A stretch of 64,000 nucleotides of DNA from Martinezella tropici (GTDB lineage: Bacteria > Pseudomonadota > Alphaproteobacteria > Rhizobiales > Rhizobiaceae), in contig JUHI01000002.1 in assembly GCA_000799755.1 (NCBI GenBank), positions 310,001-374,000 of the forward strand, read 5' to 3'. Below, in pieces: positions 1-64,000 of the stretch. Position 1 is the first letter of the stretch, and each line of letters opens with the position of its first letter. The notes under the pieces were generated by a model. That model was given only the letters and a program-made list of their open reading frames with translations, ran no database searches and was not told the DNA's origin. A program made the position numbers and the translations under genes.

Positions 1-486
1 GCAATCTTCCCGAATGCCGAACTGATCGTCAACGCTGCCGAATACAATTGGTGGACCGATCCCGGCCGTGTCGACAAGCTGGCGGAAGGCCGCAAGGAAG
101 CCGGCCGGCGCATTGCCTCCGTCTTCCCGACGTGGAAGAACTGGAAGCTGGTCGAGGATAATGCCGAAGTGGCGCCCGGCGTGCATATGCTGGCCGCCTA
201 TGGCCATACGCCGGGGCACTCGGTCTTCCTCATCGATGGCGGCAGCGAGCAGCTGATGGTCTCGGCCGACATCATGTATGTGCCGGCGCTGCTTGCCCCC
301 CATCCGGAATGGGAAGGCACTTACGATCAGGACGGCCCGATGGCCGTCACCACCCGCCGCAGGCTGATCGATCGCGTCATTGCCGACAAGATCAGGATCT
401 GCGGATCGCATTTCCCGTTCCCAGGCTCCGGCACCTTCGTCAAGGACGGCAATGCCTACGGCTTTACCCCCACCATCCAGGCCTGA
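1..486 (+). CDS. MBL-fold metallo-hydrolase, 5'-truncated by window edge
   Basis: The frame is open from base 1, so the start lies outside the window. About 161 C-terminal residues remain. The GHTPGH motif near residue 69 of the fragment is a typical third metal-binding motif of metallo-beta-lactamase-fold hydrolases, and the tail ICGSHFPFPGSGTF carries the last metal histidine (SHFPFPG). The HxHxDH motif that would normally come first must be upstream and cannot be checked. The substrate is unknown; the family includes lactonases, thioesterases and glyoxalase II-like enzymes. The next gene starts 24 bases downstream on the same strand and may be co-transcribed. Confidence 0.85.
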   Translation, partial: AIFPNAELIVNAAEYNWWTDPGRVDKLAEGRKEAGRRIASVFPTWKNWKLVEDNAEVAPGVHMLAAYGHTPGHSVFLIDGGSEQLMVSADIMYVPALLAPHPEWEGTYDQDGPMAVTTRRRLIDRVIADKIRICGSHFPFPGSGTFVKDGNAYGFTPTIQA

Positions 487-510
487 GCGGCCAAAACAGG
501 AGCAAGTACC

Positions 511-972
511 ATGTTCAGACATGCCATTTTCGGGATCGCCGGCCTGTGCGCCGTCGCCATCCTGCCCGCCGCGACAGCAGGCGTTGCCTTCGCCGTCGAC
601 AACATGGAATCGACTGACGCGCCGGACCTCACCTCGGTTCGCGCCAAGATCGATGCGAAGGATTATGCCGGTGCGCTCGCCGAGCTTCGCGATATCGCAG
701 AGGAGCACCAGCAGGCCGATGTCTATAATCTGATGGGCTTCACCCTGCGCAAGACCGGCGATTTCAAGACCTCGCTCACCTACTACACCAAGGCCCTGGA
801 ACTGCAGCCCGATCACAAGGGCGCGCACGAATATCTCGGCGAACTCTATGTCGAGACCGGCGACATGCCCAAGGCCCGGGAGCAGCTGGCAACGCTTGCC
901 AAGCTTTGCCCGGCAGGCTGCGAGGAGCTTGAAGACCTGACCAAGGCGATCGCCGCAAAGGGCAACAACTAG
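511..972 (+). CDS. Secreted tetratricopeptide-repeat protein
   Basis: The product has 153 residues. Residues 1-29 look like a signal peptide (MFRHAIFGIAGL, hydrophobic core, AFA before VDN). From about residue 50 there are helix-turn-helix TPR units: YAGALAELRDIAEEHQQ, then DVYNLMGFTLRKTGDFKTS, then GAHEYLGELYVETGDM, with the usual small and aromatic spacing. The C-terminus has two cysteines (CPAGCEELEDL) that could form a disulfide. A good Shine-Dalgarno (AGGAG) lies just before the ATG. It is probably a periplasmic scaffold or partner protein; its specific role is unknown. It follows the MBL-fold gene closely. Confidence 0.85.
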   Translation: MFRHAIFGIAGLCAVAILPAATAGVAFAVDNMESTDAPDLTSVRAKIDAKDYAGALAELRDIAEEHQQADVYNLMGFTLRKTGDFKTSLTYYTKALELQPDHKGAHEYLGELYVETGDMPKAREQLATLAKLCPAGCEELEDLTKAIAAKGNN

Positions 973-1068
973 CTCGCGGCTTCAACCGATCCGGCGGCAT
1001 TTCCATTCGATCAAGTCGGTGAGATGCCGCCGGACAGCCTGCGGATATTAATGGGAAGGAGATAGGCC

Positions 1069-1506
1069 ATGGAATTCGAAACGGAGAATGCCGTTCTCGT
1101 CAACTTGGCAGACATGGCCCTGTTGTTCGGCCGCCTGCTGCTGTCGTTGCTCTTTCTGGAGGAGGGCATCGAACTTGCCAGTAATTTCGATGGTGCGCTG
1201 GAGGCCATGGCCAAGCTCGGCGTCGCTGCGCCCATAGCAACCGCCACCATTCTGCTGCAGCTTTCAGCCGGGCTTGCGATTGCAATCGGGTTGATGACGC
1301 GATTGGCAGCATTTGGCCTCGGCCTGTTCTGCCTGTTGACGGCGACGCTCTTTCACACGAACTTCGCCAGCCACAACGAGTTGCTGCATTTCGAGAAGGA
1401 TCTGGCGATCGCGGGCGGGATGTTCGTGCTGATCGTTGCCGGCGGCGGAAAGCTCTCGGCGGATATGGTCGTCCGCCGTCATTGGAAGACGAGGCTCGTG
1501 GCTTGA
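1069..1506 (+). CDS. DoxX family integral membrane protein
   Basis: The product has 145 residues and about four hydrophobic segments, roughly residues 13-33, 47-66, 66-88 and 112-132. The pattern GRLLLSLLFLEEGIELASNF, then GLMTRLAAFGLGLFCLLTATLFH, is typical of DoxX/DoxD-type small membrane proteins. AAGGAGATAGGCC precedes the ATG and supports this start. DoxX proteins are linked to quinone-dependent redox or thiol stress in some bacteria; no specific role can be read here. The gene ends at a terminator-like inverted repeat facing the convergent LLM oxidoreductase. Confidence 0.85.
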   Translation: MEFETENAVLVNLADMALLFGRLLLSLLFLEEGIELASNFDGALEAMAKLGVAAPIATATILLQLSAGLAIAIGLMTRLAAFGLGLFCLLTATLFHTNFASHNELLHFEKDLAIAGGMFVLIVAGGGKLSADMVVRRHWKTRLVA

Positions 1507-1518
1507 GCCCGTCGATCG

Positions 1519-1558
1519 TCCGGTGAGCTCACGCAAAGTGGGCTCACCGGAAACTTTT
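1519..1558. terminator. Inverted repeat between convergent doxX and LLM genes
   Basis: TCCGGTGAGC (1519-1528) pairs with GCTCACCGGA (1542-1551), a perfect 10-bp stem with a 13-base loop, followed by AAACTTTTCC. It lies between two convergent genes and could end transcription from both sides, although the T-run is short. Confidence 0.6.
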
Positions 1559-1567
1559 CCGTAAAGG

Positions 1568-2566
1568 TCAGGCGGCTTTCTTGAAGCTTGGAAGCGTCGC
1601 GAAGAGTTCCACCGACTTCAGCCGCGCCTCGATATTGTGGACCGGCATCGAAATGATGACTTCGTCGGCCCCGGTGTCCTTGATGAATTGCGAGAGCTTC
1701 GTCTCCGCCGTGGCGGGAGAGCCGACCACGGCATAACGCAGCGTATTTTCCACGTTCAGCTTTTCCATCGGCGTCCAGAAATCGTCCATGCGCTCAAGCG
1801 GGCGCGGGAAGGGGCCGCGCACGTTTCGCCGCAGGTTGACGAATTGCTGCTGTGCCGAGGTGAAGTGGTACTGCGCTTCCTTGTCCGTTTCCGCGACCGC
1901 GCCCATGACGCCGACCATGACATAGGGTTTTTCCAGTGTGGCCGAAGCGGTGAAGCGGTCGCGATAGATGGCGATGGCGTCCATCAGGGATTCCGGCGCA
2001 AAATGCGAGGCGAAGGCGTAGGGCAGGCCGAGCATGGCGGCGAGATGGGCGCTGTAGAGGCTCGAGCCGAGCAGCCAGATGGGTATGCTGGAGCCATGGC
2101 CGGGAACGGCGAGGATAATCTGGCCCTCATCGGCCGGGCTCAGAAGATGTTGCAGCTCGACGATATCTTGCGGGAAGCTTTGCGCTCCGGCGTCGATGTT
2201 GCGGCGCAGGGCCTGCGCCGTACGCATGTCGGTGCCTGGCGCACGGCCAAGGCCTAGATCGACACGGCCGGGAAACAGGGCTTCCAGCGTCCCGAACTGC
2301 TCGGCGATGACGAGTGGCGAATGGTTCGGCAGCATGACGCCGCCCGAACCTATGCGGATGCGGGAGGTGGCAGCGCCGACATGGCCGATGACGACGGATG
2401 TTGCAGCACTCGCAATCCCGGGCATGCCGTGATGCTCGGCGAGCCAGAACCTGTTGTAGCCAAGTTCTTCCGCCTTCTGCGCCATGCGCTTCGAGCTTTC
2501 GAAGGATTGGCTGATGGTGCTGCCTTCGGCAACGGGCGAAAGATCGAGGATGGAAAAGGGAACCAT
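1568..2566 (-). CDS. LLM-class flavin-dependent oxidoreductase
   Basis: This is a luciferase-like monooxygenase of about 332 residues. It starts [15 protein letters not shown], the usual N-terminus of the alkanal monooxygenase-like subgroup (YhbW/YhbJ type). The reading frame runs 25 codons further upstream, but the sequence before this Met is not family-like, so I chose the internal ATG at 2566. Visible family blocks are [38 protein letters not shown] and [16 protein letters not shown], which build the FMN-binding TIM barrel. The substrate is unknown. It stands alone, convergent with doxX and divergent from ruvC. Confidence 0.88.
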
Positions 2567-2756
2567 GGCAAGAAACCTGCGTGGTTGAAGGGAGGGTTGC
2601 TCCCACATGTAGGAGCGCCGTCCGCGCATTCCAAACCCCATGCCGCAATTTCGTCACGATGTTTTTCGTGCGGCCTCAGTGATCGCAAACTGTGTCTTGT
2701 TTTTGTTTTGTTCACATTTTGCTGGCACATGTCAGGGCTGAAAGATAGGTTGGCTT

Positions 2757-3269
2757 ATGCAGAATACGATTCGCATCATCGGTATCGATCCGGGCCTGCG
2801 CCGTACCGGTTGGGGCATCATCGACACGCTCGGCAACTCCCTGCGTTTCGTCGCGTCGGGAACCGTGACGTCGGATGGTGACATGGATCTCGCATCCCGC
2901 CTTTGCCAGCTGCATGACGGGCTTGCCGAGGTCGTTCACAGCTATCAGCCAGACGAGGCCGCCGTCGAGCAGACTTTCGTCAACAAGGATGCCGTGGCGA
3001 CGTTGAAGCTCGGCCAGGCGCGTGGTGTCGTCATGCTGGTGCCGGCGCGCGCCGGCCTGCCGGTGTCGGAATATGCGCCGAATGCGGTCAAGAAGGCAGT
3101 CATCGGCGTCGGCCACGGCGAGAAACAGCAGATCCACATGATGCTGAAGATCCTGATGCCCAAGGTCGAGTTCAAGGGCAATGATGCGGCCGATGCGCTC
3201 GCCATTGCCGTCTGCCATGCCCATAACCGCGGCGCCAGCCGGCTACGGCAGGCGGCATTGGCAGGATAG
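2757..3269 (+). CDS. ruvC: Holliday junction endodeoxyribonuclease RuvC
   Basis: The 170-residue product has the family length. The catalytic acidic residues are visible: Asp11 in [13 protein letters not shown], Glu71 in [10 protein letters not shown], and Asp143 and Asp146 in [11 protein letters not shown]. RuvC resolves Holliday junctions by paired nicking after RuvAB branch migration. ruvA and ruvB follow on the same strand, but a toxin-antitoxin pair lies between ruvC and ruvA, so the usual tight ruvC-ruvA junction is broken here. Confidence 0.97.
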
Positions 3270-3329
3270 TTTGTTCTTGACTTGTTCTTGTGGTAATGAT
3301 AATTCTTACTCCAGGATCGGAGAGTAAGA

Positions 3330-3581
3330 ATGCGTGTGACATCCAAAGGGCAGGTGACCATTCCCCGCGACTTGCGCGAATTGGCTGGCATAGAGCTCAA
3401 CAGTGAAGTCATATTTTCCGTCGAGGATGGAAAGCTGGTTGTTTCGCCCAAGAACGGTAAGCGGGAAATGGAAGATCGGCAGCGGCTCGATCGGTTCATG
3501 GCCACTCTCAAGCGTTTGGAAGGCACCGGCGATCAGGATATCGACGCCGACGCGTTGATGTCGATGACCCGTGACCGGTGA
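3330..3581 (+). CDS. AbrB/MazE/SpoVT-type antitoxin (VapB-like)
   Basis: The product has 83 residues. The N-terminal half is a SpoVT-AbrB swapped-hairpin DNA-binding domain: MRVTSKGQVTIPRDLRELAGI, followed by EVIFSVEDGKLVVSP. The C-terminal half is charged and helical, as expected for the toxin-neutralising segment. The stop codon overlaps a possible GTG start of the PIN-domain gene, the usual antitoxin-toxin coupling. GGAGAG lies upstream of the ATG. It should bind and neutralise the downstream VapC-like RNase and repress its own promoter in the 60-base gap after ruvC. Confidence 0.88.
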   Translation: MRVTSKGQVTIPRDLRELAGIELNSEVIFSVEDGKLVVSPKNGKREMEDRQRLDRFMATLKRLEGTGDQDIDADALMSMTRDR

Positions 3582-3583
3582 AC

Positions 3584-3997
3584 ATGGTCACCATCGTCGA
3601 CACGAATGTGCTGGTTGATTTGGCGATCTCAAATTCAGCTTGGCATGGCTGGTCCAGCGGACAGGTTCTTTCCGCTTTCAAGCGAGGACCGGTCGTCATC
3701 AACCCCATTATCTATGCGGAATTCTCGGTGCGTTACAGCAGTGTGGACCAGGTGGACGAACTGTTGCCGCAAAGCGAATTTCGTCGCGAAAGCCTGCCTT
3801 GGTCCGCTGCATTTGCCGCTGCCGCGGCTTTCAAGATTTATCGCCAGAGTGGTGGGGGACGCGAGCGTATTCTTCCCGACTTTCTGATCGGTGCGCATGC
3901 CGCTATTCGCGGTTACTCGATATTGACACGAGATTCCAAAGGCTATCGGTCCTATTTCCCGACTGTTGACCTCATTTCCCCCGAAACCCATCCCTGA
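3584..3997 (+). CDS. PIN-domain ribonuclease toxin (VapC-like)
   Basis: The product has 137 residues from the ATG at 3584; a GTG at 3578 would overlap the antitoxin stop by four bases and add two residues. PIN-domain acidic residues are all visible: Asp6 in IVDTNVLVD, Glu46 in IIYAEFS, Asp99 in LPDFLIGAHA and Asp117 in LTRDSKGYRSYFP. Such toxins cleave tRNA or other RNA when released from the antitoxin. The active-site set looks complete, so I infer a functional toxin. The pair sits inside the ruvC-ruvA interval and could be co-transcribed with ruvAB. Confidence 0.9.
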   Translation: MVTIVDTNVLVDLAISNSAWHGWSSGQVLSAFKRGPVVINPIIYAEFSVRYSSVDQVDELLPQSEFRRESLPWSAAFAAAAAFKIYRQSGGGRERILPDFLIGAHAAIRGYSILTRDSKGYRSYFPTVDLISPETHP

Positions 3998-4009
3998 CGG
4001 ACTTTATCC

Positions 4010-4624
4010 ATGATCGGCAAGCTGAAAGGCACAATAGAAGAGATCGGCGAAGACTATGTGCTCGTGGACGTGCATGGCGTCTGCTATGTCGCCTATTGCT
4101 CGGCCCGAACATTGTCGAAGCTCGGCTCCGTCGGCGAGGCCTGCATTCTCTTTATCGAGACCTATGTGCGCGAGGATCAGATCCGGCTTTTCGGTTTCAT
4201 GACGGCGCTGGAACGCGAATGGTTCAACATCGTGCAGACGGTGCAGGGCGTGGGCGCCAAGGTGGCGCTGGCGCTGCTGTCGACGCTGACGCCGGCCGAG
4301 CTTGCCAATGCGATCGCCCTGCAGGATCGCGCCGCCGTTTCGCGGGCGCCCGGCGTCGGCCCGAAGGTTGCGATGCGCATCGTGACGGAACTCAAGAACA
4401 AGGCTCCGGCCTTTGCCGGAGATGCTGCCAATATCGGGCTCAAGCAGGAATTGGGGGATGGGGTTGCGGCCGCGCCGGTTGCCGATGCCGTCTCGGCGCT
4501 CAGCAATCTCGGCTATTCGCGCGATCAGGCCGCCAATGCCGTTGCCGCTGCCCTGAAAGCCGCCGGCGAGGGCGCCGACAGTGCCAAGCTGATCCGCCTC
4601 GGCCTCAAGGAACTCTCGCGGTGA
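4010..4624 (+). CDS. ruvA: Holliday junction branch migration protein RuvA
   Basis: The 204-residue product has the normal length. It starts [24 protein letters not shown], the OB-fold DNA-binding domain I. Helix-hairpin-helix domain II follows ([14 protein letters not shown], then [17 protein letters not shown]). The C-terminal three-helix domain III, which contacts RuvB, ends [13 protein letters not shown]. RuvA tetramers bind the junction and load RuvB rings. It begins 12 bases after the toxin stop codon, so its expression may depend on readthrough from the TA pair. Confidence 0.97.
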
Positions 4625-4777
4625 GGCTTTGCACCTTCCGCAATCCTTACTATTGTCGCAAAGTCGAGAGATCGAGCTTCTGCGCCTCTTCGCCAAAGAA
4701 TGTTTTCGACGCGGCAGATGTGATACTGCCTTCGGCGCGGAAGCTGCGAAACGCATACCGGGAATGGAACCTCTGAC

Positions 4778-5818
4778 ATGAGTGAAGCCGCACGTCTGAT
4801 ATCGCCGGAAAAGCGGGGCGAAGATATCGATGCGACGCTCAGGCCGCAATCGCTGGACGAGTTCACCGGCCAGGCGGAAGCGCGTGCCAATCTGAAGGTC
4901 TTCATCGAAGCGGCCAAGGGACGCGGCGAGGCGCTTGACCATGTGTTGTTCGTTGGGCCTCCCGGCCTCGGCAAGACGACGCTGGCGCAGATCATGGCCA
5001 AGGAGCTCGGGGTCAATTTCCGCTCGACCTCCGGCCCGGTCATCGCCAAGGCGGGCGATCTTGCGGCGCTGCTGACCAATCTTGAAGAGCGCGACGTGCT
5101 CTTCATCGACGAAATCCATCGTCTCAACCCGGCCGTCGAAGAAATCCTCTATCCGGCGATGGAGGACTTCCAGCTCGATCTCATCATCGGCGAGGGGCCG
5201 GCGGCGCGTTCGGTCAAGATCGATCTTGCCAAGTTCACGCTGGTTGCCGCGACGACCCGTCTCGGCCTGCTGACGACGCCGTTGCGCGATCGCTTCGGCA
5301 TTCCCGTGCGGCTGAGCTTCTACACGGTCGAGGAACTGGAACTGATCGTCCGGCGCGGTGCCAGGCTGATGGGTCTCGGTATGACTGATGAGGGCGCGCG
5401 CGAGATTGCGCGCCGGGCCCGCGGCACGCCGCGCATCGCCGGCCGGCTGCTGCGCCGCGTGCGCGATTTCGCCGAGGTCGCCAAGGTCGAGGCTGTGACC
5501 CGGGAGATTGCCGACGAGGCGCTAACGAGGCTTCTCGTCGACAATGTCGGCTTCGACCAGCTCGACAAACGCTACCTCAACATGATCGCCGTCAACTTCG
5601 GTGGCGGGCCTGTCGGCATCGAAACGATCGCCGCCGGCCTTTCCGAACCGCGCGATGCGATCGAAGACATTATCGAACCCTATATGATCCAGCAGGGCTT
5701 CATTCAAAGGACGCCGCGCGGCCGTGTCTTGACTGCTATCGCCTGGAAGCATCTGGGCCTGCAGCCGCCCAAGGACCTGGAGGCCGCCCAGTTCCGGCTG
5801 TTCCAGGAGGGGGACTGA
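4778..5818 (+). CDS. ruvB: Holliday junction branch migration helicase RuvB
   Basis: This AAA+ ATPase has 346 residues. Walker A is GPPGLGKT at residues 60-67. Walker B is VLFIDEIH (Asp111-Glu112). Sensor 1 is [21 protein letters not shown]. The C-terminal winged-helix domain ends with [20 protein letters not shown]. RuvB is the hexameric motor that drives branch migration with RuvA. A 153-base gap without a gene separates it from ruvA. The metallophosphoesterase gene starts at the base after its stop codon. Confidence 0.97.
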
Positions 5819-6721
5819 ATGCTCGGCCGTCGTGCCTTTCTGAAGCTTTTCGGCGGCAGCGTTTTCGGTTTGATGGCTCTCGGGGGATATGCCCTCGGAT
5901 ATGAGCCGGTTATCCGTCTGGATGTGACCCGTTACGGGTTGACGCCGCCTGGATGGACGCCCGGGCTGAAGCTCAGGATCGTGGCGCTTGCGGATTTCCA
6001 CGCCTGCGAACCCTGGATGACGGCCGAGCGTATCGGTTCGATCTGCGCTCATGCCAATGAGCTCGGCGGCGATATCATCTTGCTGCTGGGTGACTACACG
6101 TCGGGAACCAGTCTCGTTACCGGTCGTGTCGATCATCGCATTTGGGCGGCGGAGCTTGCGAAGCTGAAGGCGCCGCTTGGCGTTCATGCCATTCTCGGCA
6201 ATCATGATTGGTGGCACGATGCGACGGCCCAGAGAACCGGCCACGGACCGACCTTCAGCCATCGCGCCTTGTCGGCCGTCGGTATCGAAGTCTATTCCAA
6301 TCGGGCGGCGCGCCTGGAAAAGGAGGGCCAAGGGTTCTGGCTCGCCGGCGTCGAGGATCAGCTCGCCCTGCGGCGGAGCATACGCTGGAAGCGACCCTAT
6401 ACGAAAGGGCTCGACGATCTCGGGGGTACGCTGGCGCAGGTCACGGATAATGCGCCGGTCATTCTTCTCGCCCATGAGCCGGATATCTTCCCCGCCGTCC
6501 CGTCGCGGGTATCGCTCACCCTGTCCGGACATACGCATGGTGGGCAGGTAAGGATCTTCGGCTGGTCGCCCTATTCGCCGTCCCGCTATGGTGACCGATA
6601 TGTCTATGGCCATATCGTCGAGGAGGAGCGCCACATCATCGTATCGGGTGGCCTCGGATGCTCCATCGCGCCGGTCCGCCTCGGCGTTCCGCCGGAGATC
6701 GTCGTCATCGACGTGGGATAG
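5819..6721 (+). CDS. Tat-exported metallophosphoesterase (YkuE-like)
   Basis: The product has 300 residues. The N-terminus LGRRAFLKLFGG matches a twin-arginine signal (RRxFLK) followed by a hydrophobic stretch, so export or membrane anchoring by Tat is likely. Calcineurin-like motifs follow in order: ALADFHACEPW (an Asp-x-His variant), LLGDYTSG (GD), ILGNHDWW (GNHD), LLAHEPD and LSGHTHGGQ (GHTHGGQ). The GGAGGGGG ribosome site lies inside the end of ruvB and the ATG abuts its stop, which suggests translational coupling. YkuE-type enzymes act at the cell envelope; the substrate here is unknown. Confidence 0.88.
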   Translation: MLGRRAFLKLFGGSVFGLMALGGYALGYEPVIRLDVTRYGLTPPGWTPGLKLRIVALADFHACEPWMTAERIGSICAHANELGGDIILLLGDYTSGTSLVTGRVDHRIWAAELAKLKAPLGVHAILGNHDWWHDATAQRTGHGPTFSHRALSAVGIEVYSNRAARLEKEGQGFWLAGVEDQLALRRSIRWKRPYTKGLDDLGGTLAQVTDNAPVILLAHEPDIFPAVPSRVSLTLSGHTHGGQVRIFGWSPYSPSRYGDRYVYGHIVEEERHIIVSGGLGCSIAPVRLGVPPEIVVIDVG

Positions 6722-6727
6722 GGGATC

Positions 6728-7237
6728 ATGCGGAAACGTAAGCTCATCAGATTGAACGCAGGTAGTTCGCGCTTCCAGATGCGTGTTGCGGGTCTTGGAT
6801 TTCGCGACGGATATGTCCTGGTGCATCGTGCAACGCATGAAAGCTTCTGGACCTTTCCCGGCGGCCGGGCTGAGATCGGCGAGACCTCGGAAGAGACCTT
6901 GCGACGGGAGATGATGGAAGAGCTCGGCATTGACGTCACGGTCGGCCGTCTGCTGTGGTCAGTGGAGAATTTCTTCCATTACGAGCAGATGGACTGGCAT
7001 GAACTCGGCCTCTACTATCTGATGGATACTCCGGTCGACTTTCCTTTCGATCCCGATGAGATCGTGCATCGCGTCCAGGACGGCGACAACGACCTGGAAT
7101 TCAAATGGGTGCGGGCGACGCGAGCGGCGCTGGTCGCGCTCGACATCCCGCCCTATTTCATTGCCGAGGAAATCGAAAACCTGCCGCCGGCGTCGCGTCA
7201 TCTCGTCTGGCGGGATGGCGATCTCGACAAGCCCTAG
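6728..7237 (+). CDS. NUDIX hydrolase
   Basis: The 169-residue product carries a full Nudix box, GGRAEIGETSEETLRREMM then EELGI, matching Gx5Ex7REUxEExGU. It is preceded by the beta-strand context FRDGYVLVHRATHESFWTFPGG. These enzymes hydrolyse nucleoside diphosphates linked to another moiety; this substrate cannot be read from sequence. The gene starts six bases after the metallophosphoesterase stop and is nine bases from the DinB gene, so the three probably form one transcript with ruvB. Confidence 0.92.
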   Translation: MRKRKLIRLNAGSSRFQMRVAGLGFRDGYVLVHRATHESFWTFPGGRAEIGETSEETLRREMMEELGIDVTVGRLLWSVENFFHYEQMDWHELGLYYLMDTPVDFPFDPDEIVHRVQDGDNDLEFKWVRATRAALVALDIPPYFIAEEIENLPPASRHLVWRDGDLDKP

Positions 7238-7246
7238 GGGGATTTG

Positions 7247-7810
7247 ATGGCCGATTTCGATCCGGTTCGCAGCTTTCGCAAGCTCGCCTATAACAATGCC
7301 CTGGCGAATGTCCGGCTGTATCGGGCCTGCGCGGCGCTGAAGTCCGGCGAATTCGAGGCGAAGCGGGTGAGCTTCTTTCCGTCGATCAAGGCGACCCTCA
7401 ATCACATCCTGACGGTGGACTGGTTCTATGTCGATGCGCTCGAAGGCGGCACGCTGGGCCTGAAAGCCTTCGAGGTCGATGAGCCGTATGACCGGCTGGA
7501 TGTATTGAGCCGGGAGCAGGCGGATGTCGATCGACGGCTGGTCGCCTTCTGCGAGGAGTTGGCGCCCCAGACCGCCATGAGGGTCGTCGATATCCAGCGC
7601 AGCGGCCGTATACAGCGGGAGAGGGCGGACGACGTGCTGAACCATCTGTTTCAGCATCAGACGCATCATCGCGGGCAGGTGCATGCCATGCTCGCCGGAA
7701 CCAGTGTTGCACCGCCGCAGCTCGACGAGTTCATCGTTGCCGATGATGCGCGCTTCAGGGGCGAGGAGTTGCGTGCGCTCGGTTGGGATGAAACGAAGCT
7801 GATGCGCTGA
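7247..7810 (+). CDS. DinB family protein
   Basis: The product has 187 residues from the ATG at 7247; a TTG three bases upstream is in frame but less likely. The four-helix-bundle DinB fold is suggested by FRKLAYNNALANVRLY at the N-terminus. Putative metal ligands are the His in ATLNHILTVDWFY and the pair in QHQTHHRGQVHAML. DinB/YfiT-like proteins are often metal-dependent thiol transferases, but many have no known role. Its last 56 bases overlap, in the opposite direction, the end of sqdC. Confidence 0.85.
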   Translation: MADFDPVRSFRKLAYNNALANVRLYRACAALKSGEFEAKRVSFFPSIKATLNHILTVDWFYVDALEGGTLGLKAFEVDEPYDRLDVLSREQADVDRRLVAFCEELAPQTAMRVVDIQRSGRIQRERADDVLNHLFQHQTHHRGQVHAMLAGTSVAPPQLDEFIVADDARFRGEELRALGWDETKLMR

Positions 7811-8708
7811 TGCCGGATTGCTGCGGCATTGTCCTCGCCAGGGTTTCGATAGTCCGCTGCAGACGTTCCTTTCCGCCGCCTTGCCATCCGAGCGCGCGGA
7901 TCTTCGACGTATTCATGGCGCTGACGGTACTGTGTGGCGCGGGTGCGGGCAGCGTGTTGGGACAGCTTGTTGCGCTCTGAAGATGCTTCAGGATCTCGTG
8001 CGTATCGGTCAGTATGTCCGATAGATTGAAGGCTTCGCCGTCGATGCGGCCGGCTTCCGTTTCCAGCAGAAGACGAACCGCGTGGCCGAGGTCACGGCCG
8101 TGAACTTCGGTTCCCGCACGGGACGCAACCGCCTTGCCGTTCAGATAGTCTTCGAACAGCCCGTCCCATTTATTGGGCCGCAGGTCGCCGTAGACGCCCG
8201 TCGCCCTCAGGCTCGCAGTTGCGAAGCCGGGTGCCGACAGGGAAAAGAGGGCATGCTCCGCGTCGCGCTTCACTTCGCCGTAGAGCGTATTCGGTTTCGG
8301 CTTCATGGCCTCCGTCAGGTGTTCTCCGGCAATCCCTTCGCCATAGACGGCGCGGGAGGAAAGAAAGATGCAGCGGCGAATGCCGGCCTTTCTGGCCGTC
8401 TCGAACAACTTGACCGTGCCGTCGAGATTAAGCCGGCGAAAGCCTTCCGGGTCGTTGCCTTCGCCGCCGCGATATTTGCCGGGGATGTGGCTGAAGGCTG
8501 CATGCACGAAGAAATAGGCGTCGTCGAAAGCGCAGCTCTGGTTTTTCGCTGGATCGAGGCTCAGAGGCACGAAGGAAACGGGTTGCGAGAAGAAGCCGCC
8601 CGGCGGCGGACTGCGTCCGCCGATCGCAACCTTGTATCCGGCAGATAGCAGCGTGTCGGCGATGTATCGGCCGACGAGACCTGTTCCGCCTGATATCAGC
8701 ACTTTCAT
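7755..8708 (-). CDS. sqdC: NAD(P)-dependent epimerase-like SqdC, sulfolipid operon
   Basis: The product has 317 residues from MKVLISGGTGLVGRY. The Rossmann glycine motif is at residues 7-13 and YxxxK is Tyr143/Lys147 (TLYGEVK). The ATG at 8708 overlaps the stop of the upstream glycosyltransferase gene as ATGA. By position after sqdB and sqdD it corresponds to SqdC of the sqdBDC operon known from Rhodobacter and Sinorhizobium, an SDR-type protein of uncertain role in sulfoquinovosyl diacylglycerol synthesis. Its 3' end overlaps the convergent DinB gene by 56 bases. Confidence 0.78.
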   Translation of the reverse strand: MKVLISGGTGLVGRYIADTLLSAGYKVAIGGRSPPPGGFFSQPVSFVPLSLDPAKNQSCAFDDAYFFVHAAFSHIPGKYRGGEGNDPEGFRRLNLDGTVKLFETARKAGIRRCIFLSSRAVYGEGIAGEHLTEAMKPKPNTLYGEVKRDAEHALFSLSAPGFATASLRATGVYGDLRPNKWDGLFEDYLNGKAVASRAGTEVHGRDLGHAVRLLLETEAGRIDGEAFNLSDILTDTHEILKHLQSATSCPNTLPAPAPHSTVSAMNTSKIRALGWQGGGKERLQRTIETLARTMPQQSGISASASFHPNRAHATPRP

Positions 8709-9571
8709 GCCGCCGCTCTCGGATTCGCGAGCGTGGCGATATCGGGCATGTTCCGGCCGGTGTGGAAACTCTGCCAAAGCTCGATCAGCGGCCTCAACTG
8801 TTCGGCCTTGGGATGGTTTTCCTCCCAGGGCTTCTCATACTGATAATGCACGATCGACACGCTGTCCCAGTTCCAGAGCTCGGGCATGCTGAACCAGACA
8901 TATTGCAGCATGTTCATGAACACAGGCAGCCCGTGCCAGTCCGGGAAGAATGCCTCGAGGAAAGTCTGATCCGTGCGTCGCCAGAAAACATCGGGGCGAT
9001 CAAGGTGCTCCAGCATGTGCTGAAAGGTCGCAAGCGATGGCTTGGCGACGAAGACGCCGGAATTTAGCCGATGGAAATCGGCAAGGCTTTCATAGACGTT
9101 CGGCGCGGCGGAGAATTCCGGATAGTCGAAGAGCCGGTCGACATTGCGCAGAACCAGCGCATCGGCATCGATGAAGACGCAGGTGTCGTATTCGATCAGC
9201 TGCCAGAGCCGCAGCTTGCAGAAGTTGTCGAGCGGCGTATGGAAGGACGGCTTGCGGCCCTTGGTGAAGGGCGCGCTCGCATGGAGATTGCCACGGTCAT
9301 GCCGCTCATTGAAGGCTTCTGACAGGGGGAGATGCTCGACCTCGATCAATCGGCAGTCGAGCGCCGCCAACGGGGCGAGGTCGTCTTCATCGACGCCTGC
9401 CGTATGCAGCACGACGATATCGGCCTTCGTGCCGCTTTGGGCTATCGAACGGGCCAGCGCCAATGCACCCATGGCATAGTCGGCATTCGTGACGAGGGTC
9501 ACGAATGCCTGTCTGGCGTGAGGGCGGGTTTGCGAACGCAACCCCTGCAGCATTTCGCTTCCGGGCATCAT
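8705..9571 (-). CDS. sqdD: GT8 glycosyltransferase SqdD, sulfolipid synthesis
   Basis: The product has 288 residues. The glycogenin-like GT8 core starts at QAFVTLVTNADYAMGALALA. The sugar-nucleotide and metal-binding DxD is Asp135-Ala-Asp137 in CVFIDADAL, and ADFHRLNSGVFV is the typical GT8 acceptor-side block. Start and stop overlap the neighbouring genes by four bases (ATGA) on both sides, so sqdB-sqdD-sqdC are translationally coupled. In Rhodobacter, SqdD is the proposed transferase moving sulfoquinovose from the UDP-sugar onto diacylglycerol. That assignment here rests on synteny plus fold. Confidence 0.85.
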   Translation of the reverse strand: MMPGSEMLQGLRSQTRPHARQAFVTLVTNADYAMGALALARSIAQSGTKADIVVLHTAGVDEDDLAPLAALDCRLIEVEHLPLSEAFNERHDRGNLHASAPFTKGRKPSFHTPLDNFCKLRLWQLIEYDTCVFIDADALVLRNVDRLFDYPEFSAAPNVYESLADFHRLNSGVFVAKPSLATFQHMLEHLDRPDVFWRRTDQTFLEAFFPDWHGLPVFMNMLQYVWFSMPELWNWDSVSIVHYQYEKPWEENHPKAEQLRPLIELWQSFHTGRNMPDIATLANPRAAA

Positions 9572-10788
9572 GACACGGACTTCAACCTCTTGCCTTCTGG
9601 ATCATGGTTGACCGTCGCGGCGAGGTCCTTGGTCCAGGCGGAAACGGCCGGAACGCGCGAGCGATCAACGCGGTAAGCATATTTCTTGGCGACGTCGACG
9701 ATCTCGCCGAGCAGACCGGTTTCGAGCGTGATCGGCGCCAGTCCGAGGCCGAGGAACTTGTCGTTCTTGACGATCAGCTCGTTCTCGGGAGCTTCCTTGC
9801 GCGGATTGGGCAGGCGGACGACTTCCGCGCCGCTCATCTTGGCGATCATATCGGCGAGATCGCGCACGCGATGCGTTTCCGTCATCTGGTTGAAGATCTC
9901 GACGCGGGCGCCGCGGGCCGGCGGGTTCTTCAGCGCCAGTTCGATGCAGCGCACGGAATCCTGGATATGGATGAAGGCGCGGGTCTGGCCGCCGGTGCCG
10001 TGCACGGTCAGGGGATAGCCGATCGCCGCCTGGATGAGGAAGCGGTTGAGCACCGTGCCATAGTCGCCGTCATAGTCGAAGCGGTTGATCAGCTGAGTGT
10101 GCCGCCGCGTCTGTTCCGTATGGGTGCCCCAGACGATGCCCTGATGCAGGTCGGTGATTCTGAGCCCGTCATTCTTGGCATAGAACTGAAAAAGCAGCTG
10201 ATCGAGGCATTTCGTCATGTGGTAGATCGAGCCGGGATTGGCGGGATAGAGGATCTCCTGGCTCACCGTGCGGCCGTCCGTCGTCTCGATGCCGACGGGC
10301 AGATAGCCCTCGGGAATGGCAGCCCCGATGGTCGAATAGCCGTAAACGCCCATGGTGCCGAGATGCACCAGATGCGCGTCGAGATTGAGGTCTACCAGCG
10401 CATTCAAAAGATTATGCGTGGCGTTGACGTTGTTGTTGACCGTGTAGTTCTTGTGGCGGTCGCTCTTCATCGAATAGGGGGCGGCGCGCTGCTCGGCGAA
10501 ATGCACGATGGCATCGGGACGATGCTCGGCTAGCCACTTCTTGAGAAGCTCGTAGTCCTTGGCGAGGTCAATGAGATTGAAGTGGATGCGGCGACCGGTT
10601 TCGGCGTGCCAGATGCGGGTGCGTTCCTGGATCGAATCCATCGGCGTTAGCGATTGGACGCCCAGCTCCGTATCGATCCATCGGCGCGAGAGATTGTCGA
10701 GGATATGGACCTCATGACCAGCGTCGGAGAGATGTAGCGAGGTGGGCCAACCGATGAATCCGTCTCCGCCCATTACCGCTATTTTCAT
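9568..10788 (-). CDS. sqdB: UDP-sulfoquinovose synthase SqdB
   Basis: The product has 406 residues. It is an extended SDR with the SQD1/SqdB hallmarks: MGGDGFIGWPTSLHLS for NAD binding, ILDNLSRRWIDTELGVQSLTP, VHFAEQRAAPYSM, and catalytic LGTMGVYG plus YHMTK. Those SqdB-specific blocks are absent from ordinary UDP-glucose epimerases. The enzyme makes UDP-sulfoquinovose from UDP-glucose and sulfite. It is the first gene of the operon, with AGGAAG upstream of the ATG, and it is divergent from ybgC. SQDG replaces phospholipids under phosphate limitation in rhizobia; I see no clear Pho box. Confidence 0.93.
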   Translation of the reverse strand: MKIAVMGGDGFIGWPTSLHLSDAGHEVHILDNLSRRWIDTELGVQSLTPMDSIQERTRIWHAETGRRIHFNLIDLAKDYELLKKWLAEHRPDAIVHFAEQRAAPYSMKSDRHKNYTVNNNVNATHNLLNALVDLNLDAHLVHLGTMGVYGYSTIGAAIPEGYLPVGIETTDGRTVSQEILYPANPGSIYHMTKCLDQLLFQFYAKNDGLRITDLHQGIVWGTHTEQTRRHTQLINRFDYDGDYGTVLNRFLIQAAIGYPLTVHGTGGQTRAFIHIQDSVRCIELALKNPPARGARVEIFNQMTETHRVRDLADMIAKMSGAEVVRLPNPRKEAPENELIVKNDKFLGLGLAPITLETGLLGEIVDVAKKYAYRVDRSRVPAVSAWTKDLAATVNHDPEGKRLKSVS

Positions 10789-10924
10789 GAGATGCTTCCT
10801 TCTGCGCCAATCCGCGATCCGGCACCATTCCGGATAGTCGGAGTTTATGACAATTGTTCAAAGCTTGCTTGATGGCAGAACTTCGGCCAAAGAGGTGCCG
10901 GACATTCAAGGAGATGCGGCAACG

Positions 10925-11380
10925 ATGAACAGCCCCTTTCTGATAGCTGGGGAACTGGAAGCCGGAAGCCACCGGCTGATGCAGCGAGTCTACTATGAGG
11001 ATACGGATTTTTCCGGCCTCGTCTATCACGCGCGCTACCTGCACTTCCTTGAACGCGGGCGCACGGACTATCTGCGCTGTCTCGGCGTGGAACAGCGCGA
11101 ACTCCTGAATGCCGACGAGGAGGGGCTGGTTTTCGTCGTTCACCGGATGGAGATCGATTTCAAGGGACCGGCACGCATGGACGACGTGCTGACGATCCGC
11201 ACCGTCACCGAAAAGGCCGGCGGCGCCAAGATGGTGCTGTCCCAGGAGATACGCCGCGACGATAGTTTGCTGATCGCCGCCAAGGTCATCATTGCCGTGA
11301 TCAACGCCAAGGGCAGGCCGCGGCGGCTGCCGGAAAAGCTCGCCGCGCAGATGCTCGCCGCATCGGAATCGGCCGGCTAG
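10925..11380 (+). CDS. ybgC: Tol-Pal-associated acyl-CoA thioesterase YbgC
   Basis: This is a hotdog-fold thioesterase of about 151 residues. The motif RVYYEDTDFSGLVYHARYLHFLERGR carries the catalytic Asp and His of the 4-hydroxybenzoyl-CoA thioesterase family. The frame is open from an ATG at 10847, but I chose 10925 because of the upstream AGGAG and family length. It heads the tol-pal cluster, although 416 bases separate it from tolQ, so tolQ may also have its own promoter. YbgC hydrolyses acyl-CoA or acyl-ACP and is tied to the Tol complex by synteny. Confidence 0.9.
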   Translation: MNSPFLIAGELEAGSHRLMQRVYYEDTDFSGLVYHARYLHFLERGRTDYLRCLGVEQRELLNADEEGLVFVVHRMEIDFKGPARMDDVLTIRTVTEKAGGAKMVLSQEIRRDDSLLIAAKVIIAVINAKGRPRRLPEKLAAQMLAASESAG

Positions 11381-11796
11381 CAAGGCGTTTCGGGCGCCCG
11401 ACGGTGGCGTTGACGGGCAAAGATACCATCATTTGCCTGCTGGCGCTTGCAATAACTTGAGTTTTATGTGAAGGAATTCGCCGCGCAAGCTTTGTCTGCG
11501 TTTGCCGCCGGTTTCGTCCGGTCAGTTCTTCCCTGGAGCTAGAATAGTCTTCCCTTGCCGTTAAATCCTTCATGGTTCGACGCTAACATTCTTTTAACCA
11601 TAATAGTGTCTTACTGCTTTCGTCGGAGTTTGTGCGGTGCACGCCTTCCTTTGACCAAATTTGACGGCAAGAAGGCAATTGTAAGCTTGGAAGGCTTGAC
11701 CAGGGCGTTCAGCGGCGGCTGCCAAACAATTCTTGTGAGATCACTTTTAGCCGCCCGGTCTAGCGCCGGGCGTTTGGATTCGGGGATTTTGGATCA
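11381..11796. other. Gap before tolQ, no gene
   Basis: No convincing coding sequence is present. Short frames such as 11555-11809 lack family likeness. The stretch is less GC-rich than its neighbours and contains a TTAACCAT site (11594-11601). It probably holds the tolQRAB-pal promoter. Confidence 0.5.
11594..11601 (+). promoter_or_regulatory. TTAACCAT, candidate CtrA half-site upstream of tolQ
   Basis: TTAACCAT lies about 195 bases before tolQ. This octamer is the reported CtrA half-site in Caulobacter. The same octamer occurs before pal and before the second Omp25-like gene in this window. Function is inferred from the motif only. Confidence 0.35.
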
Positions 11797-12519
11797 ATGG
11801 AACAAGTAGCATTGGCAGCGGCCACCACACCGGACATCACCCTCTGGTCGCTTTTCATGCAGGCGGGCCTGGTGGTCAAGCTCGTCATGATCGGCCTGCT
11901 GGCAGCGTCCGTATGGACCTGGGCGATCGTCATCGACAAATATCTGAGCTACGCGCGGGCGCGCCGGCAGTTCGATCACTTCGAGCAGGTCTTCTGGTCT
12001 GGCCAGTCGCTCGAAGAACTCTATCGCACGCTTTCGGAGCGTAACAACACCGGCCTCAGCGCCATCTTCGTCGCCGCCATGCGCGAGTGGAAGAAGTCCT
12101 TCGAGCGCGGCGCCCGTTCGCCCATCGGCCTGCAGATGCGTATCGACCGCGCCATGGACGTGACGCTGGCGCGCGAATCGGAGCACCTGGTCGCCCGTCT
12201 CGGCTCGCTTGCGACAATCGGTTCGGCCGGTCCGTTCATCGGTCTCTTCGGTACGGTCGTCGGTATCATGACCTCGTTCCAGGCAATCGCCGGTTCGAAG
12301 TCGACGAACCTCGCCGTCGTCGCGCCGGGTATCGCCGAAGCGCTGCTCGCGACCGCGATCGGTCTGGTTGCCGCTATTCCCGCGGTTATCGCCTACAACA
12401 AGTTCTCGGCCGATGCCGGCAAGCTCTCGGGTCGCATGGAAGGCTTCGCGGACGAATTCTCCGCCATTCTTTCGCGCCAGATCGATGAGAAGCTGCAGCC
12501 GCGTCAGGCTGCACAGTAA
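11797..12519 (+). CDS. tolQ: Tol-Pal protein TolQ
   Basis: The product has 240 residues and belongs to the MotA/TolQ/ExbB proton-channel family. Three transmembrane segments are visible: residues about 22-45, then SLATIGSAGPFIGLFGTVVGIM near 140-160, and ALLATAIGLVAAIPAVIAYN near 180-205. The family signature GPFIGLFGTVVGI is intact. TolQ with TolR forms the inner-membrane motor that energises TolA for outer-membrane constriction at division. It is 26 bases from tolR. Confidence 0.96.
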   Translation: MEQVALAAATTPDITLWSLFMQAGLVVKLVMIGLLAASVWTWAIVIDKYLSYARARRQFDHFEQVFWSGQSLEELYRTLSERNNTGLSAIFVAAMREWKKSFERGARSPIGLQMRIDRAMDVTLARESEHLVARLGSLATIGSAGPFIGLFGTVVGIMTSFQAIAGSKSTNLAVVAPGIAEALLATAIGLVAAIPAVIAYNKFSADAGKLSGRMEGFADEFSAILSRQIDEKLQPRQAAQ

Positions 12520-12545
12520 GTCGCGGACAGAACCGGAGTATTCAC

Positions 12546-13004
12546 ATGGGAATGTCTGTTGGAGGCAATGGTGGCGGCGGTGGCCGCCGTGGCGGTCGTC
12601 GTGGCGGAGGCCGTGGCGGCCCGATTTCCGAAATCAACGTGACGCCGCTCGTCGACGTCATGCTCGTGCTGCTCATCATCTTCATGGTGGCGGCGCCGAT
12701 GATGACCTCGGGTGTGCCGATCGACCTGCCGCAAACGCAGGCGGGGGCATTGAACGCCCAGACGCAGCCCATCACCATCTCGATCAAGGCCGACGGCCAG
12801 GTGTTCCTGCAGGAAACGCAGATCGACGTCGCCGAAATCGCCGCCAAGCTGCAGGCGATCGCGACCACGGGCTACAACGAGCGTATTTTCGTGCGTGGCG
12901 ACGGCAAGGCGCCCTATGGCGTGATCGCCGACGTCATGTCGCGTATCCAGGAAGCCGGCTACAAGAATATCGGCCTGGTTACGCAGCAGATAACGGACCA
13001 CTGA
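12546..13004 (+). CDS. tolR: Tol-Pal protein TolR
   Basis: This 152-residue ExbD/TolR protein has a single transmembrane helix PLVDVMLVLLIIFMVAAP, with the proton-path Asp in LVDVML. The periplasmic domain follows, ending GYKNIGLVTQQ. The cytoplasmic N-terminus before ISEINVTPL is unusually rich in Gly and Arg (residues 6-27 are almost entirely these two). TolR couples proton flow through TolQ to TolA. Its start is preceded by GGAGTA and follows tolQ closely. Confidence 0.95.
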   Translation: MGMSVGGNGGGGGRRGGRRGGGRGGPISEINVTPLVDVMLVLLIIFMVAAPMMTSGVPIDLPQTQAGALNAQTQPITISIKADGQVFLQETQIDVAEIAAKLQAIATTGYNERIFVRGDGKAPYGVIADVMSRIQEAGYKNIGLVTQQITDH

Positions 13005-13013
13005 CGAGTCGAC

Positions 13014-14234
13014 ATGAAGCGCAGTCTCGCCACTTCTGCTGTCTTTCACATCCTGGTGCTGATCGGTGCCATGGTGACGCTGAGTGCGCCGGCGCCGCTT
13101 GAGACGCCGGAAAGCACGGCGATGGATGTCGACATCGTCACGGCGGATCAGCTGCAGCAGGGTGAAAAGAAGGCGCCGGTGACGGATCACGTCTCGCGCA
13201 AGCAGACCACCAAGCAGGATCAGGTCGCCGACGCCCAGAACGTCGGCGAGAACAAGGTGGATATCAAGAACCCGGTCATCCCCACGCAGCGGCCGGAAAG
13301 TGATACTGCGGTATTGGCGCCGAAGAAAGTTGATGCGCCGGTTCCGCAGGACGATCCTAGGCCGAATGACGTCAAGACGATCGAGCAGAAGGATACTGAA
13401 GCCGCACCGAAGGAAGTGGCTGCCATTCCGCAGCAGAAGCCGGACGTGACGCCGACACCGAAGCCGGACGTTACGCCGCCGACACCGAAAGCCGATGCGA
13501 CGCCAACCCCGCCGCCGACGCAGCAGCCGACCCAGCAGGCTGAAATCCAGGTGCCGAACAATGTTCCCGTGCCCGATGTGAAGCCGACGCCGCCGAAGGC
13601 AGCCGAGCAGAAGCCGGAAGTCAAGCCGACGCCGAAGCCGGATGTGAAGGTGGCGGACGCCAAGCCGACGGACAAGACGACGACGCAGAGCACGAGCAAG
13701 ACCACCTCGGCCGACGACGGCAAGAAAGACGCCGACAAGAAGCGCCAATCTCCCAAAGGCTCCAACAAGGGGCTGGATGATGGCCTTGCCGATCAGATCG
13801 CCAACGAGCTGAACAATACGTCGTCGAAGGGCGGCGCGAAGCGGTCGACCCAGCAGGCTTCCGCGGGCGCCGATACACAGGTCAACAACCGCGGTGGCAT
13901 GAAATCGCTTGGCGGCGGCAAGCTCAGCCAGAGCCAGCAAGACGGCTTGCGCGATCTGATTGCCAAATACTGGAATTTGGTGCCCGGCCTGGAAGGCGCC
14001 GACTCTGTCCGTATCAAGGTGCAGTTTCGTCTCGACAAGTCCGGGCAGATCGTCGGTGAGCCACAGGCGACGACGAGCGGTGGACCGGCCTCGACGCAGG
14101 CTGCCATGCAGAGCGCCGCGATACGCGCTGTGCAGCGCGCTCAGTCCGATTACCTGAAAATCCTGCCCGCGGACAAATACGATGACTGGCAGGAAGTCGT
14201 CGTCAACTTCAGCGCAGCGGATCTGGGGATGTGA
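13014..14234 (+). CDS. tolA: Tol-Pal protein TolA
   Basis: The product has 406 residues. The N-terminal transmembrane helix is AVFHILVLIGAMVTLSAP. A long Pro/Lys/Thr/Asp-rich middle follows (about residues 75-265, with repeated KPDVTPTP-like units), which spans the periplasm. The C-terminal TonB/TolA-like domain starts near GKLSQSQQDGLRDLIAKYWN and ends EVVVNFSAADLGM. TolA bridges TolQR and Pal/TolB. Its TGA overlaps by one base the ATG of a second gene that encodes only a TolA-like C-terminal domain. Confidence 0.94.
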   Translation: MKRSLATSAVFHILVLIGAMVTLSAPAPLETPESTAMDVDIVTADQLQQGEKKAPVTDHVSRKQTTKQDQVADAQNVGENKVDIKNPVIPTQRPESDTAVLAPKKVDAPVPQDDPRPNDVKTIEQKDTEAAPKEVAAIPQQKPDVTPTPKPDVTPPTPKADATPTPPPTQQPTQQAEIQVPNNVPVPDVKPTPPKAAEQKPEVKPTPKPDVKVADAKPTDKTTTQSTSKTTSADDGKKDADKKRQSPKGSNKGLDDGLADQIANELNNTSSKGGAKRSTQQASAGADTQVNNRGGMKSLGGGKLSQSQQDGLRDLIAKYWNLVPGLEGADSVRIKVQFRLDKSGQIVGEPQATTSGGPASTQAAMQSAAIRAVQRAQSDYLKILPADKYDDWQEVVVNFSAADLGM

Positions 14235-14665
14235 TGCGGGAAGTGCAGCTTTCGACAAACCACTGTCCTCGCATTGGCCTGAGCTTGCTTGTGGCCTTGG
14301 GGGTAATGTTGGCTGGTTCCGTGCCGGGTTGGGCTGCGAATGCCGCCGGCGAGAATGCCCTAAGACGGACTGCCGGTGAAGACATTCGCAAGAGCGTCAT
14401 CGTGAACTGGCTTCGGCCTGCCGATCAGACTGACTTGAAAGAGGTCCACGTTCAAATCCGATTTGCGCTTGATCGTGCCGGAGAGATCGTTGGCAAGCCG
14501 AAAGTGACAATGACTGGCGGTCCTCAAAAGACTCAAAGGGCTGTCGCGGCAAGTGCGATGCGAGCCGTGCTTAGGGCTGCCCCGTTCAAAAATCTGCCGA
14601 TGGATCAATATGACGTCTGGAAAGAAGTAATCATCAACTTCGAAGCGGGCGATCTCGGGCATTAA
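14234..14665 (+). CDS. Secreted stand-alone TolA C-terminal-domain paralog
   Basis: The product has 143 residues. Residues about 10-35 form a signal peptide ([19 protein letters not shown]). The remainder is alignable with the last domain of the adjacent Tol[19 protein letters not shown] against VQFRLDKSGQIVGEPQ, and [16 protein letters not shown] against DWQEVVVNFSAADLGM. It has no transmembrane anchor and no Pro/Lys stalk, so it should be a soluble periplasmic protein. It overlaps tolA by one base and its TAA overlaps the first in-frame ATG of tolB, so it is fully embedded in the operon. Its role is unknown. A local duplication of the tolA 3' end is the simplest origin. Confidence 0.85.
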
Positions 14666-14685
14666 TGCTGAAAGGCTTGACACAT

Positions 14686-15990
14686 ATGATCAGAAAATCC
14701 TTCGTTCGTCTCCTGCTGGTGCTGGCAGGCCTGACGGCAGCCCTCGCGAGCCCGGCCTATGCCGTGGTCGAGATCAATATCAACAAGGGCAATGTCCAGC
14801 CCATGCCGATCGCCATCACCGACCTTTTGTCGAATGATACGCTCGGCCAGCAGATTTCGGGCGTGATCGCCGCCGACCTGCAGCGCTCCGGATTGTTCGC
14901 GCCGATCAACAAGCAGGCCTTCATCGAGAAGATCACCAATCCGGACTCGACCCCGCGCTTCCAGGACTGGACCTCGATCAATGCGCAGGCGCTGGTCACC
15001 GGCCGCGTGACGCAGGAAGGTGGCCGCCTTCGCGCCGAATTCCGCTTGTGGGATACGTTCGGCAACAGCCAGATGATCGGCCAGCAATTCTATGCCCAGC
15101 CGGATAACTGGCGTCGTGTGGCGCACATCATTGCCGACGCGATCTACCAGAAGATCACCGGCGAAAAGGGTTATTTCGATACCCGTGTCGTGTTCGTCTC
15201 CGAAAGCGGCCCGAAGACGGCCCGCAAGACGCAGCTCGGCATCATGGATCAGGACGGCGCCAACGTACGCATGCTGACGGACGGCAGCGACCTCGTGCTG
15301 ACGCCGCGCTTCTCGCCCAACCGGCAGGAAGTGACCTACATGTCCTTCGCCAACCAGCAGCCGCGCGTCTATCTGCTGCAGCTGCAGACGGGCCAGCGCG
15401 AACTGGTGGGCAACTTCCCCGGCATGACCTTTTCGCCGCGCTTCTCGCCGGATGGCCAGCGCGTCATCATGAGCCTGCAGCAGGAAGGCAACGCCAACAT
15501 CTACACGATGGACCTGCGCTCGCGCACCACGACGCGCCTGACGTCGACGGCCGCGATCGATACCTCGCCGTCCTATTCGCCCGATGGCACGCAGGTCGCC
15601 TTCGAAAGCGACCGCGGTGGCCAGCCGCAGATCTATATTATGAATGCCGACGGCTCGAACCAGCGTCGCATCTCGTTCGGCAATGGTTCCTACTCCACGC
15701 CGGTCTGGTCGCCGCGCGGCGATTTGATCGCCTTCACCAAACGCGCCGGCGGCAATTTCTCCATCGGCGTCATGAAGCCGGACGGCTCCGGCGAGCGGGT
15801 CTTGACCTCCGGCTCTTACGCCGAGGGTCCGACCTGGGCGCCGAACGGCCGCGTCATCATGTTCTTCCGCCAGCCTTCCGCTGCGAGCGGACCGCAAATT
15901 TACTCGATCGACCTGACCGGCTATAACGAGCAGAAGATCCCGACGCCGGGCTTCGCTTCGGACCCCGCCTGGTCGCCGCTTCTCGAGTAA
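14686..15990 (+). CDS. tolB: Tol-Pal protein TolB
   Basis: The product has 434 residues from the ATG at 14686, which I prefer for its signal peptide [26 protein letters not shown]; an in-frame ATG at 14665 overlaps the previous stop. The N-terminal alpha/beta domain begins [18 protein letters not shown]. The six-bladed WD40-like propeller follows with repeats such as [33 protein letters not shown] and [16 protein letters not shown]. TolB is a periplasmic partner of Pal and TolA. Confidence 0.96.
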
Positions 15991-16060
15991 TGAAGGGCTC
16001 GCCACGTTATCGCCGCAAAGTCCTGTGACTGGACCGTTTCCGGACAATTTTAGGACATCA

Positions 16061-16068
16061 TTAACCAT
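16061..16068 (+). promoter_or_regulatory. TTAACCAT, candidate CtrA half-site upstream of pal
   Basis: TTAACCAT lies 75 bases before the pal ATG, and a further TTAACC follows at 16085-16090. The gap between tolB and pal is 152 bases, so pal could have its own promoter here. Regulation by CtrA is inference from the octamer. Confidence 0.35.
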
Positions 16069-16142
16069 ACTTGTTGGAATCGGATTAACCGAACCCGGTT
16101 ACAGTCTGGCAACCCTGATAGAGACTTAAGGAGAGACCGGCC

Positions 16143-16676
16143 ATGAGCCGCATCGCAACCCCGGCCGTTGGCCATATGCAGAACCTCGCCCGCAACCCGA
16201 TCATGATCGCGCTTTTCGTCGGCCTTTCTCTGGCCGGCTGCGCCTCCAAGAAGGGTCTGCCGAACGATGCCAACGGTCTCGGCCTGAACGGTGCCGGCAA
16301 TGCGACTCCGGGTTCGCCGCAGGACTTCACGGTCAATGTCGGCGACCGCGTCTTCTTCGTTGTCGATAGTTCCTCCATCAGCTCCGAGGCAGCACAGACG
16401 CTTGACCGCCAGGCCCAGTGGCTCGCTCGCTATCCGAACTATTCCATCACGGTCGAAGGTCATGCCGACGAGACCGGCACGCGCGAATATAACCTCGCTC
16501 TCGGCGCTCGCCGCGCCGCAGCAGCGAAAAGCTACCTCGCTTCGCGCGGCGTTCCGGCCAACCGCATGAAGACGATTTCCTACGGCAAGGAACGCCCGGT
16601 CGCGACCTGCGACAACGAATCCTGCTGGTCTCAGAACCGCCGCGCTGTCACCGTGCTCAACGGCGCCGGCTCCTGA
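16143..16676 (+). CDS. pal: Peptidoglycan-associated lipoprotein Pal
   Basis: The product has 177 residues. The lipobox LAGC puts the acylated cysteine at residue 33. The C-terminal OmpA-like peptidoglycan-binding domain includes SITVEGHADETGTREYNLALGARR and ANRMKTISYGKERP. AAGGAG lies before the ATG. Pal sits in the inner leaflet of the outer membrane, binds peptidoglycan and works with TolB and TolA. A strong terminator follows, so cpoB and the downstream genes need readthrough or another promoter. Confidence 0.96.
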   Translation: MSRIATPAVGHMQNLARNPIMIALFVGLSLAGCASKKGLPNDANGLGLNGAGNATPGSPQDFTVNVGDRVFFVVDSSSISSEAAQTLDRQAQWLARYPNYSITVEGHADETGTREYNLALGARRAAAAKSYLASRGVPANRMKTISYGKERPVATCDNESCWSQNRRAVTVLNGAGS

Positions 16677-16704
16677 TAGTCGAAGAAAGATCGATCGAAA
16701 TATA

Positions 16705-16736
16705 AAAGGCGGCCCCCGAGCCGCCTTTACTTTTTT
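16705..16736 (+). terminator. Intrinsic terminator after pal
   Basis: AAAGGCGGC (16705-16713) pairs perfectly with GCCGCCTTT (16720-16728) across a six-base loop, followed by ACTTTTTT. It marks the likely end of the tol-pal transcript. Confidence 0.88.
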
Positions 16737-16837
16737 GACCACACTTTGGCCGAACTCCGTTGCTTTTTGAGAGCAATTGTAAAAATCTCCTGTTCGAGCC
16801 CACCGGCCCGAAGAATCAATAGGACAGGAAGATCCAT

Positions 16838-17857
16838 ATGAGAAAACTTGTCGTGGCGAGCATGCTTTGTCTCGCTGCCGTCATCGGTAGCGAGCGCGAT
16901 GCTTCTGCCTTGTCATTGTTTGGAATCCATCTCGGAGGCCGCGATGCCTCCGCGCAGTCGGCTTCCGGCAATTCCCAAAGACAAGCACAATACGGCCAGG
17001 CACCGGTCATCAATGTCCAGAACAGCGATGCCGAAGTTCGCCTGCAGCAGCTTGAGGACCAGATGCGCCAGCTAAACGGCCGCGTCGAGGAAATGAGCTA
17101 CCAGCTTTTGCAGATGCAGGAACAGATCCGCAAGACGCAGGAAGACAACGAATTCCGCTTCCAGCAGCTCGAAAAGCGCGGCGGCGGTACGGCTGCTCCG
17201 GCTGCGGGCGGCACGATGAAGAAGAGCGAGGCCGATGTGCCCGCGCAGAGCGGCAGCGGCGGCCAGCAGGATGATATCGCCGGCGTCATCAGCGATTCGC
17301 AGAATGGCAGCGCTCCTTCGCCGCGTGGCGCCGGAGCGGGCAAGCCGCCGAGCGAGCTGGGTTCGATCCAGTTCGACCAGAGCGGCGATCAGGTTGGCTC
17401 CTCGATGACGGGGGCCAACAACGGTTCGGGCGCGCCGCCGAGCACGGGTTCGGGCTCGCAGACGGCCTCGCTCGGTAACGAGAACGATCAATACAAGGCG
17501 GCCTACGGCCACGTCCTGTCCGGCGACTACAGTGTCGCCGAACAGGAGTTCCGCCAGTATCTCGACAGCTATCCGAGCAGCTCGCGGGCTGCGGACGCGA
17601 ATTTCTGGCTCGGCGAAGCGCTCTATTCGCAGGGCAAGTACAACGAAGCCGCCAAGACCTTCCTGAATGCGCATCAGAAGTACAGCACGTCCGAGAAGGC
17701 ACCCGAGATGCTGCTGAAGCTCGGCATGTCGCTTGCCGCTCTCGATAACAAGGATACGGCTTGCGCCACGCTGCGCGAGGTCACCAAGCGCTACCCCAAG
17801 GCCTCCAAGGCCGTGACCGGCAAGGTCGCGAGCGAAGAGAAGCGGCTTGCCTGCTGA
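16838..17857 (+). CDS. cpoB: Cell division coordinator CpoB (YbgF)
   Basis: The product has 339 residues. An N-terminal signal peptide (about 1-25) is followed by a coiled-coil trimerisation stretch, VRLQQLEDQMRQLNGRVEEM and onward. A Gly/Ser-rich linker comes next, then a TPR domain beginning QYKAAYGHVLSGDYSVAEQEF with repeats FWLGEALYSQGKYNEAAKTF and MLLKLGMSLAALDNKDTACA. CpoB links Tol-Pal to peptidoglycan synthesis at division. It begins after the pal terminator. Confidence 0.92.
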   Translation: MRKLVVASMLCLAAVIGSERDASALSLFGIHLGGRDASAQSASGNSQRQAQYGQAPVINVQNSDAEVRLQQLEDQMRQLNGRVEEMSYQLLQMQEQIRKTQEDNEFRFQQLEKRGGGTAAPAAGGTMKKSEADVPAQSGSGGQQDDIAGVISDSQNGSAPSPRGAGAGKPPSELGSIQFDQSGDQVGSSMTGANNGSGAPPSTGSGSQTASLGNENDQYKAAYGHVLSGDYSVAEQEFRQYLDSYPSSSRAADANFWLGEALYSQGKYNEAAKTFLNAHQKYSTSEKAPEMLLKLGMSLAALDNKDTACATLREVTKRYPKASKAVTGKVASEEKRLAC

Positions 17858-17862
17858 TTGCC

Positions 17863-19188
17863 ATGTCCACTGACGCTGTGACAGACAGTGCCACAGCCCT
17901 TATGCCTGATGCCGCAGCAAGCGAATTTCTGCACTCCCTAGAAAAGCCAGCTCATGTTCTCGTCGCCATTTCGGGCGGCAGCGACTCCACCGGGCTCCTG
18001 ATTGCCCTTGCCGAGCGGCTGAAATCCCATCCTCACGAAAATATTACCCTGACCGCTGCGACCATCGACCATGGATTGCGCGCGGCATCCGCCGATGAAG
18101 CTCGCGAGGTCGCCGCACTCTGCGCTTTGCACGGCATTTCCCATTTCGTCCGTCGCTGGGAGGGTCAAAAGCCCGAGACCGGAATCATGGCTGCCGCACG
18201 GGAAGCGCGCTACACGCTGCTTGCGGACTTGGCCTCCAGCATCGCGGCCGATGTGATCGTAACCGCCCATACGCTCGACGATCAGCGCGAGACGATGGTC
18301 ATGCGCGGCAAGCGCCGGCTTGATGATGGCGCCGGCACCGGTATTGCCGACGCGGTCCTGTTCGATCGACGCATCTGGGTCGTCAGGCCGTTTCTCGCCT
18401 GCCGGCGGGCGGATATCAGGGCATATCTCAAGACGCGTGGCGTATCCTGGCTCGACGATCCGAGCAATGAAGATAGGAAATACGAGCGCGTGCGCACGCG
18501 CATGGACCTCGCGAGGGAGCCCGCGGCGGAAACACCGGTAGACGGCGGCGCCGATCGCGCGGCGCTTTCCGGCAGGGCGGCTGCATGGCTGGACGAGCAT
18601 GTCGCAATCCATGCGAATGCGCTCTGCGTCATCGGCCGGTCTGGCCTTTCTGCGGATGAGGCAGTCGTTGCCTATGCTTTGTCCTATCTTGCCGCCGTCT
18701 TCGGGGGGAGGAACTACGGGCTGGCGCGGGCGCAGCTGGACCATGTTCTCGCTTTTGTGAACGGCGCAAGCCACGGTCGTCGTACGGCCGGCGGCGTGGT
18801 TTTCGATCTGCGTCGCGATGCGCTTTATCTGATGCGGGAGAGCCGCAACATCGCTGACGTTTCGGTCTTGCCGGGCGAAAAGGGCAACTGGGATGGCCGC
18901 TTCGAAATTGAGAACTCAGGGTCTGCCCCGGTTCGTGTCAGTGCCTGGGGAGCGGCAAATGCGACGATTTTGCCGGCGAATCTACCGGGAGGCGTGACGC
19001 AGCGCGCCGGGGCGGCGATGCCGTCGATCGCGGTGGAGGGAGGGGAGGAGGCTGCAATCGTCGTGCTTCGGCCCCATCTTGCGCCCTTCGACCGCTTTTT
19101 GACACGATTCGACCTCACATTTGCCGATCGTCTGTCTGTCGCTTTTGGGCGTGAAGCCTATAGGCGTCTGCCGCTTTCGGCCCTATAG
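17863..19188 (+). CDS. tilS: tRNA(Ile)-lysidine synthase TilS
   Basis: The product has 441 residues from the ATG at 17863, five bases after the cpoB stop; the frame is open further upstream only as a shadow of cpoB. The PP-loop ATPase motif SGGSDS is in HVLVAISGGSDSTGLLIAL. Further N-type PP-loop blocks are ATIDHGLRAASADEAREVAAL, AAREARYTLLADLA and TAHTLDDQRETMVMR. TilS converts C34 of tRNA-Ile(CAU) to lysidine. The C-terminal domains are less conserved, as is normal. Confidence 0.93.
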   Translation: MSTDAVTDSATALMPDAAASEFLHSLEKPAHVLVAISGGSDSTGLLIALAERLKSHPHENITLTAATIDHGLRAASADEAREVAALCALHGISHFVRRWEGQKPETGIMAAAREARYTLLADLASSIAADVIVTAHTLDDQRETMVMRGKRRLDDGAGTGIADAVLFDRRIWVVRPFLACRRADIRAYLKTRGVSWLDDPSNEDRKYERVRTRMDLAREPAAETPVDGGADRAALSGRAAAWLDEHVAIHANALCVIGRSGLSADEAVVAYALSYLAAVFGGRNYGLARAQLDHVLAFVNGASHGRRTAGGVVFDLRRDALYLMRESRNIADVSVLPGEKGNWDGRFEIENSGSAPVRVSAWGAANATILPANLPGGVTQRAGAAMPSIAVEGGEEAAIVVLRPHLAPFDRFLTRFDLTFADRLSVAFGREAYRRLPLSAL

Positions 19189-19303
19189 ACGGAAAAAACA
19201 TGCGCTGACGCGGTTTGCCTTGGCAACGGCTTGGCGCAACCCTATGTTAGGGATCAAGTAATGCCGTCGCTTTGCGGCGGAAGTTTCAGTGCTGGGGAGT
19301 TCG

Positions 19304-21247
<1,944 letters not shown>

Positions 21248-21276
21248 ATGCGTTAGGCGTTCAAACCTTAAGGTTG

Positions 21277-21315
21277 AAAGGCCAGTCACCGTTTCGGGTG
21301 GCTGGCCTTTTGCTT
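21277..21315 (+). terminator. Intrinsic terminator after ftsH
   Basis: AAAGGCCAGTCACC (21277-21290) pairs with GGTGGCTGGCCTTT (21297-21310) with one wobble, loop GTTTCG, followed by TGCTTT. Confidence 0.85.
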
Positions 21316-21621
21316 TGGGGACGACAAAGGGAGGTACTGCTTCCGATGTTGATTGCGCCCGATGGCAACTGCCGCGTGGGGCGAAGTAATGCGGACGCGG
21401 TAGGCTGTGAATTGGACTATTGTCCGTCTCGACCTGATGCAGTTTTTTAGTGCTTATTAATGGTAACGCGTTGTAATAGGCGTTCTCGGTAATTTAAGTG
21501 CCGAGTTTTACAATCTGTGGCATGAGCCACATCACCGATGTTCGCAGTGTCGCTGGTTTCGGAGCGGCGATATCGGTGCCGCTGCATGTCTCGCGAAGAT
21601 GCAGCAACGACAGGAGTGCAC
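21316..21621. other. Gap between ftsH terminator and glmM, no gene
   Basis: No gene is seen. Two small hairpins occur: CTCGG/CCGAG (21485-21489 with 21501-21505) followed by TTTTA, and TGTGGC-ATGA-GCCACA (21516-21531). They may belong to the glmM leader or end an upstream transcript. An in-frame ATG at 21538 extends glmM but is not family-like. Confidence 0.4.
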
Positions 21622-22974
21622 ATGAAACGTCGCTATTTCGGAACTGACGGAATTCGCGGTCAATCGAACATCTTTCCGATGACGCCGGATCTGGCCATGC
21701 GCGTGGGTATCGCTGCGGGTACGATCTTCCAGCGAGGCAGTCATCGACATCGCGTCGTCATTGGAAAGGACACGCGTCTTTCCGGCTATATGCTGGAAAA
21801 TGCGATGGTGGCGGGCTTTACCGCTGCCGGTGTCGATGCCTTCGTTCTCGGCCCGATCCCGACGCCGGCCGTCGCCATGCTGACACGTTCGCTGCGTGCC
21901 GATATCGGCGTGATGATCTCCGCCTCGCACAATCCCTATCAGGACAACGGCATCAAGCTTTTCGGCCCGGATGGTTACAAACTTTCCGACGATCTCGAAA
22001 TGAGGATCGAGGACATGCTCGACAGGGACATGTCCGAGCATCTGGCCAAGGCCGAGAATATCGGCCGGGCCAAGCGTATCGACGGTGTTCATGACCGCTA
22101 TATCGAGCATGCCAAGCGCACGCTGCCGCGCGATGTCACGCTGCAGGGGCTACGGATCGCCATCGACTGCGCCAACGGCGCGGCCTATAAGGTGGCGCCA
22201 GCTGCTCTTTGGGAGCTCGGCGCCGATGTCGTAACCATCGGCAACGAGCCGAACGGTACGAACATCAATCTGAATTGCGGCTCCACCAGCCCCGTCGCCC
22301 TGCAGAAAAAGGTGGATGAGGTGCGCGCCGATATCGGCATCGCACTGGATGGCGATGCCGACCGCGTCATCATCGTCGATGAAACCGGCACGATCATCGA
22401 TGGCGACCAGCTTATGGCTGTCATCGCCGAGAGCTGGGCCGAGAGCCACACGCTGCGCGGCAACGGCATCGTCGCAACGGTCATGTCCAACCTCGGCCTG
22501 GAACGCTTCCTGGACGCGCGCGGCATGTCGCTTGCCCGAACGGCTGTCGGCGACCGCTATGTCGTCGAGCACATGCGTCAGAACAATTTCAATGTCGGCG
22601 GCGAGCAGTCGGGTCATATAGTACTCTCCGACTACGGCACGACGGGCGACGGCCTCGTGGCCGCGCTGCAGATCCTTGCTGCGGTGAAGCGCACAGGCAA
22701 GCCGGTCAGCGAAGTCTGTCGCCGTTTCGAGCCGGTACCGCAGCTGCTGCGCAATGTCCGCATTTCAGGCGGCAAGCCGCTGGAGGACATTCATGTGCTT
22801 CAGGCGATTGCCGATGCGGAAAGCGAGCTTTCCCGCAACGGCCGCCTGGTAATCCGCCCTTCCGGCACGGAACCTCTGATCCGCGTCATGGCGGAAGGTG
22901 ACGATCGCGGCCAGATCGAGCGCATCGTCGGAGGGTTGATCGACGTGATTTCAAGCGTGCGTTCGGCCGCCTGA
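21622..22974 (+). CDS. glmM: Phosphoglucosamine mutase GlmM
   Basis: The product has 450 residues, starting [16 protein letters not shown]; the 28 upstream in-frame codons are not family-like. The active-site phosphoserine loop is [18 protein letters not shown]. The metal-binding loop is [12 protein letters not shown]. Sugar-binding EQSGHI and phosphate-binding [13 protein letters not shown] are intact. GlmM converts glucosamine-6-phosphate to glucosamine-1-phosphate for UDP-GlcNAc, peptidoglycan and LPS. The ftsH-glmM order is common in alphaproteobacteria. Confidence 0.96.
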
Positions 22975-23007
22975 AAAGATCGAGAGAAGTAATAACGGAT
23001 ATATACT

Positions 23008-23040
23008 ATGGCCGTCCTGCCGGGCGGCCATGTTACTTTC
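23008..23040. terminator. Inverted repeat between convergent glmM and SH3 gene
   Basis: ATGGCCG (23008-23014) pairs with CGGCCAT (23025-23031), and the loop region can extend the pairing. A weak T-rich tail (TGTTACTTTC) follows. It sits between convergent genes and is a possible terminator. Confidence 0.45.
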
Positions 23041-23062
23041 GGGGGCTGGCTGATGTAGCCGT

Positions 23063-23623
23063 CTACTGAAACATTTCTCCGGGGTAGGCGCCCCAGAGCT
23101 TATTCTGCCTGATATAGCCTCTTGCGGAATGTTCGCTGACGGAAACGCGGCACCAGGTGCCGGTGCAGGACTGGAGCGAGACCAGCACGCGCGGCTGCAG
23201 TTCTGCAAGTGCCCTTGCGGCCGGATCGGGATCGGCGCGCAGCATGGCATTCTTCGTGAGCCAAGGGGCAATCACGGCCGTGCGCGTTCCGGAAAGCAGG
23301 GCGCTGTGCATCCAGCCGGTGACTCCCGTATCGTCGCGGACCTGTCGCCAATGACCGAATTCATCGATGATTTCCATGGGAAGGCCGGGTTTCATGTAGA
23401 TCCATTTGGTCGCGTAGATGGTCGAGGGTCCGACGCGCATGCGCGCCTTATGAGCTCTGAGCGACACATAGCGGGGGATCGGCAGGCCCGTTTCGCGCCC
23501 CTTGTTCCACGCCGTGGCAGCATCCGCGATCGGCTTTACCGGCATCGTGCCTGCCAGGGCGGCGGGGCTCAGGAAGATGAAGGCAATGCCCAGGCCGGCC
23601 CATATTGTTCGACGGTAAGTCAA
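23063..23623 (-). CDS. Secreted bacterial SH3-domain protein
   Basis: The product has 186 residues. The signal peptide is about residues 1-24 (IWAGLGIAFIFLSPAALAG). Two SH3-like units follow: RYVSLRAHKARMRVGPSTIYATKW with WRQVRDDTGVTGWMHSALLSG, and a second from WLTKNAMLRADPDPAARALAEL to CRVSVSEHSARGYIRQNKLWG. The repeated pattern (Arg-x-Gly-Pro, then GWM or GYI) fits SH3_4 domains, often cell-wall or ligand binding. It is convergent with glmM. The exact role is unknown. Confidence 0.87.
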   Translation of the reverse strand: MTYRRTIWAGLGIAFIFLSPAALAGTMPVKPIADAATAWNKGRETGLPIPRYVSLRAHKARMRVGPSTIYATKWIYMKPGLPMEIIDEFGHWRQVRDDTGVTGWMHSALLSGTRTAVIAPWLTKNAMLRADPDPAARALAELQPRVLVSLQSCTGTWCRVSVSEHSARGYIRQNKLWGAYPGEMFQ

Positions 23624-23942
23624 CGACTTCCTCCTGAGTTATCTCCCGGCCGCCGTACTGTAACGGTTCGATTCTTGCCAATTGGTTTAAAAAGTCTCTC
23701 GTCCGCGCGTCTATGGATTTCGCGGCTTTATGCAGAAAGGAATATCCTAGTAATCGTATCTCATTCTCTTTGTTTATAAATTTATGTTTTCTAATATATA
23801 AAATAAAGTATAACCTCTGAATAAACACGGTAAATATTCGTAGTTAATCAGGTTTTAACTCCTTTTCACCATTATCGCTGTCATGTCTTTTCGATTGGCA
23901 AGCATTTGCTGTGCCATGGGCAAGAAATTTGGAGCCAAAGCC
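23624..23942. other. AT-rich intergenic region before omp gene
   Basis: No gene is seen. About 23755-23870 is markedly AT-rich compared with the rest of the window (runs such as TTTATAAATTTATG and TAATATATAAAATAAAG). It is the divergent promoter region of the SH3 gene and the first Omp25-like gene. Confidence 0.5.
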
Positions 23943-24794
23943 ATGATGAAATCCGTGATCGGGGCACTTGCCACTTTGCTTGTCGGCACGTCGGCCTTTT
24001 CCGCTGATCTTTACACACCGGAGCCGGTCCAGCCGGCGCCGGAAGTGACCGTCGCCCAATCGAGCGGCTGGTATCTGCGCGGCGACGTCGGCTACGCCTT
24101 CACGAACCTGCGTGGCGCCAACTATTTCCAGGGCTCCAACTCCAGCCTGGTCGATTTCAACAGCGCCAAGCTCGATGGCAACGTCAATCTTGGTGCCGGT
24201 GTCGGTTATCAGATCAACAATTACCTGCGCACGGATTTGACGTTCGACTATCTCTTCAACTCCGACTTCAAGGGCTCGACGAAGGGCGACTGCGGCGGCT
24301 GCGGTCCGGGTTATACGGCCGTGCCGGCGACCTCGCGCGACCTGGCCTCAATGAGGGCCTATAGCTTGCTCGCCAACGTCTACGTTGATCTCGGCACCTA
24401 CAGCATCTTCACACCCTACGTCGGTGGCGGTCTCGGCGGCACCTACGTCAAGTGGAGCAATCTTAAGAACACGTCCTGCTCCGACGCCAATCCGGATTCT
24501 TGCGATGGATCGGTTTCGCATAACGGCCGCGGCAGCTGGCGCTTCACCTATGCTCTGATGGCCGGTACGTCCATCGATCTGACCTGCAACCTGAAGGCTG
24601 ATGTGGGCTATCGTTATCGCCATATCCAGGGTGGTGACATGTTCGGTTATGCCGAGAATGGCGGCCCGGGTTACGACAAGGGCATCAATCTGAACGAGGC
24701 CCGTATCGGCGCTCGCTACACGTTCGGCGGCTGCCAGACCGCAAGCTACATGCCGCCGGCCGATATCCCGGTCCAGCCGCCGGTCTACAAGTAA
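23943..24794 (+). CDS. Omp25/RopB-like outer membrane beta-barrel protein
   Basis: The product has 283 residues from the first of two tandem ATGs (23943, 23946). The signal peptide is about 1-21 (MMKSVIGALATLLVGTSAFSA). The mature protein has the porin-opacity/Omp25 pattern: SGWYLRGDVGYAFTNL, LGAGVGYQINNYLRTDLTFDY, YVDLGTYSIFTPYVGGGLGG, WRFTYALMAGTSIDL and an ending with alternating aromatic strands ARIGARYTFGG. A small eight-strand barrel is likely. A second paralog follows on the same strand after a terminator. Confidence 0.9.
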   Translation: MMKSVIGALATLLVGTSAFSADLYTPEPVQPAPEVTVAQSSGWYLRGDVGYAFTNLRGANYFQGSNSSLVDFNSAKLDGNVNLGAGVGYQINNYLRTDLTFDYLFNSDFKGSTKGDCGGCGPGYTAVPATSRDLASMRAYSLLANVYVDLGTYSIFTPYVGGGLGGTYVKWSNLKNTSCSDANPDSCDGSVSHNGRGSWRFTYALMAGTSIDLTCNLKADVGYRYRHIQGGDMFGYAENGGPGYDKGINLNEARIGARYTFGGCQTASYMPPADIPVQPPVYK

Positions 24795-24816
24795 GCAATA
24801 TCTATCCAAGCTATTG

Positions 24817-24855
24817 AAAAGCCGTCCGGTTTCTGCCGGGCGGCTTTTGTATTTT
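24817..24855 (+). terminator. Intrinsic terminator after first Omp25-like gene
   Basis: AAAAGCCGTCCGG (24817-24829) pairs with CCGGGCGGCTTTT (24836-24848) with one wobble, loop TTTCTG, followed by GTATTTT. Confidence 0.88.
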
Positions 24856-24896
24856 GCCCATTCCGTTAAGCAATTCTCCGTCGCTTTAAAGCTTCA

Positions 24897-24921
24897 TTAA
24901 CCATGAATTCCCTATGGTTAA
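24897..24921. promoter_or_regulatory. Perfect inverted TTAACCAT repeat upstream of second omp gene
   Basis: TTAACCAT (24897-24904), nine bases, then ATGGTTAA (24914-24921) form an exact dyad about 116 bases before the ATG at 25037. TTAACCAT is the reported CtrA half-site in Caulobacter. The dyad layout is unlike the usual direct TTAA-N7-TTAA spacing, so another dimeric regulator is possible. Confidence 0.45.
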
Positions 24922-25036
24922 CGAAACGAGAATGGCGGCTTCCCGCCTGGCATCTTCCTTTCGGAGAGCGCGAGGCAGCGGCAGGTCAGCCTATTCGGCG
25001 CGCGGGCGTCAGCCCGAGGATGGAAGGCGAGGGGTA

Positions 25037-25858
25037 ATGATCCGATTTGACGCTTTGGCGCTGGCCGCAGCGATGGCAGGCGCATCGGCAGGCACTGCCC
25101 TTGCGGCAGATGCTGCACCGCCGGAAATCAAGATGCCGGAAGTCAGCGTCAAGGATGCCAGGGGATGGTATGTGCGCGGCGACGTCGGCTATGCGGTTAA
25201 CGCCAGCCGCGGCGACACGACATTTCGCGCCTATGATCCGGCCGGTGGCGATTATAGTTCGAACGGCTTTGATTCGACCCGCTTCGGTGGCGATTTTTCC
25301 GGCGGCCTCGGTGTGGGCTACCAATTCAACGATCTCTTTCGTGCTGATGTCACCGGCGATCTCTTCAGCGGTGATTTCAATGGCCGTATTTCCGGCGATT
25401 CGCCCTGCTCCGGCGGGGCCGGCGGTACGGGATGCTCCACAAAGGCGCATTCGTCCTTCCGCGCCGGCAGTCTGATGGTCAACGGCTATGTCGATCTCGG
25501 GACGCTTGCCGGTTTCACGCCTTATGTCGGGGCCGGCCTGGGCGCCACGCGGGTTTCCTGGAGCAACGTCAATGCCATTGGCTCCTGTGTCGACGGCGCT
25601 GTGGGTTGCGGCGGCGCTGCTTCGGTCAGCGCGCGCTATCCCGGCGATAGCGACTGGCGGATGACCTATGCCTTGATGGCGGGTGTCGCCTATGAGGTGG
25701 CTCCCAATATCAAGGTCGATCTCGGCTATCGCTTCTCCCATATCGCAGGCGGCGACATGTTCGATGATTCGGCTGCGGGTGCTGGCGGTGCGGCGGGTCG
25801 CGATGGCGCGCTGTCGCGCCATGAAATTCGCGTGGGCTTGCGGATCACCACCTGGTAG
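25037..25858 (+). CDS. Omp25-like outer membrane beta-barrel protein, second paralog
   Basis: The product has 273 residues from MIRFDALALAAAMAGASAG, a good signal peptide preceded by GGCGAGGGGTA; the frame opens at 24914 but that extension is Arg-rich and implausible. Barrel blocks match the upstream paralog: RGWYVRGDVGYAVNAS, GGLGVGYQFNDLFRADVTGD, GYVDLGTLAGFTPYVGAGLG, WRMTYALMAGVAYEV and a C-terminal HEIRVGLRITTW. It is clearly a tandem duplicate. The GT25 gene converges on it with a ten-base gap. Confidence 0.9.
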   Translation: MIRFDALALAAAMAGASAGTALAADAAPPEIKMPEVSVKDARGWYVRGDVGYAVNASRGDTTFRAYDPAGGDYSSNGFDSTRFGGDFSGGLGVGYQFNDLFRADVTGDLFSGDFNGRISGDSPCSGGAGGTGCSTKAHSSFRAGSLMVNGYVDLGTLAGFTPYVGAGLGATRVSWSNVNAIGSCVDGAVGCGGAASVSARYPGDSDWRMTYALMAGVAYEVAPNIKVDLGYRFSHIAGGDMFDDSAAGAGGAAGRDGALSRHEIRVGLRITTW

Positions 25859-25868
25859 CGCGCAACGA

Positions 25869-26654
25869 TTACGGGGTCGTCAGCACGTAGGCGATGCGCC
25901 GAAAGAAATCCAGGGTTCGGAAGAGGTGGGCGGGTAGGCGCCGCCAGCCAGCGGATTTCGCGGCACGATAGTCGCGCCGCCAGCCGACCATGGTCGTTCT
26001 CTGCAGCTGGCTGAAGCCGGCAACATTCGTGCGCGTGCTGACGATGGATAGACGCATGTCCCAGCCGCGCTCCACGGCGACATCCCAGGGCAGCGACATG
26101 ACCTTCAACGATTTCACGATCTTTTTGGCGCCGTTGCGCGTCACGAGATAGCACGCCGTCGAGCCCTGCGGTCCGAAGAGGCAGCGGCCGACAATGTCTC
26201 CCTTGCTGCTGCGCGTCATGGTGCGGAAGCCATTCCAGCGATGATTGACGAGCTTGATCAGATCGGCCTGAGGGGCGGCGTCCTTCGCCGCCATGGCGCG
26301 TGCGAGGAAATCGATATCCAAGGCGACATCATCTTCGATGACGACAGCCATTTCGTCGTCGCTCGCCAGAAACCGGTGCAGCGCCAGCAAATGGCTGCGA
26401 TAGCAGCCATATTCACCGGGCAGGATGGTGCGGCCATGCCTGAGCCGGAAGCGATCGTGATCCACGTCGATCCATTGGTCGCGCGGGATGAGGGCGCCGT
26501 CGATGCCATCGATCCGCTCGAAACGAAAGCCGAACTCATCGCTCTGGCGGCGGATTTCAGCGAGCCTTTCCGCCGCACGGTCAATGTTGATGAGATAGAC
26601 CGGCATGGTCTGTGCGGGCGTAAAAGAGGTTTCGGCGAGCGCAGTTAGAGACAT
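25869..26654 (-). CDS. Glycosyltransferase family 25 (LPS/LOS biosynthesis type)
   Basis: The product has 261 residues from MSLTALAETS; in-frame Met codons at 26663 and 26606 are alternatives. The GT25 opening MPVYLINIDRAAERLAEIRRQ is clear, followed by RIDGIDGALIPRDQW, GEYGCYRSHLLALHRF and VVIEDDVALDIDFL, in which EDD is the metal/sugar-nucleotide site. GT25 enzymes often add galactose to lipooligosaccharide. The acceptor is unknown. It ends ten bases from the convergent omp gene. Confidence 0.88.
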   Translation of the reverse strand: MSLTALAETSFTPAQTMPVYLINIDRAAERLAEIRRQSDEFGFRFERIDGIDGALIPRDQWIDVDHDRFRLRHGRTILPGEYGCYRSHLLALHRFLASDDEMAVVIEDDVALDIDFLARAMAAKDAAPQADLIKLVNHRWNGFRTMTRSSKGDIVGRCLFGPQGSTACYLVTRNGAKKIVKSLKVMSLPWDVAVERGWDMRLSIVSTRTNVAGFSQLQRTTMVGWRRDYRAAKSAGWRRLPAHLFRTLDFFRRIAYVLTTP

Positions 26655-26865
26655 CGAGCACACTTGTTATTGTCATCGGCGCAAATCAGCGGGCGCCGAG
26701 CCTTATATGCTTACGGATCGGCACAGAAACCAGCTTTTGTGAGGCCAATTTTGCCGCGATTCCATTGTGCGTGCCTTGCATCCCATCAAAATATTCGCAC
26801 GACTTCGTGATGGCGGGGCATCCGCAATTTTTGCCATTGCGCTTGGCTGCGGCTTCCAATATATC

Positions 26866-26920
26866 CGGCGGCGGGACACCCTTCCCCAACGAAGGGCTTT
26901 CTATCTGAGAGGATAGCATC
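26866..26920 (+). promoter_or_regulatory. serC leader RNA candidate with occluded ribosome site
   Basis: Two adjacent hairpins sit directly before the serC ATG. The first is CCCTTC (26879-26884) with GAAGGG (26891-26896). The second is CTATCT (26901-26906) with GGATAG (26911-26916) closing a GAGA tetraloop. The GAGAGG ribosome-binding sequence lies inside the second hairpin, four bases before the hairpin end and eight before the ATG. This fits the serC RNA motif described upstream of serC-serA in alphaproteobacteria; the identification is from memory of that motif. Confidence 0.65.
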
Positions 26921-28099
26921 ATGACTAAGCTCGCCAAGCCGGACATCCGTCCGGACAATACCCATTTCTCTTCTGGCCCCTGCTCGAAGCGCCCCGGTTG
27001 GACGCTCGATGCTCTTTCTGACGCGGCCCTTGGCCGTTCGCACCGCGCGAAGGTCGGCAAGGCAAAGCTGAAGCAGGCCATTGATCTTACCCGCGAAATT
27101 CTGGAAGTGCCGGCGGATTACCGCATCGGCATCGTCCCGGCTTCCGACACTGGCGCTGTTGAAATGGCCCTATGGTCGCTGCTCGGCGAACGTGGCGTCG
27201 ACATGCTCGCCTGGGAAAGCTTCGGCGCGGGCTGGGTGACAGACGTCGTCAAGCAGCTGAAGCTCAAGGACGTCCGCAAGCTTGAAGCCGGCTACGGCGA
27301 GCTGCCCGATCTTTCCGCCGTCGATTTCGACCGCGACGTGGTCTTCACCTGGAACGGCACGACCTCCGGCGTGCGCGTGCCGAATGCCGATTTCATCCCG
27401 GCCGACCGCAAGGGCCTGACGATCTGCGACGCCACTTCGGCCGCCTTTGCTCAGAACCTCGATTTTGCCAAGCTCGACGTCGTCACCTTCTCCTGGCAGA
27501 AGGTTCTGGGTGGCGAGGGCGCCCATGGCGTCATCATCCTGTCGCCGCGCGCCGTCGAGCGCCTGACGACCTATGTGCCGGCCTGGCCGCTGCCAAAGAT
27601 CTTCCGCATGACCAGCGGCGGCAAGCTGACCGAAGGCATCTTCTCCGGCGAGACGATCAACACGCCTTCAATGCTCTGCGTTGAAGACTATATCGACGCT
27701 CTCCTCTGGGCAAAGAACCTCGGCGGCCTGAAGGCGCTGATCGGCCGCGCCGATGCCAACGCCAAGGTCATCCATGACTTCGTGGCCGCCAACGACTGGA
27801 TCGCCAATCTCGCCGTCAAGGCCGAGACGGAGTCCAATACGTCAGTCTGCCTGAAGATCGTCGACAAGGATGTCGTCGCTCTCGATGCCGATGGCCAGGC
27901 GAATTTCGCCAAGGGTCTCGTCGCTCTCCTCGAAAAGGAAGCGGTTGCCTATGACGTTGGCCACTATCGCGACGCACCGTCCGGCCTGCGCATCTGGGCA
28001 GGTGCGACGATCGAAGCTTCCGACATGCAGAAGCTGATGCCCTGGCTCGCCTGGGCTTTCGAAACGCAGAAGGCGACGCTCTCTCAGGCTGCTGCCTGA
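26921..28099 (+). CDS. serC: Phosphoserine aminotransferase SerC
   Basis: The product has 392 residues, the long form common in alphaproteobacteria. PLP-lysine motif: [17 protein letters not shown]. Other blocks are [33 protein letters not shown] and [15 protein letters not shown]. It makes 3-phosphoserine from 3-phosphohydroxypyruvate and glutamate in serine biosynthesis, taking the product of SerA encoded next. The ATG is inside a structured leader, so translation is probably regulated. Confidence 0.95.
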
Positions 28100-28115
28100 G
28101 GTTTGAAGCGTTTAT

Positions 28116-28139
28116 GGCTCCGCCAGGATAGGCGGAGCC
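28116..28139. repeat. Perfect 9-bp inverted repeat after serC
   Basis: GGCTCCGCC (28116-28124), AGGATA, GGCGGAGCC (28131-28139). No T-run follows, so it is more likely an mRNA processing or stability hairpin between serC and serA than a full terminator. Confidence 0.55.
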
Positions 28140-28164
28140 CAGCATCCGGAAATTCTCGTTGTTT

Positions 28165-28213
28165 TCACGCAATTCCGACCGGAAGACCGTTTCGCATTTT
28201 TCGTGGAATTGCT
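28165..28213 (+). repeat. RIME-like palindromic repeat, copy A
   Basis: The element reads CACGCAATTCCGACCGGAAG and continues to TTTTTCGTGGAATTGCTC, with inverted ends GCAATTCC/GGAATTGC. Near-identical sequence recurs at 60241-60300 and, inverted, at 38564-38612. It resembles the Rhizobium intergenic mosaic elements (RIME). Confidence 0.7.
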
Positions 28214-28245
28214 CGTCTTAGCTGACCATTTTCAGGAGGCCCATC

Positions 28246-29841
28246 ATGGCACCTCGCGTTCTCGTATCCGACGAACTGTCGGAAACCGCCGTCCAGATCT
28301 TCCGCGATCGCGGCGTCGAAGTCGATTTTCAGCCGCAGCTTGGCAAGGACAAGGACAAGCTGTTCGAAATCATCGGCAGGTATGATGGTCTTGCCATCCG
28401 TTCCGCTACTAAGGTGACGGAGAAGATCATCGAGGCGGCCAAGAACCTCAAGGTCGTCGGCCGCGCCGGTATCGGCGTGGACAATGTCGATATTCCGGCC
28501 GCCTCGCGCCGCGGTATCATCGTCATGAACACGCCGTTCGGCAACTCGATCACGACGGCCGAGCACGCCATCGCGCTGATGTTCGCCGTTGCCCGCCAGC
28601 TTCCCGCCGCCGACGCCTCGACCCAGGCCGGCAAGTGGGAAAAGTCGAAGTTCATGGGTGTCGAAATTACCGGCAAGACGCTCGGCATCATCGGCGCCGG
28701 CAATATCGGCTCCATCGTGATCGCCCGCGCCCTCGGCCTCAAGATGCATGTCCTTGCCTATGACCCCTTCCTGTCGAAGGAGCGCGCCGAGGAAATGGGC
28801 GTCACCAAGGTCGAGCTCGACGAACTCTTCGCCCGCGCAGACTTCATCACGCTGCACGTGCCGCTGACCGACAAGACCCGCAACGTCATCGATGCCAGCG
28901 CCATCGCTAAGATGAAGCAGGGCGTGCGCATCATCAACTGCGCCCGCGGTGGTCTCGTCGACGAGGCGGCTCTTGCCGCTGCCATCAAGTCCGGTCACGT
29001 TGCCGGTGCCGCCTTCGACGTTTTCGAAGTCGAGCCGGCCAAGGAAAGCCCGCTTTTCGGGCTGCCGAATGTCGTCTGCACGCCGCATCTCGGCGCCTCC
29101 ACGACGGAAGCACAGGAAAACGTCGCTCTCCAGGTCGCCGAGCAGATGGCCGACTACCTCGTCAAGGGCGCGGTCTCCAACGCCATCAACATGCCCTCGA
29201 TCACTGCTGAAGAAGCGCCGATCCTGAAGCCCTTCATCAAGCTTGCCGATGTTCTCGGCGCCTTTGTCGGCCAGGTCACGGAAGAGCCGATCAAGGAAAT
29301 CGAGATCCTTTATGATGGCGTCACCGCCAACATGAACACCAAGGCCCTGACGAGCGCATTGCTCGCCGGCCTGATCCGCAATCAGGTTGCCGACGTCAAC
29401 ATGGTTTCGGCGCCGATCATGATCAAGGAAAAGGGCATCGTGCTCGCCGAAGTCAAGCGCGACAAGACCGGCGTCTATGACGGCTACATCAAGCTGACTG
29501 TTACCACCGACAGCATGACGCGCTCGGTTGCCGGTACTGTCTTCTCGGATGGCAAGCCGCGCTTCATACAGATCAAGGGCATCAACCTCGATGCGGATGT
29601 CGGCAACCACATGGTCTACATCGCCAACACCGACGTTCCCGGCATGATCGGCTTCATCGGCACGGCACTCGGCTCCGCCGGCGTCAACATCGCCAACTTT
29701 CAGCTCGGCCGCGACAAGCAGGGTGGCGATGCCATCGCGCTTCTCTATGTCGACGGCCCGATCAGCGATGACGTGCTGGCCAAGCTGACGGCGCATCAGG
29801 CAATCCGCCAGGCAAAGCCGCTGGTGTTCAACGTCGACTGA
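28246..29841 (+). CDS. serA: D-3-phosphoglycerate dehydrogenase SerA
   Basis: The product has 531 residues, the long type. The NAD-binding motif is LGIIGAGNIGSIVIARALGL. Catalytic residues lie in NCARGGLVDEAAL (Arg), FDVFEVEPAKESPLF (Glu) and CTPHLGASTTEAQ (His). An intervening ASB domain and a C-terminal ACT domain follow (NHMVYIANTDVPGMIGFIGTAL), which usually binds serine for feedback control. AGGAGG precedes the ATG. The enzyme commits 3-phosphoglycerate to serine synthesis and is paired with serC upstream. Confidence 0.96.
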   Translation: MAPRVLVSDELSETAVQIFRDRGVEVDFQPQLGKDKDKLFEIIGRYDGLAIRSATKVTEKIIEAAKNLKVVGRAGIGVDNVDIPAASRRGIIVMNTPFGNSITTAEHAIALMFAVARQLPAADASTQAGKWEKSKFMGVEITGKTLGIIGAGNIGSIVIARALGLKMHVLAYDPFLSKERAEEMGVTKVELDELFARADFITLHVPLTDKTRNVIDASAIAKMKQGVRIINCARGGLVDEAALAAAIKSGHVAGAAFDVFEVEPAKESPLFGLPNVVCTPHLGASTTEAQENVALQVAEQMADYLVKGAVSNAINMPSITAEEAPILKPFIKLADVLGAFVGQVTEEPIKEIEILYDGVTANMNTKALTSALLAGLIRNQVADVNMVSAPIMIKEKGIVLAEVKRDKTGVYDGYIKLTVTTDSMTRSVAGTVFSDGKPRFIQIKGINLDADVGNHMVYIANTDVPGMIGFIGTALGSAGVNIANFQLGRDKQGGDAIALLYVDGPISDDVLAKLTAHQAIRQAKPLVFNVD

Positions 29842-29902
29842 GGCTGCTCGCTTTCCGAAGGGCGGCGCCAAAAGAGTTCGCTCCTCCCAAGAGCCAATCC
29901 GG

Positions 29903-29941
29903 AAGCCCGGCGTGACGTAAGTTGCGCCGGGCTTTCTTCGT
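29903..29941 (+). terminator. Intrinsic terminator after serA
   Basis: AAGCCCGGCG (29903-29912) pairs perfectly with CGCCGGGCTT (29925-29934), followed by TCTTCGTT. Confidence 0.8.
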
Positions 29942-30013
29942 TGCTGCCATGGTTGTGGATAAGGTGGGGTCATAGGCTATCGGGGCCGATCGAACGCGCC
30001 TATCTCTTGTCTC

Positions 30014-30697
30014 ATGGAGGCTTTGCGGAAGAACATTCTCGGGGAAGGAATGGGTACGCCGATCGAATGGCTGGCCAAGCCTGTTTCCGTGGCGATCGTG
30101 CTCTTTGCCCGCGCCATTACCGCCGTCAGGGCCATCTGGCCGGAGAGCGGCATGCGCACCCACCGCTGCGTCTATTTCGCCAACCATTCCAGCCATGGCG
30201 ACTTCATCCTGATCTGGACTGTGCTGCCGCCGCGTCTGCGCCGGCGGGTGCGCCCGGTGGCAGGTGCCGATTATTGGCTGAAGTCATCGCTGAACAGTTT
30301 TATAGGCCGGGATGTCTTCAATGCCGTGCTGATCGAGCGGGATCGCGAGGCGCGCAAGGAGGACCCGGTCACACAGATGACGCAGGCGCTCGACGCCGGC
30401 TCGTCGCTGATCCTGTTTCCGGAGGGCACGCGCAATCTCACGGAACAGCCGCTGCAGCCGTTCAAGAGCGGGCTCTTCCATCTTGCCAAGGCACGCCCGG
30501 ATATCGACCTCGTTCCCGTCTGGATCGACAACCTCAATCGCGTCATGCCCAAGGGCGAGTTCGTGCCCATCCCGCTGATCTGCACCGTCACCTTCGGTGA
30601 GGCTTTGCATATCGGCGAGACCGAGGAGAAGACGGAATTCCTGGCGCGAGCCGAAGCGGCGCTGCTGGCGCTTGCGCCGAAGCGGGCAGGAGATTGA
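30014..30697 (+). CDS. PlsC-like 1-acylglycerol-phosphate acyltransferase
   Basis: The product has 227 residues. An N-terminal hydrophobic segment (about 20-37) is followed by the acyltransferase motifs: NHSSHGDF (HX4D) and LFPEGTRN (FPEGT). A later in-frame ATG at 30050 is a possible start. The family transfers acyl chains to lysophosphatidate or related lysolipids at the inner membrane. It is the first of four tightly packed genes (CdsA-like, small membrane protein, CDP-alcohol phosphotransferase), so it probably supplies a dedicated lipid precursor rather than being the main housekeeping PlsC. Confidence 0.9.
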   Translation: MEALRKNILGEGMGTPIEWLAKPVSVAIVLFARAITAVRAIWPESGMRTHRCVYFANHSSHGDFILIWTVLPPRLRRRVRPVAGADYWLKSSLNSFIGRDVFNAVLIERDREARKEDPVTQMTQALDAGSSLILFPEGTRNLTEQPLQPFKSGLFHLAKARPDIDLVPVWIDNLNRVMPKGEFVPIPLICTVTFGEALHIGETEEKTEFLARAEAALLALAPKRAGD

Positions 30698-30699
30698 GC

Positions 30700-31650
30700 A
30701 TGGAAGCAGCCAGCGCCGATCTCATTCATCTTGTTCTTGGCATTTTCGGCGTGCTGATCGTCGCCTCCATCATCGGCTATGTGCTGGAACAGCGCCTGTC
30801 GCCTGATGGATCGAACGCCGCGATCGAAAACCTGAATGCGCGCATCAAGGCCTGGTGGGTGATGGTGGTGCTGATCGGCATCGCCTTCATCGCGGGGCGG
30901 GCCGGCGTCATCCTGCTCTTTGCCTTCTGCTCCTTTGCGGCACTGCGCGAGTTCGTGACGCTGATCAACACGAAACGGGCGGATCATTGGGCGCTCGCGG
31001 CCGCCTTCTTCGTGGCGCTGCCGGTGCAATATTACCTGCTCTGGGCTGAGCAATACGGCATCTATTCGATCTTCATTCCGGTCTACGCCTTCCTTTTCAT
31101 GCCGATCATCGCGGTGCTGCGCGGCGATACCGAGCGGTTTCTGGTGCGGATCGCCGAGGTGCAATGGGCGCTGATGATCTGCGTCTTCTGCGCCTCGCAT
31201 GTGCCGGCGTTGCTGACGCTGCACATCCCCGGCTATGAAGGCCGCAACGTGCTGCTGATCGCCTTCCTGGTGATCGTCGTGCAGCTCAGCGACGTCCTGC
31301 AATATGTCTGGGGCAAGCTGTTCGGAAAGACGAAGATCGCGCCACGGCTGTCGCCATCGAAGACGGTGGAAGGCTTTGTCGGCGGCGTGGTCAGTGCCTC
31401 GCTGATCGGCGCGGCGCTCTGGTGGGTAACGCCGTTCACGCCGCTGGAGGCCGGGCTTCTCGCCTTTGTCATCACGATCATGGGCTTCTTTGGCGGGCTC
31501 GTGATGTCGGCGATCAAACGGGATCGCGGCGTCAAGGATTGGGGCCACCTGATCGAGGGGCATGGCGGGCTGATCGACCGGCTGGACTCGGTCGTCTTCT
31601 CCGCGCCGATCTTCTTCCATCTCGTACGCTTCTGGTGGTCCGTGTCATGA
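30700..31650 (+). CDS. CdsA-like phosphatidate cytidylyltransferase
   Basis: The product has 316 residues from the ATG at 30700, two bases after the plsC-like stop. About eight hydrophobic segments are visible. The CDS family signature is complete near residues 270-297: SAIKRDRGVKDWGHLIEGHG followed by GLIDRLD. The usual upstream Asp-rich motif is here QLSDVLQYVWGKLFG. It would activate phosphatidate to CDP-diacylglycerol for the phosphotransferase two genes downstream. It is likely an accessory CdsA, given the gene company. Confidence 0.9.
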   Translation: MEAASADLIHLVLGIFGVLIVASIIGYVLEQRLSPDGSNAAIENLNARIKAWWVMVVLIGIAFIAGRAGVILLFAFCSFAALREFVTLINTKRADHWALAAAFFVALPVQYYLLWAEQYGIYSIFIPVYAFLFMPIIAVLRGDTERFLVRIAEVQWALMICVFCASHVPALLTLHIPGYEGRNVLLIAFLVIVVQLSDVLQYVWGKLFGKTKIAPRLSPSKTVEGFVGGVVSASLIGAALWWVTPFTPLEAGLLAFVITIMGFFGGLVMSAIKRDRGVKDWGHLIEGHGGLIDRLDSVVFSAPIFFHLVRFWWSVS

Positions 31651-32048
31651 GCGGAAAGCTGAAAGCGCTTGCCGGCCGCAGCATCGTGCATGTGCTTTTC
31701 GCCTTCCTCGCCATGGGCGGCTGGGCCGTTTTCGCCAATCGCCTGCATCCCATGCCACGGCCTCTGATTGCCGGCTTGGTGCAGGGCCTCCTTTCGGGCT
31801 GTCTGACGTTATTCCTGAAATCGGTGGTCGAGGCCTTATCGCGACAGTTCGGTGGCGTTACACGCCTTTGGGCGCCGCCACTGATCGCCTGCCTGGGCTC
31901 CGCGACCATCCTGATCGTCATCCATGCGCTCAGCGGTACGCCGGAAATACTGAAGACGATTGCCGTGCCGCTGCTGGTCTCTTCCAGTTATGCGGCCATC
32001 TACAACTATTCGATATCGGGCGGGAGGCAGCGAAGCCATGACGGGTGA
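31647..32048 (+). CDS. Small integral membrane protein in phospholipid cluster
   Basis: The product has 133 residues from an ATG that overlaps the cdsA-like stop as ATGA; the longer open frame upstream is a shadow. Four hydrophobic stretches are visible, about 13-27, 41-60, 77-93 and 98-117 (for example VHVLFAFLAMGGWAVFA and LIACLGSATILIVIHAL). I do not recognise a family. Its end overlaps the start of the CDP-alcohol phosphotransferase gene. The coupling on both sides suggests a partner or small subunit for the lipid enzymes. Confidence 0.82.
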   Translation: MSGKLKALAGRSIVHVLFAFLAMGGWAVFANRLHPMPRPLIAGLVQGLLSGCLTLFLKSVVEALSRQFGGVTRLWAPPLIACLGSATILIVIHALSGTPEILKTIAVPLLVSSSYAAIYNYSISGGRQRSHDG

Positions 32049-32691
32049 GGGAACTGGCGACAGGCGGCCGCTGGCGAGCCGCAACACGCGATGGGCTCAG
32101 GCGCTGGCGCGGCGTATGACCGCGCTTTCGGCAACGCCGAACCAGATATCGCAGGCGAGCATGGCCATGGCGGCGCTGGCCGCGGCCTCGTTCTGGCTCT
32201 CCGGCGCGGCTGGCAGCGCGGGGACACGGGTGGTCTTGCTGATCCTTGCCGCCTTGTTCTGCCAGTTGCGGCTCCTCTGCAATCTGCTTGACGGCATGGT
32301 GGCGGTCGAAGGCGGAAAGGGCGAGGCCGACGGGCCTTTCTGGAACGAGTTTCCCGATCGCATCGCCGATATCCTGATCTTTGCCGGCATCGGCTATGGC
32401 ATCGCAATGCCGGGGCTGGGATGGGCGGCCGCAGCCCTTGCCGTGCTGACCGCCTATGTTCGCGAGCTTGGACGCGCCACCGGCAATCCCAGCGATTTCG
32501 GCGGCCCGATGGCCAAGCAGCATCGGATGGCCGTGGCCACGGGTGCGGCCCTTCTCTCCATCATCGAGGCCCTCTGGAGCGGTGGTAGCTGGGTTTTGAC
32601 GATCGCGCTCTGGATCGTCGCCATCGGATCGGCAGCGACAGTCCTGCGGCGCGCGGGCAATCTGATCCGGCATTTGAAGGCCAGAGGGTGA
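32038..32691 (+). CDS. CDP-alcohol phosphatidyltransferase-family protein with altered motif
   Basis: The product has 217 residues from an ATG that overlaps the previous gene by 11 bases. Several transmembrane segments are visible. The family motif D-x2-D-G-x2-A-R-x8-G-x3-D-x3-D appears in altered form: Asn82, Asp85-Gly86, Ala89, Val90 in place of Arg, Gly99, Asn103 in place of Asp, and Asp107. Two of four acidic ligands are therefore Asn. As I recall, E. coli YnbA also has Asn at these places, next to a CdsA-like YnbB, so this may be a distinct subfamily rather than a dead enzyme. Product unknown. Confidence 0.85.
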   Translation: MTGEGTGDRRPLASRNTRWAQALARRMTALSATPNQISQASMAMAALAAASFWLSGAAGSAGTRVVLLILAALFCQLRLLCNLLDGMVAVEGGKGEADGPFWNEFPDRIADILIFAGIGYGIAMPGLGWAAAALAVLTAYVRELGRATGNPSDFGGPMAKQHRMAVATGAALLSIIEALWSGGSWVLTIALWIVAIGSAATVLRRAGNLIRHLKARG

Positions 32692-32828
32692 TTCGCGATT
32701 TCGCCCACCCCTTGCACCGGGTGGCAATCCTTTCTATATCCGTCCACAATTGAGGCTGGCTGCAAATAGCAGCCGAAGGCCCCGCATGATGAAAATTCGC
32801 CGCTTTTGCATGGCATCCGGCGGCAAAA

Positions 32829-32872
32829 ACATGATCCCGAAAAGTGCGTAGCGGTTTTTGGACAAGGTCATG
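32829..32872. repeat. RIME-like palindromic repeat, copy D (divergent)
   Basis: CATGATCCCGAAAAGTGCGT, then AGCGGTTTTTGGACAAGGTCATG, with inverted ends CATGATC/GGTCATG. It shares the GAAAAGTGCG...GCGG core with the other copies and resembles a second common rhizobial RIME subtype. It lies between the CDP-alcohol phosphotransferase gene and mnmA. Confidence 0.6.
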
Positions 32873-32964
32873 CAGTATCAGACAGTGAAGGCGTGGCGGC
32901 TTTTCGAAAAAGTCATCCCGCTCAGGACAGCATCGAAGATCGTGGAAGACTGGCGGCAACGACC

Positions 32965-34164
32965 GTGAATACACTGGATTTTGACAAGAGGCCGGAAGAT
33001 ACCCGCGTCGTCGTCGCCATGTCGGGCGGTGTCGACAGCTCCGTTGTCGCCGGCATTTTGAAGCGACAGGGCTATGACGTGCTCGGCATCACGCTGCAGC
33101 TCTATGACCATGGCGCGGCCGTCCATCGCGCCGGCTCCTGTTGCGCCGGTCAGGATATCGACGATGCACGCCGCGTCTGCGAGACGCTCGGTATCCCGCA
33201 TTATGTGCTCGACTATGAAAAGCGCTTCCGCGAAACGGTGATCAATCCCTTCGCTGAGAGCTATGTCGCCGGCGAGACGCCGATCCCCTGCGTTGCCTGC
33301 AACCAGACCGTCAAGTTTGCCGACCTTCTGTTGACCGCGAAGGAACTCGGCGCCGATGCGCTGGCGACAGGCCACTATATCCGCTCGCGCCCGAACCCGA
33401 CGGCCGAAAATCCCGGTCGCCGTGCGCTCTATCGCCCGGCCGATGCCGATCGCGACCAGAGCTATTTCCTCTTTGCCACGACGCAGGAGCAGATCGACTA
33501 TCTGCGCTTTCCGCTGGGTGGCATGCCGAAGGCCGAGACACGCGCGCTCGCAGAGGAAATGGGCCTTGTCGTTGCCAAGAAGGCCGACAGCCAGGACATC
33601 TGTTTCGTGCCGCAGGGCAAGTATTCCGACGTGATCGCCAAGCTAAAGCCGAATGCGGCGCTTGCCGGCGAGATTGTCCATCTCGACGGCCGCGTGCTCG
33701 GCCAGCACGAGGGCATCCTGCATTATACGATCGGCCAGCGCCGCGGCATCGGTGTCGCCACAGGCGAGCCGCTCTATGTCGTCTATCTCGACGCTCGCTC
33801 GCGCCGCGTCATCGTCGGCCCGAAGGAAGCGCTGGAAACGCACCGCGTCTATCTGCGCGACGTGAACTGGCTGGGCGACGAGCCGTTGTTGCAGGCCGCC
33901 TCCGGTGAAGGCTTTGCCTGTTTCGCCAAGGTCCGCTCCACCCGCGCGCCATCCCCGGCTGTGCTGCACGCCGACGCCAGCGGCATCTATGTCGACCTTA
34001 CGGTCGGCGAGGCCGGTGTCGCGCCTGGGCAAGCCTGCGCCCTCTATTCGGCACCAGGCGACGACGCCCGCGTCTACGGCGGCGGCTTCATCGAACGCTC
34101 GGAACGCGAGCCGATGGCGGAGGCTTCCCTGAAGGCACTTTTGGCAAGCCCGGTCGCAGCTTGA
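32965..34164 (+). CDS. mnmA: tRNA 2-thiouridylase MnmA (GTG start)
   Basis: The product has 399 residues from a GTG at 32965 ([20 protein letters not shown]), which matches rhizobial MnmA N-termini; the ATG at 32806 would run through the RIME-like repeat and is unlikely. PP-loop: SGGVDSS. Catalytic cysteines are in [14 protein letters not shown] and [19 protein letters not shown] and [11 protein letters not shown] are conserved. MnmA adds 2-thiouridine at U34 of tRNAs for Lys, Glu and Gln. A tRNA gene follows. Confidence 0.95.
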
Positions 34165-34326
34165 AGGGCGGATTGAATTGGTTTGGAGAAACCACTGATT
34201 TTTCCAAATCATCTGCTTGACACCAAGCCGAACCGCACCTTATAAGCCGCTCAACCGACGAGCTAGCGCTTTCGAGCGGCGGTTCGTTTGACCTTTGTGT
34301 TTGATATTCGATATCAAGCATAGCGT

Positions 34327-34403
34327 GGCGGAGTAGCTCAGTAGGTCAGAGCAGAGGAATCATAATCCTTGTGTCGGGGGTTCAAATCCCTCCTCCGCTA
34401 CCA
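34327..34403 (+). tRNA. tRNA-Met(CAT), elongator type
   Basis: The 77-base cloverleaf includes an encoded CCA. The acceptor stem is GGCGGAG with CTCCGCT (first pair G-U), discriminator A. D-arm TAGCTCAGTAGGTCAGAGCA. The anticodon stem is GAGGA/TCCTT with loop ATCATAA, giving anticodon CAT. The T-arm is CGGGGGTTCAAATCCCTC. A CAT anticodon can also belong to tRNA-Ile2 (TilS substrate), and the initiator has a mismatched first pair; the overall sequence looks like the rhizobial elongator Met tRNA. Confidence 0.92.
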
Positions 34404-34410
34404 TCTTTCG

Positions 34411-35172
34411 CTAAAGAAACAGATCGATATTTTCCACCAGGCGAACCAACTGATGTGTGAGCGCCGGCAGGAGGTCGGCTCCGAAGCCGAGGCGTGCCGT
34501 GAAGGCGTGTAGTTCGGCAAGCGTGCCGTGGCGCAGAAAGAAGTGATCCGCTGAGAGGTCGAGCGGCCGGCGGCGGCCGAAGAGCAGGTTGGAAAAGGCG
34601 ATCTTCATGCCATTTCCCGCTAGCGCCACCTTCTTTTCCGGGCTCAAGGCGTCATCCGCGGATGCAACACGCGTGTAGTTCTCGACGAATTTCGGAATGA
34701 TGGCGCTGCGAAAGATCAGGATGCCCGTCTGCAGGGGCTGCGGAGTTCCCGAGCCGCTGGGCGCGATGATATCGGCTTCCGGGTGATCGGCGATCTGGCG
34801 CTCGATGATATCCTTGCCGTGGAAGAGCGTTCCCTGTTCGACAAGCACCGTGTAGTGATCGCCATTGGCGTAGCCGTAACTCAGGCCGAGCAGCAGCGCT
34901 CGCGACCAGCCGCTAAGGGCGCTATGGCCCTGAACCGCATGTCCGTAGTTTCGTTTGAGACTGACCCAGCTGATGCGGGGATCATCGGGAAGGCGCGGCC
35001 GCGCCGGGGAGGCCGAATCGACGATCAGAATGTTGCTCGGAGAGGTGAAGGAGCGAATGCAATGATACCAGATATCGAAGCATTCGACCGAGCGAACGAA
35101 ATCGTCGCCGAGAACCCTGTAATCGCGGGCCTTGTTGTCTGCGTACCAGCCGGTCACGATGCTGTAGGACAT
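34411..35172 (-). CDS. Unknown protein, possible GT-A-like glycosyltransferase
   Basis: The product has 253 residues from MSYSIVTGWYADNK; the frame extends upstream but without likeness. I do not recognise a named family. The order ILIVDSASPARPRL, WVSLKRNYGHAVQGHSALSG, GYANGDHYTVLVEQGTLFHG and IIERQIADHPEADIIAPSG resembles a GT-A nucleotide-sugar fold. The position where a DxD-type acidic motif would be expected reads VEQG. It follows a methyltransferase (22-base gap) and a HAD-like protein, suggesting a surface-glycan modification unit. Confidence 0.75.
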   Translation of the reverse strand: MSYSIVTGWYADNKARDYRVLGDDFVRSVECFDIWYHCIRSFTSPSNILIVDSASPARPRLPDDPRISWVSLKRNYGHAVQGHSALSGWSRALLLGLSYGYANGDHYTVLVEQGTLFHGKDIIERQIADHPEADIIAPSGSGTPQPLQTGILIFRSAIIPKFVENYTRVASADDALSPEKKVALAGNGMKIAFSNLLFGRRRPLDLSADHFFLRHGTLAELHAFTARLGFGADLLPALTHQLVRLVENIDLFL

Positions 35173-35194
35173 GTCGTCGCCTTTCGCGCAGCGC

Positions 35195-35884
35195 TCAAAG
35201 CCGCTTCTGCAGTGCAACCATCTTGAAGTGCCAGTCGTTGATGCCGCCGCGATTGTTGCGGTGGACATAGACGTTCTGGATCTGCGAGGCGATCATGCTG
35301 AGATAATCCGGATGGGCAAAGGGAATGTCGAGTTTGCCGGTCTGCAGGAAGATCTCGAAGACTTCCGCACTCTTTTTGCAGGGCGGCAAGGAATTCTCGA
35401 AAGGTGGCTGCCAATGAAAATCTTCGATGACGTAGAAGCCGCCGGGCTCGACCTTGTCGAATAGCTTCAGAAAGGCGAGCTGCTGATGAAACGACGCATG
35501 TGAGCCGTCATCGATAAGCAGCTTCAGCCTGGGCAGGGCTGCACCGAGGCGGTCGAGATCGTCTATGCTGCCGAGATCGCCCCGATGGAATTCGAAGCGC
35601 TCCAGCCGAATATGCGAGAAGTCGGAAAGATCGAAGCCATAAAGCTTGGCGCGCGGAAAATAGTCGAGCCACATGCGAATCGACGGGACGTCGCTGCCGA
35701 CGCGGTCGACCGAGGCTCCCGCTTCTACGCCACCCCGCTCCAGGCCGATTTCCAGCATCGAAAAGGCCTGGTTGCGGAACTGCTCGAAGAGGAACGAGTA
35801 CAGAGTCGCATAGTTATGAGCGTGACCGATCTGCGTTCCTTTGTCGGTCCGGTAGTGATCGGCGAGTTCTACGAGTTCAGACAT
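35195..35884 (-). CDS. Class I SAM-dependent methyltransferase
   Basis: The product has 229 residues. The SAM-binding motif I region is AFSMLEIGLERGG. Motif II acid is in AKLYGFDLSDFSHI. LKLLIDDGSHASFHQQLAFL and GGFYVIEDFHW match the TylF/CmcI-like sugar or macrolide O-methyltransferase group, where the Asp pair after LLID and in IED binds metal. It lies 26 bases after the HAD-family gene and 22 before the unknown gene, all minus strand. The substrate is unknown; a glycan is plausible. Confidence 0.88.
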   Translation of the reverse strand: MSELVELADHYRTDKGTQIGHAHNYATLYSFLFEQFRNQAFSMLEIGLERGGVEAGASVDRVGSDVPSIRMWLDYFPRAKLYGFDLSDFSHIRLERFEFHRGDLGSIDDLDRLGAALPRLKLLIDDGSHASFHQQLAFLKLFDKVEPGGFYVIEDFHWQPPFENSLPPCKKSAEVFEIFLQTGKLDIPFAHPDYLSMIASQIQNVYVHRNNRGGINDWHFKMVALQKRL

Positions 35885-35910
35885 GACGTCCTTCCGGGGA
35901 AACGCTGATG

Positions 35911-37464
35911 TTAGGCGCAGCCGAGCGCCCGGCGGACGCTGCTCTCTTCCGCGGTGTGGCTGCTGCCGTAGATGGAGCGCAATTCCATCTGCTGCGACAG
36001 CATTTGATAGAGCGCCGTCGTCACGGCGACGAGCGATGCGTCGTCCAGCGCGAAGACCTCATGGAGATCGTATTTCTCCATGAGCTGCAGGCCGGTACGG
36101 AAGCAATCATGCTGCGCCTGTACTGTCGCGAGCGTCTCGGGCGAGCGGTTGTCGCTGGCAAAGACCGGAATGGCGAAATCCTGAATGAGGCGCACATCCT
36201 CGACCATGCCATGCATGGCGTAGTTGCACATTTCCAGCATGGTGTTCTGGACGACGGTCTCTTCGGCCGGAACGAGCGTGTGGAACCGGCAGGTCTGCGG
36301 CGTCGCGGCCATCGCCTCGTAGGCGGGTGCGGTCGGCAGCTTGTGAAGAAAGAACACCGGAACGTTGTCGAGGCCGAGGGAGGCCGCGAAATTGGCGAGC
36401 GACCAGCCTGTGCCACAGAGATCGACGATGAGCGCATGATCCGAGATCAGATGCCTCGCGTAGCTAGCGTAGCTGGGCGACGGCTGCATCTTCGCAAGGC
36501 GGCTGGTGTAGAAGTAGGTTGCCTGGCATTCAAATCCCAGTCGCTGGGCCACCTGCTCGAACAGCGGCATCCAGGCATCGCAGTCGCGGCTGGAAAAGAG
36601 GATCGAACGCTTGTCGAGCTGGACGGCAAGTCTCGTCAGAGCGACGCTTCCGAGCAGCATGATCGGAAAATTCAAGCTCGCCTGAACCACCTGCACGGTC
36701 CGGCTGTGGGCATTCGCAGACCAAGTCGAAAGCCGGATTTCGCGGCAAAGCTCCGCCAGCTGCCGCTGGCCGATCTGCATCAGGACATCCTCGACCGGAT
36801 TGAGGCCGAAAATGCCCGTGTGCCGATTGGGAATATCGAAGCGGCCGGGCATTTCGACGTCGGAGTGTAGGTTGTCGCCGAGATGCTCCTCGATCGAGAG
36901 ATTTGCCTGTGCCTGCGGCCAGATCGCGCCGGATCGCTTGCCGTCGGAGGTCACGATCAGGCTCACCTTCTTGTCGAGGCCGGCCTTGTCGAGCAGCTTC
37001 CGGATGATTGCCGCGCCGAGATACATATCGGAGATCAGGACATCGCCGTGGCGCACGAGGGCCATGTTTTCGGCGATCGGTATGACCTGCTCCAGCTCGA
37101 TGTCGATCTCGAGCGCTTTCAGCGCGGCAGTCTCGATCGGGTCGAGCTGCAATGCCGCTTCCAGCTCGTCATATATCATGTCGAGATTGTAGGGATGCTT
37201 GGCGAGCTTCGCTTCGGCCTGTTTGCGGGCAGCAGTGAATGCCGGCAGGTCTGCGCGCTTGGCAATGATCTCGAAGACCTTTGATGGCTCGATGCAGCGC
37301 CGTGCGATCAGCGTGTCGAACACATCGAAGGTGCGGACGGACGGGAGTGAGCGCGCGTTCGTGGCCTCGGGCGATATCGGCAGAGCTGGGGCAGGTTTGG
37401 GCGCGCCCGTTGGCGCGCCAATCAGATACGAGGTGAACTGGTTGGAGTTCGGAGCTGTATTCAC
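35911..37464 (-). CDS. Two-domain HAD-superfamily protein (COG5610-like)
   Basis: The product has about 517 residues from a GTG at 37464 preceded by GGAGAACACGAC; an ATG at 37602 is an alternative. The HAD motifs are FDVFDTLI (nucleophile Asp47, but Phe at the +2 position), VLISDMYL, TSDGKRSG and HLGDNLHSD. The C-terminal half, about 270-517, includes SILFSSRDCDAWMPLFEQVA and ALIVDLCGTGWSLANFAASL and is of unknown function. Such proteins are found in exopolysaccharide or LPS clusters. The Phe at +2 makes classic phosphatase activity uncertain. Confidence 0.82.
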   Translation of the reverse strand: MNTAPNSNQFTSYLIGAPTGAPKPAPALPISPEATNARSLPSVRTFDVFDTLIARRCIEPSKVFEIIAKRADLPAFTAARKQAEAKLAKHPYNLDMIYDELEAALQLDPIETAALKALEIDIELEQVIPIAENMALVRHGDVLISDMYLGAAIIRKLLDKAGLDKKVSLIVTSDGKRSGAIWPQAQANLSIEEHLGDNLHSDVEMPGRFDIPNRHTGIFGLNPVEDVLMQIGQRQLAELCREIRLSTWSANAHSRTVQVVQASLNFPIMLLGSVALTRLAVQLDKRSILFSSRDCDAWMPLFEQVAQRLGFECQATYFYTSRLAKMQPSPSYASYARHLISDHALIVDLCGTGWSLANFAASLGLDNVPVFFLHKLPTAPAYEAMAATPQTCRFHTLVPAEETVVQNTMLEMCNYAMHGMVEDVRLIQDFAIPVFASDNRSPETLATVQAQHDCFRTGLQLMEKYDLHEVFALDDASLVAVTTALYQMLSQQMELRSIYGSSHTAEESSVRRALGCA

Positions 37465-37709
37465 GTCGTGTTCTCCAGCGCCGTGGCGCTCGTGCCCGAG
37501 ATCCAGAGGGATGGCTTCCGGTGGGGGTTCGGAAGATCCGTGCAGGCAGCAGACACAGTCCGATCTCGGATCGGATGCCGCTTCATCCAAGCGGATTTCC
37601 AATCCTTGTCCTGCAGCTGGAAGGCTAGGTTCGGCAGCTTGTGCCAGGCTTGAGCGGGTCAGGCCATCAGGGACATCGTGGCTCCATCTCTCAGGGGAGA
37701 TGGATCATC

Positions 37710-37964
37710 TCACACAAACTGAACACCCATGCTGTTGATCTTGCGCCAGCGCACCGTGCAAGCCAACAGCCTGTCGTCCGAAAATTGAAGATTGAATGTG
37801 TTGGGGGCCGCGAGAGGGTTTTCGATCTGGATCATGGCGCCGGTGTCGGAGAGATTCCGCACGAGGCAATCGAAGACCGAATGGCCGTCGTTGAAGATGA
37901 TTTTTGCGCCGAGAAGCGTTCGCTTTCGAAGGGCTGCTCGGCCTTCGGGTGAGAATGCCGTCAT
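37710..37964 (-). CDS. Stand-alone PilZ-domain protein
   Basis: The product has 84 residues from MTAFSPEGRAALRKR. The c-di-GMP signature is present: a basic N-terminal stretch RAALRKRTLLGAK (RxxxR), then VRNLSDTGAMIQIENP ([D/N]xSxxG), then the barrel strand CTVRWRKINSMGVQFV. Nothing else is attached, so it is a minimal c-di-GMP adaptor. It stands alone, with 245 bases before the HAD-family gene. Confidence 0.85.
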   Translation of the reverse strand: MTAFSPEGRAALRKRTLLGAKIIFNDGHSVFDCLVRNLSDTGAMIQIENPLAAPNTFNLQFSDDRLLACTVRWRKINSMGVQFV

Positions 37965-38237
37965 TGCGCTGGCTCCATGCTCTGCATTTTTTACTAATAT
38001 GCCATGTTCTAATATCGAAGATGTTAATGGGATGCTGCGAATTGAGCGCATTTCGCTGATTGGTGGTCACGGAGAAGCTACGGACATCCAGATCAAGCCG
38101 GACGGTCGAGGCACCAGGCGAACAAGTTGACGTCATTTGCGTTGTATTTTCAAACAGCCGATGGAAATCCGTGCAACATGTCTTGCAACACGAAACACGC
38201 TCTGGCACCGTGCCGCGATAGGGGATCGGGGTTTTCA

Positions 38238-38564
38238 ATGAGACTGTTTTTGGCGGCGGCCACCATGCTGGTGATTGCCAGTTCCGCAGTGGCTGCGGAC
38301 GATGCGGCGAGCAATGCGTTTCGGGTCTGCAAAATGATCGACAATACCGGCTTGTTTACTGCGCCGTGTCAGGTTTCCAGTCGGAGATACGCGGTCATGG
38401 CAACGATCGATCTGCCGAGCGCCGATGCCAGAAAGGCCTGCGCACAGATCGTCGGCGTTGTTTCGTCAAAGGGCTTCCATTTCCCGGGCGGAGAATGGAC
38501 GGTGCAGATCAAGTCGCCGACCAGCGGCGACAAATCTATCGCATTCTGCCGTTTGCCGAAATAG
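38238..38564 (+). CDS. Secreted hypothetical protein
   Basis: The product has 108 residues from MRLFLAAATMLVIASSAVAAD, a clear signal peptide; the upstream open frame is not convincing. The mature part has four cysteines (FRVCKMID, APCQVSS, KACAQIVG, AFCRLPK), which suggests two disulfides in the periplasm. No family recognised. Its stop is followed at once by a RIME-like repeat. Confidence 0.72.
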   Translation: MRLFLAAATMLVIASSAVAADDAASNAFRVCKMIDNTGLFTAPCQVSSRRYAVMATIDLPSADARKACAQIVGVVSSKGFHFPGGEWTVQIKSPTSGDKSIAFCRLPK

Positions 38565-38612
38565 AGCAAATCCAGGAAAAGTGCGCAGCGGCTTTCCGTC
38601 CGGACTTGCGTA
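38564..38612 (-). repeat. RIME-like palindromic repeat, copy C (inverted)
   Basis: AGAGCAAATCCAGGAAAAGT, then GCGCAGCGGCTTTCCGTCCGGACTTGCG. It is the reverse complement of copies A and B with a few changes. It lies between two convergent small genes. Confidence 0.7.
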
Positions 38613-38671
38613 AAGCCAAACGGCTGGAGCGTTTTCGCGATTCGAGCAAAGGCGAAAATGCTTTGACGTCG

Positions 38672-38923
38672 TCAGGCCGAGGCGTTCAGTTCCTCGTCGG
38701 CATAGGCAAGCTGCAGTTCCATCTGCACTGCATGCATGAAGAGGCCGGCCTGCCGCGAGATTTCGCCATCTTCCATTCCCTGTTCGCGCAAGGCGGCGGC
38801 AAAGCTTGCCATCTGCGCGCGCCAGAAGCGGTTTGCCGCCTCGCCATGAAGCTGCTGCAGGGCCGTGGCACACCGCCGGACATCACTGGTACGCCTGTCG
38901 GCCGGGAATGGTAGAAGCGACAT
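38672..38923 (-). CDS. DUF6074-family small protein
   Basis: The product has 83 residues from MSLLPFPADRRTSDVRRCA; the frame is open further upstream. The conserved block is helical: VRRCATALQQLHGEAANRFW, then FAAALREQGMEDGEISRQAG and ELQLAYADEELNA. I recall this as a rhizobial small-protein family (DUF6074) without a function. Alanine- and glutamine-rich helices suggest a small oligomeric or adaptor protein. Confidence 0.75.
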   Translation of the reverse strand: MSLLPFPADRRTSDVRRCATALQQLHGEAANRFWRAQMASFAAALREQGMEDGEISRQAGLFMHAVQMELQLAYADEELNASA

Positions 38924-39044
38924 ATTCTCTCCGTCATTGGCAGGGCGAATCGCCTGCCTCTGTTGGCAAGATCGCTGCCAGTCGTTCATAAAAAGTGAAT
39001 AATGTCAGAGAGATCCCGCAGGCTGCGGGAGAGGTGGGAGGATT

Positions 39045-39299
39045 TCACTGCATGACGGATATGCCCGCTTCCCGCGCGGCCCTGATCAGGGCCTCTCTCA
39101 CGGTTTCGGGCGGGACGGCGCCGAGCATCGCTTCCAGGCAGATCCGCACTGCCGCGACATAGTCTTCGCCATTTCCTACCGGCCAATGCTCCAGCAGCAG
39201 TTCTGCAGCCTGATGCACCGAATTGACGCGGCGCGTTCCACCACTCTCCCCCATGACGAGCGTGATGGCTGGAAATGGCCGTAATGTGTTTCGTTTCAA
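39045..39299 (-). CDS. DUF982 family protein (copy 1)
   Basis: The product has 84 residues. The DUF982 pattern is clear: ITLVMGESGGTRRVNSVHQA, ELLLEHWPVGNGEDYVAAVR, ICLEAMLGAVPPETVREAL and FxAAREAGI-like ending (IRAAREAGISV). The family is widespread and highly expanded in rhizobia and its function is unknown. Two more members lie within 1.3 kb. Confidence 0.85.
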   Translation of the reverse strand: MKRNTLRPFPAITLVMGESGGTRRVNSVHQAAELLLEHWPVGNGEDYVAAVRICLEAMLGAVPPETVREALIRAAREAGISVMQ

Positions 39300-39670
39300 A
39301 ACGTATTACCTCCGAAACATTCATGCTTCGGTAAACACAGCAAAAAGCGTTCCGGATCGAACGCTCTCCGACCGATGTCATCGAGGCTGGTTTCGCTCCT
39401 GCCGCCCGGCGAGCAAATGCAGGCGATCAATTCCCGCAACGGTTGCTCCCGGCCGGATTATTGCACACTTCTCGCAAAACGGGATGCGTCTTAAAGAGCC
39501 TTGCCGAGACGCAGTTGTGATGGCTTCGAAGCCCTATGTCGGTGGAGTTTTCGTCATAAGGACGGCGCTCCTGATCCCCCGGAGGGGTGCCCGCAATGAA
39601 GGGGCTCGGGGAATAAGAATGCTCTACATATCCTGAGGGTCGACAGCGGCTTCGACATCGCAGGAGCGAT
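39300..39670. other. Gap between DUF982 copies 1 and 2, no gene
   Basis: Open frames cross this stretch on both strands, but none has likeness to a protein family or a good ribosome site. It should hold the promoter for DUF982 copy 1. Nothing else is visible. Confidence 0.4.
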
Positions 39671-39928
39671 CTAGTCCAGTACGCTGGCTTCGATGCAGGC
39701 CTCGATGAACAACGCTCTGGCTTTCTCGTGGAGCAGGGGATCGGTGTCGGCTTCAAGGCAGAGACTTCGAGCCGAGTTATATTTTTCGCCTCTCACGGCC
39801 GGCCAGCGAAACAGTAGATGGTTATGGGCTTCCTTCGGACCTCGGATTGCTTCTGGCATGCCATAACCGATACGCAGATATACGGGCTCAAGCCAGCGGC
39901 CTTCGCCGGCATTAAAGATCATGTTCAT
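39671..39928 (-). CDS. DUF982 family protein (copy 2)
   Basis: The product has 85 residues from MNMIFNAGEGRWLEPVYLRI; the open frame starts at 39985. The DUF982 core is recognisable: VYLRIGYGMPEAIRGPKEAH, LLFRWPAVRGEKYNSARSLC, LEADTDPLLHEKARALFIEA and EASVLD. It is more diverged than copy 1. Function unknown. Confidence 0.75.
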   Translation of the reverse strand: MNMIFNAGEGRWLEPVYLRIGYGMPEAIRGPKEAHNHLLFRWPAVRGEKYNSARSLCLEADTDPLLHEKARALFIEACIEASVLD

Positions 39929-40056
39929 TTCGATGATGCTCCGACATTGCGACTGAAACTCCTGTCGCGGGAAAAAGTTTCGCAATTTCCGGAAAATCGG
40001 CTGGTGCGATCCTTGTGGCGTGATGTCGCCTCAAGGAGGGCGCGTCGCGCGCCGGC

Positions 40057-40173
40057 CTATATGGAGAGCAGCAGGAGAAGCAGCATGAGGATCGTCAATC
40101 CGATAAAAACGGTGCGCAACACGCCGCGAAACAAGACCGCAAGGAGGATGACTGCCAATAGAGCGACGATCAT
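40057..40173 (-). CDS. Possible 38-residue hydrophobic membrane peptide
   Basis: An ATG at 40173 opens a 38-codon frame ending at TAG 40057. The peptide starts MIVALLAVILLAVLF, has a central RGVLRTVF turn and ends ILMLLLLLLSI, so it is nearly all hydrophobic with two arginines in the middle. It could span the membrane once or as a hairpin. No strong Shine-Dalgarno precedes it, and it could be chance in a gap without other genes. Confidence 0.35.
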   Translation of the reverse strand: MIVALLAVILLAVLFRGVLRTVFIGLTILMLLLLLLSI

Positions 40174-40268
40174 GGAGTAGTACTGCCGCTGATCCGATGA
40201 CCAGGCTATCCCGCAATGAGACAGGCGGATGTTTCAGTTGAGAAGAAAGCTGGAAGAAGGCCTATGGT

Positions 40269-40529
40269 CTACTGAACCACCGGCATCTCGAGAGGGACGC
40301 CAGCCTCGGACGCCGCGGCAACGAAGCTGTTGCGAGCTTCCAGCGGCTGCCCCTGTCCTCTTTCGACATCGGCACAGACCTGTAGGGCCATCATGAACGC
40401 CCTGCCTTCAGCCACGGGCCACGCGTTCAGCAGCATGTCCAGCGCTTCCTTGGTGTTAGCGACCGTATAGACTTTTCCGGTACGCTTGCAGATGACCATG
40501 ATGGGATAATTCCAGTCTTTATTATTCAT
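40269..40529 (-). CDS. DUF982 family protein (copy 3)
   Basis: The product has 86 residues. DUF982 features: PIMVICKRTGKVYTVANTKE, LDMLLNAWPVAEGRAFMMAL, VCADVERGQGQPLEARNSFV and AAASEAGVPLEM. Its sequence is distinct from the other two copies, so they are not recent duplicates. Function unknown. Confidence 0.83.
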   Translation of the reverse strand: MNNKDWNYPIMVICKRTGKVYTVANTKEALDMLLNAWPVAEGRAFMMALQVCADVERGQGQPLEARNSFVAAASEAGVPLEMPVVQ

Positions 40530-40789
40530 GGCAGAAGGCTCCGATCCGAGGACGCCGAAATTAACGCTACGGTGTGCGAAATCTCAAGTTAATTTCAAGA
40601 CGATATCTGGAGCAGTCCGCAACTGTTTCAATCGTCTGGGAAATCAATTCGCGTGCCGGCGCGATCAACTTTCGAGTCATGACTTTCGATAGTGTGTTTT
40701 TCACGGAGAATCATTGCGCGAAGATTACTTGCGCGGGGTGATGAGATCATAAAAGACTTGTCGTGCCGCTTGGTTGACGGGAGAGGACG

Positions 40790-41485
40790 ATGGGAAGCTT
40801 TGCTGAGATCAGAGAGCGCGCCGAAAAGCGCAAAGGCGGGGCCGACGGGCTGCGGGCACTCATGCCCAAGGTGCCGAACCATGATGCATTGCGCGCTCTG
40901 TCGGATGATCGGGTCTTGTCGGAGATGACGCGCTATATCTTCTATGCTGGTTTCGTGCGCAACGTCATCGATTCCAAATGGGCGGGCTTCGAGGCTGCCT
41001 TCTCTGGCTTCGATCCTGCCTTCCTCAATCTCGCGCCGGACGATTACTGGCATGATCTGACCTCCGACGCGCGCGTGATCCGCAATGGCGCCAAGATCAT
41101 GTCGGTCAGGGCCAATGCGCAGTTCGTCCGCCGCCTTGCCGACGAGCATGGCAGTGCCGGCCGCTTCTTTGCCGATTGGCCGCTGGAGGACCAGATCGGC
41201 CTGCTCGCCGTCCTGGACAAGCAGGCCAACCGGCTCGGCGGCATGACGGGTCAGTATCTGCTGCGGGCGATCGGCCGCGACAGCTTCGTCATGAGCCATG
41301 ACGTTCTCGTCTGCCTGAGGCTTTCCGGCGTGCCGATTTCGGAGAGCAAACCGACCAAGAAGGACTTGCGGCTTATTCAGGATCAGTTCAATGCCTGGCA
41401 TGTCGAGACGGGTCTGCCGCTCACCCATCTCTCGCGCATCTGCGCCTTCTCCGTCGGAATGCCGGGAGAAGAAGAGGAGGCCTGA
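40790..41485 (+). CDS. DNA-3-methyladenine glycosylase I family protein
   Basis: The product has 231 residues. The Tag-family core is seen: LSEMTRYIFYAGFVRNVIDS, KWAGFEAAFSGFDPAFLN, VIRNGAKIMSVRANAQFV and DSFVMSHDVLVCLRLSGVPI. It lacks the N-terminal Cys and the zinc-site His/Cys set of E. coli Tag, so it is a divergent member. The expected role is removal of 3-methyladenine from DNA. It stands alone before a 2-hydroxyacid dehydrogenase. Confidence 0.8.
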   Translation: MGSFAEIRERAEKRKGGADGLRALMPKVPNHDALRALSDDRVLSEMTRYIFYAGFVRNVIDSKWAGFEAAFSGFDPAFLNLAPDDYWHDLTSDARVIRNGAKIMSVRANAQFVRRLADEHGSAGRFFADWPLEDQIGLLAVLDKQANRLGGMTGQYLLRAIGRDSFVMSHDVLVCLRLSGVPISESKPTKKDLRLIQDQFNAWHVETGLPLTHLSRICAFSVGMPGEEEEA

Positions 41486-41540
41486 TTGATCTGCTTGCTC
41501 GAATGATGTTGGATCGTGTCCCGACACAGGGAGAGACAGA

Positions 41541-42572
41541 ATGACGACCGACAGCAGGCCCTTGGCGATCAGCGCGCCCGAGCCGCGCTCGCTCCATCTT
41601 ATTTTTACTAAGGAGGCGCTGTCACTCCTGCACTCGAAATACCGTATCGTCGAGGCGGACCCGGAGAATATCGCCGGGCTGGGCGACGCGGTGCTTGGCG
41701 AGGCGCGCTACATCATCGGTCAGCCGCCGCTAACGAAGGAAACGCTCGACCGGATGCCGCAATTGCGCTGCATCCTGAATGTCGAGAGCAACCTCATCAA
41801 CAATATGCCCTATGAGGTCCTTTTCGAGCGCGGCATCCATGTGGTGACGACCGGCCTCGTATTTGCCGAGCCGGTCGCCGAGATCGGCCTTGGATTTGCT
41901 CTCAGTCTGGCGCGCGGGATTGCCGATGCCGATCGGGATTTCCGCGAGGGCAGGGAGCTTTGGGGCGGCGACGGCAATGCGAGCGCCCGGCTGATTTCCG
42001 GCAGCGATATCGGCATCATAGGCTTCGGCGATCTCGGCAAGGCGCTGAATCGGGTGCTCTCCGGCTTCAGGGCCAATATCAAGGTATTCGATCCCTGGAT
42101 GCCGCCGTCGATCCTCCGGGAACATGGCGTTCAACCCGCCGGATTGGACGAGGTGCTGTCGGGCAGTGATTTCATCTTCGTGGTTGCGTCCGTCACGAGC
42201 GAGAACAAGGGCTTTCTCGGCGCCGAGGCCTTTGCGAAAATGCGCAACGGGGCCGCCTTCATTCTGCTCAGCCGTGCCGATGTCGTCGATTTCGATGCGC
42301 TGATGGCCGCAGTCGCTTCCGGGCATATCGTGGCGGCAAGCGACGTCTATCCCGAGGAGCCGCTCGGCCTCGATCATCCCGTGCGCAAGCTGAAGGGCTT
42401 CCTGCGCTCGGCCCATCGTGCCGGCGCGCTCGACAGCGCCTTCAAGAAAATGGGCGAGATGGTGCTGGAGGACATGGATCTGATGGATCGCGGTCTGCCG
42501 CCGATGCGCAGCAAGCGCGCCGAGCGGGAAACGGTGTCGCGCATGCGCTCGAAGCCCGTGACGCGGAACTGA
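41541..42572 (+). CDS. D-isomer-specific 2-hydroxyacid dehydrogenase family protein
   Basis: The product has 343 residues. The NAD-binding motif is DIGIIGFGDLGKALNRVLSG. Catalytic residues are Arg in LLSRADVVDFDAL, Glu in DVYPEEPLGLDHP and His in LRSAHRAGALDSAF. The family includes phosphoglycerate, lactate and hydroxypyruvate dehydrogenases; this member is divergent (an unusually long C-terminal tail after SAHRAG). The substrate is unknown. Confidence 0.88.
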   Translation: MTTDSRPLAISAPEPRSLHLIFTKEALSLLHSKYRIVEADPENIAGLGDAVLGEARYIIGQPPLTKETLDRMPQLRCILNVESNLINNMPYEVLFERGIHVVTTGLVFAEPVAEIGLGFALSLARGIADADRDFREGRELWGGDGNASARLISGSDIGIIGFGDLGKALNRVLSGFRANIKVFDPWMPPSILREHGVQPAGLDEVLSGSDFIFVVASVTSENKGFLGAEAFAKMRNGAAFILLSRADVVDFDALMAAVASGHIVAASDVYPEEPLGLDHPVRKLKGFLRSAHRAGALDSAFKKMGEMVLEDMDLMDRGLPPMRSKRAERETVSRMRSKPVTRN

Positions 42573-42660
42573 CCGAGCTGTCGGCTCGTAGCCTGCCTGC
42601 GAGTGCATTTTCGGTTCGACTCATTTATGTCTCGGCCATGAGGAAATGGTGAGGACATCG

Positions 42661-43659
42661 ATGGCAAACCGGGAAATCGACATAGCGTCCGTGGCAAGCA
42701 AGGGCCGCGTGACGGCACTGATCGGCATTATTGCTGTCATAGCCGTGCTGATGCTCGTCTTCAGCTCGTGGTACACGATCGATCAAGGCGAGCGCGGTGT
42801 CATCCTGCGCACTGGCGCGATGGTCGGAACCGCTGAACCGGGCCTGCATTTCAAGCTGCCTTGGGTCGAGACCGTCATCAAAATCCCCGTCACTCAGCAG
42901 GTTACCTATTGGACTTGCCAGAACGGCACGAGCTGCCAGGCCAACGAGCATCAGCAGATGGCGGCCTATTCGCAGGACCAGCAGCCCGCCGACATGCGTG
43001 TGACCATCTCCTGGCATGTGCCGGCGGATGCCGTCGAGCACGTCTATTCGGAGTTCGGTTCGCTCAGCAATCTGGAATCGCGGCTCATTGCGCGCCGGGC
43101 GCCGCAGGATGTGAAGACGGTGTTCGGCAAGTTCACCGCCGCATCCGTCATCCAGAACCGGGCGCAATTCAACACGGATGTCCAGGCGGCGATCGAGGCG
43201 GGCATTCAAGGTCCGGTGCAGATCGACAGCGTTCAGGTCGAAAACATCGACTTCTCCGACGCTTACGAGAACAGCATAGAGCAGCGCATGCTGGCCGAGG
43301 TCGAGGTGCAGAAACTGCGGCAGAATGCGGAGCGCGAGAAGGTGCAGGCGCAGATCACCGTGACGCAGGCCCAGGCCGCCGCCGATGCTCGCCGTGCCGA
43401 TGCGCAGGCCCAGGCCGATGCCGTGAAGCTGCAGGCACAGGCGGATGCCGAAGCGATCCAGCTCCGTGGTGATGCAGAGGCAAAGGCCATCAAGGCCCGG
43501 GGCGATGCATTGCGCGACAATCCGAACCTGATCTTCCTGACACAGGCGGAAAAGTGGAACGGGCAATTGCCGACCACCATGCTGCCGAATGCTTCGGTGC
43601 CGATGCTCAATCTCGATCCGCGCCAGAGCCCCGCCGCGCCGGCGGCGGAGCATGAATAG
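42661..43659 (+). CDS. SPFH/band 7 (prohibitin-like) membrane protein
   Basis: The product has 332 residues from the ATG at 42661, preceded by GGTGAGGAC; an ATG at 42646 is also in frame. One N-terminal transmembrane helix (about 18-40, LIGIIAVIAVLMLVFSSWY) leads into a band 7 domain, TIDQGERGVILRTGAMVG, FKLPWVETVIKIPV. A long Ala/Gln/Glu coiled coil follows (about 220-290). Prohibitin-like proteins form rings on membranes and often control FtsH; that link is inference. Confidence 0.88.
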   Translation: MANREIDIASVASKGRVTALIGIIAVIAVLMLVFSSWYTIDQGERGVILRTGAMVGTAEPGLHFKLPWVETVIKIPVTQQVTYWTCQNGTSCQANEHQQMAAYSQDQQPADMRVTISWHVPADAVEHVYSEFGSLSNLESRLIARRAPQDVKTVFGKFTAASVIQNRAQFNTDVQAAIEAGIQGPVQIDSVQVENIDFSDAYENSIEQRMLAEVEVQKLRQNAEREKVQAQITVTQAQAAADARRADAQAQADAVKLQAQADAEAIQLRGDAEAKAIKARGDALRDNPNLIFLTQAEKWNGQLPTTMLPNASVPMLNLDPRQSPAAPAAEHE

Positions 43660-43688
43660 CGGCGATCATGCGCAGGGCTTGAGGCGAA

Positions 43689-44345
43689 CTAGCGGCGGTC
43701 CAGCCGGTTGGCGAGGCGATCGCCCAGCCATTGCATCCCCCAGACCAGAACGATCAGGATGATGACGACGGCAATCATCACATTCGTCTCGTAGCGCTGA
43801 TAGCCATAGCGGATGGCGAGGTCGCCGAGACCGCCGCCGCCGATGGTGCCGGCCATGGCGGACGCGCCGATCAGCGTCACCATGGTCACGGTGAAGCCGG
43901 CGACGATGCCGGGCATGGCTTCCGGTATCAGCACTTCGCGGACGATGGTCCAGCGATTGCCGCCCATGGCGCGCACGGCGTCGATCAGGCCGCGATCGAC
44001 ATCGCGCAGCGACACTTCGGCGACGCGGGCATAGTAGGGAATGGCGGCGATGGTCAGCGGCACGATCGCGGCCGTCGTGCCGAGCGCCGTGCCGACGATC
44101 AGGCGCGTCACCGGAATGAGCGCAATGAGCAGGATGATGAAAGGCACGGCGCGGAAGCCGTCGACCAGGATGCCCAGAATGCGGTTGATCGCACCCTGCT
44201 CGGCAATGCCGCCGCGGCTGGTGACGACGAGGGCGAGGCCAAGCGGCAGGCCGATGATCAGCGAAAGAAAGCCCGATGCGCCCGTCATCCAGATGGTTTG
44301 CCAGAAGGAGCGCCAGAGCAGGCCGAGGATTACGTCAGTTGTCAT
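43689..44345 (-). CDS. metI: Methionine ABC transporter permease MetI
   Basis: The product has 218 residues with about five to six membrane helices. The BPD permease EAA loop is EVSLRDVDRGLIDAVRAMGG with NRWTIVREVLIPEAMPGIVA. The MetI-type opening ILGLLWRSFWQTIWMTGASG is present. It overlaps metN by 11 bases, so the two are coupled. It imports methionine or a methionine analogue with MetN and MetQ. Confidence 0.93.
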   Translation of the reverse strand: MTTDVILGLLWRSFWQTIWMTGASGFLSLIIGLPLGLALVVTSRGGIAEQGAINRILGILVDGFRAVPFIILLIALIPVTRLIVGTALGTTAAIVPLTIAAIPYYARVAEVSLRDVDRGLIDAVRAMGGNRWTIVREVLIPEAMPGIVAGFTVTMVTLIGASAMAGTIGGGGLGDLAIRYGYQRYETNVMIAVVIILIVLVWGMQWLGDRLANRLDRR

Positions 44346-45420
44346 AGCCTAGAACCTCCACCCGGGCGGAGCGGGCTTTCAAAAAATCGCTAACCTGGGT
44401 CGGCAAACTCGGATCACGCGTCGGCACAGCGACGAAGAAGCGGGCGACGGGCTGGTTCTGGATATGGTCGATGCCACCATGGACCAGCCGGAAGGAGCGG
44501 GGAAGAGCGGCCGAAAGCTCGGCAAAGAGCGCGCCTTGCGCGGCAGGGCCGGCGAGATCGACACTGAGAATGGCTTCAGCCCCGGATGTCGAGGAGAGGC
44601 GGGCGGCAATATGGTCGGGAAGCTGCGGGCGGGCGCCGCTGAGCAGGCTTGCGGCAATTTCCGTTTGCGGGTTGGCGAACACGGTCCATACCGAACCCTC
44701 TTCGACGATCCTGCCGGCATCGATGACCGCGACGCGATCGGCGATCGAGCGGATGACTTCCATCTCGTGGGTAATGAGGAGGATCGTCAGGCCGAGCTTT
44801 TGGTTGATGTCCTTCAACAGTGCCAGGATCGACCGGGTGGTTTCCGGGTCGAGCGCCGATGTCGCTTCGTCCGAGAGCAGAATGGCGGGCCGAGCGGCGA
44901 GGGCGCGGGCAATGCCGACGCGCTGCTTCTGGCCGCCTGAAAGCGCCGAGGGATAGGCCTTTGCCTTGTCGGCGAGGCCGACCAGATCAAGCAGCTCGCG
45001 GGCGCGCTGCAATCGTTCCGTCTTGGCGAGGCCCTCGATCTTCAGCGGCAGCGCGATGTTTTCCTCCACGGTCCTCGAGGACAGCAGATTGAAATGCTGG
45101 AAGACCATGCCGATGCGGCGGCGCAGTGGCTGCAATTCCTTCTCGGATAAACGCGCGATATCGCGGCCCTCTATGTGGATCTCGCCGCTGTCGGCACGTT
45201 CCAGCCCGTTCAGGCAACGGATCAGTGTCGATTTGCCCGCGCCGCTGCGGCCGATGATACCGACGATTTCGCCGCGGCGCGCGGTCAGCGATATGCCATC
45301 CAGCGCCGGCGTGGTGTCGAACCGGCGGCGAACATCGATCAGGCGGACGATCTCGTCGCCGGCCGAAGTATCGGGTGGCGCCTGTCCGTCGATTGATGTG
45401 GCTGGGGTGAAAGAATTCAT
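44335..45420 (-). CDS. metN: Methionine ABC transporter ATP-binding protein MetN
   Basis: The product has 361 residues from MNSFTPATSIDGQ. Walker A is GRSGAGKSTL. The ABC signature is YPSALSGGQKQRVGIARAL, and Walker B runs ILLSDEATSALDPETT. The C-terminal NIL domain (about 280-361), which senses methionine in MetNI, is present and ends VEVLGYDN. metQ lies upstream on the same strand but is separated by a terminator and a repeat element. Confidence 0.94.
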   Translation of the reverse strand: MNSFTPATSIDGQAPPDTSAGDEIVRLIDVRRRFDTTPALDGISLTARRGEIVGIIGRSGAGKSTLIRCLNGLERADSGEIHIEGRDIARLSEKELQPLRRRIGMVFQHFNLLSSRTVEENIALPLKIEGLAKTERLQRARELLDLVGLADKAKAYPSALSGGQKQRVGIARALAARPAILLSDEATSALDPETTRSILALLKDINQKLGLTILLITHEMEVIRSIADRVAVIDAGRIVEEGSVWTVFANPQTEIAASLLSGARPQLPDHIAARLSSTSGAEAILSVDLAGPAAQGALFAELSAALPRSFRLVHGGIDHIQNQPVARFFVAVPTRDPSLPTQVSDFLKARSARVEVLGYDN

Positions 45421-45470
45421 TCTCTGTCTCTTTGTGTAAAAGCGGCCTTCAAGTTGATTGAGGCCATTAT

Positions 45471-45660
45471 ACCCCCCTCTGTCACTTTCGTGACATCTCT
45501 CCCACAAGGGGGGAGATTGGCAACGTTTGGCAAGCCATCAGCAGGAAGAACGGATTGCATATGCGGATGCTTCGCTGATCTGTTTTGCGGAGCGCGCGGC
45601 ATACTCCCCACGATCTCTCCCCTTGTGGGAGAGATGTCCCGAAAGGAATAGAGGGGGTGC
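45471..45660. repeat. Inverted-repeat element between metQ and metN
   Basis: The left arm begins ACCCCCCTCTGTCACTTTCG, followed by TGACATCTCTCCCACAAGGG; the right arm is its near reverse complement (CTCCCCTTGTGGGAGAGATG, then TCCCGAAAGGAATAGAGGGGGT). The arms are about 40-45 bases and enclose about 90 bases without a gene. Such elements are common between rhizobial genes. Confidence 0.65.
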
Positions 45661-45705
45661 ATGCTCTCCACGAACTTCTCAGCGAGCGTCATCGCATCCC
45701 GAGGG

Positions 45706-45748
45706 AAAAACGCCGAAGGCGGCCCGGGCAAGATGCCCCAGCCGCCTT
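45706..45748 (-). terminator. Intrinsic terminator after metQ (minus strand)
   Basis: Read on the minus strand, AAGGCGGC and GCCGCCTT (plus 45741-45748 and 45716-45723) form a stem, followed after CGGCG by TTTTT. It sits 35 bases past the metQ stop and would separate metQ from metNI transcription. Confidence 0.7.
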
Positions 45749-45782
45749 GCCATTCAGCGCTGTCCCCCGCGCTGTTTGGTAA

Positions 45783-46631
45783 TCAATAGGCGCTTTGGCC
45801 CGTGCCCTTGTAGACCTTGTCGAATTCGGCCTTTACAACGTCATTCTGATAGGCGGCAACCAGGGTCTTGACCCAGGGCGCGCTCTCGTCGCTTTGCCTA
45901 ACAGCGATGAAGTTGCGGTAGGGGTTGCCTTCGGTCTGTTCCTGCGCGATGCGGTCTTGCGCCGAGAGGCCCGCCTTCAGCGCCCAGTCGGTGTTGACGA
46001 CAGCTCCGTCAAGGTCGTCGATCGAGCGGCCGACGATGCCGGCATCCAGTTCCTTGATGTCGACGTTCTTCGGGTTTTCCGCGATGTCGGCGACCGTGGC
46101 GAGAATACCGGTGCCGTCTTTGAGCTTGATGATGCCTTCATGCTGCAGCACGAGAAGCGCGCGGCCCTCGTTGGACGGGTCGTTCGGCACGCCGATGGTG
46201 GCGCCCTTCGGCAGTTCGGCGACAGTCTTGTACTTCTTCGTGTAGAGACCGATCGGCCAGATGCCCGTATAGCCGGCAACGACGATGTGATAGCCGTGCT
46301 GCTTGATCTGGTTGTCGAGGTAAGGCTTGTGCTGGAAGGCGTTGGCGTCGACTTCGCCGCGCTCCAGTGCCTCGTTCGGCTGGGTGTAGTCGTTGAAGAC
46401 GACCGGCTCGACCTTCAGGCCCTTCTTGGCGGCTTCGGCGACCACGACGCGCCAGACATCCTCGTCCTCACCGCTCATGATGCCGACCTTGATCGTCTTG
46501 TCTGCGGCGAAGGTCTGCGGAGCAGTTACCGTCAAGCCGAATACGGCGACAGCGGATGCAAAGATGGCAGCAAGGCCGGCGCGGCGGGAAAGGCGCAGCG
46601 CGTCGAAACCTTTGGAAAGCTTTTCAGTCAT
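45783..46631 (-). CDS. metQ: Methionine ABC transporter substrate-binding protein MetQ
   Basis: The product has 282 residues from MTEKLSKGFDALRLS; the frame extends upstream without likeness. The signal peptide is about 1-43 (LAAIFASAVAVFGLTVTAPQTFA). The NlpA family blocks follow: TIKVGIMSGEDEDVWRVVVA, QPNEALERGEVDANAFQHKP, YTGIWPIGLYTKKYKTVAEL and IGVPNDPSNEGRALLVLQ. No lipobox cysteine is seen, so it is probably a soluble periplasmic protein. It binds methionine for MetNI. Confidence 0.93.
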   Translation of the reverse strand: MTEKLSKGFDALRLSRRAGLAAIFASAVAVFGLTVTAPQTFAADKTIKVGIMSGEDEDVWRVVVAEAAKKGLKVEPVVFNDYTQPNEALERGEVDANAFQHKPYLDNQIKQHGYHIVVAGYTGIWPIGLYTKKYKTVAELPKGATIGVPNDPSNEGRALLVLQHEGIIKLKDGTGILATVADIAENPKNVDIKELDAGIVGRSIDDLDGAVVNTDWALKAGLSAQDRIAQEQTEGNPYRNFIAVRQSDESAPWVKTLVAAYQNDVVKAEFDKVYKGTGQSAY

Positions 46632-46843
46632 GGGAAATCCTGTTCCAGATGATCGAGATCGTTCTCTCGTTGACGCAGGGATAATCTCAGACGCGCGTTT
46701 GGTTCGCCAAGCAGGATCATGCGTTGTGCGCTGCGGTTCTGAAAAACTCTTTTCAGTGCAACGCAAAAGAGCAAACTAATTTTCTATAATTACTATAGAT
46801 TACTTATGCGGCAAAACAGGCATTTGCTCAAAATTTAATCGTC

Positions 46844-47347
46844 TCAGCGATGAATGGGGTCTTTCCAGAGGACTTCCTCCGGCTTTTCGATCGGTTCGAT
46901 ATCGAGATTGACGACGACCGGCTCCTGGCCGGAGCGGACAAGCACGCATTCCAGTATCTCGTCGCGGCTGGCATTGATCTCCTGATGCGGCACATAGGGC
47001 GGCACGAAGATGAAGTCGCCGGGGCCTGCCTCGGCGACGAATTCCAGGTTGTCGCCCCAGCGCATCCGCGCCCGGCCCTTGACGACATAGATGATGCTTT
47101 CGAGATCGCCGTGATGGTGAGCGCCGGTCTTGGCATTGGCGTGGATCGTCACGGTTCCCGCCCAGATTTTTTCCGCGCCGGCGCGCGCATGGTTGATCGC
47201 GGTCGCGCGGTTCATGCCCGGCGTCTGCGCCGTGTTCGGGTCAAGCGCATTGCCGGGGATGATCTTGATGCCGTGCTCGCGCCAATCGACGTGTTGGTGG
47301 CCGTGATCGTGACCATCCGGATGCTCGTGTTCATGATCGCCGCACAT
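46844..47347 (-). CDS. Cupin-domain protein
   Basis: The product has 167 residues from MCGDHEHEHPDG, preceded by AAGGACG. A His-rich N-terminus (residues 4-20, nine histidines or Asp/Gly-His pairs) may bind metal. The cupin motif 1 is AKTGAHHHGDLESIIYVVKG and motif 2 is PGDFIFVPPYVPHQE. It is a single-domain metal-binding cupin of unknown substrate. The gap upstream of it is shared with a divergent gene. Confidence 0.85.
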   Translation of the reverse strand: MCGDHEHEHPDGHDHGHQHVDWREHGIKIIPGNALDPNTAQTPGMNRATAINHARAGAEKIWAGTVTIHANAKTGAHHHGDLESIIYVVKGRARMRWGDNLEFVAEAGPGDFIFVPPYVPHQEINASRDEILECVLVRSGQEPVVVNLDIEPIEKPEEVLWKDPIHR

Positions 47348-47676
47348 GGTCGTCCTTTCGGCTATGGGGGGAGATTCGCATGCCTTCCACAGATGCGCTG
47401 TCATTTCACTCTACGCGAAGTCGTTCAAAAATAAAGAGAATTACAGAAAATTTGCAAAGAGGCTTTTCAAGTCGAGATTAATCTATAGACTTGATCAAGT
47501 TACATGACCGGTGGGAACATTTCGTGTGGTTCCCGCGTTGCGCCGGTCACAAGATGGTTTGCCGCGCTATACCCCCCGACTTAGGCGCGCCAAACTGAAG
47601 AAGCAGCGCTTGGGTCTCCGTAGGAGATCATTAACTTTCATATATGCGCCGGACTTCCAATTGAAAGGAGACAGAC
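47348..47676. other. Divergent promoter region with 12-bp palindrome
   Basis: No gene is seen. A perfect palindrome ACTTGATCAAGT lies at 47489-47500, nested near AAGTC/GACTT (47469-47473 with 47487-47491). It lies between two divergently transcribed genes and could be an operator. Confidence 0.4.
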
Positions 47677-48066
47677 ATGTCGAATGCCTTGCCGCCCCTT
47701 CATGAGGGTCATGCCCCCATCACCCTCCAGCAGCTCTTCCGCGAGGCGCTCTATGCCTTCGAGGAATGGGACAGCGAAGTAACCGAACCGATCGTGACGT
47801 TCGAAGGACGTATCCATCCCATCAGCGTCGTGTTCGAAGCCATGCGCGAATGCACTGACATCGTGCCCAACAATATCGTCTCGGCGGTGACCGAGCGACT
47901 GACCAAGCCCTGGGAGGGCGAAGGTCCGCTTGACACGATGACCTTTTCGACGGCCGCCCGCGTGATGGGCGTTCTGGTTCGTAAAAGGCTGCTGGCCGTC
48001 AACAATGGCCTCAACGTTGCCGCGCTTGCGGCGGACACTCAGGCGACGGAAAAGTCGGACCGCTGA
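47677..48066 (+). CDS. Hypothetical protein
   Basis: The product has 129 residues, preceded by AAAGGAGACAGAC, a strong ribosome site. The sequence is mixed alpha/beta: LQQLFREALYAFEEWDSEVT, then VFEAMRECTDIVPNNIVSAV, then FSTAARVMGVLVRKRLL. No signal peptide or family recognised. A terminator follows at once. Its coding pattern resembles the neighbours, so I regard it as a real gene. Confidence 0.72.
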   Translation: MSNALPPLHEGHAPITLQQLFREALYAFEEWDSEVTEPIVTFEGRIHPISVVFEAMRECTDIVPNNIVSAVTERLTKPWEGEGPLDTMTFSTAARVMGVLVRKRLLAVNNGLNVAALAADTQATEKSDR

Positions 48067-48086
48067 AAGAGCGAAAACCGTTTATG

Positions 48087-48118
48087 AAAGGCCCGCTGGC
48101 ACGCCCGCGGGCCTTTTG
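48087..48118 (+). terminator. Intrinsic terminator between convergent genes
   Basis: AAAGGCCCGC (48087-48096) pairs with GCGGGCCTTT (48107-48116), followed by TGTG. It lies between the hypothetical gene and the convergent AhpD-like gene. Confidence 0.8.
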
Positions 48119-48123
48119 TGTTC

Positions 48124-48537
48124 TCAGCGGCTGCTAACGTCGAATTGCGGATCGACGGGGATCTGCATCGCGGTGACCAAATGGTTTGTCTGTCCGGCCA
48201 ATCCGATGACCGCCAGCAGCTCAGCGTGCTGCGCATCCGTCATTCCCTTCGCCTTGGCCGCTGCCGTGTGCGAATGGACGCAATAGGTGCAGCCGTTTGC
48301 CGTGGAGACGGCGATGTAGATCATTTCCCGCACGAGCGGATCGAGCGTGCCTTCCGCCATCATCACGGCTTTCAACCCTTCCCAGGTGCGCTTCAGCAGC
48401 GCGGGATCATTGGCGAGGCCGCGCCAGAAATTATTGACGAAGTCGGATTTTCTCGTTGCGCGAATGTCGTCGAACACGGCTTTGACCGCCGGGATTGCCT
48501 CCGCTTCCGCATCATCAAGCAGTTTGACCGTCGCCAT
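48124..48537 (-). CDS. AhpD-like carboxymuconolactone decarboxylase-family protein
   Basis: The product has 137 residues from MATVKLLDDAEAEAIP; the longer open frame upstream is not family-like. The redox motif is STANGCTYCVHSHTAAAKAKG (Cys-x-x-Cys-x-x-x-His), with REMIYIAV before it, as in alkylhydroperoxidase AhpD-core proteins. It probably reduces peroxides or acts as a redox partner. AAAGGAGACGG precedes the start. Confidence 0.88.
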   Translation of the reverse strand: MATVKLLDDAEAEAIPAVKAVFDDIRATRKSDFVNNFWRGLANDPALLKRTWEGLKAVMMAEGTLDPLVREMIYIAVSTANGCTYCVHSHTAAAKAKGMTDAQHAELLAVIGLAGQTNHLVTAMQIPVDPQFDVSSR

Positions 48538-48770
48538 TCTCCGTCTCCTTTCAACAATCCTGAACGGATCGGACCATAGCGCATTTCCCTCCATTATCAG
48601 CGGAATAGGCGTGGAATTTCTCTCCTCTTTTCGTTTGCAAAATCCATCCATATGTGAAAATACTATTTACATAAGAAAATTGAGGCTGATGCGGAAGCCG
48701 GTCACGAGGATAATCCTCAAGGCGGAAAGATGCTTTTGGCCGGAGTGGAGCCAGGGGAGCTGGAGTATCG

Positions 48771-49931
48771 ATGGCGTTGAAGAAGGACTTGCCGCTGGCC
48801 GGGCTTGTTGTCGTCGACATGAGCCAGTTCCTGTCCGGTCCTTATTGCACCCTCCGACTGATGGATCTGGGCGCCAGGGTCATCAAGATCGAGCGTCCCG
48901 CCGGCGGCGATCTCTCGCGCGGGCTCTATCTCAGCGATCACGAGAGCGGCGATTCCACGATCTTTCATGCAATCAACCGCTCCAAGGAAAGTCTGGCGAT
49001 CGACCTGAAGAACGAGCGCGACATGGCCGCGCTGCGCAAGCTCATCTCCCGTGCCGATGTGCTCGTACAGAATTTCCGCCCCGGCGTGATCGAGCGGCTG
49101 GGTCTGGACCATGAAGCGGCACGCAAGCTCAATCCGCGCCTCGTCTATTGCTCGATCAGCGGCTATGGCGAAGAGGGGCCTTGGGTCTCGCGGCCGGGTC
49201 AGGATCTTCTGGCGCAGTCGCGCTCCGGCGTCATGTGGCTGAATGGCGATGAGGGACAGGGGCCGGTGCCCTTCGGCCTTGCGATCGGCGATATGCTGGC
49301 CGGCGCGGCGGCAGCCCAGGGCATTCTCGCAGCGCTGGTGCGTCGCGGCGTGACGGGTGAGGGCGGCTTGGTGGAAACCAGCCTGCTCGAGGCGCTCGTC
49401 GATCTGCAGGTCGAGGTGCTGAGCGTGCATATGAACAGCGGCAACAAGCTGCCGGAGCGCTCGCATGTCCGCAGCGCGCACGCCTATCTTTCCGCGCCCT
49501 ATGGCGTCTATCCCGCCGCCGACGGCCATCTCGCCATCGCCATGACGCCGATTTCCAAGCTTGCCGACCTGCTCGGCATGGACGAGCTTGCGCCCTATCG
49601 CAATGACCCGAAGAGCTGGTTCACATCGCGCGACGAGATCAAGGCGCTGATCGCGGCGCGCATTGCGACCCGCAATGTCGATGACTGGCTGGCAATCCTC
49701 GAACCTGCCGATATCTGGTGCGCGCGGGTGCTGAACTGGCCGGAGCTTCTCGGCAGCGAAGGTTTTCGCGTGCTCGACATGCTACAGACGGTCGGGCGCG
49801 ATGACGGCGTCAGCCTGCATACCACCCGCTCGCCCATCCGCATCGATGGGCAGCGGCCGAAATTCGAGCGTGCGGCCCCGCACGTTGGCGAGCATAATGC
49901 GGCGCTCTGGGAGGAGTTCGACCTCGGTTGA
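48771..49931 (+). CDS. CaiB/BaiF family (family III) CoA-transferase
   Basis: The product has 386 residues. The family opening is LPLAGLVVVDMSQFLSGPYC, then LGARVIKIERPAGGDLSRGL and FHAINRSKESLAIDLKNERD. RADVLVQNFRPGVIERLGL and SISGYGEEGPWVSRPGQDLL follow; the catalytic Asp of the family lies just after that (RPGQDLL). The substrate is unknown. The next gene begins 40 bases downstream and encodes L-fuconate dehydratase, so the two may be linked to sugar-acid catabolism. Confidence 0.88.
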   Translation: MALKKDLPLAGLVVVDMSQFLSGPYCTLRLMDLGARVIKIERPAGGDLSRGLYLSDHESGDSTIFHAINRSKESLAIDLKNERDMAALRKLISRADVLVQNFRPGVIERLGLDHEAARKLNPRLVYCSISGYGEEGPWVSRPGQDLLAQSRSGVMWLNGDEGQGPVPFGLAIGDMLAGAAAAQGILAALVRRGVTGEGGLVETSLLEALVDLQVEVLSVHMNSGNKLPERSHVRSAHAYLSAPYGVYPAADGHLAIAMTPISKLADLLGMDELAPYRNDPKSWFTSRDEIKALIAARIATRNVDDWLAILEPADIWCARVLNWPELLGSEGFRVLDMLQTVGRDDGVSLHTTRSPIRIDGQRPKFERAAPHVGEHNAALWEEFDLG

Positions 49932-49971
49932 GGGGTCGAGAGGTCGCGATGGATTTAGAAGGAGTTTTCCA

Positions 49972-51249
49972 ATGACGCGCATCACCAATCTTCGCGTTTT
50001 CGATTTGCGCTTCCCGACATCGCAGAGCCTCGACGGTTCGGATGCGATGAATCCGGACCCGGATTATTCGGCGGCCTATGTCATCCTTGAGACCGACAAG
50101 CCGGGTCTTGCCGGCCACGGCCTGACCTTCACCATCGGCCGGGGCAACGACATCTGCTGCATGGCGATCGAGGCGATGCGCCATCTGGTGGTCGGCACGG
50201 AGCTTGCGACGGTTCTGGAAAACCCCGGCAAATACTGGCGGCATCTGACCAGCGACAGCCAGCTGCGCTGGATCGGCCCGGAAAAGGGCGCGATGCATCT
50301 GGCGACGGGCGCAGTCGTCAATGCCGTCTGGGATCTGCTGGCCAAGGAAGCAGGCAAGCCGGTCTGGCGCCTTGTTTCGGAGATGGATGCAGAGCACATC
50401 GCCGATATCGTCGACTACCGCTACCTGACCGACGTTCTCACTCGCGATGAGGCCGTCGCCATCCTGAAGAAGGCGGAGGCCGGCAAAGCCGACCGTATCG
50501 CCACGCTCGAGCGCGAGGGCTATGCCTGCTACACGACGTCGGCCGGTTGGCTCGGCTATGACGACGCCAAGCTGCGCCGTCTGTGCCAGGAGGCAATCGA
50601 CGCCGGCTTCAATCACGTGAAGATGAAGGTCGGCCGCGATCTCGAAGACGATATCCGTCGCCTGACAATTGCCCGCGAGGTAATTGGCCCCGACCGTTAT
50701 CTGATGATCGACGCCAACCAGGTCTGGGAAGTCAACCAGGCGATCGACTGGGTGAAGAAGCTCGCCTTCGCCAAGCCCTTCTTCATCGAAGAGCCCACCA
50801 GCCCGGACGATGTCGCCGGACATCGCAAGATCCGCCAGGCCATCGGCCCGGTGAAGGTCGCGACCGGCGAGATGTGCCAGAACCGCATCATGTTCAAGCA
50901 GTTCATCGCCGAAGGCGCGATCGACATCGTGCAGATCGATTCCTGCCGCATGGGCGGCCTCAACGAAGTTCTCGCCGTGCTGCTGATCGCCGCCAAGTAT
51001 GGGCTGCCGGTCTGGCCGCATGCCGGCGGCGTCGGCCTTTGCGAATATGTGCAGCACCTGTCGATGATCGACTATATCGCAGTCTCAGGCACCAAGGATG
51101 GCCGCGTCATCGAATATGTCGATCACCTGCACGAGCATTTCATCGACCCCTGCATCATCCGCGACGCAGCCTACATGCCGCCGAGCCTGCCGGGCTTCTC
51201 GATCGAGATGAAGCCGGAATCGATTAAGGAATACACGTTCAAGGGTTGA
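49972..51249 (+). CDS. L-fuconate dehydratase (enolase superfamily)
   Basis: The product has 425 residues from MTRITNLRVFDLRFPTS, preceded by AAGGAG; the frame extends upstream as a shadow. The fuconate dehydratase hallmark is SLDGSDAMNPDPDYSAAYV with GHGLTFTIGRGND. Catalytic residues lie in NHVKMKVG (Lys), LMIDANQVWE (Asp), FFIEEPTSPDD (Glu), VATGEMCQNRI and PVWPHAGGVGLCEY (His). It converts L-fuconate to 2-keto-3-deoxy-L-fuconate in L-fucose catabolism. No other fucose gene is in the window. Confidence 0.9.
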   Translation: MTRITNLRVFDLRFPTSQSLDGSDAMNPDPDYSAAYVILETDKPGLAGHGLTFTIGRGNDICCMAIEAMRHLVVGTELATVLENPGKYWRHLTSDSQLRWIGPEKGAMHLATGAVVNAVWDLLAKEAGKPVWRLVSEMDAEHIADIVDYRYLTDVLTRDEAVAILKKAEAGKADRIATLEREGYACYTTSAGWLGYDDAKLRRLCQEAIDAGFNHVKMKVGRDLEDDIRRLTIAREVIGPDRYLMIDANQVWEVNQAIDWVKKLAFAKPFFIEEPTSPDDVAGHRKIRQAIGPVKVATGEMCQNRIMFKQFIAEGAIDIVQIDSCRMGGLNEVLAVLLIAAKYGLPVWPHAGGVGLCEYVQHLSMIDYIAVSGTKDGRVIEYVDHLHEHFIDPCIIRDAAYMPPSLPGFSIEMKPESIKEYTFKG

Positions 51250-51326
51250 TCCGAAGTCTACATCGACCGCTTTATTCCCTGGCAGAAGCTGTGCAATATT
51301 TGCGCGTTTTTGCCAGGGAGAAGTCC

Positions 51327-52076
51327 ATGCAAGTCACCTTTGCTCTTGTCCTGACGGTTGTATCGCTCCTCGCATTTGGAAACGCCGAAGCCGGCGACCG
51401 AGAGCGGTTCACTGTTGCGACGGCTGGCGGCAATGTTCTGGTTGAGGGTTCTACGGATAGCGCAAGTCCTTCGCGTCCTGCCGTCATTATTCTGAGCGGC
51501 AGCAAGGGGTTTGCTTCGCCCGCATATGATGATTTTGGGCGCAGTCTCGATGCAGCCGGTCTTGACGCCTATTTCGTTCATCTGCTTTCACCCGTTGATG
51601 AGCAGGCTATCGCCCATGCGGGCAGCGCCCGCGCCCGTATCGCCTATTATGCGACGCGTCGGCCGGCCTGGATCGCGACGGTTCATAAGGTGATTTCTCA
51701 TCTCAACAGCGAACCGGACCATATCCGGCGGATCGGCGTGCTCGGCATATCGCTTGGAGCGCAAACCGCCGCTGCCGCTTCAGCAGGCGCCACCGATATC
51801 GGCGCACTCGTCCTTGTCGACGGCGCCTTCCCCGAGGGCTACTCGAAGCCAGTGAGTTCCTTGCCGCCTCTGCTTATTGTCTGGGGCGGCGCTGACCGCA
51901 CCTTTCCCATCTCGACGGCGCAAACGTTGCGCCAGATGGCCCAAGGCTTGGATGGATCTGTCAGCCTCGACGTTCACAAGGGCGGTGCGCACGACTTCTT
52001 TCTGAAGCCGGGTGCGCAAGCGACGGCGGCTCAGCGGGGTGTTATCGATTTCTTTGTATCGCAGCTGTCGAAATGA
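51327..52076 (+). CDS. Secreted alpha/beta hydrolase (dienelactone-hydrolase-like)
   Basis: The product has 249 residues from MQVTFALVLTVVSLL, preceded by AGGGAGAAGTCC. The signal peptide is about 1-22. The nucleophile elbow is GVLGISLGAQTAAA (GISLG) with a downstream Asp (GGADRTFPI) and His (KGGAHDFF), the order of an alpha/beta hydrolase triad. The substrate is unknown. It is convergent with the dioxygenase-esterase gene. Confidence 0.85.
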   Translation: MQVTFALVLTVVSLLAFGNAEAGDRERFTVATAGGNVLVEGSTDSASPSRPAVIILSGSKGFASPAYDDFGRSLDAAGLDAYFVHLLSPVDEQAIAHAGSARARIAYYATRRPAWIATVHKVISHLNSEPDHIRRIGVLGISLGAQTAAAASAGATDIGALVLVDGAFPEGYSKPVSSLPPLLIVWGGADRTFPISTAQTLRQMAQGLDGSVSLDVHKGGAHDFFLKPGAQATAAQRGVIDFFVSQLSK

Positions 52077-52168
52077 TCTTAGCCCATGCTGCAAGGCGTC
52101 GGTCCGTGAAAGGACGCGACGTGCTGGTGCAAAGCGACGGATGCGCTTTGATTATGGAAGCTGCTACC

Positions 52169-52197
52169 GTTGAAGCGCTCAAGGCGAGCGCTTCAAC
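52169..52197. terminator. Perfect 12-bp inverted repeat at convergent gene ends
   Basis: GTTGAAGCGCTC (52169-52180), AAGGC, GAGCGCTTCAAC (52186-52197). It covers the last codons and stop of the dioxygenase-esterase gene. No T-run follows in either direction, so it may be a stability or processing hairpin. Confidence 0.45.
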
Positions 52198-53732
52198 CAT
52201 GCCTGAATGACCGGCACGTCGGCATCGTCAAATTCGTGACCGCCGGGAATGGTTGCCAGATCGACTTTTGCGCCGCCATCCCGCAGCCGTTCGGCGAGAG
52301 GTTGAGCGTAGGGCCCGTACAAATCCTTTTCGCCCGCGACCACCAGCACATCGGCATCCGACATATCCGCTGCAGGCGGATTTTCGAGCACGGCCATGGA
52401 GCGCAACAACACTGCGCGGCGGATGAGATGCGGCTGCAACGACAGCATGGCGTTCAGAAGGTTGGCGCCGTTCGAATAGCCGATATAGACGATGCGGTCC
52501 GGATCGAGGCCATAGGCATGGACCGCGCCATCGATGAAGGCGGCGAAGGCTTCGGCTTCGCTGGCGATATCGGCCTGATCGAAGGTCATCGGTCCGTTGC
52601 GGCGGAACCAGCGCGGCGCACCTTCTTCGAGCGCGCGGCCTCGAACCGTCAGCAGTGTCGCGTCGGCATCGATCTTGTGGCCGAGCGGCAGCATCGTCGT
52701 TTCGTTGGCGCCGGAGCCATGCAGCAGAACGAAGACATTGCCGTTCGCTTGCTCCGGCGTGAAGAAGCGATGGATGAAGGGCAGGTCGCGATAGATGAAG
52801 CGTGGTTCGCCGGGCATGGAGAATTGCGGCAGGATCACGTTCAGTTCCGCCAAAAGCCTCGGACTGTCGCCGGGTGCAAAGAGGCGCGTGCCAAGCGTTG
52901 CCTCGTCCTCGTCGATCAACATGCCGGGTGCATCCGTCGCAAGTTCGAGCAGGATCTGGCCGGGTTCGCGGACGTAGAGCGAGCGGAAATATTTGCGGTC
53001 ATGCATCGCCGTCGGCCCGGAATTGATTGCCTGTAGCGCGGTGCGGACCGACTGCAGTTCGGCATCGTCCTTGGCGCGGAAGGCGACATGATCGACCGTG
53101 CCTGTGCCCGGCGCGCTTGCCCAGAAGCCGCGCGCATCGCGGATGTCAAGGATATCGCCAGTCTCCGAGACGAGCCGATTGATCGCTCCGCTGGTGGCGA
53201 GCGGCCGGTAGCCGAAGTGATCGTTGAGGATCGCCTGCGTTTCCTCGGGCGTTTCGGTGAACAGCGTCGCGCCGCGGATGCGGGCAATGGCGTGCTCCTG
53301 TGGAATGGTATCGCTCGTCCACGGGGCCGTTGCGCGCAGAGTCGTGGTTCCCACGAGCTTGACGATGACGCCGTCCGGGTCCTTCAGCCGTAAAACCGGC
53401 TCACCGAACTCCTCGGACGGCCCTTCCGGCTTGAGGCCGGCGCTTAAGGCGCGCGTCAGCCAAAAGCCGATGCTTGCGGGATCGATGGCGAGCGAAATTT
53501 CTCCCACCTGGCCGACGCCGGCGCGGCCGGGCGAACCGTCCTCCCACACGAGAAACGTAACAAGCGAGCCGGGCGAGCCCGTGGCGTCGCCATAGATGAG
53601 ATGAAGCTGCGTGGCGTCCTCGAACCCGCCCGTGCGCTTGACGAGACGTAGACCCAGGAAACCGACGTAGAAATCGACATTCGCCTGAACCTTGCGAGTG
53701 ATCAGCGTGATGTGATGGATGCCGGCGACCAT
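52179..53732 (-). CDS. Fusion: ring-cleaving dioxygenase (VOC) + carboxylesterase
   Basis: The product has 517 residues. The N-terminal part (about 1-310) has two vicinal-oxygen-chelate units: MVAGIHHITLITRKVQANVD with LRLVKRTGGFEDATQLHLIY, and IRGATLFTETPEETQAILND with GTVDHVAFRAKDDAEL, like MhqO/MhqA. The C-terminal part (about 320-517) is an MhqD-like esterase: VFVLLHGSGANETTMLPLG, VYIGYSNGANLLNAMLSLQP (nucleophile near residue 420) and TIPGGHEF. In Bacillus these are separate genes for quinone/hydroquinone detoxification; the single-frame fusion is unusual. Confidence 0.88.
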   Translation of the reverse strand: MVAGIHHITLITRKVQANVDFYVGFLGLRLVKRTGGFEDATQLHLIYGDATGSPGSLVTFLVWEDGSPGRAGVGQVGEISLAIDPASIGFWLTRALSAGLKPEGPSEEFGEPVLRLKDPDGVIVKLVGTTTLRATAPWTSDTIPQEHAIARIRGATLFTETPEETQAILNDHFGYRPLATSGAINRLVSETGDILDIRDARGFWASAPGTGTVDHVAFRAKDDAELQSVRTALQAINSGPTAMHDRKYFRSLYVREPGQILLELATDAPGMLIDEDEATLGTRLFAPGDSPRLLAELNVILPQFSMPGEPRFIYRDLPFIHRFFTPEQANGNVFVLLHGSGANETTMLPLGHKIDADATLLTVRGRALEEGAPRWFRRNGPMTFDQADIASEAEAFAAFIDGAVHAYGLDPDRIVYIGYSNGANLLNAMLSLQPHLIRRAVLLRSMAVLENPPAADMSDADVLVVAGEKDLYGPYAQPLAERLRDGGAKVDLATIPGGHEFDDADVPVIQAWLKRSP

Positions 53733-53852
53733 GGGATGCTCCAGACTGTTACTTCGTTCTGATCGCTATTTAGGTCATGGGCATTGTTCAACGCAATGCG
53801 CCGTCCGTGAAGGCAGTGTTCACCAAAAGCGTAACGTCATTTGTTGCATGCT

Positions 53853-54104
53853 CTATTCATCTGATCCGGTTTCACCCGTTCCGGATGTCTTGGGAGCTTT
53901 TCGCTTGGATTTTGTTTTTGGTTCCGGCTCTGGCTGCGACGCTTCTCTCTCGAGACGAAGCTCGCGCAGGCGGGTGGTTTTCCGCTCGCGGATGGCCTGC
54001 TCGCTGGCGAGAATTTCCTTGACCGTGGAATCGAATTGGCTGGCCTTGGCCGACGGCGCCTGCCTCTTGGAACCAAACAGGCTGTCTTTGTTCGCTGGCG
54101 TCAT
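53853..54104 (-). CDS. Small charged hypothetical protein
   Basis: The product has 83 residues, preceded by a very strong Shine-Dalgarno GGAGGCCTAA. It starts MTPANKDSLFGSKRQAPSAK, has a basic helix EILASEQAIRERKTTRLREL and ends in a Pro/Glu/Lys low-complexity tail. No family recognised. The ribosome site and codon pattern support a real gene. Confidence 0.6.
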   Translation of the reverse strand: MTPANKDSLFGSKRQAPSAKASQFDSTVKEILASEQAIRERKTTRLRELRLEREASQPEPEPKTKSKRKAPKTSGTGETGSDE

Positions 54105-54533
54105 TTAGGCCTCCATGGGCTGACAACGGTGTCGGTTGTAACTAGCCTAAGCTGATCGACCGCCCTTGCAAGGCATTAATCACGGCCTGTCGTGGAAGAG
54201 CTCGGAAAATGCGATAGAATTCCGAGATTGCATGCAGAAGTAGCGGGGACAACGGCAAAAGGCTGCTGTTGAGATTCAGCCATAAACTGTGCCACAAACG
54301 ATGCCACCCATGAGATTTTCCGGCGAACTACCGAACGTTTTTGATATTTTAGCTGCTTCTACTTGTGGATGATGCGCCTATCGGATAGAAATATCCTATC
54401 GATATTTGTGACTGAGCTTTGCCTCGACGCACTCTGCGCGACACCGACGAACTTCCCTCCCAAAATCGGTCTACTTCCGTCCAGGCGCAGTCTGGATCGG
54501 GATCTCTGTATGAGTGATTGAAAGGTCATCGTT
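54105..54533. other. Gap upstream of cold-shock gene
   Basis: No gene is seen. A small hairpin GGATA-GAAA-TATCC (54383-54396) lies about 140 bases before the csp ATG, in a less GC-rich stretch. A long structured 5' leader, as in other csp genes, is likely. Confidence 0.45.
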
Positions 54534-54743
54534 ATGAGCACAGGTACTGTAAAGTGGTTCAATGCAGCCAAGGGTTTTGGCTTTATTCAGCCCGACGACG
54601 GCGCGACGGATGTTTTCGTGCATATTTCGGCCGTTGAGCGCGCCGGCATGAGCACGCTGCGCGACGGTCAGAAGATTTCTTACGAGCTGGTCAAAGACAA
54701 GCGTTCGGGCAAGATGTCGGCTGATCAGCTGGAAGCCATGTAA
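54534..54743 (+). CDS. Cold-shock protein (CspA family)
   Basis: The 69-residue product is a typical single cold-shock domain. RNP1 is [13 protein letters not shown] and RNP2 is [12 protein letters not shown]. The opening [17 protein letters not shown] is characteristic. It binds single-stranded RNA and acts as an RNA chaperone. It has its own promoter region and a terminator. Confidence 0.95.
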
Positions 54744-54806
54744 GCCATTTGTTTCCGATCTTCGACCACGGGTGTACTGGCAAAGATCGTTGAGACAATA
54801 AGGAAG

Positions 54807-54833
54807 AGGTCGGGTTAGCCCGGCCTTTTTTGT
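54807..54833 (+). terminator. Intrinsic terminator after cold-shock gene
   Basis: AGGTCGGG (54807-54814) pairs with CCCGGCCT (54819-54826) with one wobble, loop TTAG, followed by TTTTTTG. Confidence 0.88.
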
Positions 54834-54921
54834 TTGCGCCTATGCCTGCCGGGCCAGAGCTCTTCATAGCATCGGAGCGCGGGTGTCCGGCGCCACCCTT
54901 ATCCAGGGCAGTCTAGCCCGG

Positions 54922-56376
54922 TCAATGTTCGCCCAGCCCATCCTTTGACGACTTGAGGCGATGGCCGCTGAGTTCCGAGCCAGCTGTGCGCGAGAATCGG
55001 GCGTTCCAGATCACCGCGAGAAGCGCAATCGCCGTCACGACGATGAAAGCGACGGAGAAATCGATCATCTGGGCTTTCGCAGCGCCGCGGAATTGCATCG
55101 AGCCGTGTAGAGCAAGGGCAGCGACGCAGATGCCGAGGGAAAGCATCAGCTGCTGGAAGGTCGAATAGAAGCTGGTCGCGGTACTCATCTGGTCGCGCTC
55201 GATCTCGTCATAGGCAATCGTGTTGTAGGCCGAGAACTGGAACGACATGAAGAAGCCGCAGAAGAACAGGATCACGAAGATGACGGGCAGCGGCCAGTCA
55301 GGCCTGAAGATGGCGCACATGCCATAGCCAAGCGTGCCGATCAGGCCGAAAATGATGAGCGCGGTGCGGAAGCCGAGCGTGCGCAGGATGCGCACCTGCA
55401 ACGGCTTCATCGCCATCGAGCCGACCGCTGTCGCAATGGCGATTTGGCCGGCGGCGGCGGCCGAAAGGCCGAAGCCGAGCTGCAGCATCAGCGGAATTAG
55501 AAAGGGATGGGCGCCCTGGCTGATGCGCGTCAGCGAACCGGCGATAACAGAGGTGCGGAAGGTCGGCACCTTCATCAAAGAGAAATCCATGATCGGCGAG
55601 GGATGCTTGCGGGCATGGCGCAGATAGGCGATGCCGAAGAGCAGGCCGATGGAGATCAGGAAGATGGCGAGATAGCCTTCGCCCTCGCGGCTCGACATTT
55701 CGAAGCCGAAGAGCAGTGATCCCAGTGAAATGCCCGAGAGGATGAAGCCCGAGAGGTCGAAACGGCCGGTGCGCGGGCCTTTCACTTCCTCGATGAACAT
55801 CGACACGAGGATGAAGCCGATGATGCCGATCGGCACGTTGATGTAGAAGATCCAGCGCCAGTCGAGGTAGGTGACGAACATGCCGCCGACCGGCGGGCCG
55901 AGGATCGGGCCGACGAGCGCCGGGATCAGCAGCCAGGACATGGCATTGACCATGTCCTTGCGGGCGACGCTGCGCATCAGCACCAGACGGCCCACAGGCA
56001 GCATCATGGCGCCGCCGAGGCCCTGCAGCAATCGCGCGATCACGAGGAAGAACAGGTTTGGCGCCTGCGCGCAGAGAAGCGAGCCGACGACGAAGACCGC
56101 GATGGCGGAGCGGAAGACGGTGCGCGACCCAAAGCGATCGGCAATGGCGCCGCTGGCGGGAATGAAGATAGCGAGGCTGAGGAGGTAGGATGTCAGCGAG
56201 ATACTCATGGCCGGCGCGCTGACGCCGAAGTCTCTTGCCATGGTCGGAAGAGCTGTTGCGAGCACAGTCGCGTCGAGCTGTTCCATGAACATCGCGCTTG
56301 CCACAATAAGCGCTACTACACGAAAATTCGGTGCGGCCCGCCTGACGTGGGCGGCCTGGAATATCTGGTCCGACAT
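54922..56376 (-). CDS. MFS drug-efflux transporter, DHA2 family
   Basis: The product has 484 residues from MSDQIFQAAHVRRAAP; the open frame extends 17 codons upstream. About 14 transmembrane segments are suggested. The DHA2 signature is AMFMEQLDATVLATALPTMA in helix 1, and the motif A/C regions include GAIADRFGSRTVFRSAIAVF and LLIPALVGPILGPPVGGMF. EmrB/QacA-like exporters use the proton gradient to expel drugs or metabolites. The substrate is unknown. Confidence 0.9.
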   Translation of the reverse strand: MSDQIFQAAHVRRAAPNFRVVALIVASAMFMEQLDATVLATALPTMARDFGVSAPAMSISLTSYLLSLAIFIPASGAIADRFGSRTVFRSAIAVFVVGSLLCAQAPNLFFLVIARLLQGLGGAMMLPVGRLVLMRSVARKDMVNAMSWLLIPALVGPILGPPVGGMFVTYLDWRWIFYINVPIGIIGFILVSMFIEEVKGPRTGRFDLSGFILSGISLGSLLFGFEMSSREGEGYLAIFLISIGLLFGIAYLRHARKHPSPIMDFSLMKVPTFRTSVIAGSLTRISQGAHPFLIPLMLQLGFGLSAAAAGQIAIATAVGSMAMKPLQVRILRTLGFRTALIIFGLIGTLGYGMCAIFRPDWPLPVIFVILFFCGFFMSFQFSAYNTIAYDEIERDQMSTATSFYSTFQQLMLSLGICVAALALHGSMQFRGAAKAQMIDFSVAFIVVTAIALLAVIWNARFSRTAGSELSGHRLKSSKDGLGEH

Positions 56377-56734
56377 TGTCGGGGATCGCTCTCGATGGTG
56401 CGGAGGGGTCCTAAGACAGAACCGCAAGTCTGGTCACGGCCGCGAAGGCCTGTTTGAACGGCGGTTTGTATACTCCCGCATCGCCGCAATTTCCATATCA
56501 GAAATCGCAAATTTGATTGATGGGATGAAAAAAATGACGCACATGCAGGGGCAAACGGCATCAAATGAACGTGAGGTGAATGAATAGGCGCGATATCGCG
56601 CTGAAATGCTCACGCTTGGTTTTTTCGCGTAAGATAATGTGCTCGTTTTTGGTAGGTGCCGCGGACGAAAAAGACCGGTGGCGATTGATGGTGGCACCGG
56701 TCCGAGTTGTCGTTTTCAGCAGGCTCCGAGGTGA
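56377..56734. other. Gap between MFS gene and gamma-glutamyltransferase gene
   Basis: No gene is seen. It holds the MFS promoter region and, at its right end, a minus-strand terminator. Open frames on both strands lack family likeness. Confidence 0.5.
56666..56702 (-). terminator. Intrinsic terminator after gamma-glutamyltransferase gene (minus strand)
   Basis: On the minus strand GACCGGTG (plus 56695-56702) pairs with CACCGGTC (plus 56673-56680), followed by TTTTTCG. It lies 33 bases past the stop of the ggt gene. Confidence 0.8.
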
Positions 56735-58477
56735 TCAGTAACCTTCGGCAAGTCCCGAGCCGGCGCGGCTGTCTATGGCGCCGTTGTAGCGGGCACCGCC
56801 GCCCTTGGCGATGTCGCTGAGGCTCTTGCCGCCAACGAGGATGCCGGCGGCCTGACCCCAGATCGGCCAGTCGTTGTCAACCTGAACCGTGTAGCCCATA
56901 CCGGTCAAAAGCTTGATCGTATCGGGCGAGAGCGCACGCGGCTCCATGTAGACCTTATCCGGCAGCCATTGATGATGGATGCGCGGCGCGTCGATCGCTT
57001 CCTGGATGTTCATGCCGAAGTCGATGACGTTGATGATCGCTTCAAGCGTGATGGTGATGATGCGCGAACCGCCGGGGCTACCGATCACCATGAAGGGCTT
57101 GCCGTCCTTGGCGATGATCGTCGGGCTCATGGATGAGAGCGGCGTCTTCTTCGGCTGGATGGCATTGGCTTCGCCCTGCACCAGGCCGTAGAGGTTGGGC
57201 ACGCCCGGCTTGGAGGTGAAGTCGTCCATCTCGTTGTTCAGGAGGATGCCGGTGCCCGGCGCGACGACGCCGGCGCCGAAACCACCGTTCAGCGTGTAGG
57301 TGACGGCAACGGCATTGCCGTCATTGTCGATGATCGAATAATGCGTGGTCTCGTGGCTTTCACCGAGGCCCTTCGGCATCAGATCCTTTGAAACGCCGGC
57401 CTTGTAGGGCGAAATGCTGTCGCGAATCTTCTGGGCATAGGCCTTGTCCAGCAGCTTGCTGATGGGATTGTTGACGAAATCCGGATCGCCAAGCGCCGAG
57501 TTGCGGTCGACATAGGCGTAGCGCATGGCTTCAACCATGTAATGCACCGTGTCGGCGGAGGCGTAGCCGGTATAGGAGAGCGGATAGCCCTCCAGCACGT
57601 TGAGGATTTCGCAGATGATGACGCCGCCGGAGGAGGGAGGCGGCGAGGAAATGATCTCGTAGCCGCGATAATTGCATTTCACGGGATCGAGTTCGCGAAC
57701 CTTGTACTGTTCGAAATCCTGGTTGGCGAGAATGCCGCCCTTGTCCTGACTTGCCTTGACGATGGCATTGGCGACCGGTCCCTTGTAGAAACCGTCAGGC
57801 CCTTGATCCGAGATGCCGGAGAGAGCGTTGGCGAGGTCCGGCTGGGTCAGCTTGTCACCCGTCGCGAAGGGCTTGCCGTCCGCCTTGGTGAAGATCGCGG
57901 CGGTAGCCGGATCACGCGAAAGCCATGCCTTGTTCTCGTTCAGCTCGGCGGCATCGGCCTGGTTCAGCGTGAATCCTTCCTTGGCATAGCGAATGGCCGG
58001 CGCCATCAGATCCTGACGGGATTTCGTGCCATATTTCTCGCGGGCCGTCTCGAAGCCCATGACCGAGCCGGGAACACCGACCGCGAGATAGCCATCGGTG
58101 CTCGCGCCTTTGACGATATTGCCCTTGTCGTCGAGGTACATGTCCTTTTTGGCGGCCAGCGGTGCGCGCTCACGAAAATCGAGGAAATCCGTCTTGCCGT
58201 CACGCATGCGGATGGTCATGAAGCCGCCGCCGCCGATATTGCCGGCCGTGGGATAAACGACGGCAAGCGCATAGCCGACCGCAACGGCGGCATCGACGGC
58301 ATTGCCGCCATTCTTCAGCACGTCGACGCCGACATCGGTGGCGAGATGCTGTGCCGTTACCACCATGCCATGTTCAGCCTCGACGGGTGGCGGTGCGGCG
58401 GCGCGGGCGGTGACGGAAAAGAGAGCAAATGTGACAAGGGTTACCGACGAAATCGCCCGCTGGCGGAATTGGCGCAT
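56735..58477 (-). CDS. ggt: Gamma-glutamyltransferase
   Basis: The product has 580 residues from MRQFRQRAISSVTLVTFALF, a signal peptide ending near residue 27 (TARAA). The self-cleavage site is in GESHETTHYSIIDNDGNAVA (the Thr before HYS is the new N-terminal nucleophile), near residue 377. GNIGGGGFMTIRM and GSPGGSRIITITLEAIINVI are family blocks. It cleaves gamma-glutamyl bonds of glutathione in the periplasm. The 5' extension in the open frame is not needed. Confidence 0.95.
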   Translation of the reverse strand: MRQFRQRAISSVTLVTFALFSVTARAAAPPPVEAEHGMVVTAQHLATDVGVDVLKNGGNAVDAAVAVGYALAVVYPTAGNIGGGGFMTIRMRDGKTDFLDFRERAPLAAKKDMYLDDKGNIVKGASTDGYLAVGVPGSVMGFETAREKYGTKSRQDLMAPAIRYAKEGFTLNQADAAELNENKAWLSRDPATAAIFTKADGKPFATGDKLTQPDLANALSGISDQGPDGFYKGPVANAIVKASQDKGGILANQDFEQYKVRELDPVKCNYRGYEIISSPPPSSGGVIICEILNVLEGYPLSYTGYASADTVHYMVEAMRYAYVDRNSALGDPDFVNNPISKLLDKAYAQKIRDSISPYKAGVSKDLMPKGLGESHETTHYSIIDNDGNAVAVTYTLNGGFGAGVVAPGTGILLNNEMDDFTSKPGVPNLYGLVQGEANAIQPKKTPLSSMSPTIIAKDGKPFMVIGSPGGSRIITITLEAIINVIDFGMNIQEAIDAPRIHHQWLPDKVYMEPRALSPDTIKLLTGMGYTVQVDNDWPIWGQAAGILVGGKSLSDIAKGGGARYNGAIDSRAGSGLAEGY

Positions 58478-58752
58478 GATGCGTATGCCTCCCGTTATTG
58501 TCTGATGGAAAGTCGCCCATAAATGACATGGTGTCACGCGCGAAAATGGCGATATCCGCCGTCACAAATTTTTAATGGTGCGGCCGAGCCGTAGGCCTGT
58601 GCCTTCCGCACTATGTCTTCCGTGCACTACTGCGGATAATTTCGATTTCCCCGCTGCGAAGACGCGGGCTTCGCACTTGCAATATTTATTTTATTAGGCA
58701 AGTCTATTTTAGGGTGTTGCTTGTCGAGGCGAGTATTGCGTGGAGGGTAATC

Positions 58753-58935
58753 ATGGCCGTGACGAAGCTCGAACAATGGAAGAGCGAGCGCAGGATCAAG
58801 ACTGGGCCATCCATCGTTCGCGAGAAGACACATGTCGTCGAGATCGAGTGCGATCATTGCGCTCGACACTTCTTCCGATGGACATCAACCGCAGCCGCCT
58901 ATTGGCGTTGTGACGATTGCACCGCCATCGTCTAA
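58753..58935 (+). CDS. Small hypothetical protein with CxxC pairs
   Basis: The product has 60 residues from MAVTKLEQWKSERRIK, preceded by GGAGGG. Two CxxC pairs (IECDHCARHFF and YWRCDDCTAI) suggest a zinc ribbon. No family recognised. The ribosome site and cysteine pattern argue for a real gene. Confidence 0.55.
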   Translation: MAVTKLEQWKSERRIKTGPSIVREKTHVVEIECDHCARHFFRWTSTAAAYWRCDDCTAIV

Positions 58936-58955
58936 GCCACGGCCGCTTCCAGTGA

Positions 58956-60221
58956 TTACGCGATCAGGATGGCGCGGAAGTCGTTGACGTTCGTTCCCGT
59001 CGGGCCGGGCACGAATAGATCGCCGATCGCGTCGAATGCTGTCCACGCATCATTGTTTGCCAGCATCTCGGCCGGCACCAATCCGGCCTCACGCAGCCGC
59101 GTCACCGTGCCCGCATCGGCAAAGGCACCGGCATTGTCCTCGCTGCCGTCTATACCGTCCGTGTCGGCGGCCATGGCATAAATCCCCGTGTTGCCATCGA
59201 TGTCGATCGCCAGCGACAGCAGGAATTCCGAGTTTCGTCCGCCCTTGCCCTTGCCTTTCAACGTCACCGTCGTTTCTCCGCCTGACAGTAGCACAATAGG
59301 CTTGGCGAAGGGGCGGCTGCGATGCAGCACCTCGCGGGCGATGGCGGCATGGACATGCGCGGCCTCGCGGGCTTCGCCTTCGATGGCATCGGAGAGGATG
59401 GCTGCTTCGATGCCGGCGGCGCGGACCACCTCGGCGGCGGCCTCCAGAGAGACGCCGGCCGATGCGATGAGATGGACCTCATTGCCGGCAAAGCGCGGAT
59501 CATCCGGACGCGGCGCATCCGCTTCGGCCGTCTCGATATGGGCGAGAACGGCTGTCGGCAACTCGATGCGATAGAGGCGGATAAGATCGAGCGCCTCGGT
59601 GCGGGTGCCGGCACCGGGCACGGTCGGGCCGGATGCGACCAGAGCCGGATCGTCGCCGGGGATATCCGAAACGACGAGAGAGACGACCTTGGCGGGATGG
59701 GCCGCGGCGGCCAACCGGCCTCCCTTGATGGTCGACAGATGTTTGCGAATGACATTCATCGCGGAGATTGGCGCGCCGGAGGCGAGCAGCGCCTTGTTGA
59801 CCGCGATCTCGTCCGCGAGGCTCAACGTACCGGCTGGCGAGGGCAGCAGCGCCGAGCCACCGCCTGATATCAGGGCGATCACCAGATCGTCCTCAGTGAG
59901 ACCTTCCACAAGCTTCAGCAGGCGCTTCGAGGCGGCGAGTCCGGCTTCGTCCGGCACAGGATGGGCTGCTTCGATGATCTCGATCTTATGGCAAGGGGCG
60001 GAGAAGCCGTATCGCGTCACCACCAATCCTTCCAGCTGGCCATCCCAGCATTGTTCCAACGCCGCAGCCATCTGGGCCGACCCCTTGCCGGCGCCGATGA
60101 CAATCGTCCGGCCCTTCGGCTTTGCAGGCAGATGCGCGCGGATGCCGATCAAAGGATCGGCGGCGCGAACGGCGGCATCGAATAAGGAAGTGAGAAAGGC
60201 GCGGGGATCGGAAACGGTCAT
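58956..60221 (-). CDS. Glycerate 2-kinase (MOFRL family)
   Basis: The product has 421 residues from MTVSDPRAFLTSLFDAA; the open frame continues upstream. The family blocks are IVIGAGKGSAQMAAALEQ, ALISGGGSALLPSPAGTLSL, SDIPGDDPALVASGPT and a C-terminal MOFRL part, KPIVLLSGGETTVTLKGKGK with AMAADTDGIDGSEDNAGAF. It phosphorylates D-glycerate to 2-phosphoglycerate in glyoxylate or tartrate metabolism. It stands alone. A RIME-like repeat lies just upstream of its start. Confidence 0.92.
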   Translation of the reverse strand: MTVSDPRAFLTSLFDAAVRAADPLIGIRAHLPAKPKGRTIVIGAGKGSAQMAAALEQCWDGQLEGLVVTRYGFSAPCHKIEIIEAAHPVPDEAGLAASKRLLKLVEGLTEDDLVIALISGGGSALLPSPAGTLSLADEIAVNKALLASGAPISAMNVIRKHLSTIKGGRLAAAAHPAKVVSLVVSDIPGDDPALVASGPTVPGAGTRTEALDLIRLYRIELPTAVLAHIETAEADAPRPDDPRFAGNEVHLIASAGVSLEAAAEVVRAAGIEAAILSDAIEGEAREAAHVHAAIAREVLHRSRPFAKPIVLLSGGETTVTLKGKGKGGRNSEFLLSLAIDIDGNTGIYAMAADTDGIDGSEDNAGAFADAGTVTRLREAGLVPAEMLANNDAWTAFDAIGDLFVPGPTGTNVNDFRAILIA

Positions 60222-60240
60222 GTCGAACTGCCTGTCTGCT

Positions 60241-60300
60241 AGAGCGTTTGTACGCAATTCCGGACGGAAAACCGCCACGCACTTTTCCTGGAATTGCTCT
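60241..60300 (+). repeat. RIME-like palindromic repeat, copy B
   Basis: AGAGCGTTTGTACGCAATTC, then CGGACGGAAAACCGCCACGCACTTTTCCTGGAATTGCTCT. The ends are inverted (AGAGC/GCTCT, GCAATTCC/GGAATTGC). It is the best-preserved copy and lies between the glycerate kinase and OsmC genes. Confidence 0.75.
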
Positions 60301-60431
60301 AAGAGCCTGTAACCATTTGGTGGCTTAACTGGCTCGAGGACGCAAGGGGCGGGAACTGCAATTGTGTCCTGTGCCAGGAATCCCTATGTAGAAGGAAAAG
60401 GTTTCACGCTTTTATTTCAAGGATTTTCGAC

Positions 60432-60860
60432 ATGGCCGAACTGAAAGTGAAGACGAGGCAGACGGGCGCCACCGCTACGGTTGGCCGCACGGGATTTCCG
60501 CACGTAACCTCGGTGACGGGCGGCGAGATCGATATCGTCACCTCGCCGTCGCAGCCCGGTTTCAACCCGCTCGACCTGCTCTATTCGTCGCTGTCCGCCT
60601 GCCTGGTCCTAAGCGCCCGCATGGCGGCAAGCAGCCTCGGCGTGCTCGACAAGCTCACCGAAGTGACCGCCGTCGTGACGGGCGAAAAGGCCACCGAAGG
60701 CCTTTCCCGCGTCGAGAAATTCAACATCGCCTTCACCATCAAGGGCGATTTCAGCGATGAAATCCGCAATGCTATCGCGCATGCCGCCGAGGATGAGATC
60801 TGCACTGTCAGCAACACGATCCGCGGCAATCCGCAGTTTTCGACGGTGATTTCGGGGTGA
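60432..60860 (+). CDS. OsmC family peroxiredoxin-like protein
   Basis: The product has 142 residues. The OsmC pattern is present: FNPLDLLYSSLSACLVLSAR with one redox cysteine, and AAEDEICTVSNTIRGNPQFS with the second. These two cysteines reduce organic hydroperoxides in the family. It stands alone, with a repeat element directly after it. Confidence 0.9.
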   Translation: MAELKVKTRQTGATATVGRTGFPHVTSVTGGEIDIVTSPSQPGFNPLDLLYSSLSACLVLSARMAASSLGVLDKLTEVTAVVTGEKATEGLSRVEKFNIAFTIKGDFSDEIRNAIAHAAEDEICTVSNTIRGNPQFSTVISG

Positions 60861-60876
60861 GTTTGGGTTCGGAATA

Positions 60877-61012
60877 GCCCCTCATCCGTCCTTTCGCAGT
60901 TGCGCTTCGCTTAACAGCTCAAGTCCACCTTCTCCCCGCACGCGGGGCGAAGGGACTTGGTGTTATCGCTCCCTCTCCCCGTCAAAACGGGGAGAGGGCT
61001 GGGGTGAGGGGC
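60877..61012. repeat. Nested palindromic intergenic element after osmC
   Basis: The outer ends GCCCCTCATCC (60877-60887) and GGGTGAGGGGC (61002-61012) are inverted. Two internal palindromes lie inside: CTTCTCCCCGCACGCGGGGCGAAG and CCTCTCCCCGTCAAAACGGGGAGAGG. It fills almost the whole gap between convergent genes and resembles the common rhizobial REP-like elements. Confidence 0.7.
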
Positions 61013-61016
61013 CATT

Positions 61017-61559
61017 CTACTTCGAGGGAAACTCGAACCCTTGGAGATAAGGCCCCAGCTCCGGATCGATATCCACCTTCACGGCATTGTTGTAGATCGC
61101 AGTCGCGATCATGATGCCGGCGAAAGCCACGAGATTGGCAAGCGCCGGCTCGTCGTAGCGCGCCTTCAGCCGCGTCCAGACTTCCTCGGGAATGGCGTTG
61201 GAATCCCTGACGATCGCCTTGCCGAATTCGACTAGCAGAGCTTCGTCCTCAGTCGGTACGATCGTTTCCGGCGTCAGCCCCGCATTGATCAGTGCCCGCC
61301 GGAAGAAGCCGACCGGGATGATCGAGCGGCATTCGATTGCAATCGCTTGGCACAGTAGCCAGACGGCGCGATCGTCGAGCGCCGGGCGCAGCTCTTCGCG
61401 CAAGGGAAACCACTCCGCATAGATACGATGCGCCACCGGCGAATGCAGCAATGTCCGCTTCATGTTGGTCATGCGGCCGCGCAGCTGTACTTCACGGTCA
61501 TGTTCGGCGCGCACGGCTTCGGAAGCGGTTTCATAGTCGATTGGTGTGATATGGCTCAT
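61017..61559 (-). CDS. Carboxymuconolactone decarboxylase-like protein, no CxxC
   Basis: The product has 180 residues. The fold blocks resemble the CMD/AhpD family: LLHSPVAHRIYAEWFPLREE, LLCQAIAIECRSIIPVGFFR and EPALANLVAFAGIMIATAIY. The CxxC redox motif is missing, so it is not an AhpD-type reductase. It follows the monooxygenase gene by 25 bases and probably acts with it. The substrate is unknown. Confidence 0.75.
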   Translation of the reverse strand: MSHITPIDYETASEAVRAEHDREVQLRGRMTNMKRTLLHSPVAHRIYAEWFPLREELRPALDDRAVWLLCQAIAIECRSIIPVGFFRRALINAGLTPETIVPTEDEALLVEFGKAIVRDSNAIPEEVWTRLKARYDEPALANLVAFAGIMIATAIYNNAVKVDIDPELGPYLQGFEFPSK

Positions 61560-61584
61560 GTCAGTCTCTTAATGCTGGGCTCTT

Positions 61585-62931
61585 TCACTGCGCTGCGGCA
61601 GCCGTTTTCTTGAAGAAGCGGTTTTCCGGACGCGGCAGGCCGAGATTTTCGCGCAATGTCGTGCCTTCGTATTCACGGCGGAAGATGCCGCGGCGCTGGA
61701 GCTCTGGAACGACACGGGTGGTCACGTCAAGCAGACCCTGCGGCAGGAAGGGGAAGACGACGTTGAACCCGTCGGAGCCTTCCTCGCGCAGCCACTGCTC
61801 CATCTCGTCGGCGATGCTTTCAGGCGTGCCGACGAAGGCGAGGCCGGCATAGCCGCCGAGGCGCTGGGCAAGCTGGCGCACGGTGAGCTTTTCGGCTTCG
61901 GCAAGGGCGATGACGCGTTCGCGACCGCTCTTGCTGGCATTGGTTTCCGGGATTTCCGGTAGCGGGCCATCCGGATCAAACTTGGAGGCATTATGACCAA
62001 GCGCGATCGACAGGGACGCGATGGCGCTGTCGTAATGGACGAGGCTGTCGAGCTTTGCTCGTTTCGCCTTCGCCTCCTCGGTGGTGTCGCCAACGACGAT
62101 GAAGGCGGCGGGCAAGATCTTCAGATGATCCGGGTTGCGACCGATCGCCTTCATCCGCCCCTTGATATCGGCGAAGATCGACTTGCCGTCGGCGAGATTG
62201 CGGGGGGCGGCAAAGACCGCCTCCGCCGTTTCAGCGGCGAGCTGGCGACCGGCGTCGGATTGTCCGGCCTGAACGATGACGGGCCAGCCCTGCGGCGGGC
62301 GAGCAATGTTGAGGGGGCCGCGAACGCTCAGTTCCTCGCCCTTGTGCCCGAGCACATGCATGCGGTCCGGATCGAAGAAGATGCCGCTTTCTGCGTCGTG
62401 GAGGAACGCATCATCGGCAAAACTGTCCCAAAGGCCGGTGACGACATCGTAAAATTCGCGGGCGCGGTGGTAGCGCTCGCCATGTTCCATATGCTCTTCG
62501 AGACCGAAATTGAGGGCGGCATCCGGATTGGATGTCGTGACGATGTTCCAGCCGGCGCGACCGCCGCTGATATGGTCGAGAGAGGCGAAACGGCGGGCGA
62601 TGTGATAGGGCAGGTCGAAGGTCGTGGAGGCGGTGGCGACGAGGCCGATCCTGTCGGTGACGGCGGCGAGCGCCGAAAGCAGGGTGAAGGGCTCGAAGGA
62701 GGTCACGGTGTGGCTGCGCTTCAAGGCTTCGATCGGCATGTTGAGAACGGCGAGGTGATCGGCCATGAAGAAGGCGTCGAATTTCGCCTTTTCCAGCTCC
62801 TGCGCGAAGCTCTTGATGTGCTGGAAATTGAAGTTGGCGTCCGGGTAGGCGCCGGGATAACGCCAGGCACCGGTATGCAGGCTGACGGGGCGCATGAAGG
62901 CGCCAAGCTTCAATTGCTTCTGTTCAGTCAT
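61585..62931 (-). CDS. NtaA/SnaA/DszA-family FMN-dependent monooxygenase
   Basis: The product has 448 residues. The luciferase-like group opening KLGAFMRPVSLHTGAWRYPG and the blocks FMADHLAVLN, SGGRAGWNIVTTSNPDAALN and HRAREFYDVVTGLWDSF are typical. The enzyme uses reduced FMN from a partner reductase to oxygenate small substrates (nitrilotriacetate, dibenzothiophene or pristinamycin type). No reductase gene is adjacent. The next gene encodes a CMD-like protein. Confidence 0.92.
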   Translation of the reverse strand: MTEQKQLKLGAFMRPVSLHTGAWRYPGAYPDANFNFQHIKSFAQELEKAKFDAFFMADHLAVLNMPIEALKRSHTVTSFEPFTLLSALAAVTDRIGLVATASTTFDLPYHIARRFASLDHISGGRAGWNIVTTSNPDAALNFGLEEHMEHGERYHRAREFYDVVTGLWDSFADDAFLHDAESGIFFDPDRMHVLGHKGEELSVRGPLNIARPPQGWPVIVQAGQSDAGRQLAAETAEAVFAAPRNLADGKSIFADIKGRMKAIGRNPDHLKILPAAFIVVGDTTEEAKAKRAKLDSLVHYDSAIASLSIALGHNASKFDPDGPLPEIPETNASKSGRERVIALAEAEKLTVRQLAQRLGGYAGLAFVGTPESIADEMEQWLREEGSDGFNVVFPFLPQGLLDVTTRVVPELQRRGIFRREYEGTTLRENLGLPRPENRFFKKTAAAAQ

Positions 62932-63065
62932 CGGCTCTCTCTCGAAAATCGTCAGGCCGTCCTGTCGTGACGGCGCCGCCAGCGGAATGATGCATTACGA
63001 CGTAGGCGCACACCCGATGCATTCAAAGAGCCGATTTCATTTATTTGATCACTTTCGCGGAATAT

Positions 63066-63977
63066 TCATCCGGGCTCTGTTTCGGCGCTGTTCTGTCCGG
63101 CAAAAACCTTGACCAGCCAGTCTATGAAAACGCGAACCCTTGGCGAAAGCTGGCGGCTGCGCGGGTAGAGCATGGAAACAGGCGTTCTTGTTGGCGGATA
63201 TTTCTGCAGGATGTGCAGCAGATCGCCCGAGCGTAACGCGTCTTCGGCGTGATAGCGCGGAACCTGGATCAGTCCGAGGCCGAGCTTGGCGGCGGCGAAA
63301 TAGCTTTCGGCCGCATTGACCGAGATGGTGGCCGGCAGTGTGATTTCGCGGATCGCGCCATCGATCTGGAATTCCAGCGGTAGCAGCCCGCCCGTTGCGG
63401 AAGAGCGGAAGCCGACCATGCGATGGCCGTCGAGTCTGTCCGGATGGGCCGGCATGCCGAAACGCTCGACATAGGCGGGCGCTGCGAGCGTTACCTCCTC
63501 CAGCATGGCAACGCGGCGGCCAATCATGTCGCTATCCTGCAGCGTGCCGACGCGCAGCACGCAGTCGATCCCCTCGCGGATGAGATCGACGAACCGATCG
63601 CCCTCGGTGATCTGCAATTCGATATCGGGGTAGGTTTCTAGGAAGGACGGCAGATTCGGCAGGACGAAATGCCGGGCGAGCGTTCCGTGCACGTCGACGC
63701 GCAGCACACCTTTCGGCTTCGCACCGGCAAAGGCGCCTTCGGCATCCTCGATATCCGAAAGGATGCGCAGGCAGCGCTGGTAATAGGCCTCACCGTCGAG
63801 CGTCGGACTGACATGCCGCGTCGTTCGCTGCAGCAGGCGTATACCGAGCCGAGACTCGAGCTGCTTGATGGCATCCGTTACCGTCGAGCGGGGCAGGCCG
63901 GTGTCTTCGGCCGCCAAGGTGAAGCTGCGCCGCTCCACGACCCGACAGAACACGCGCATGGCATCGAACCGGTCCAT
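63066..63977 (-). CDS. LysR-family transcriptional regulator
   Basis: The product has 303 residues. The N-terminal winged HTH is MRVFCRVVERRSFTLAAEDT, then GLPRSTVTDAIKQLESRLGI, then LLQRTTRHVSPTLDGEAYYQ. A substrate-binding domain fills the rest. It has the CrgA/AaeR-type pattern. It lies upstream of the monooxygenase gene on the same strand, so it may regulate it or an upstream gene beyond the window. The 23 bases to the right edge hold part of its promoter. Confidence 0.93.
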   Translation of the reverse strand: MDRFDAMRVFCRVVERRSFTLAAEDTGLPRSTVTDAIKQLESRLGIRLLQRTTRHVSPTLDGEAYYQRCLRILSDIEDAEGAFAGAKPKGVLRVDVHGTLARHFVLPNLPSFLETYPDIELQITEGDRFVDLIREGIDCVLRVGTLQDSDMIGRRVAMLEEVTLAAPAYVERFGMPAHPDRLDGHRMVGFRSSATGGLLPLEFQIDGAIREITLPATISVNAAESYFAAAKLGLGLIQVPRYHAEDALRSGDLLHILQKYPPTRTPVSMLYPRSRQLSPRVRVFIDWLVKVFAGQNSAETEPG

Positions 63978-64000
63978 ATTATTTGTTCGCCAATCTCGGA

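Follow-up and report, generated by a model that had tools for sequence, protein, structure and literature searches.

A four-gene cluster of the YnbAB/Arc1 kind in Martinezella tropici that appears to make a minor membrane lipid

In the window, meaning the whole 64,000-nucleotide stretch of Martinezella tropici DNA that was analysed, four open reading frames on the forward strand (genes A to D, Table 1) occupy positions 30014-32691, where the initial annotation had placed a four-gene cluster. The overlaps it gave for the last two junctions are both exact, with 4 bases shared by B and C (31647-31650) and 11 bases by C and D (32038-32048). The genes serC and serA lie before the cluster and mnmA after it, and no hydrolase/methyltransferase or phosphatase gene was found between these flanking genes. 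PADLOC matched none of A, B, C and D.

Table 1. Genes and protein D residues of the cluster, in window coordinates
Feature	Position	Strand	Basis or remark
Gene A, PlsC/AGPAT-like acyltransferase, Arc1E homologue	30014..30697	+	Pfam; motifs NHSSHGD (H-x4-D) and FPEGTR
Gene A, alternative start	ATG at 30050	+	possible later start
Gene B, YnbB/Arc1F-type CDP-diacylglycerol synthase (predicted)	30700..31650	+	Pfam, BLAST identity, tree
Gene B, starts	ATG at 30700; further TTG at 30694	+	
Gene C, 133-aa membrane protein, four predicted long helices	31647..32048	+	ORF, prediction
Gene D, CDP-alcohol-phosphotransferase-like, 217 aa, N82/V90/N103	32038..32691	+	predicted structure, profile
D, Arg78, four residues before N82	32269..32271	+	residue tally
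D, motif N82-L-L-D85-G86-M-V-A-V90-E ... G99-P-F-W-N103-E-F-P-D107-R108	32281..32361	+	alignment
D, R142 ... K160, R163 (K135, R152, R155 of the PIP synthase acceptor pocket)	32461..32526	+	
D, R205 (R195 of PIP synthase, acceptor phosphate)	32650..32652	+	

Protein A matches the Acyltransferase family PF01553 (E 1.8e-19; 70 bits against a cut-off of 23), scores 46 bits on TIGR00530, for which the cut-off is 103, and shares 53% identity over 201 aa with the PlsC protein of the Pseudomonas aeruginosa arc1 locus, Arc1E. Protein B matches CTP_transf_1 (PF01148, E 1.9e-66) and aligns over its full length, N-terminal half included, with Arc1F (66% identity over 301 aa) and with E. coli YnbB (38% over 302 aa). 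Its C-terminal part also resembles housekeeping CdsA, with 41% identity over 121 aa to the copy in its own genome and 38% over 138 aa to that of E. coli, whereas its N-terminal half has no BLAST match to CdsA. The genome carries a second, separate PF01148 gene, which is taken for the housekeeping CdsA because its neighbours, named from their translations, are presumably UppS-like and RseP-like. In the tree, B sits in a 31-row Arc1F clade (support 100/100) that is separate from CdsA (99/98). By likeness, B would be a YnbB-type CDP-diacylglycerol synthase, the activity itself being reported for E. coli YnbB only, which in the available parts of two papers makes CDP-diacylglycerol in vitro and fails to substitute for CdsA in bulk lipid synthesis (PMC7018664, PMC6362211).

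No known family was found for protein C. Tim17/22/23-family chains ranked top in both of its fold comparisons (Foldseek E 0.4-1.2; Z up to 7.0), scores that lie within the noise expected of helical bundles, and this fold was retained as a weak lead only. No homology to the 150-aa arc1 protein was found (hhalign probability 0.12). In the C protein of one other locus (L186), a stretch of 37 residues matches DUF4235 with a score under the family cut-off, a match that is lacking from the window's C; this, too, is a weak lead.

Protein D has no match in the Pfam search even at E 0.05, whereas E. coli YnbA and Arc1A do match PF01066, and it falls under the NCBIfam cut-offs for PIP synthase and archaetidylinositol-phosphate synthase (44 and 60.6 bits against 170 and 180). 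Its AlphaFold model (pLDDT 90) nonetheless has the six-helix fold of CDP-alcohol phosphotransferases. In VIA-align the model scored Z 18.5-20 against PIP synthases and the archaeal AF2299, with the first unrelated row at 7.8; against the set of mycobacterial and Renibacterium PIP synthases, AF2299 and DIPPS, the fold Z was 17.8-20; and profile comparison linked D to 6h53 (E 1.3e-13). Within the family motif D1xxD2GxxAR...GxxxD3xxxD4, D keeps D2, G, A, G and D4 and replaces D1, R and D3 by N82, V90 and N103, so that alignment confirms Asn82, Asp85, Gly86, Val90, Asn103 and Asp107 as they had been read initially. D is therefore a homologue of the CDP-alcohol phosphotransferase family and not a canonical member. 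The genome has three further PF01066 enzymes, two with the ordinary Asp/Arg/Asp motif and a third reading DGIDGPIAR, which we take from their sequences to be PgsA-, PssA- and Pcs-like; in the trees, D and B lie outside the included PgsA, PssA and CdsA rows.

Aligned with Mycobacterium tuberculosis PIP synthase, residues N82, D85, V90, N103, D107 and R108 of D correspond to D68, D71, R76, D89, D93 and R94, and the acceptor-phosphate residues R94, R155 and R195 correspond to R108, R163 and R205. According to the available parts of two papers, inositol phosphate is bound by or depends on R155, R195 and R94, metal is coordinated by D1 and D3 in the solved enzyme, and R76 contacts the alpha-phosphate (PMC6506517, PMC4634129). 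D thus shares its fold and acceptor-phosphate arginines with PIP synthases, AF2299 and DIPPS and differs from them in having Asn for two metal-binding Asp and Val for R76; with these metal ligands changed and R76 missing, its activity on CDP-diacylglycerol is not assured.

Conservation was assessed in 80 named loci, retrieved with one pattern that includes N82, D85 and G86 and another that includes K160 and R163. Both Asn, D85 and D107 are present in 80/80 of these loci, where the counts for N82, D85, G86, K160 and R163 are not independent because these residues are built into the search patterns; N103, D107, R78, R108, R142 and R205 are in neither pattern. A looser recount gave Asn/Asn/Asp/Arg in 79 loci and one odd line, which is taken for a slip of the looser pattern because the first listing gives the ordinary motif for all 80. 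The four genes stand together in the order A-B-C-D in 74/80 named loci and in 20/20 same-genus loci, 12 of which lie close to serA and/or mnmA and the other 8 at different places. The named loci carry an A-type acyltransferase in 79/80 cases, the remaining locus being a contig end, and C in 74/80, with one more locus at a contig end; C is absent from the other 5 and from 7 L034-type clusters. No fifth gene recurs widely beside the cluster in the 63 loci examined. Among 12 same-genus genomes, the 9 with an Asn/Asn D all carry a YnbB-type B (9/9), and those without D show only a CdsA-type match (3/3). Altogether 81 genomes gave a match, and 56 with matches weaker than 1e-20 only were not counted as members; four relatives examined among the weak matches (L180, L182, L183 and L184) have Asp at both D1 and D3.

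Additionally, residues were tallied over distinct sequences, many of them from related species. The tally was limited to proteins in which D1 and D3 are each Asp or Asn and in which D85, G86, A89, G99 and D107 are present, and it grouped them by position 90, so it is uninformative for all of these selected or sorted positions. Elsewhere in the protein, R78, R108, R142, K160, R163 and R205 occur in 104/104 distinct D proteins with Val or Ile at position 90 (V/I-type). Arg at position -4 from the first Asn occurs in 148/148 of the Asn/Asn proteins tallied and in 0/33 Asp/Asp proteins, a contrast drawn mainly with the PgsA family because 29 of the 38 comparison loci are best PF01066 matches taken as mainly PgsA; these 38 were read on both strands, and 5 without a motif match were left out to give the 33. 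One YnbA-type relative outside the tally pattern (L204) is an exception: it keeps Asn at D1, has Thr both at D3 and in place of A89, and carries Lys at -4.

The values of dN/dS are low (0.03-0.27). Conservation of Asn82 and Asn103 and co-occurrence of the four genes had both been put forward for checking in the initial annotation, and the Asn/Asn state proves to be kept in a large group, with linkage in most of the named loci. Neither uniqueness of the Asn residues to this strain nor loss of linkage was found; decay or strain-specific mutation of D is ruled out by the 80/80 Asn pairs and low dN/dS, and with the A-B-C-D linkage this agrees with the original view that D is not a decayed enzyme. 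These data support the cluster as a dedicated unit under purifying selection.

From their sequences, A-D appear to make a minor membrane lipid, and we infer a dedicated lipid headgroup pathway. By its family and motifs, A would acylate lysophosphatidic acid to phosphatidic acid, which B would turn into CDP-diacylglycerol that serves a local need and not bulk lipid, as the available text reports for E. coli YnbB. D would then transfer the phosphatidyl group from CDP-diacylglycerol to a phosphate-bearing alcohol, either a phosphorylated polyol or a sugar-phosphate, Asp107 being the putative base; a phosphorylated acceptor is suggested because the fold and pocket residues match PIP synthase by computation. 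Since Asn takes the place of two of the four metal-binding Asp, and an Arg precedes the first of these Asn by one helical turn, D probably uses one metal plus this arginine. The gene for C overlaps that for D and travels with it; C may partner D in the membrane or transport the lipid that D makes. The product would be an accessory lipid that likely shields the envelope, perhaps from the lipases of rival bacteria, as homology to arc1 suggests. Inositol phosphate, the most familiar of such phosphate-bearing acceptors, is weakened as a candidate: the Ino1 family PF07994 was found in 0/61 genomes (the own genome and relatives) and in 5/14 control genomes, so it is probably not made via Ino1. Linkage, dN/dS, the 104/104 pocket residues, the Arg at -4, the placement of B in the Arc1F clade, co-occurrence of B and D, YnbB biochemistry and the arc1 phenotype all support the proposed steps, and we lean, with modest conviction, towards A-D being a self-contained phospholipid branch apart from the housekeeping enzymes.

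The changed active site also invites the reading that D is a pseudo-enzyme, which without D1 and D3 would not catalyse and would bind CDP-diacylglycerol or regulate or anchor B. Replacement of two of the four metal ligands and of the R76 contact is in keeping with this, as is the position of D beyond Pfam recognition. We nevertheless consider it unlikely, given that D85 and the presumed base D107 are kept throughout the named loci, that R108, R142, R163 and R205 are kept in every V/I-type D although a non-enzyme has no need of an acceptor pocket, and that a YnbB-type B accompanies every Asn/Asn D in the 12 genomes. The retained phosphate pocket would suit a route in which a sugar-1-phosphate and CDP-diacylglycerol give a sugar-pyrophosphoryl-diacylglycerol comparable to the intermediate with which synthesis of the E. 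coli glycolipid MPIase begins, with D as the missing sugar-phosphate factor. In the available parts of PMC6362211 and PMC7018664, YnbB supports MPIase and not bulk phospholipid synthesis, and the authors allow for an unknown factor in the incorporation of GlcNAc-phosphate; however, the same text has CdsA performing the step and the MPIase level of E. coli unchanged by ynbB deletion, and no recurrent sugar gene lies beside the cluster in the 63 loci, which makes this route improbable.

Repair of lysophospholipids, in which A and B would rebuild CDP-diacylglycerol from phospholipase-released lyso-lipids and D would pass it to a normal headgroup, would fit the near-universal A-type acyltransferase and the contribution of arc1A to lipase-effector resistance (PMC12663445, available part). 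Such repair, however, calls for neither a further headgroup enzyme bearing an altered active site nor a partner C, and the lysolipid effect belongs to Arc3 rather than Arc1 in the available part of PMC8926400; we accord it an equally small probability. Ordinary redundancy, with the cluster providing additional gene copies for PG, PS, PC or PI synthesis, is very improbable: the activities of A and B do look standard by Pfam, but PF01066 enzymes are represented three further times in the genome and PF01148 genes once more, and D and B stay outside the PgsA, PssA and CdsA rows of the trees.

The self-contained branch favoured here has relatives among known systems, and the cluster reads as a rearranged form of one of them, arc1. 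In P. aeruginosa, arc1A-F (PA2541-PA2536, antagonism resistance cluster 1) comprises Arc1E and the CdsA-like Arc1F, the counterparts of A and B, together with Arc1A, a CDP-alcohol-transferase-like protein that like D combines Asn at both D1 and D3 with Arg at -4. Counterparts of Arc1B-D are missing from the window cluster: arc1 additionally encodes a hydrolase/methyltransferase, a protein in which a dual-specificity-phosphatase domain is joined by a weak PAP2 match under Pfam's cut-off, and the 150-aa protein, to which the window's C is unrelated by hhalign. D itself differs from Arc1A in having Val90 in place of Arg and Arg108 in place of a hydrophobic residue. The tree of D relatives separates a V/I-type clade (17 rows, 99/99) from an R-type YnbA/Arc1A clade (31 rows, 94/99), on long branches that allow at most a tentative sister grouping of the two; D is a deeply separate relative of Arc1A and YnbA. 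C was found only next to V/I-type D, and in L041 and L186 it adjoins D amid other A/B lineages.

The available text of PMC8926400 and PMC12663445 describes arc1 as aiding the survival of P. aeruginosa under T6SS attack, and no mechanism for this protection was found there. Since no single attacker effector mutation, those of the Tle1 and Tle3 lipases included, relieves the arc1 defect (PMC8926400, available part) and arc1A seems auxiliary to arc3A (PMC12663445, available part), a lipase-specific role is unsettled even for arc1; a defence role for the window cluster rests mainly on A and B because the kinship of D and Arc1A is distant, in separate clades.

In E. coli ynbABCD, an Asn/Asn YnbA adjoins the CdsA-like YnbB, and the operon lacks PlsC and C and has YnbC and YnbD. 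The likeness to YnbA that had been noted for D stands for the Asn at both places (NALDGMLARECNQQTRLGAILNETGD in YnbA) and fails at Val90, where YnbA keeps Arg; D lacks the AR motif and lies outside the YnbA clade, and Val90 sets its subfamily apart from YnbA, as far as the sequences indicate, rather than linking them. A broader proposal, which we regard as doubtful, is that the Asn/Asn proteins (YnbA, Arc1A and D) form a class of CDP-alcohol phosphotransferases with an Arg replacing one of two catalytic metals, and that the V/I subfamily makes a phosphorylated-headgroup phospholipid undescribed in proteobacteria, after its C-D headgroup cassette was swapped in beside conserved supply genes of the PlsC-YnbB type.

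No named lipid product was found for the cluster, arc1 or ynbABCD in the open-licence PMC papers searched, nothing on an A-B-C-D cluster in the searches on rhizobial CDS and gene clusters, and no such cluster in the available part of a Brucella BvrR paper. Already known are the T6SS-resistance phenotype of the Pseudomonas version and the biochemistry of the CdsA-like part, YnbB, in E. coli; new are the grouping of B with Arc1F, the correspondence of A to Arc1E and of B to Arc1F, the deep separation of D from Arc1A/YnbA, the lack of Arc1B-D and the finding of C only next to V/I-type D. The dedicated, possibly undescribed pathway first suggested for the locus holds as a dedicated unit, by linkage and dN/dS, and gives way on the second count, the cluster being a variant of the YnbAB/Arc1 kind and not a lone undescribed one. 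The Asn/Asn and Arg signature offers a handle on whether CDP-alcohol phosphotransferases can work with a changed metal site. Furthermore, this four-gene cluster of plant-associated bacteria is a simpler arc1-like system in which to seek the lipid, as it keeps the arc1 acyltransferase and CDP-diacylglycerol synthase and is free of the hydrolase, methyltransferase and phosphatase genes.

The four-gene cluster lies where the initial annotation placed it, with overlaps of exactly 4 and 11 bases at the last two junctions. Pfam assigns A to the PlsC-type acyltransferases and B to the cytidylyltransferases, and gives no match for C or D; PF01066 misses D, with no match at E 0.05. Several plasmid records label relatives of D "CDP-alcohol phosphatidyltransferase family protein". 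Alignment to the CDP-alcohol phosphotransferase motif (D1xxD2GxxAR...GxxxD3xxxD4) bears out the substitutions described for D: D1 is N82, the motif Arg is V90 and D3 is N103, with D85, G86 and D107 kept. E. coli YnbA has Asn at D1 and D3, as the initial annotation stated, and Arg at position 90.

Coordinates of the four genes and of two further features
Feature	Sequence	Position	Strand	Description
A	window	30014-30697	+	PlsC-like
B	window	30700-31650	+	CdsA-like (YnbB/Arc1F-type)
C	window	31647-32048	+	133-residue membrane protein
D	window	32038-32691	+	CDP-alcohol-phosphotransferase-like
arc1D-position protein	L241 (Pseudomonas arc1 locus)	8233-8682		about 150 residues, between YnbD- and PlsC-like genes in nine aligned loci
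Weak CDP-alcohol phosphotransferase matches	G097 (class genome), C11	237376-259127		three further matches inside 22 kb; may be another lipid gene cluster

Both Asn residues extend beyond a single strain, and the four genes stay together in related genomes. Screening a species-level collection of genomes gave at least 592 confirmed D relatives, of which the best 80 were retained; N82, N103 and D107 are present in all of these 80, and 74 of the 80 loci are A-B-C-D (one with C split into two pieces), the others being five A-B-D loci without C and one contig end with only C and D. These best 80 loci span Rhizobium, Mesorhizobium, Ensifer/Sinorhizobium, Neorhizobium, Bosea, Nitratireductor, Paracoccus, Oceanibacterium and others. 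Across 61 searched genomes (the source genome, 36 others of the genus and 24 from other families of the order), some D relative occurs in 40 (E 1e-3), and a close form (66-100%) in 24 of the 37 genus genomes. Besides the window, all 20 fetched close-form genus loci have A-B-C-D in the same order, 12 near serA and/or mnmA and eight elsewhere. The dN/dS of A-D is 0.03-0.27 in 11 same-genus comparisons, with C saturated against one locus (L067). On our reading of the positions of ORF clusters, no widely recurring fifth gene is present in 63 loci (L092-L154), where the other large clusters overlie A-D in other frames or on the opposite strand; clusters at other positions turn up in no more than about eight loci. 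D relatives of any type are found on 135 of 72,556 plasmid records, 101 being from Rhizobium and 116 less than 60% identical.

The 37 genus genomes (G000-G036) differ in the D type that they carry. The close form is present in 24 (the window and all 20 fetched loci have A-B-C-D); seven have a D-A-B form plus a second D, 30% identical (YnbA-type in those fetched); three have a YnbA-type gene alone, each with a YnbB-type B in its genome; and three have neither D. No second D type was found in the 24 close-form genomes, which could be a clade effect.

The seven D-A-B loci lack C and lie at another location (D 43-46%, B 55-56%, A 41-43%). In L041, from one other family of the order, the genes next to C-D are a more distantly related B and A; L186 has C-D on one strand and A-B on the opposite one. 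The C of L186 has a sub-threshold match to DUF4235; for the model of the window C, Tim17/22/23-family chains top two structure comparisons, not above four-helix-bundle noise. A second D type, to which YnbA belongs, combines Asn/Asn with Arg at position 90. Matches to a D profile at 1e-5 occur in 81 of 385 class-sampled genomes and fall below 1e-20 in 25 (the source genome included); 20 of the other 24 were fetched, and B-like genes accompany D in 18 of these loci and A- plus B-like genes in 16 (L202 and L204 lack A and B in the stretch, L201 runs to a contig end and L203 has B only). Of 299 phylum-sampled genomes, 25 carry a YnbA relative (E 1e-10); in the 15 fetched loci plus L241, A and B lie beside it in 15 of 16, and YnbC- and YnbD-like genes are also present in 10 of 16. 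C was not found beside a YnbA-type D in those fetched class- and phylum-sample loci. Among 12 chosen same-genus genomes, a YnbB-type B is present in all nine that have an Asn/Asn D; the three that lack one show a CdsA-type match alone.

E. coli YnbB is reported to produce CDP-DAG in vitro and to support the synthesis of MPIase, though not that of bulk phospholipid; its N-terminal half is unlike that of CdsA (PMC7018664, PMC6362211). B shares this divided similarity to CdsA. Another report describes ynbB as dispensable for phosphoglyceride-linked ECA (PMC8609368). The mammalian AGPAT2-CDS interaction, reported to promote flux (PMC8616899), offers a precedent for pairing A with B. On these grounds we read A-B-C-D as a putative private CDP-DAG supply that would feed an unusual headgroup enzyme.

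The D model (pLDDT 90; also compared with Foldseek) gives Z of 18.5-20 to PIP synthases and AF2299 and 17.8 to DIPPS, with weaker values for choline/ethanolamine phosphotransferases (11.4-14.9), PGP synthase (12.0-12.5) and PS synthase (11.2-11.7). In profile alignment, D68, D71, R76, D89 and D93 of M. tuberculosis PIP synthase correspond to N82, D85, V90, N103 and D107 of the D protein, and R94, K135, R152, R155 and R195 to R108, R142, K160, R163 and R205. According to PMC6506517 and PMC4634129, D68, D71 and D89 of that enzyme hold Mg-1, and D89 and D93 hold Mg-2; the alpha-phosphate is contacted by R76, the phosphate of inositol phosphate is taken to be bound by R155 and R195, and R94 is critical. 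Residues were tallied over 150 distinct proteins matching a motif that allows Asp or Asn at D1 and D3 and fixes D2, both Gly, Ala and D4: 104 are V/I-type (Val or Ile at position 90), and 46 have Arg there (44 YnbA-type and two ordinary outgroups, L184 and L245). N82, N103, R78, R108, R142, K160, R163 and R205 are present in all 104 V/I-type proteins; all 44 YnbA-type proteins share both Asn and R78, with Arg at the positions of R155 and R195, 43 have Lys at K160, and the R94 position holds Val, Ile, Leu or Met. No Arg stands four residues before D1, the position of R78, in any of the 33 Asp/Asp proteins that gave a motif match. L204, a YnbA-type relative outside the tally motif, combines Asn at D1 with Thr at D3 and has Lys at the R78 position, and no A- or B-like gene was found in its 12-kb stretch. 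A different motif departure is seen in L180 and L182, which have Asp at D1, D2 and D3 and Gly at D4, the presumed catalytic base. Since two carboxylates are lost and one arginine is gained beside the metal site, the residue pattern suggests that an arginine may stand in for a metal in the Asn/Asn proteins. The retained phosphate pocket suggests that the D acceptor may be phosphorylated; Ino1 was not found in any of the 61 genomes, so inositol phosphate is not favoured as that acceptor.

The Pseudomonas genes PA2541-PA2536 look similar to the window cluster. They are named arc1A-F in PMC8926400 and reported there to be needed to survive Burkholderia T6SS attack; the defect is relieved by no single attacker effector mutation, lipases included, and the authors assign arc1 a broader role. 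In PMC12663445, arc1A is reported to aid resistance to lipase effectors, in a role auxiliary to arc3A. A 21-mer of the published PA2541 deletion primer is present in one of 25 genomes of one genus; together with a further 18-mer derived from a primer, it brackets an Asn/Asn YnbA-type gene in L241. Downstream lie genes for a hydrolase/methyltransferase, a dual-specificity-phosphatase-domain protein (with a sub-threshold PAP2 match too), a 150-residue protein, a PlsC that shares 53% identity with A and a CdsA-like protein that shares 66% with B; hhalign gave no relationship between the 150-residue protein and C.

In the B tree (47 proteins), 45 YnbB-like proteins split from two CdsA (support 99/98). 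Window-type B (13 rows, 100/100) groups with Arc1F in a 31-row clade (100/100), whose 27-row subgroup (95/89) also holds both, its inner order being open; the 31-row clade does not include the B of L041 or of L186, and V/I-type D is thus paired with at least two B lineages. The D tree (54 rows) separates the V/I-type (17 rows, 99/99) from the R-type (31 rows, 94/99), with long branches and an unresolved root. By these trees, B is near arc1 and D is far from it, and identities of A follow the same trend. We infer that, on a common PlsC-YnbB supply pair, a C-D cassette and YnbA-YnbC-YnbD may have been swapped for one another. The cluster bears on the open question of how arc1 protects cells, and the change in its well-studied catalytic motif can be tested. 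It is real and conserved and looks active; set against the possibly undescribed pathway proposed initially, it is a variation on YnbAB/Arc1 and not a new pathway standing by itself.
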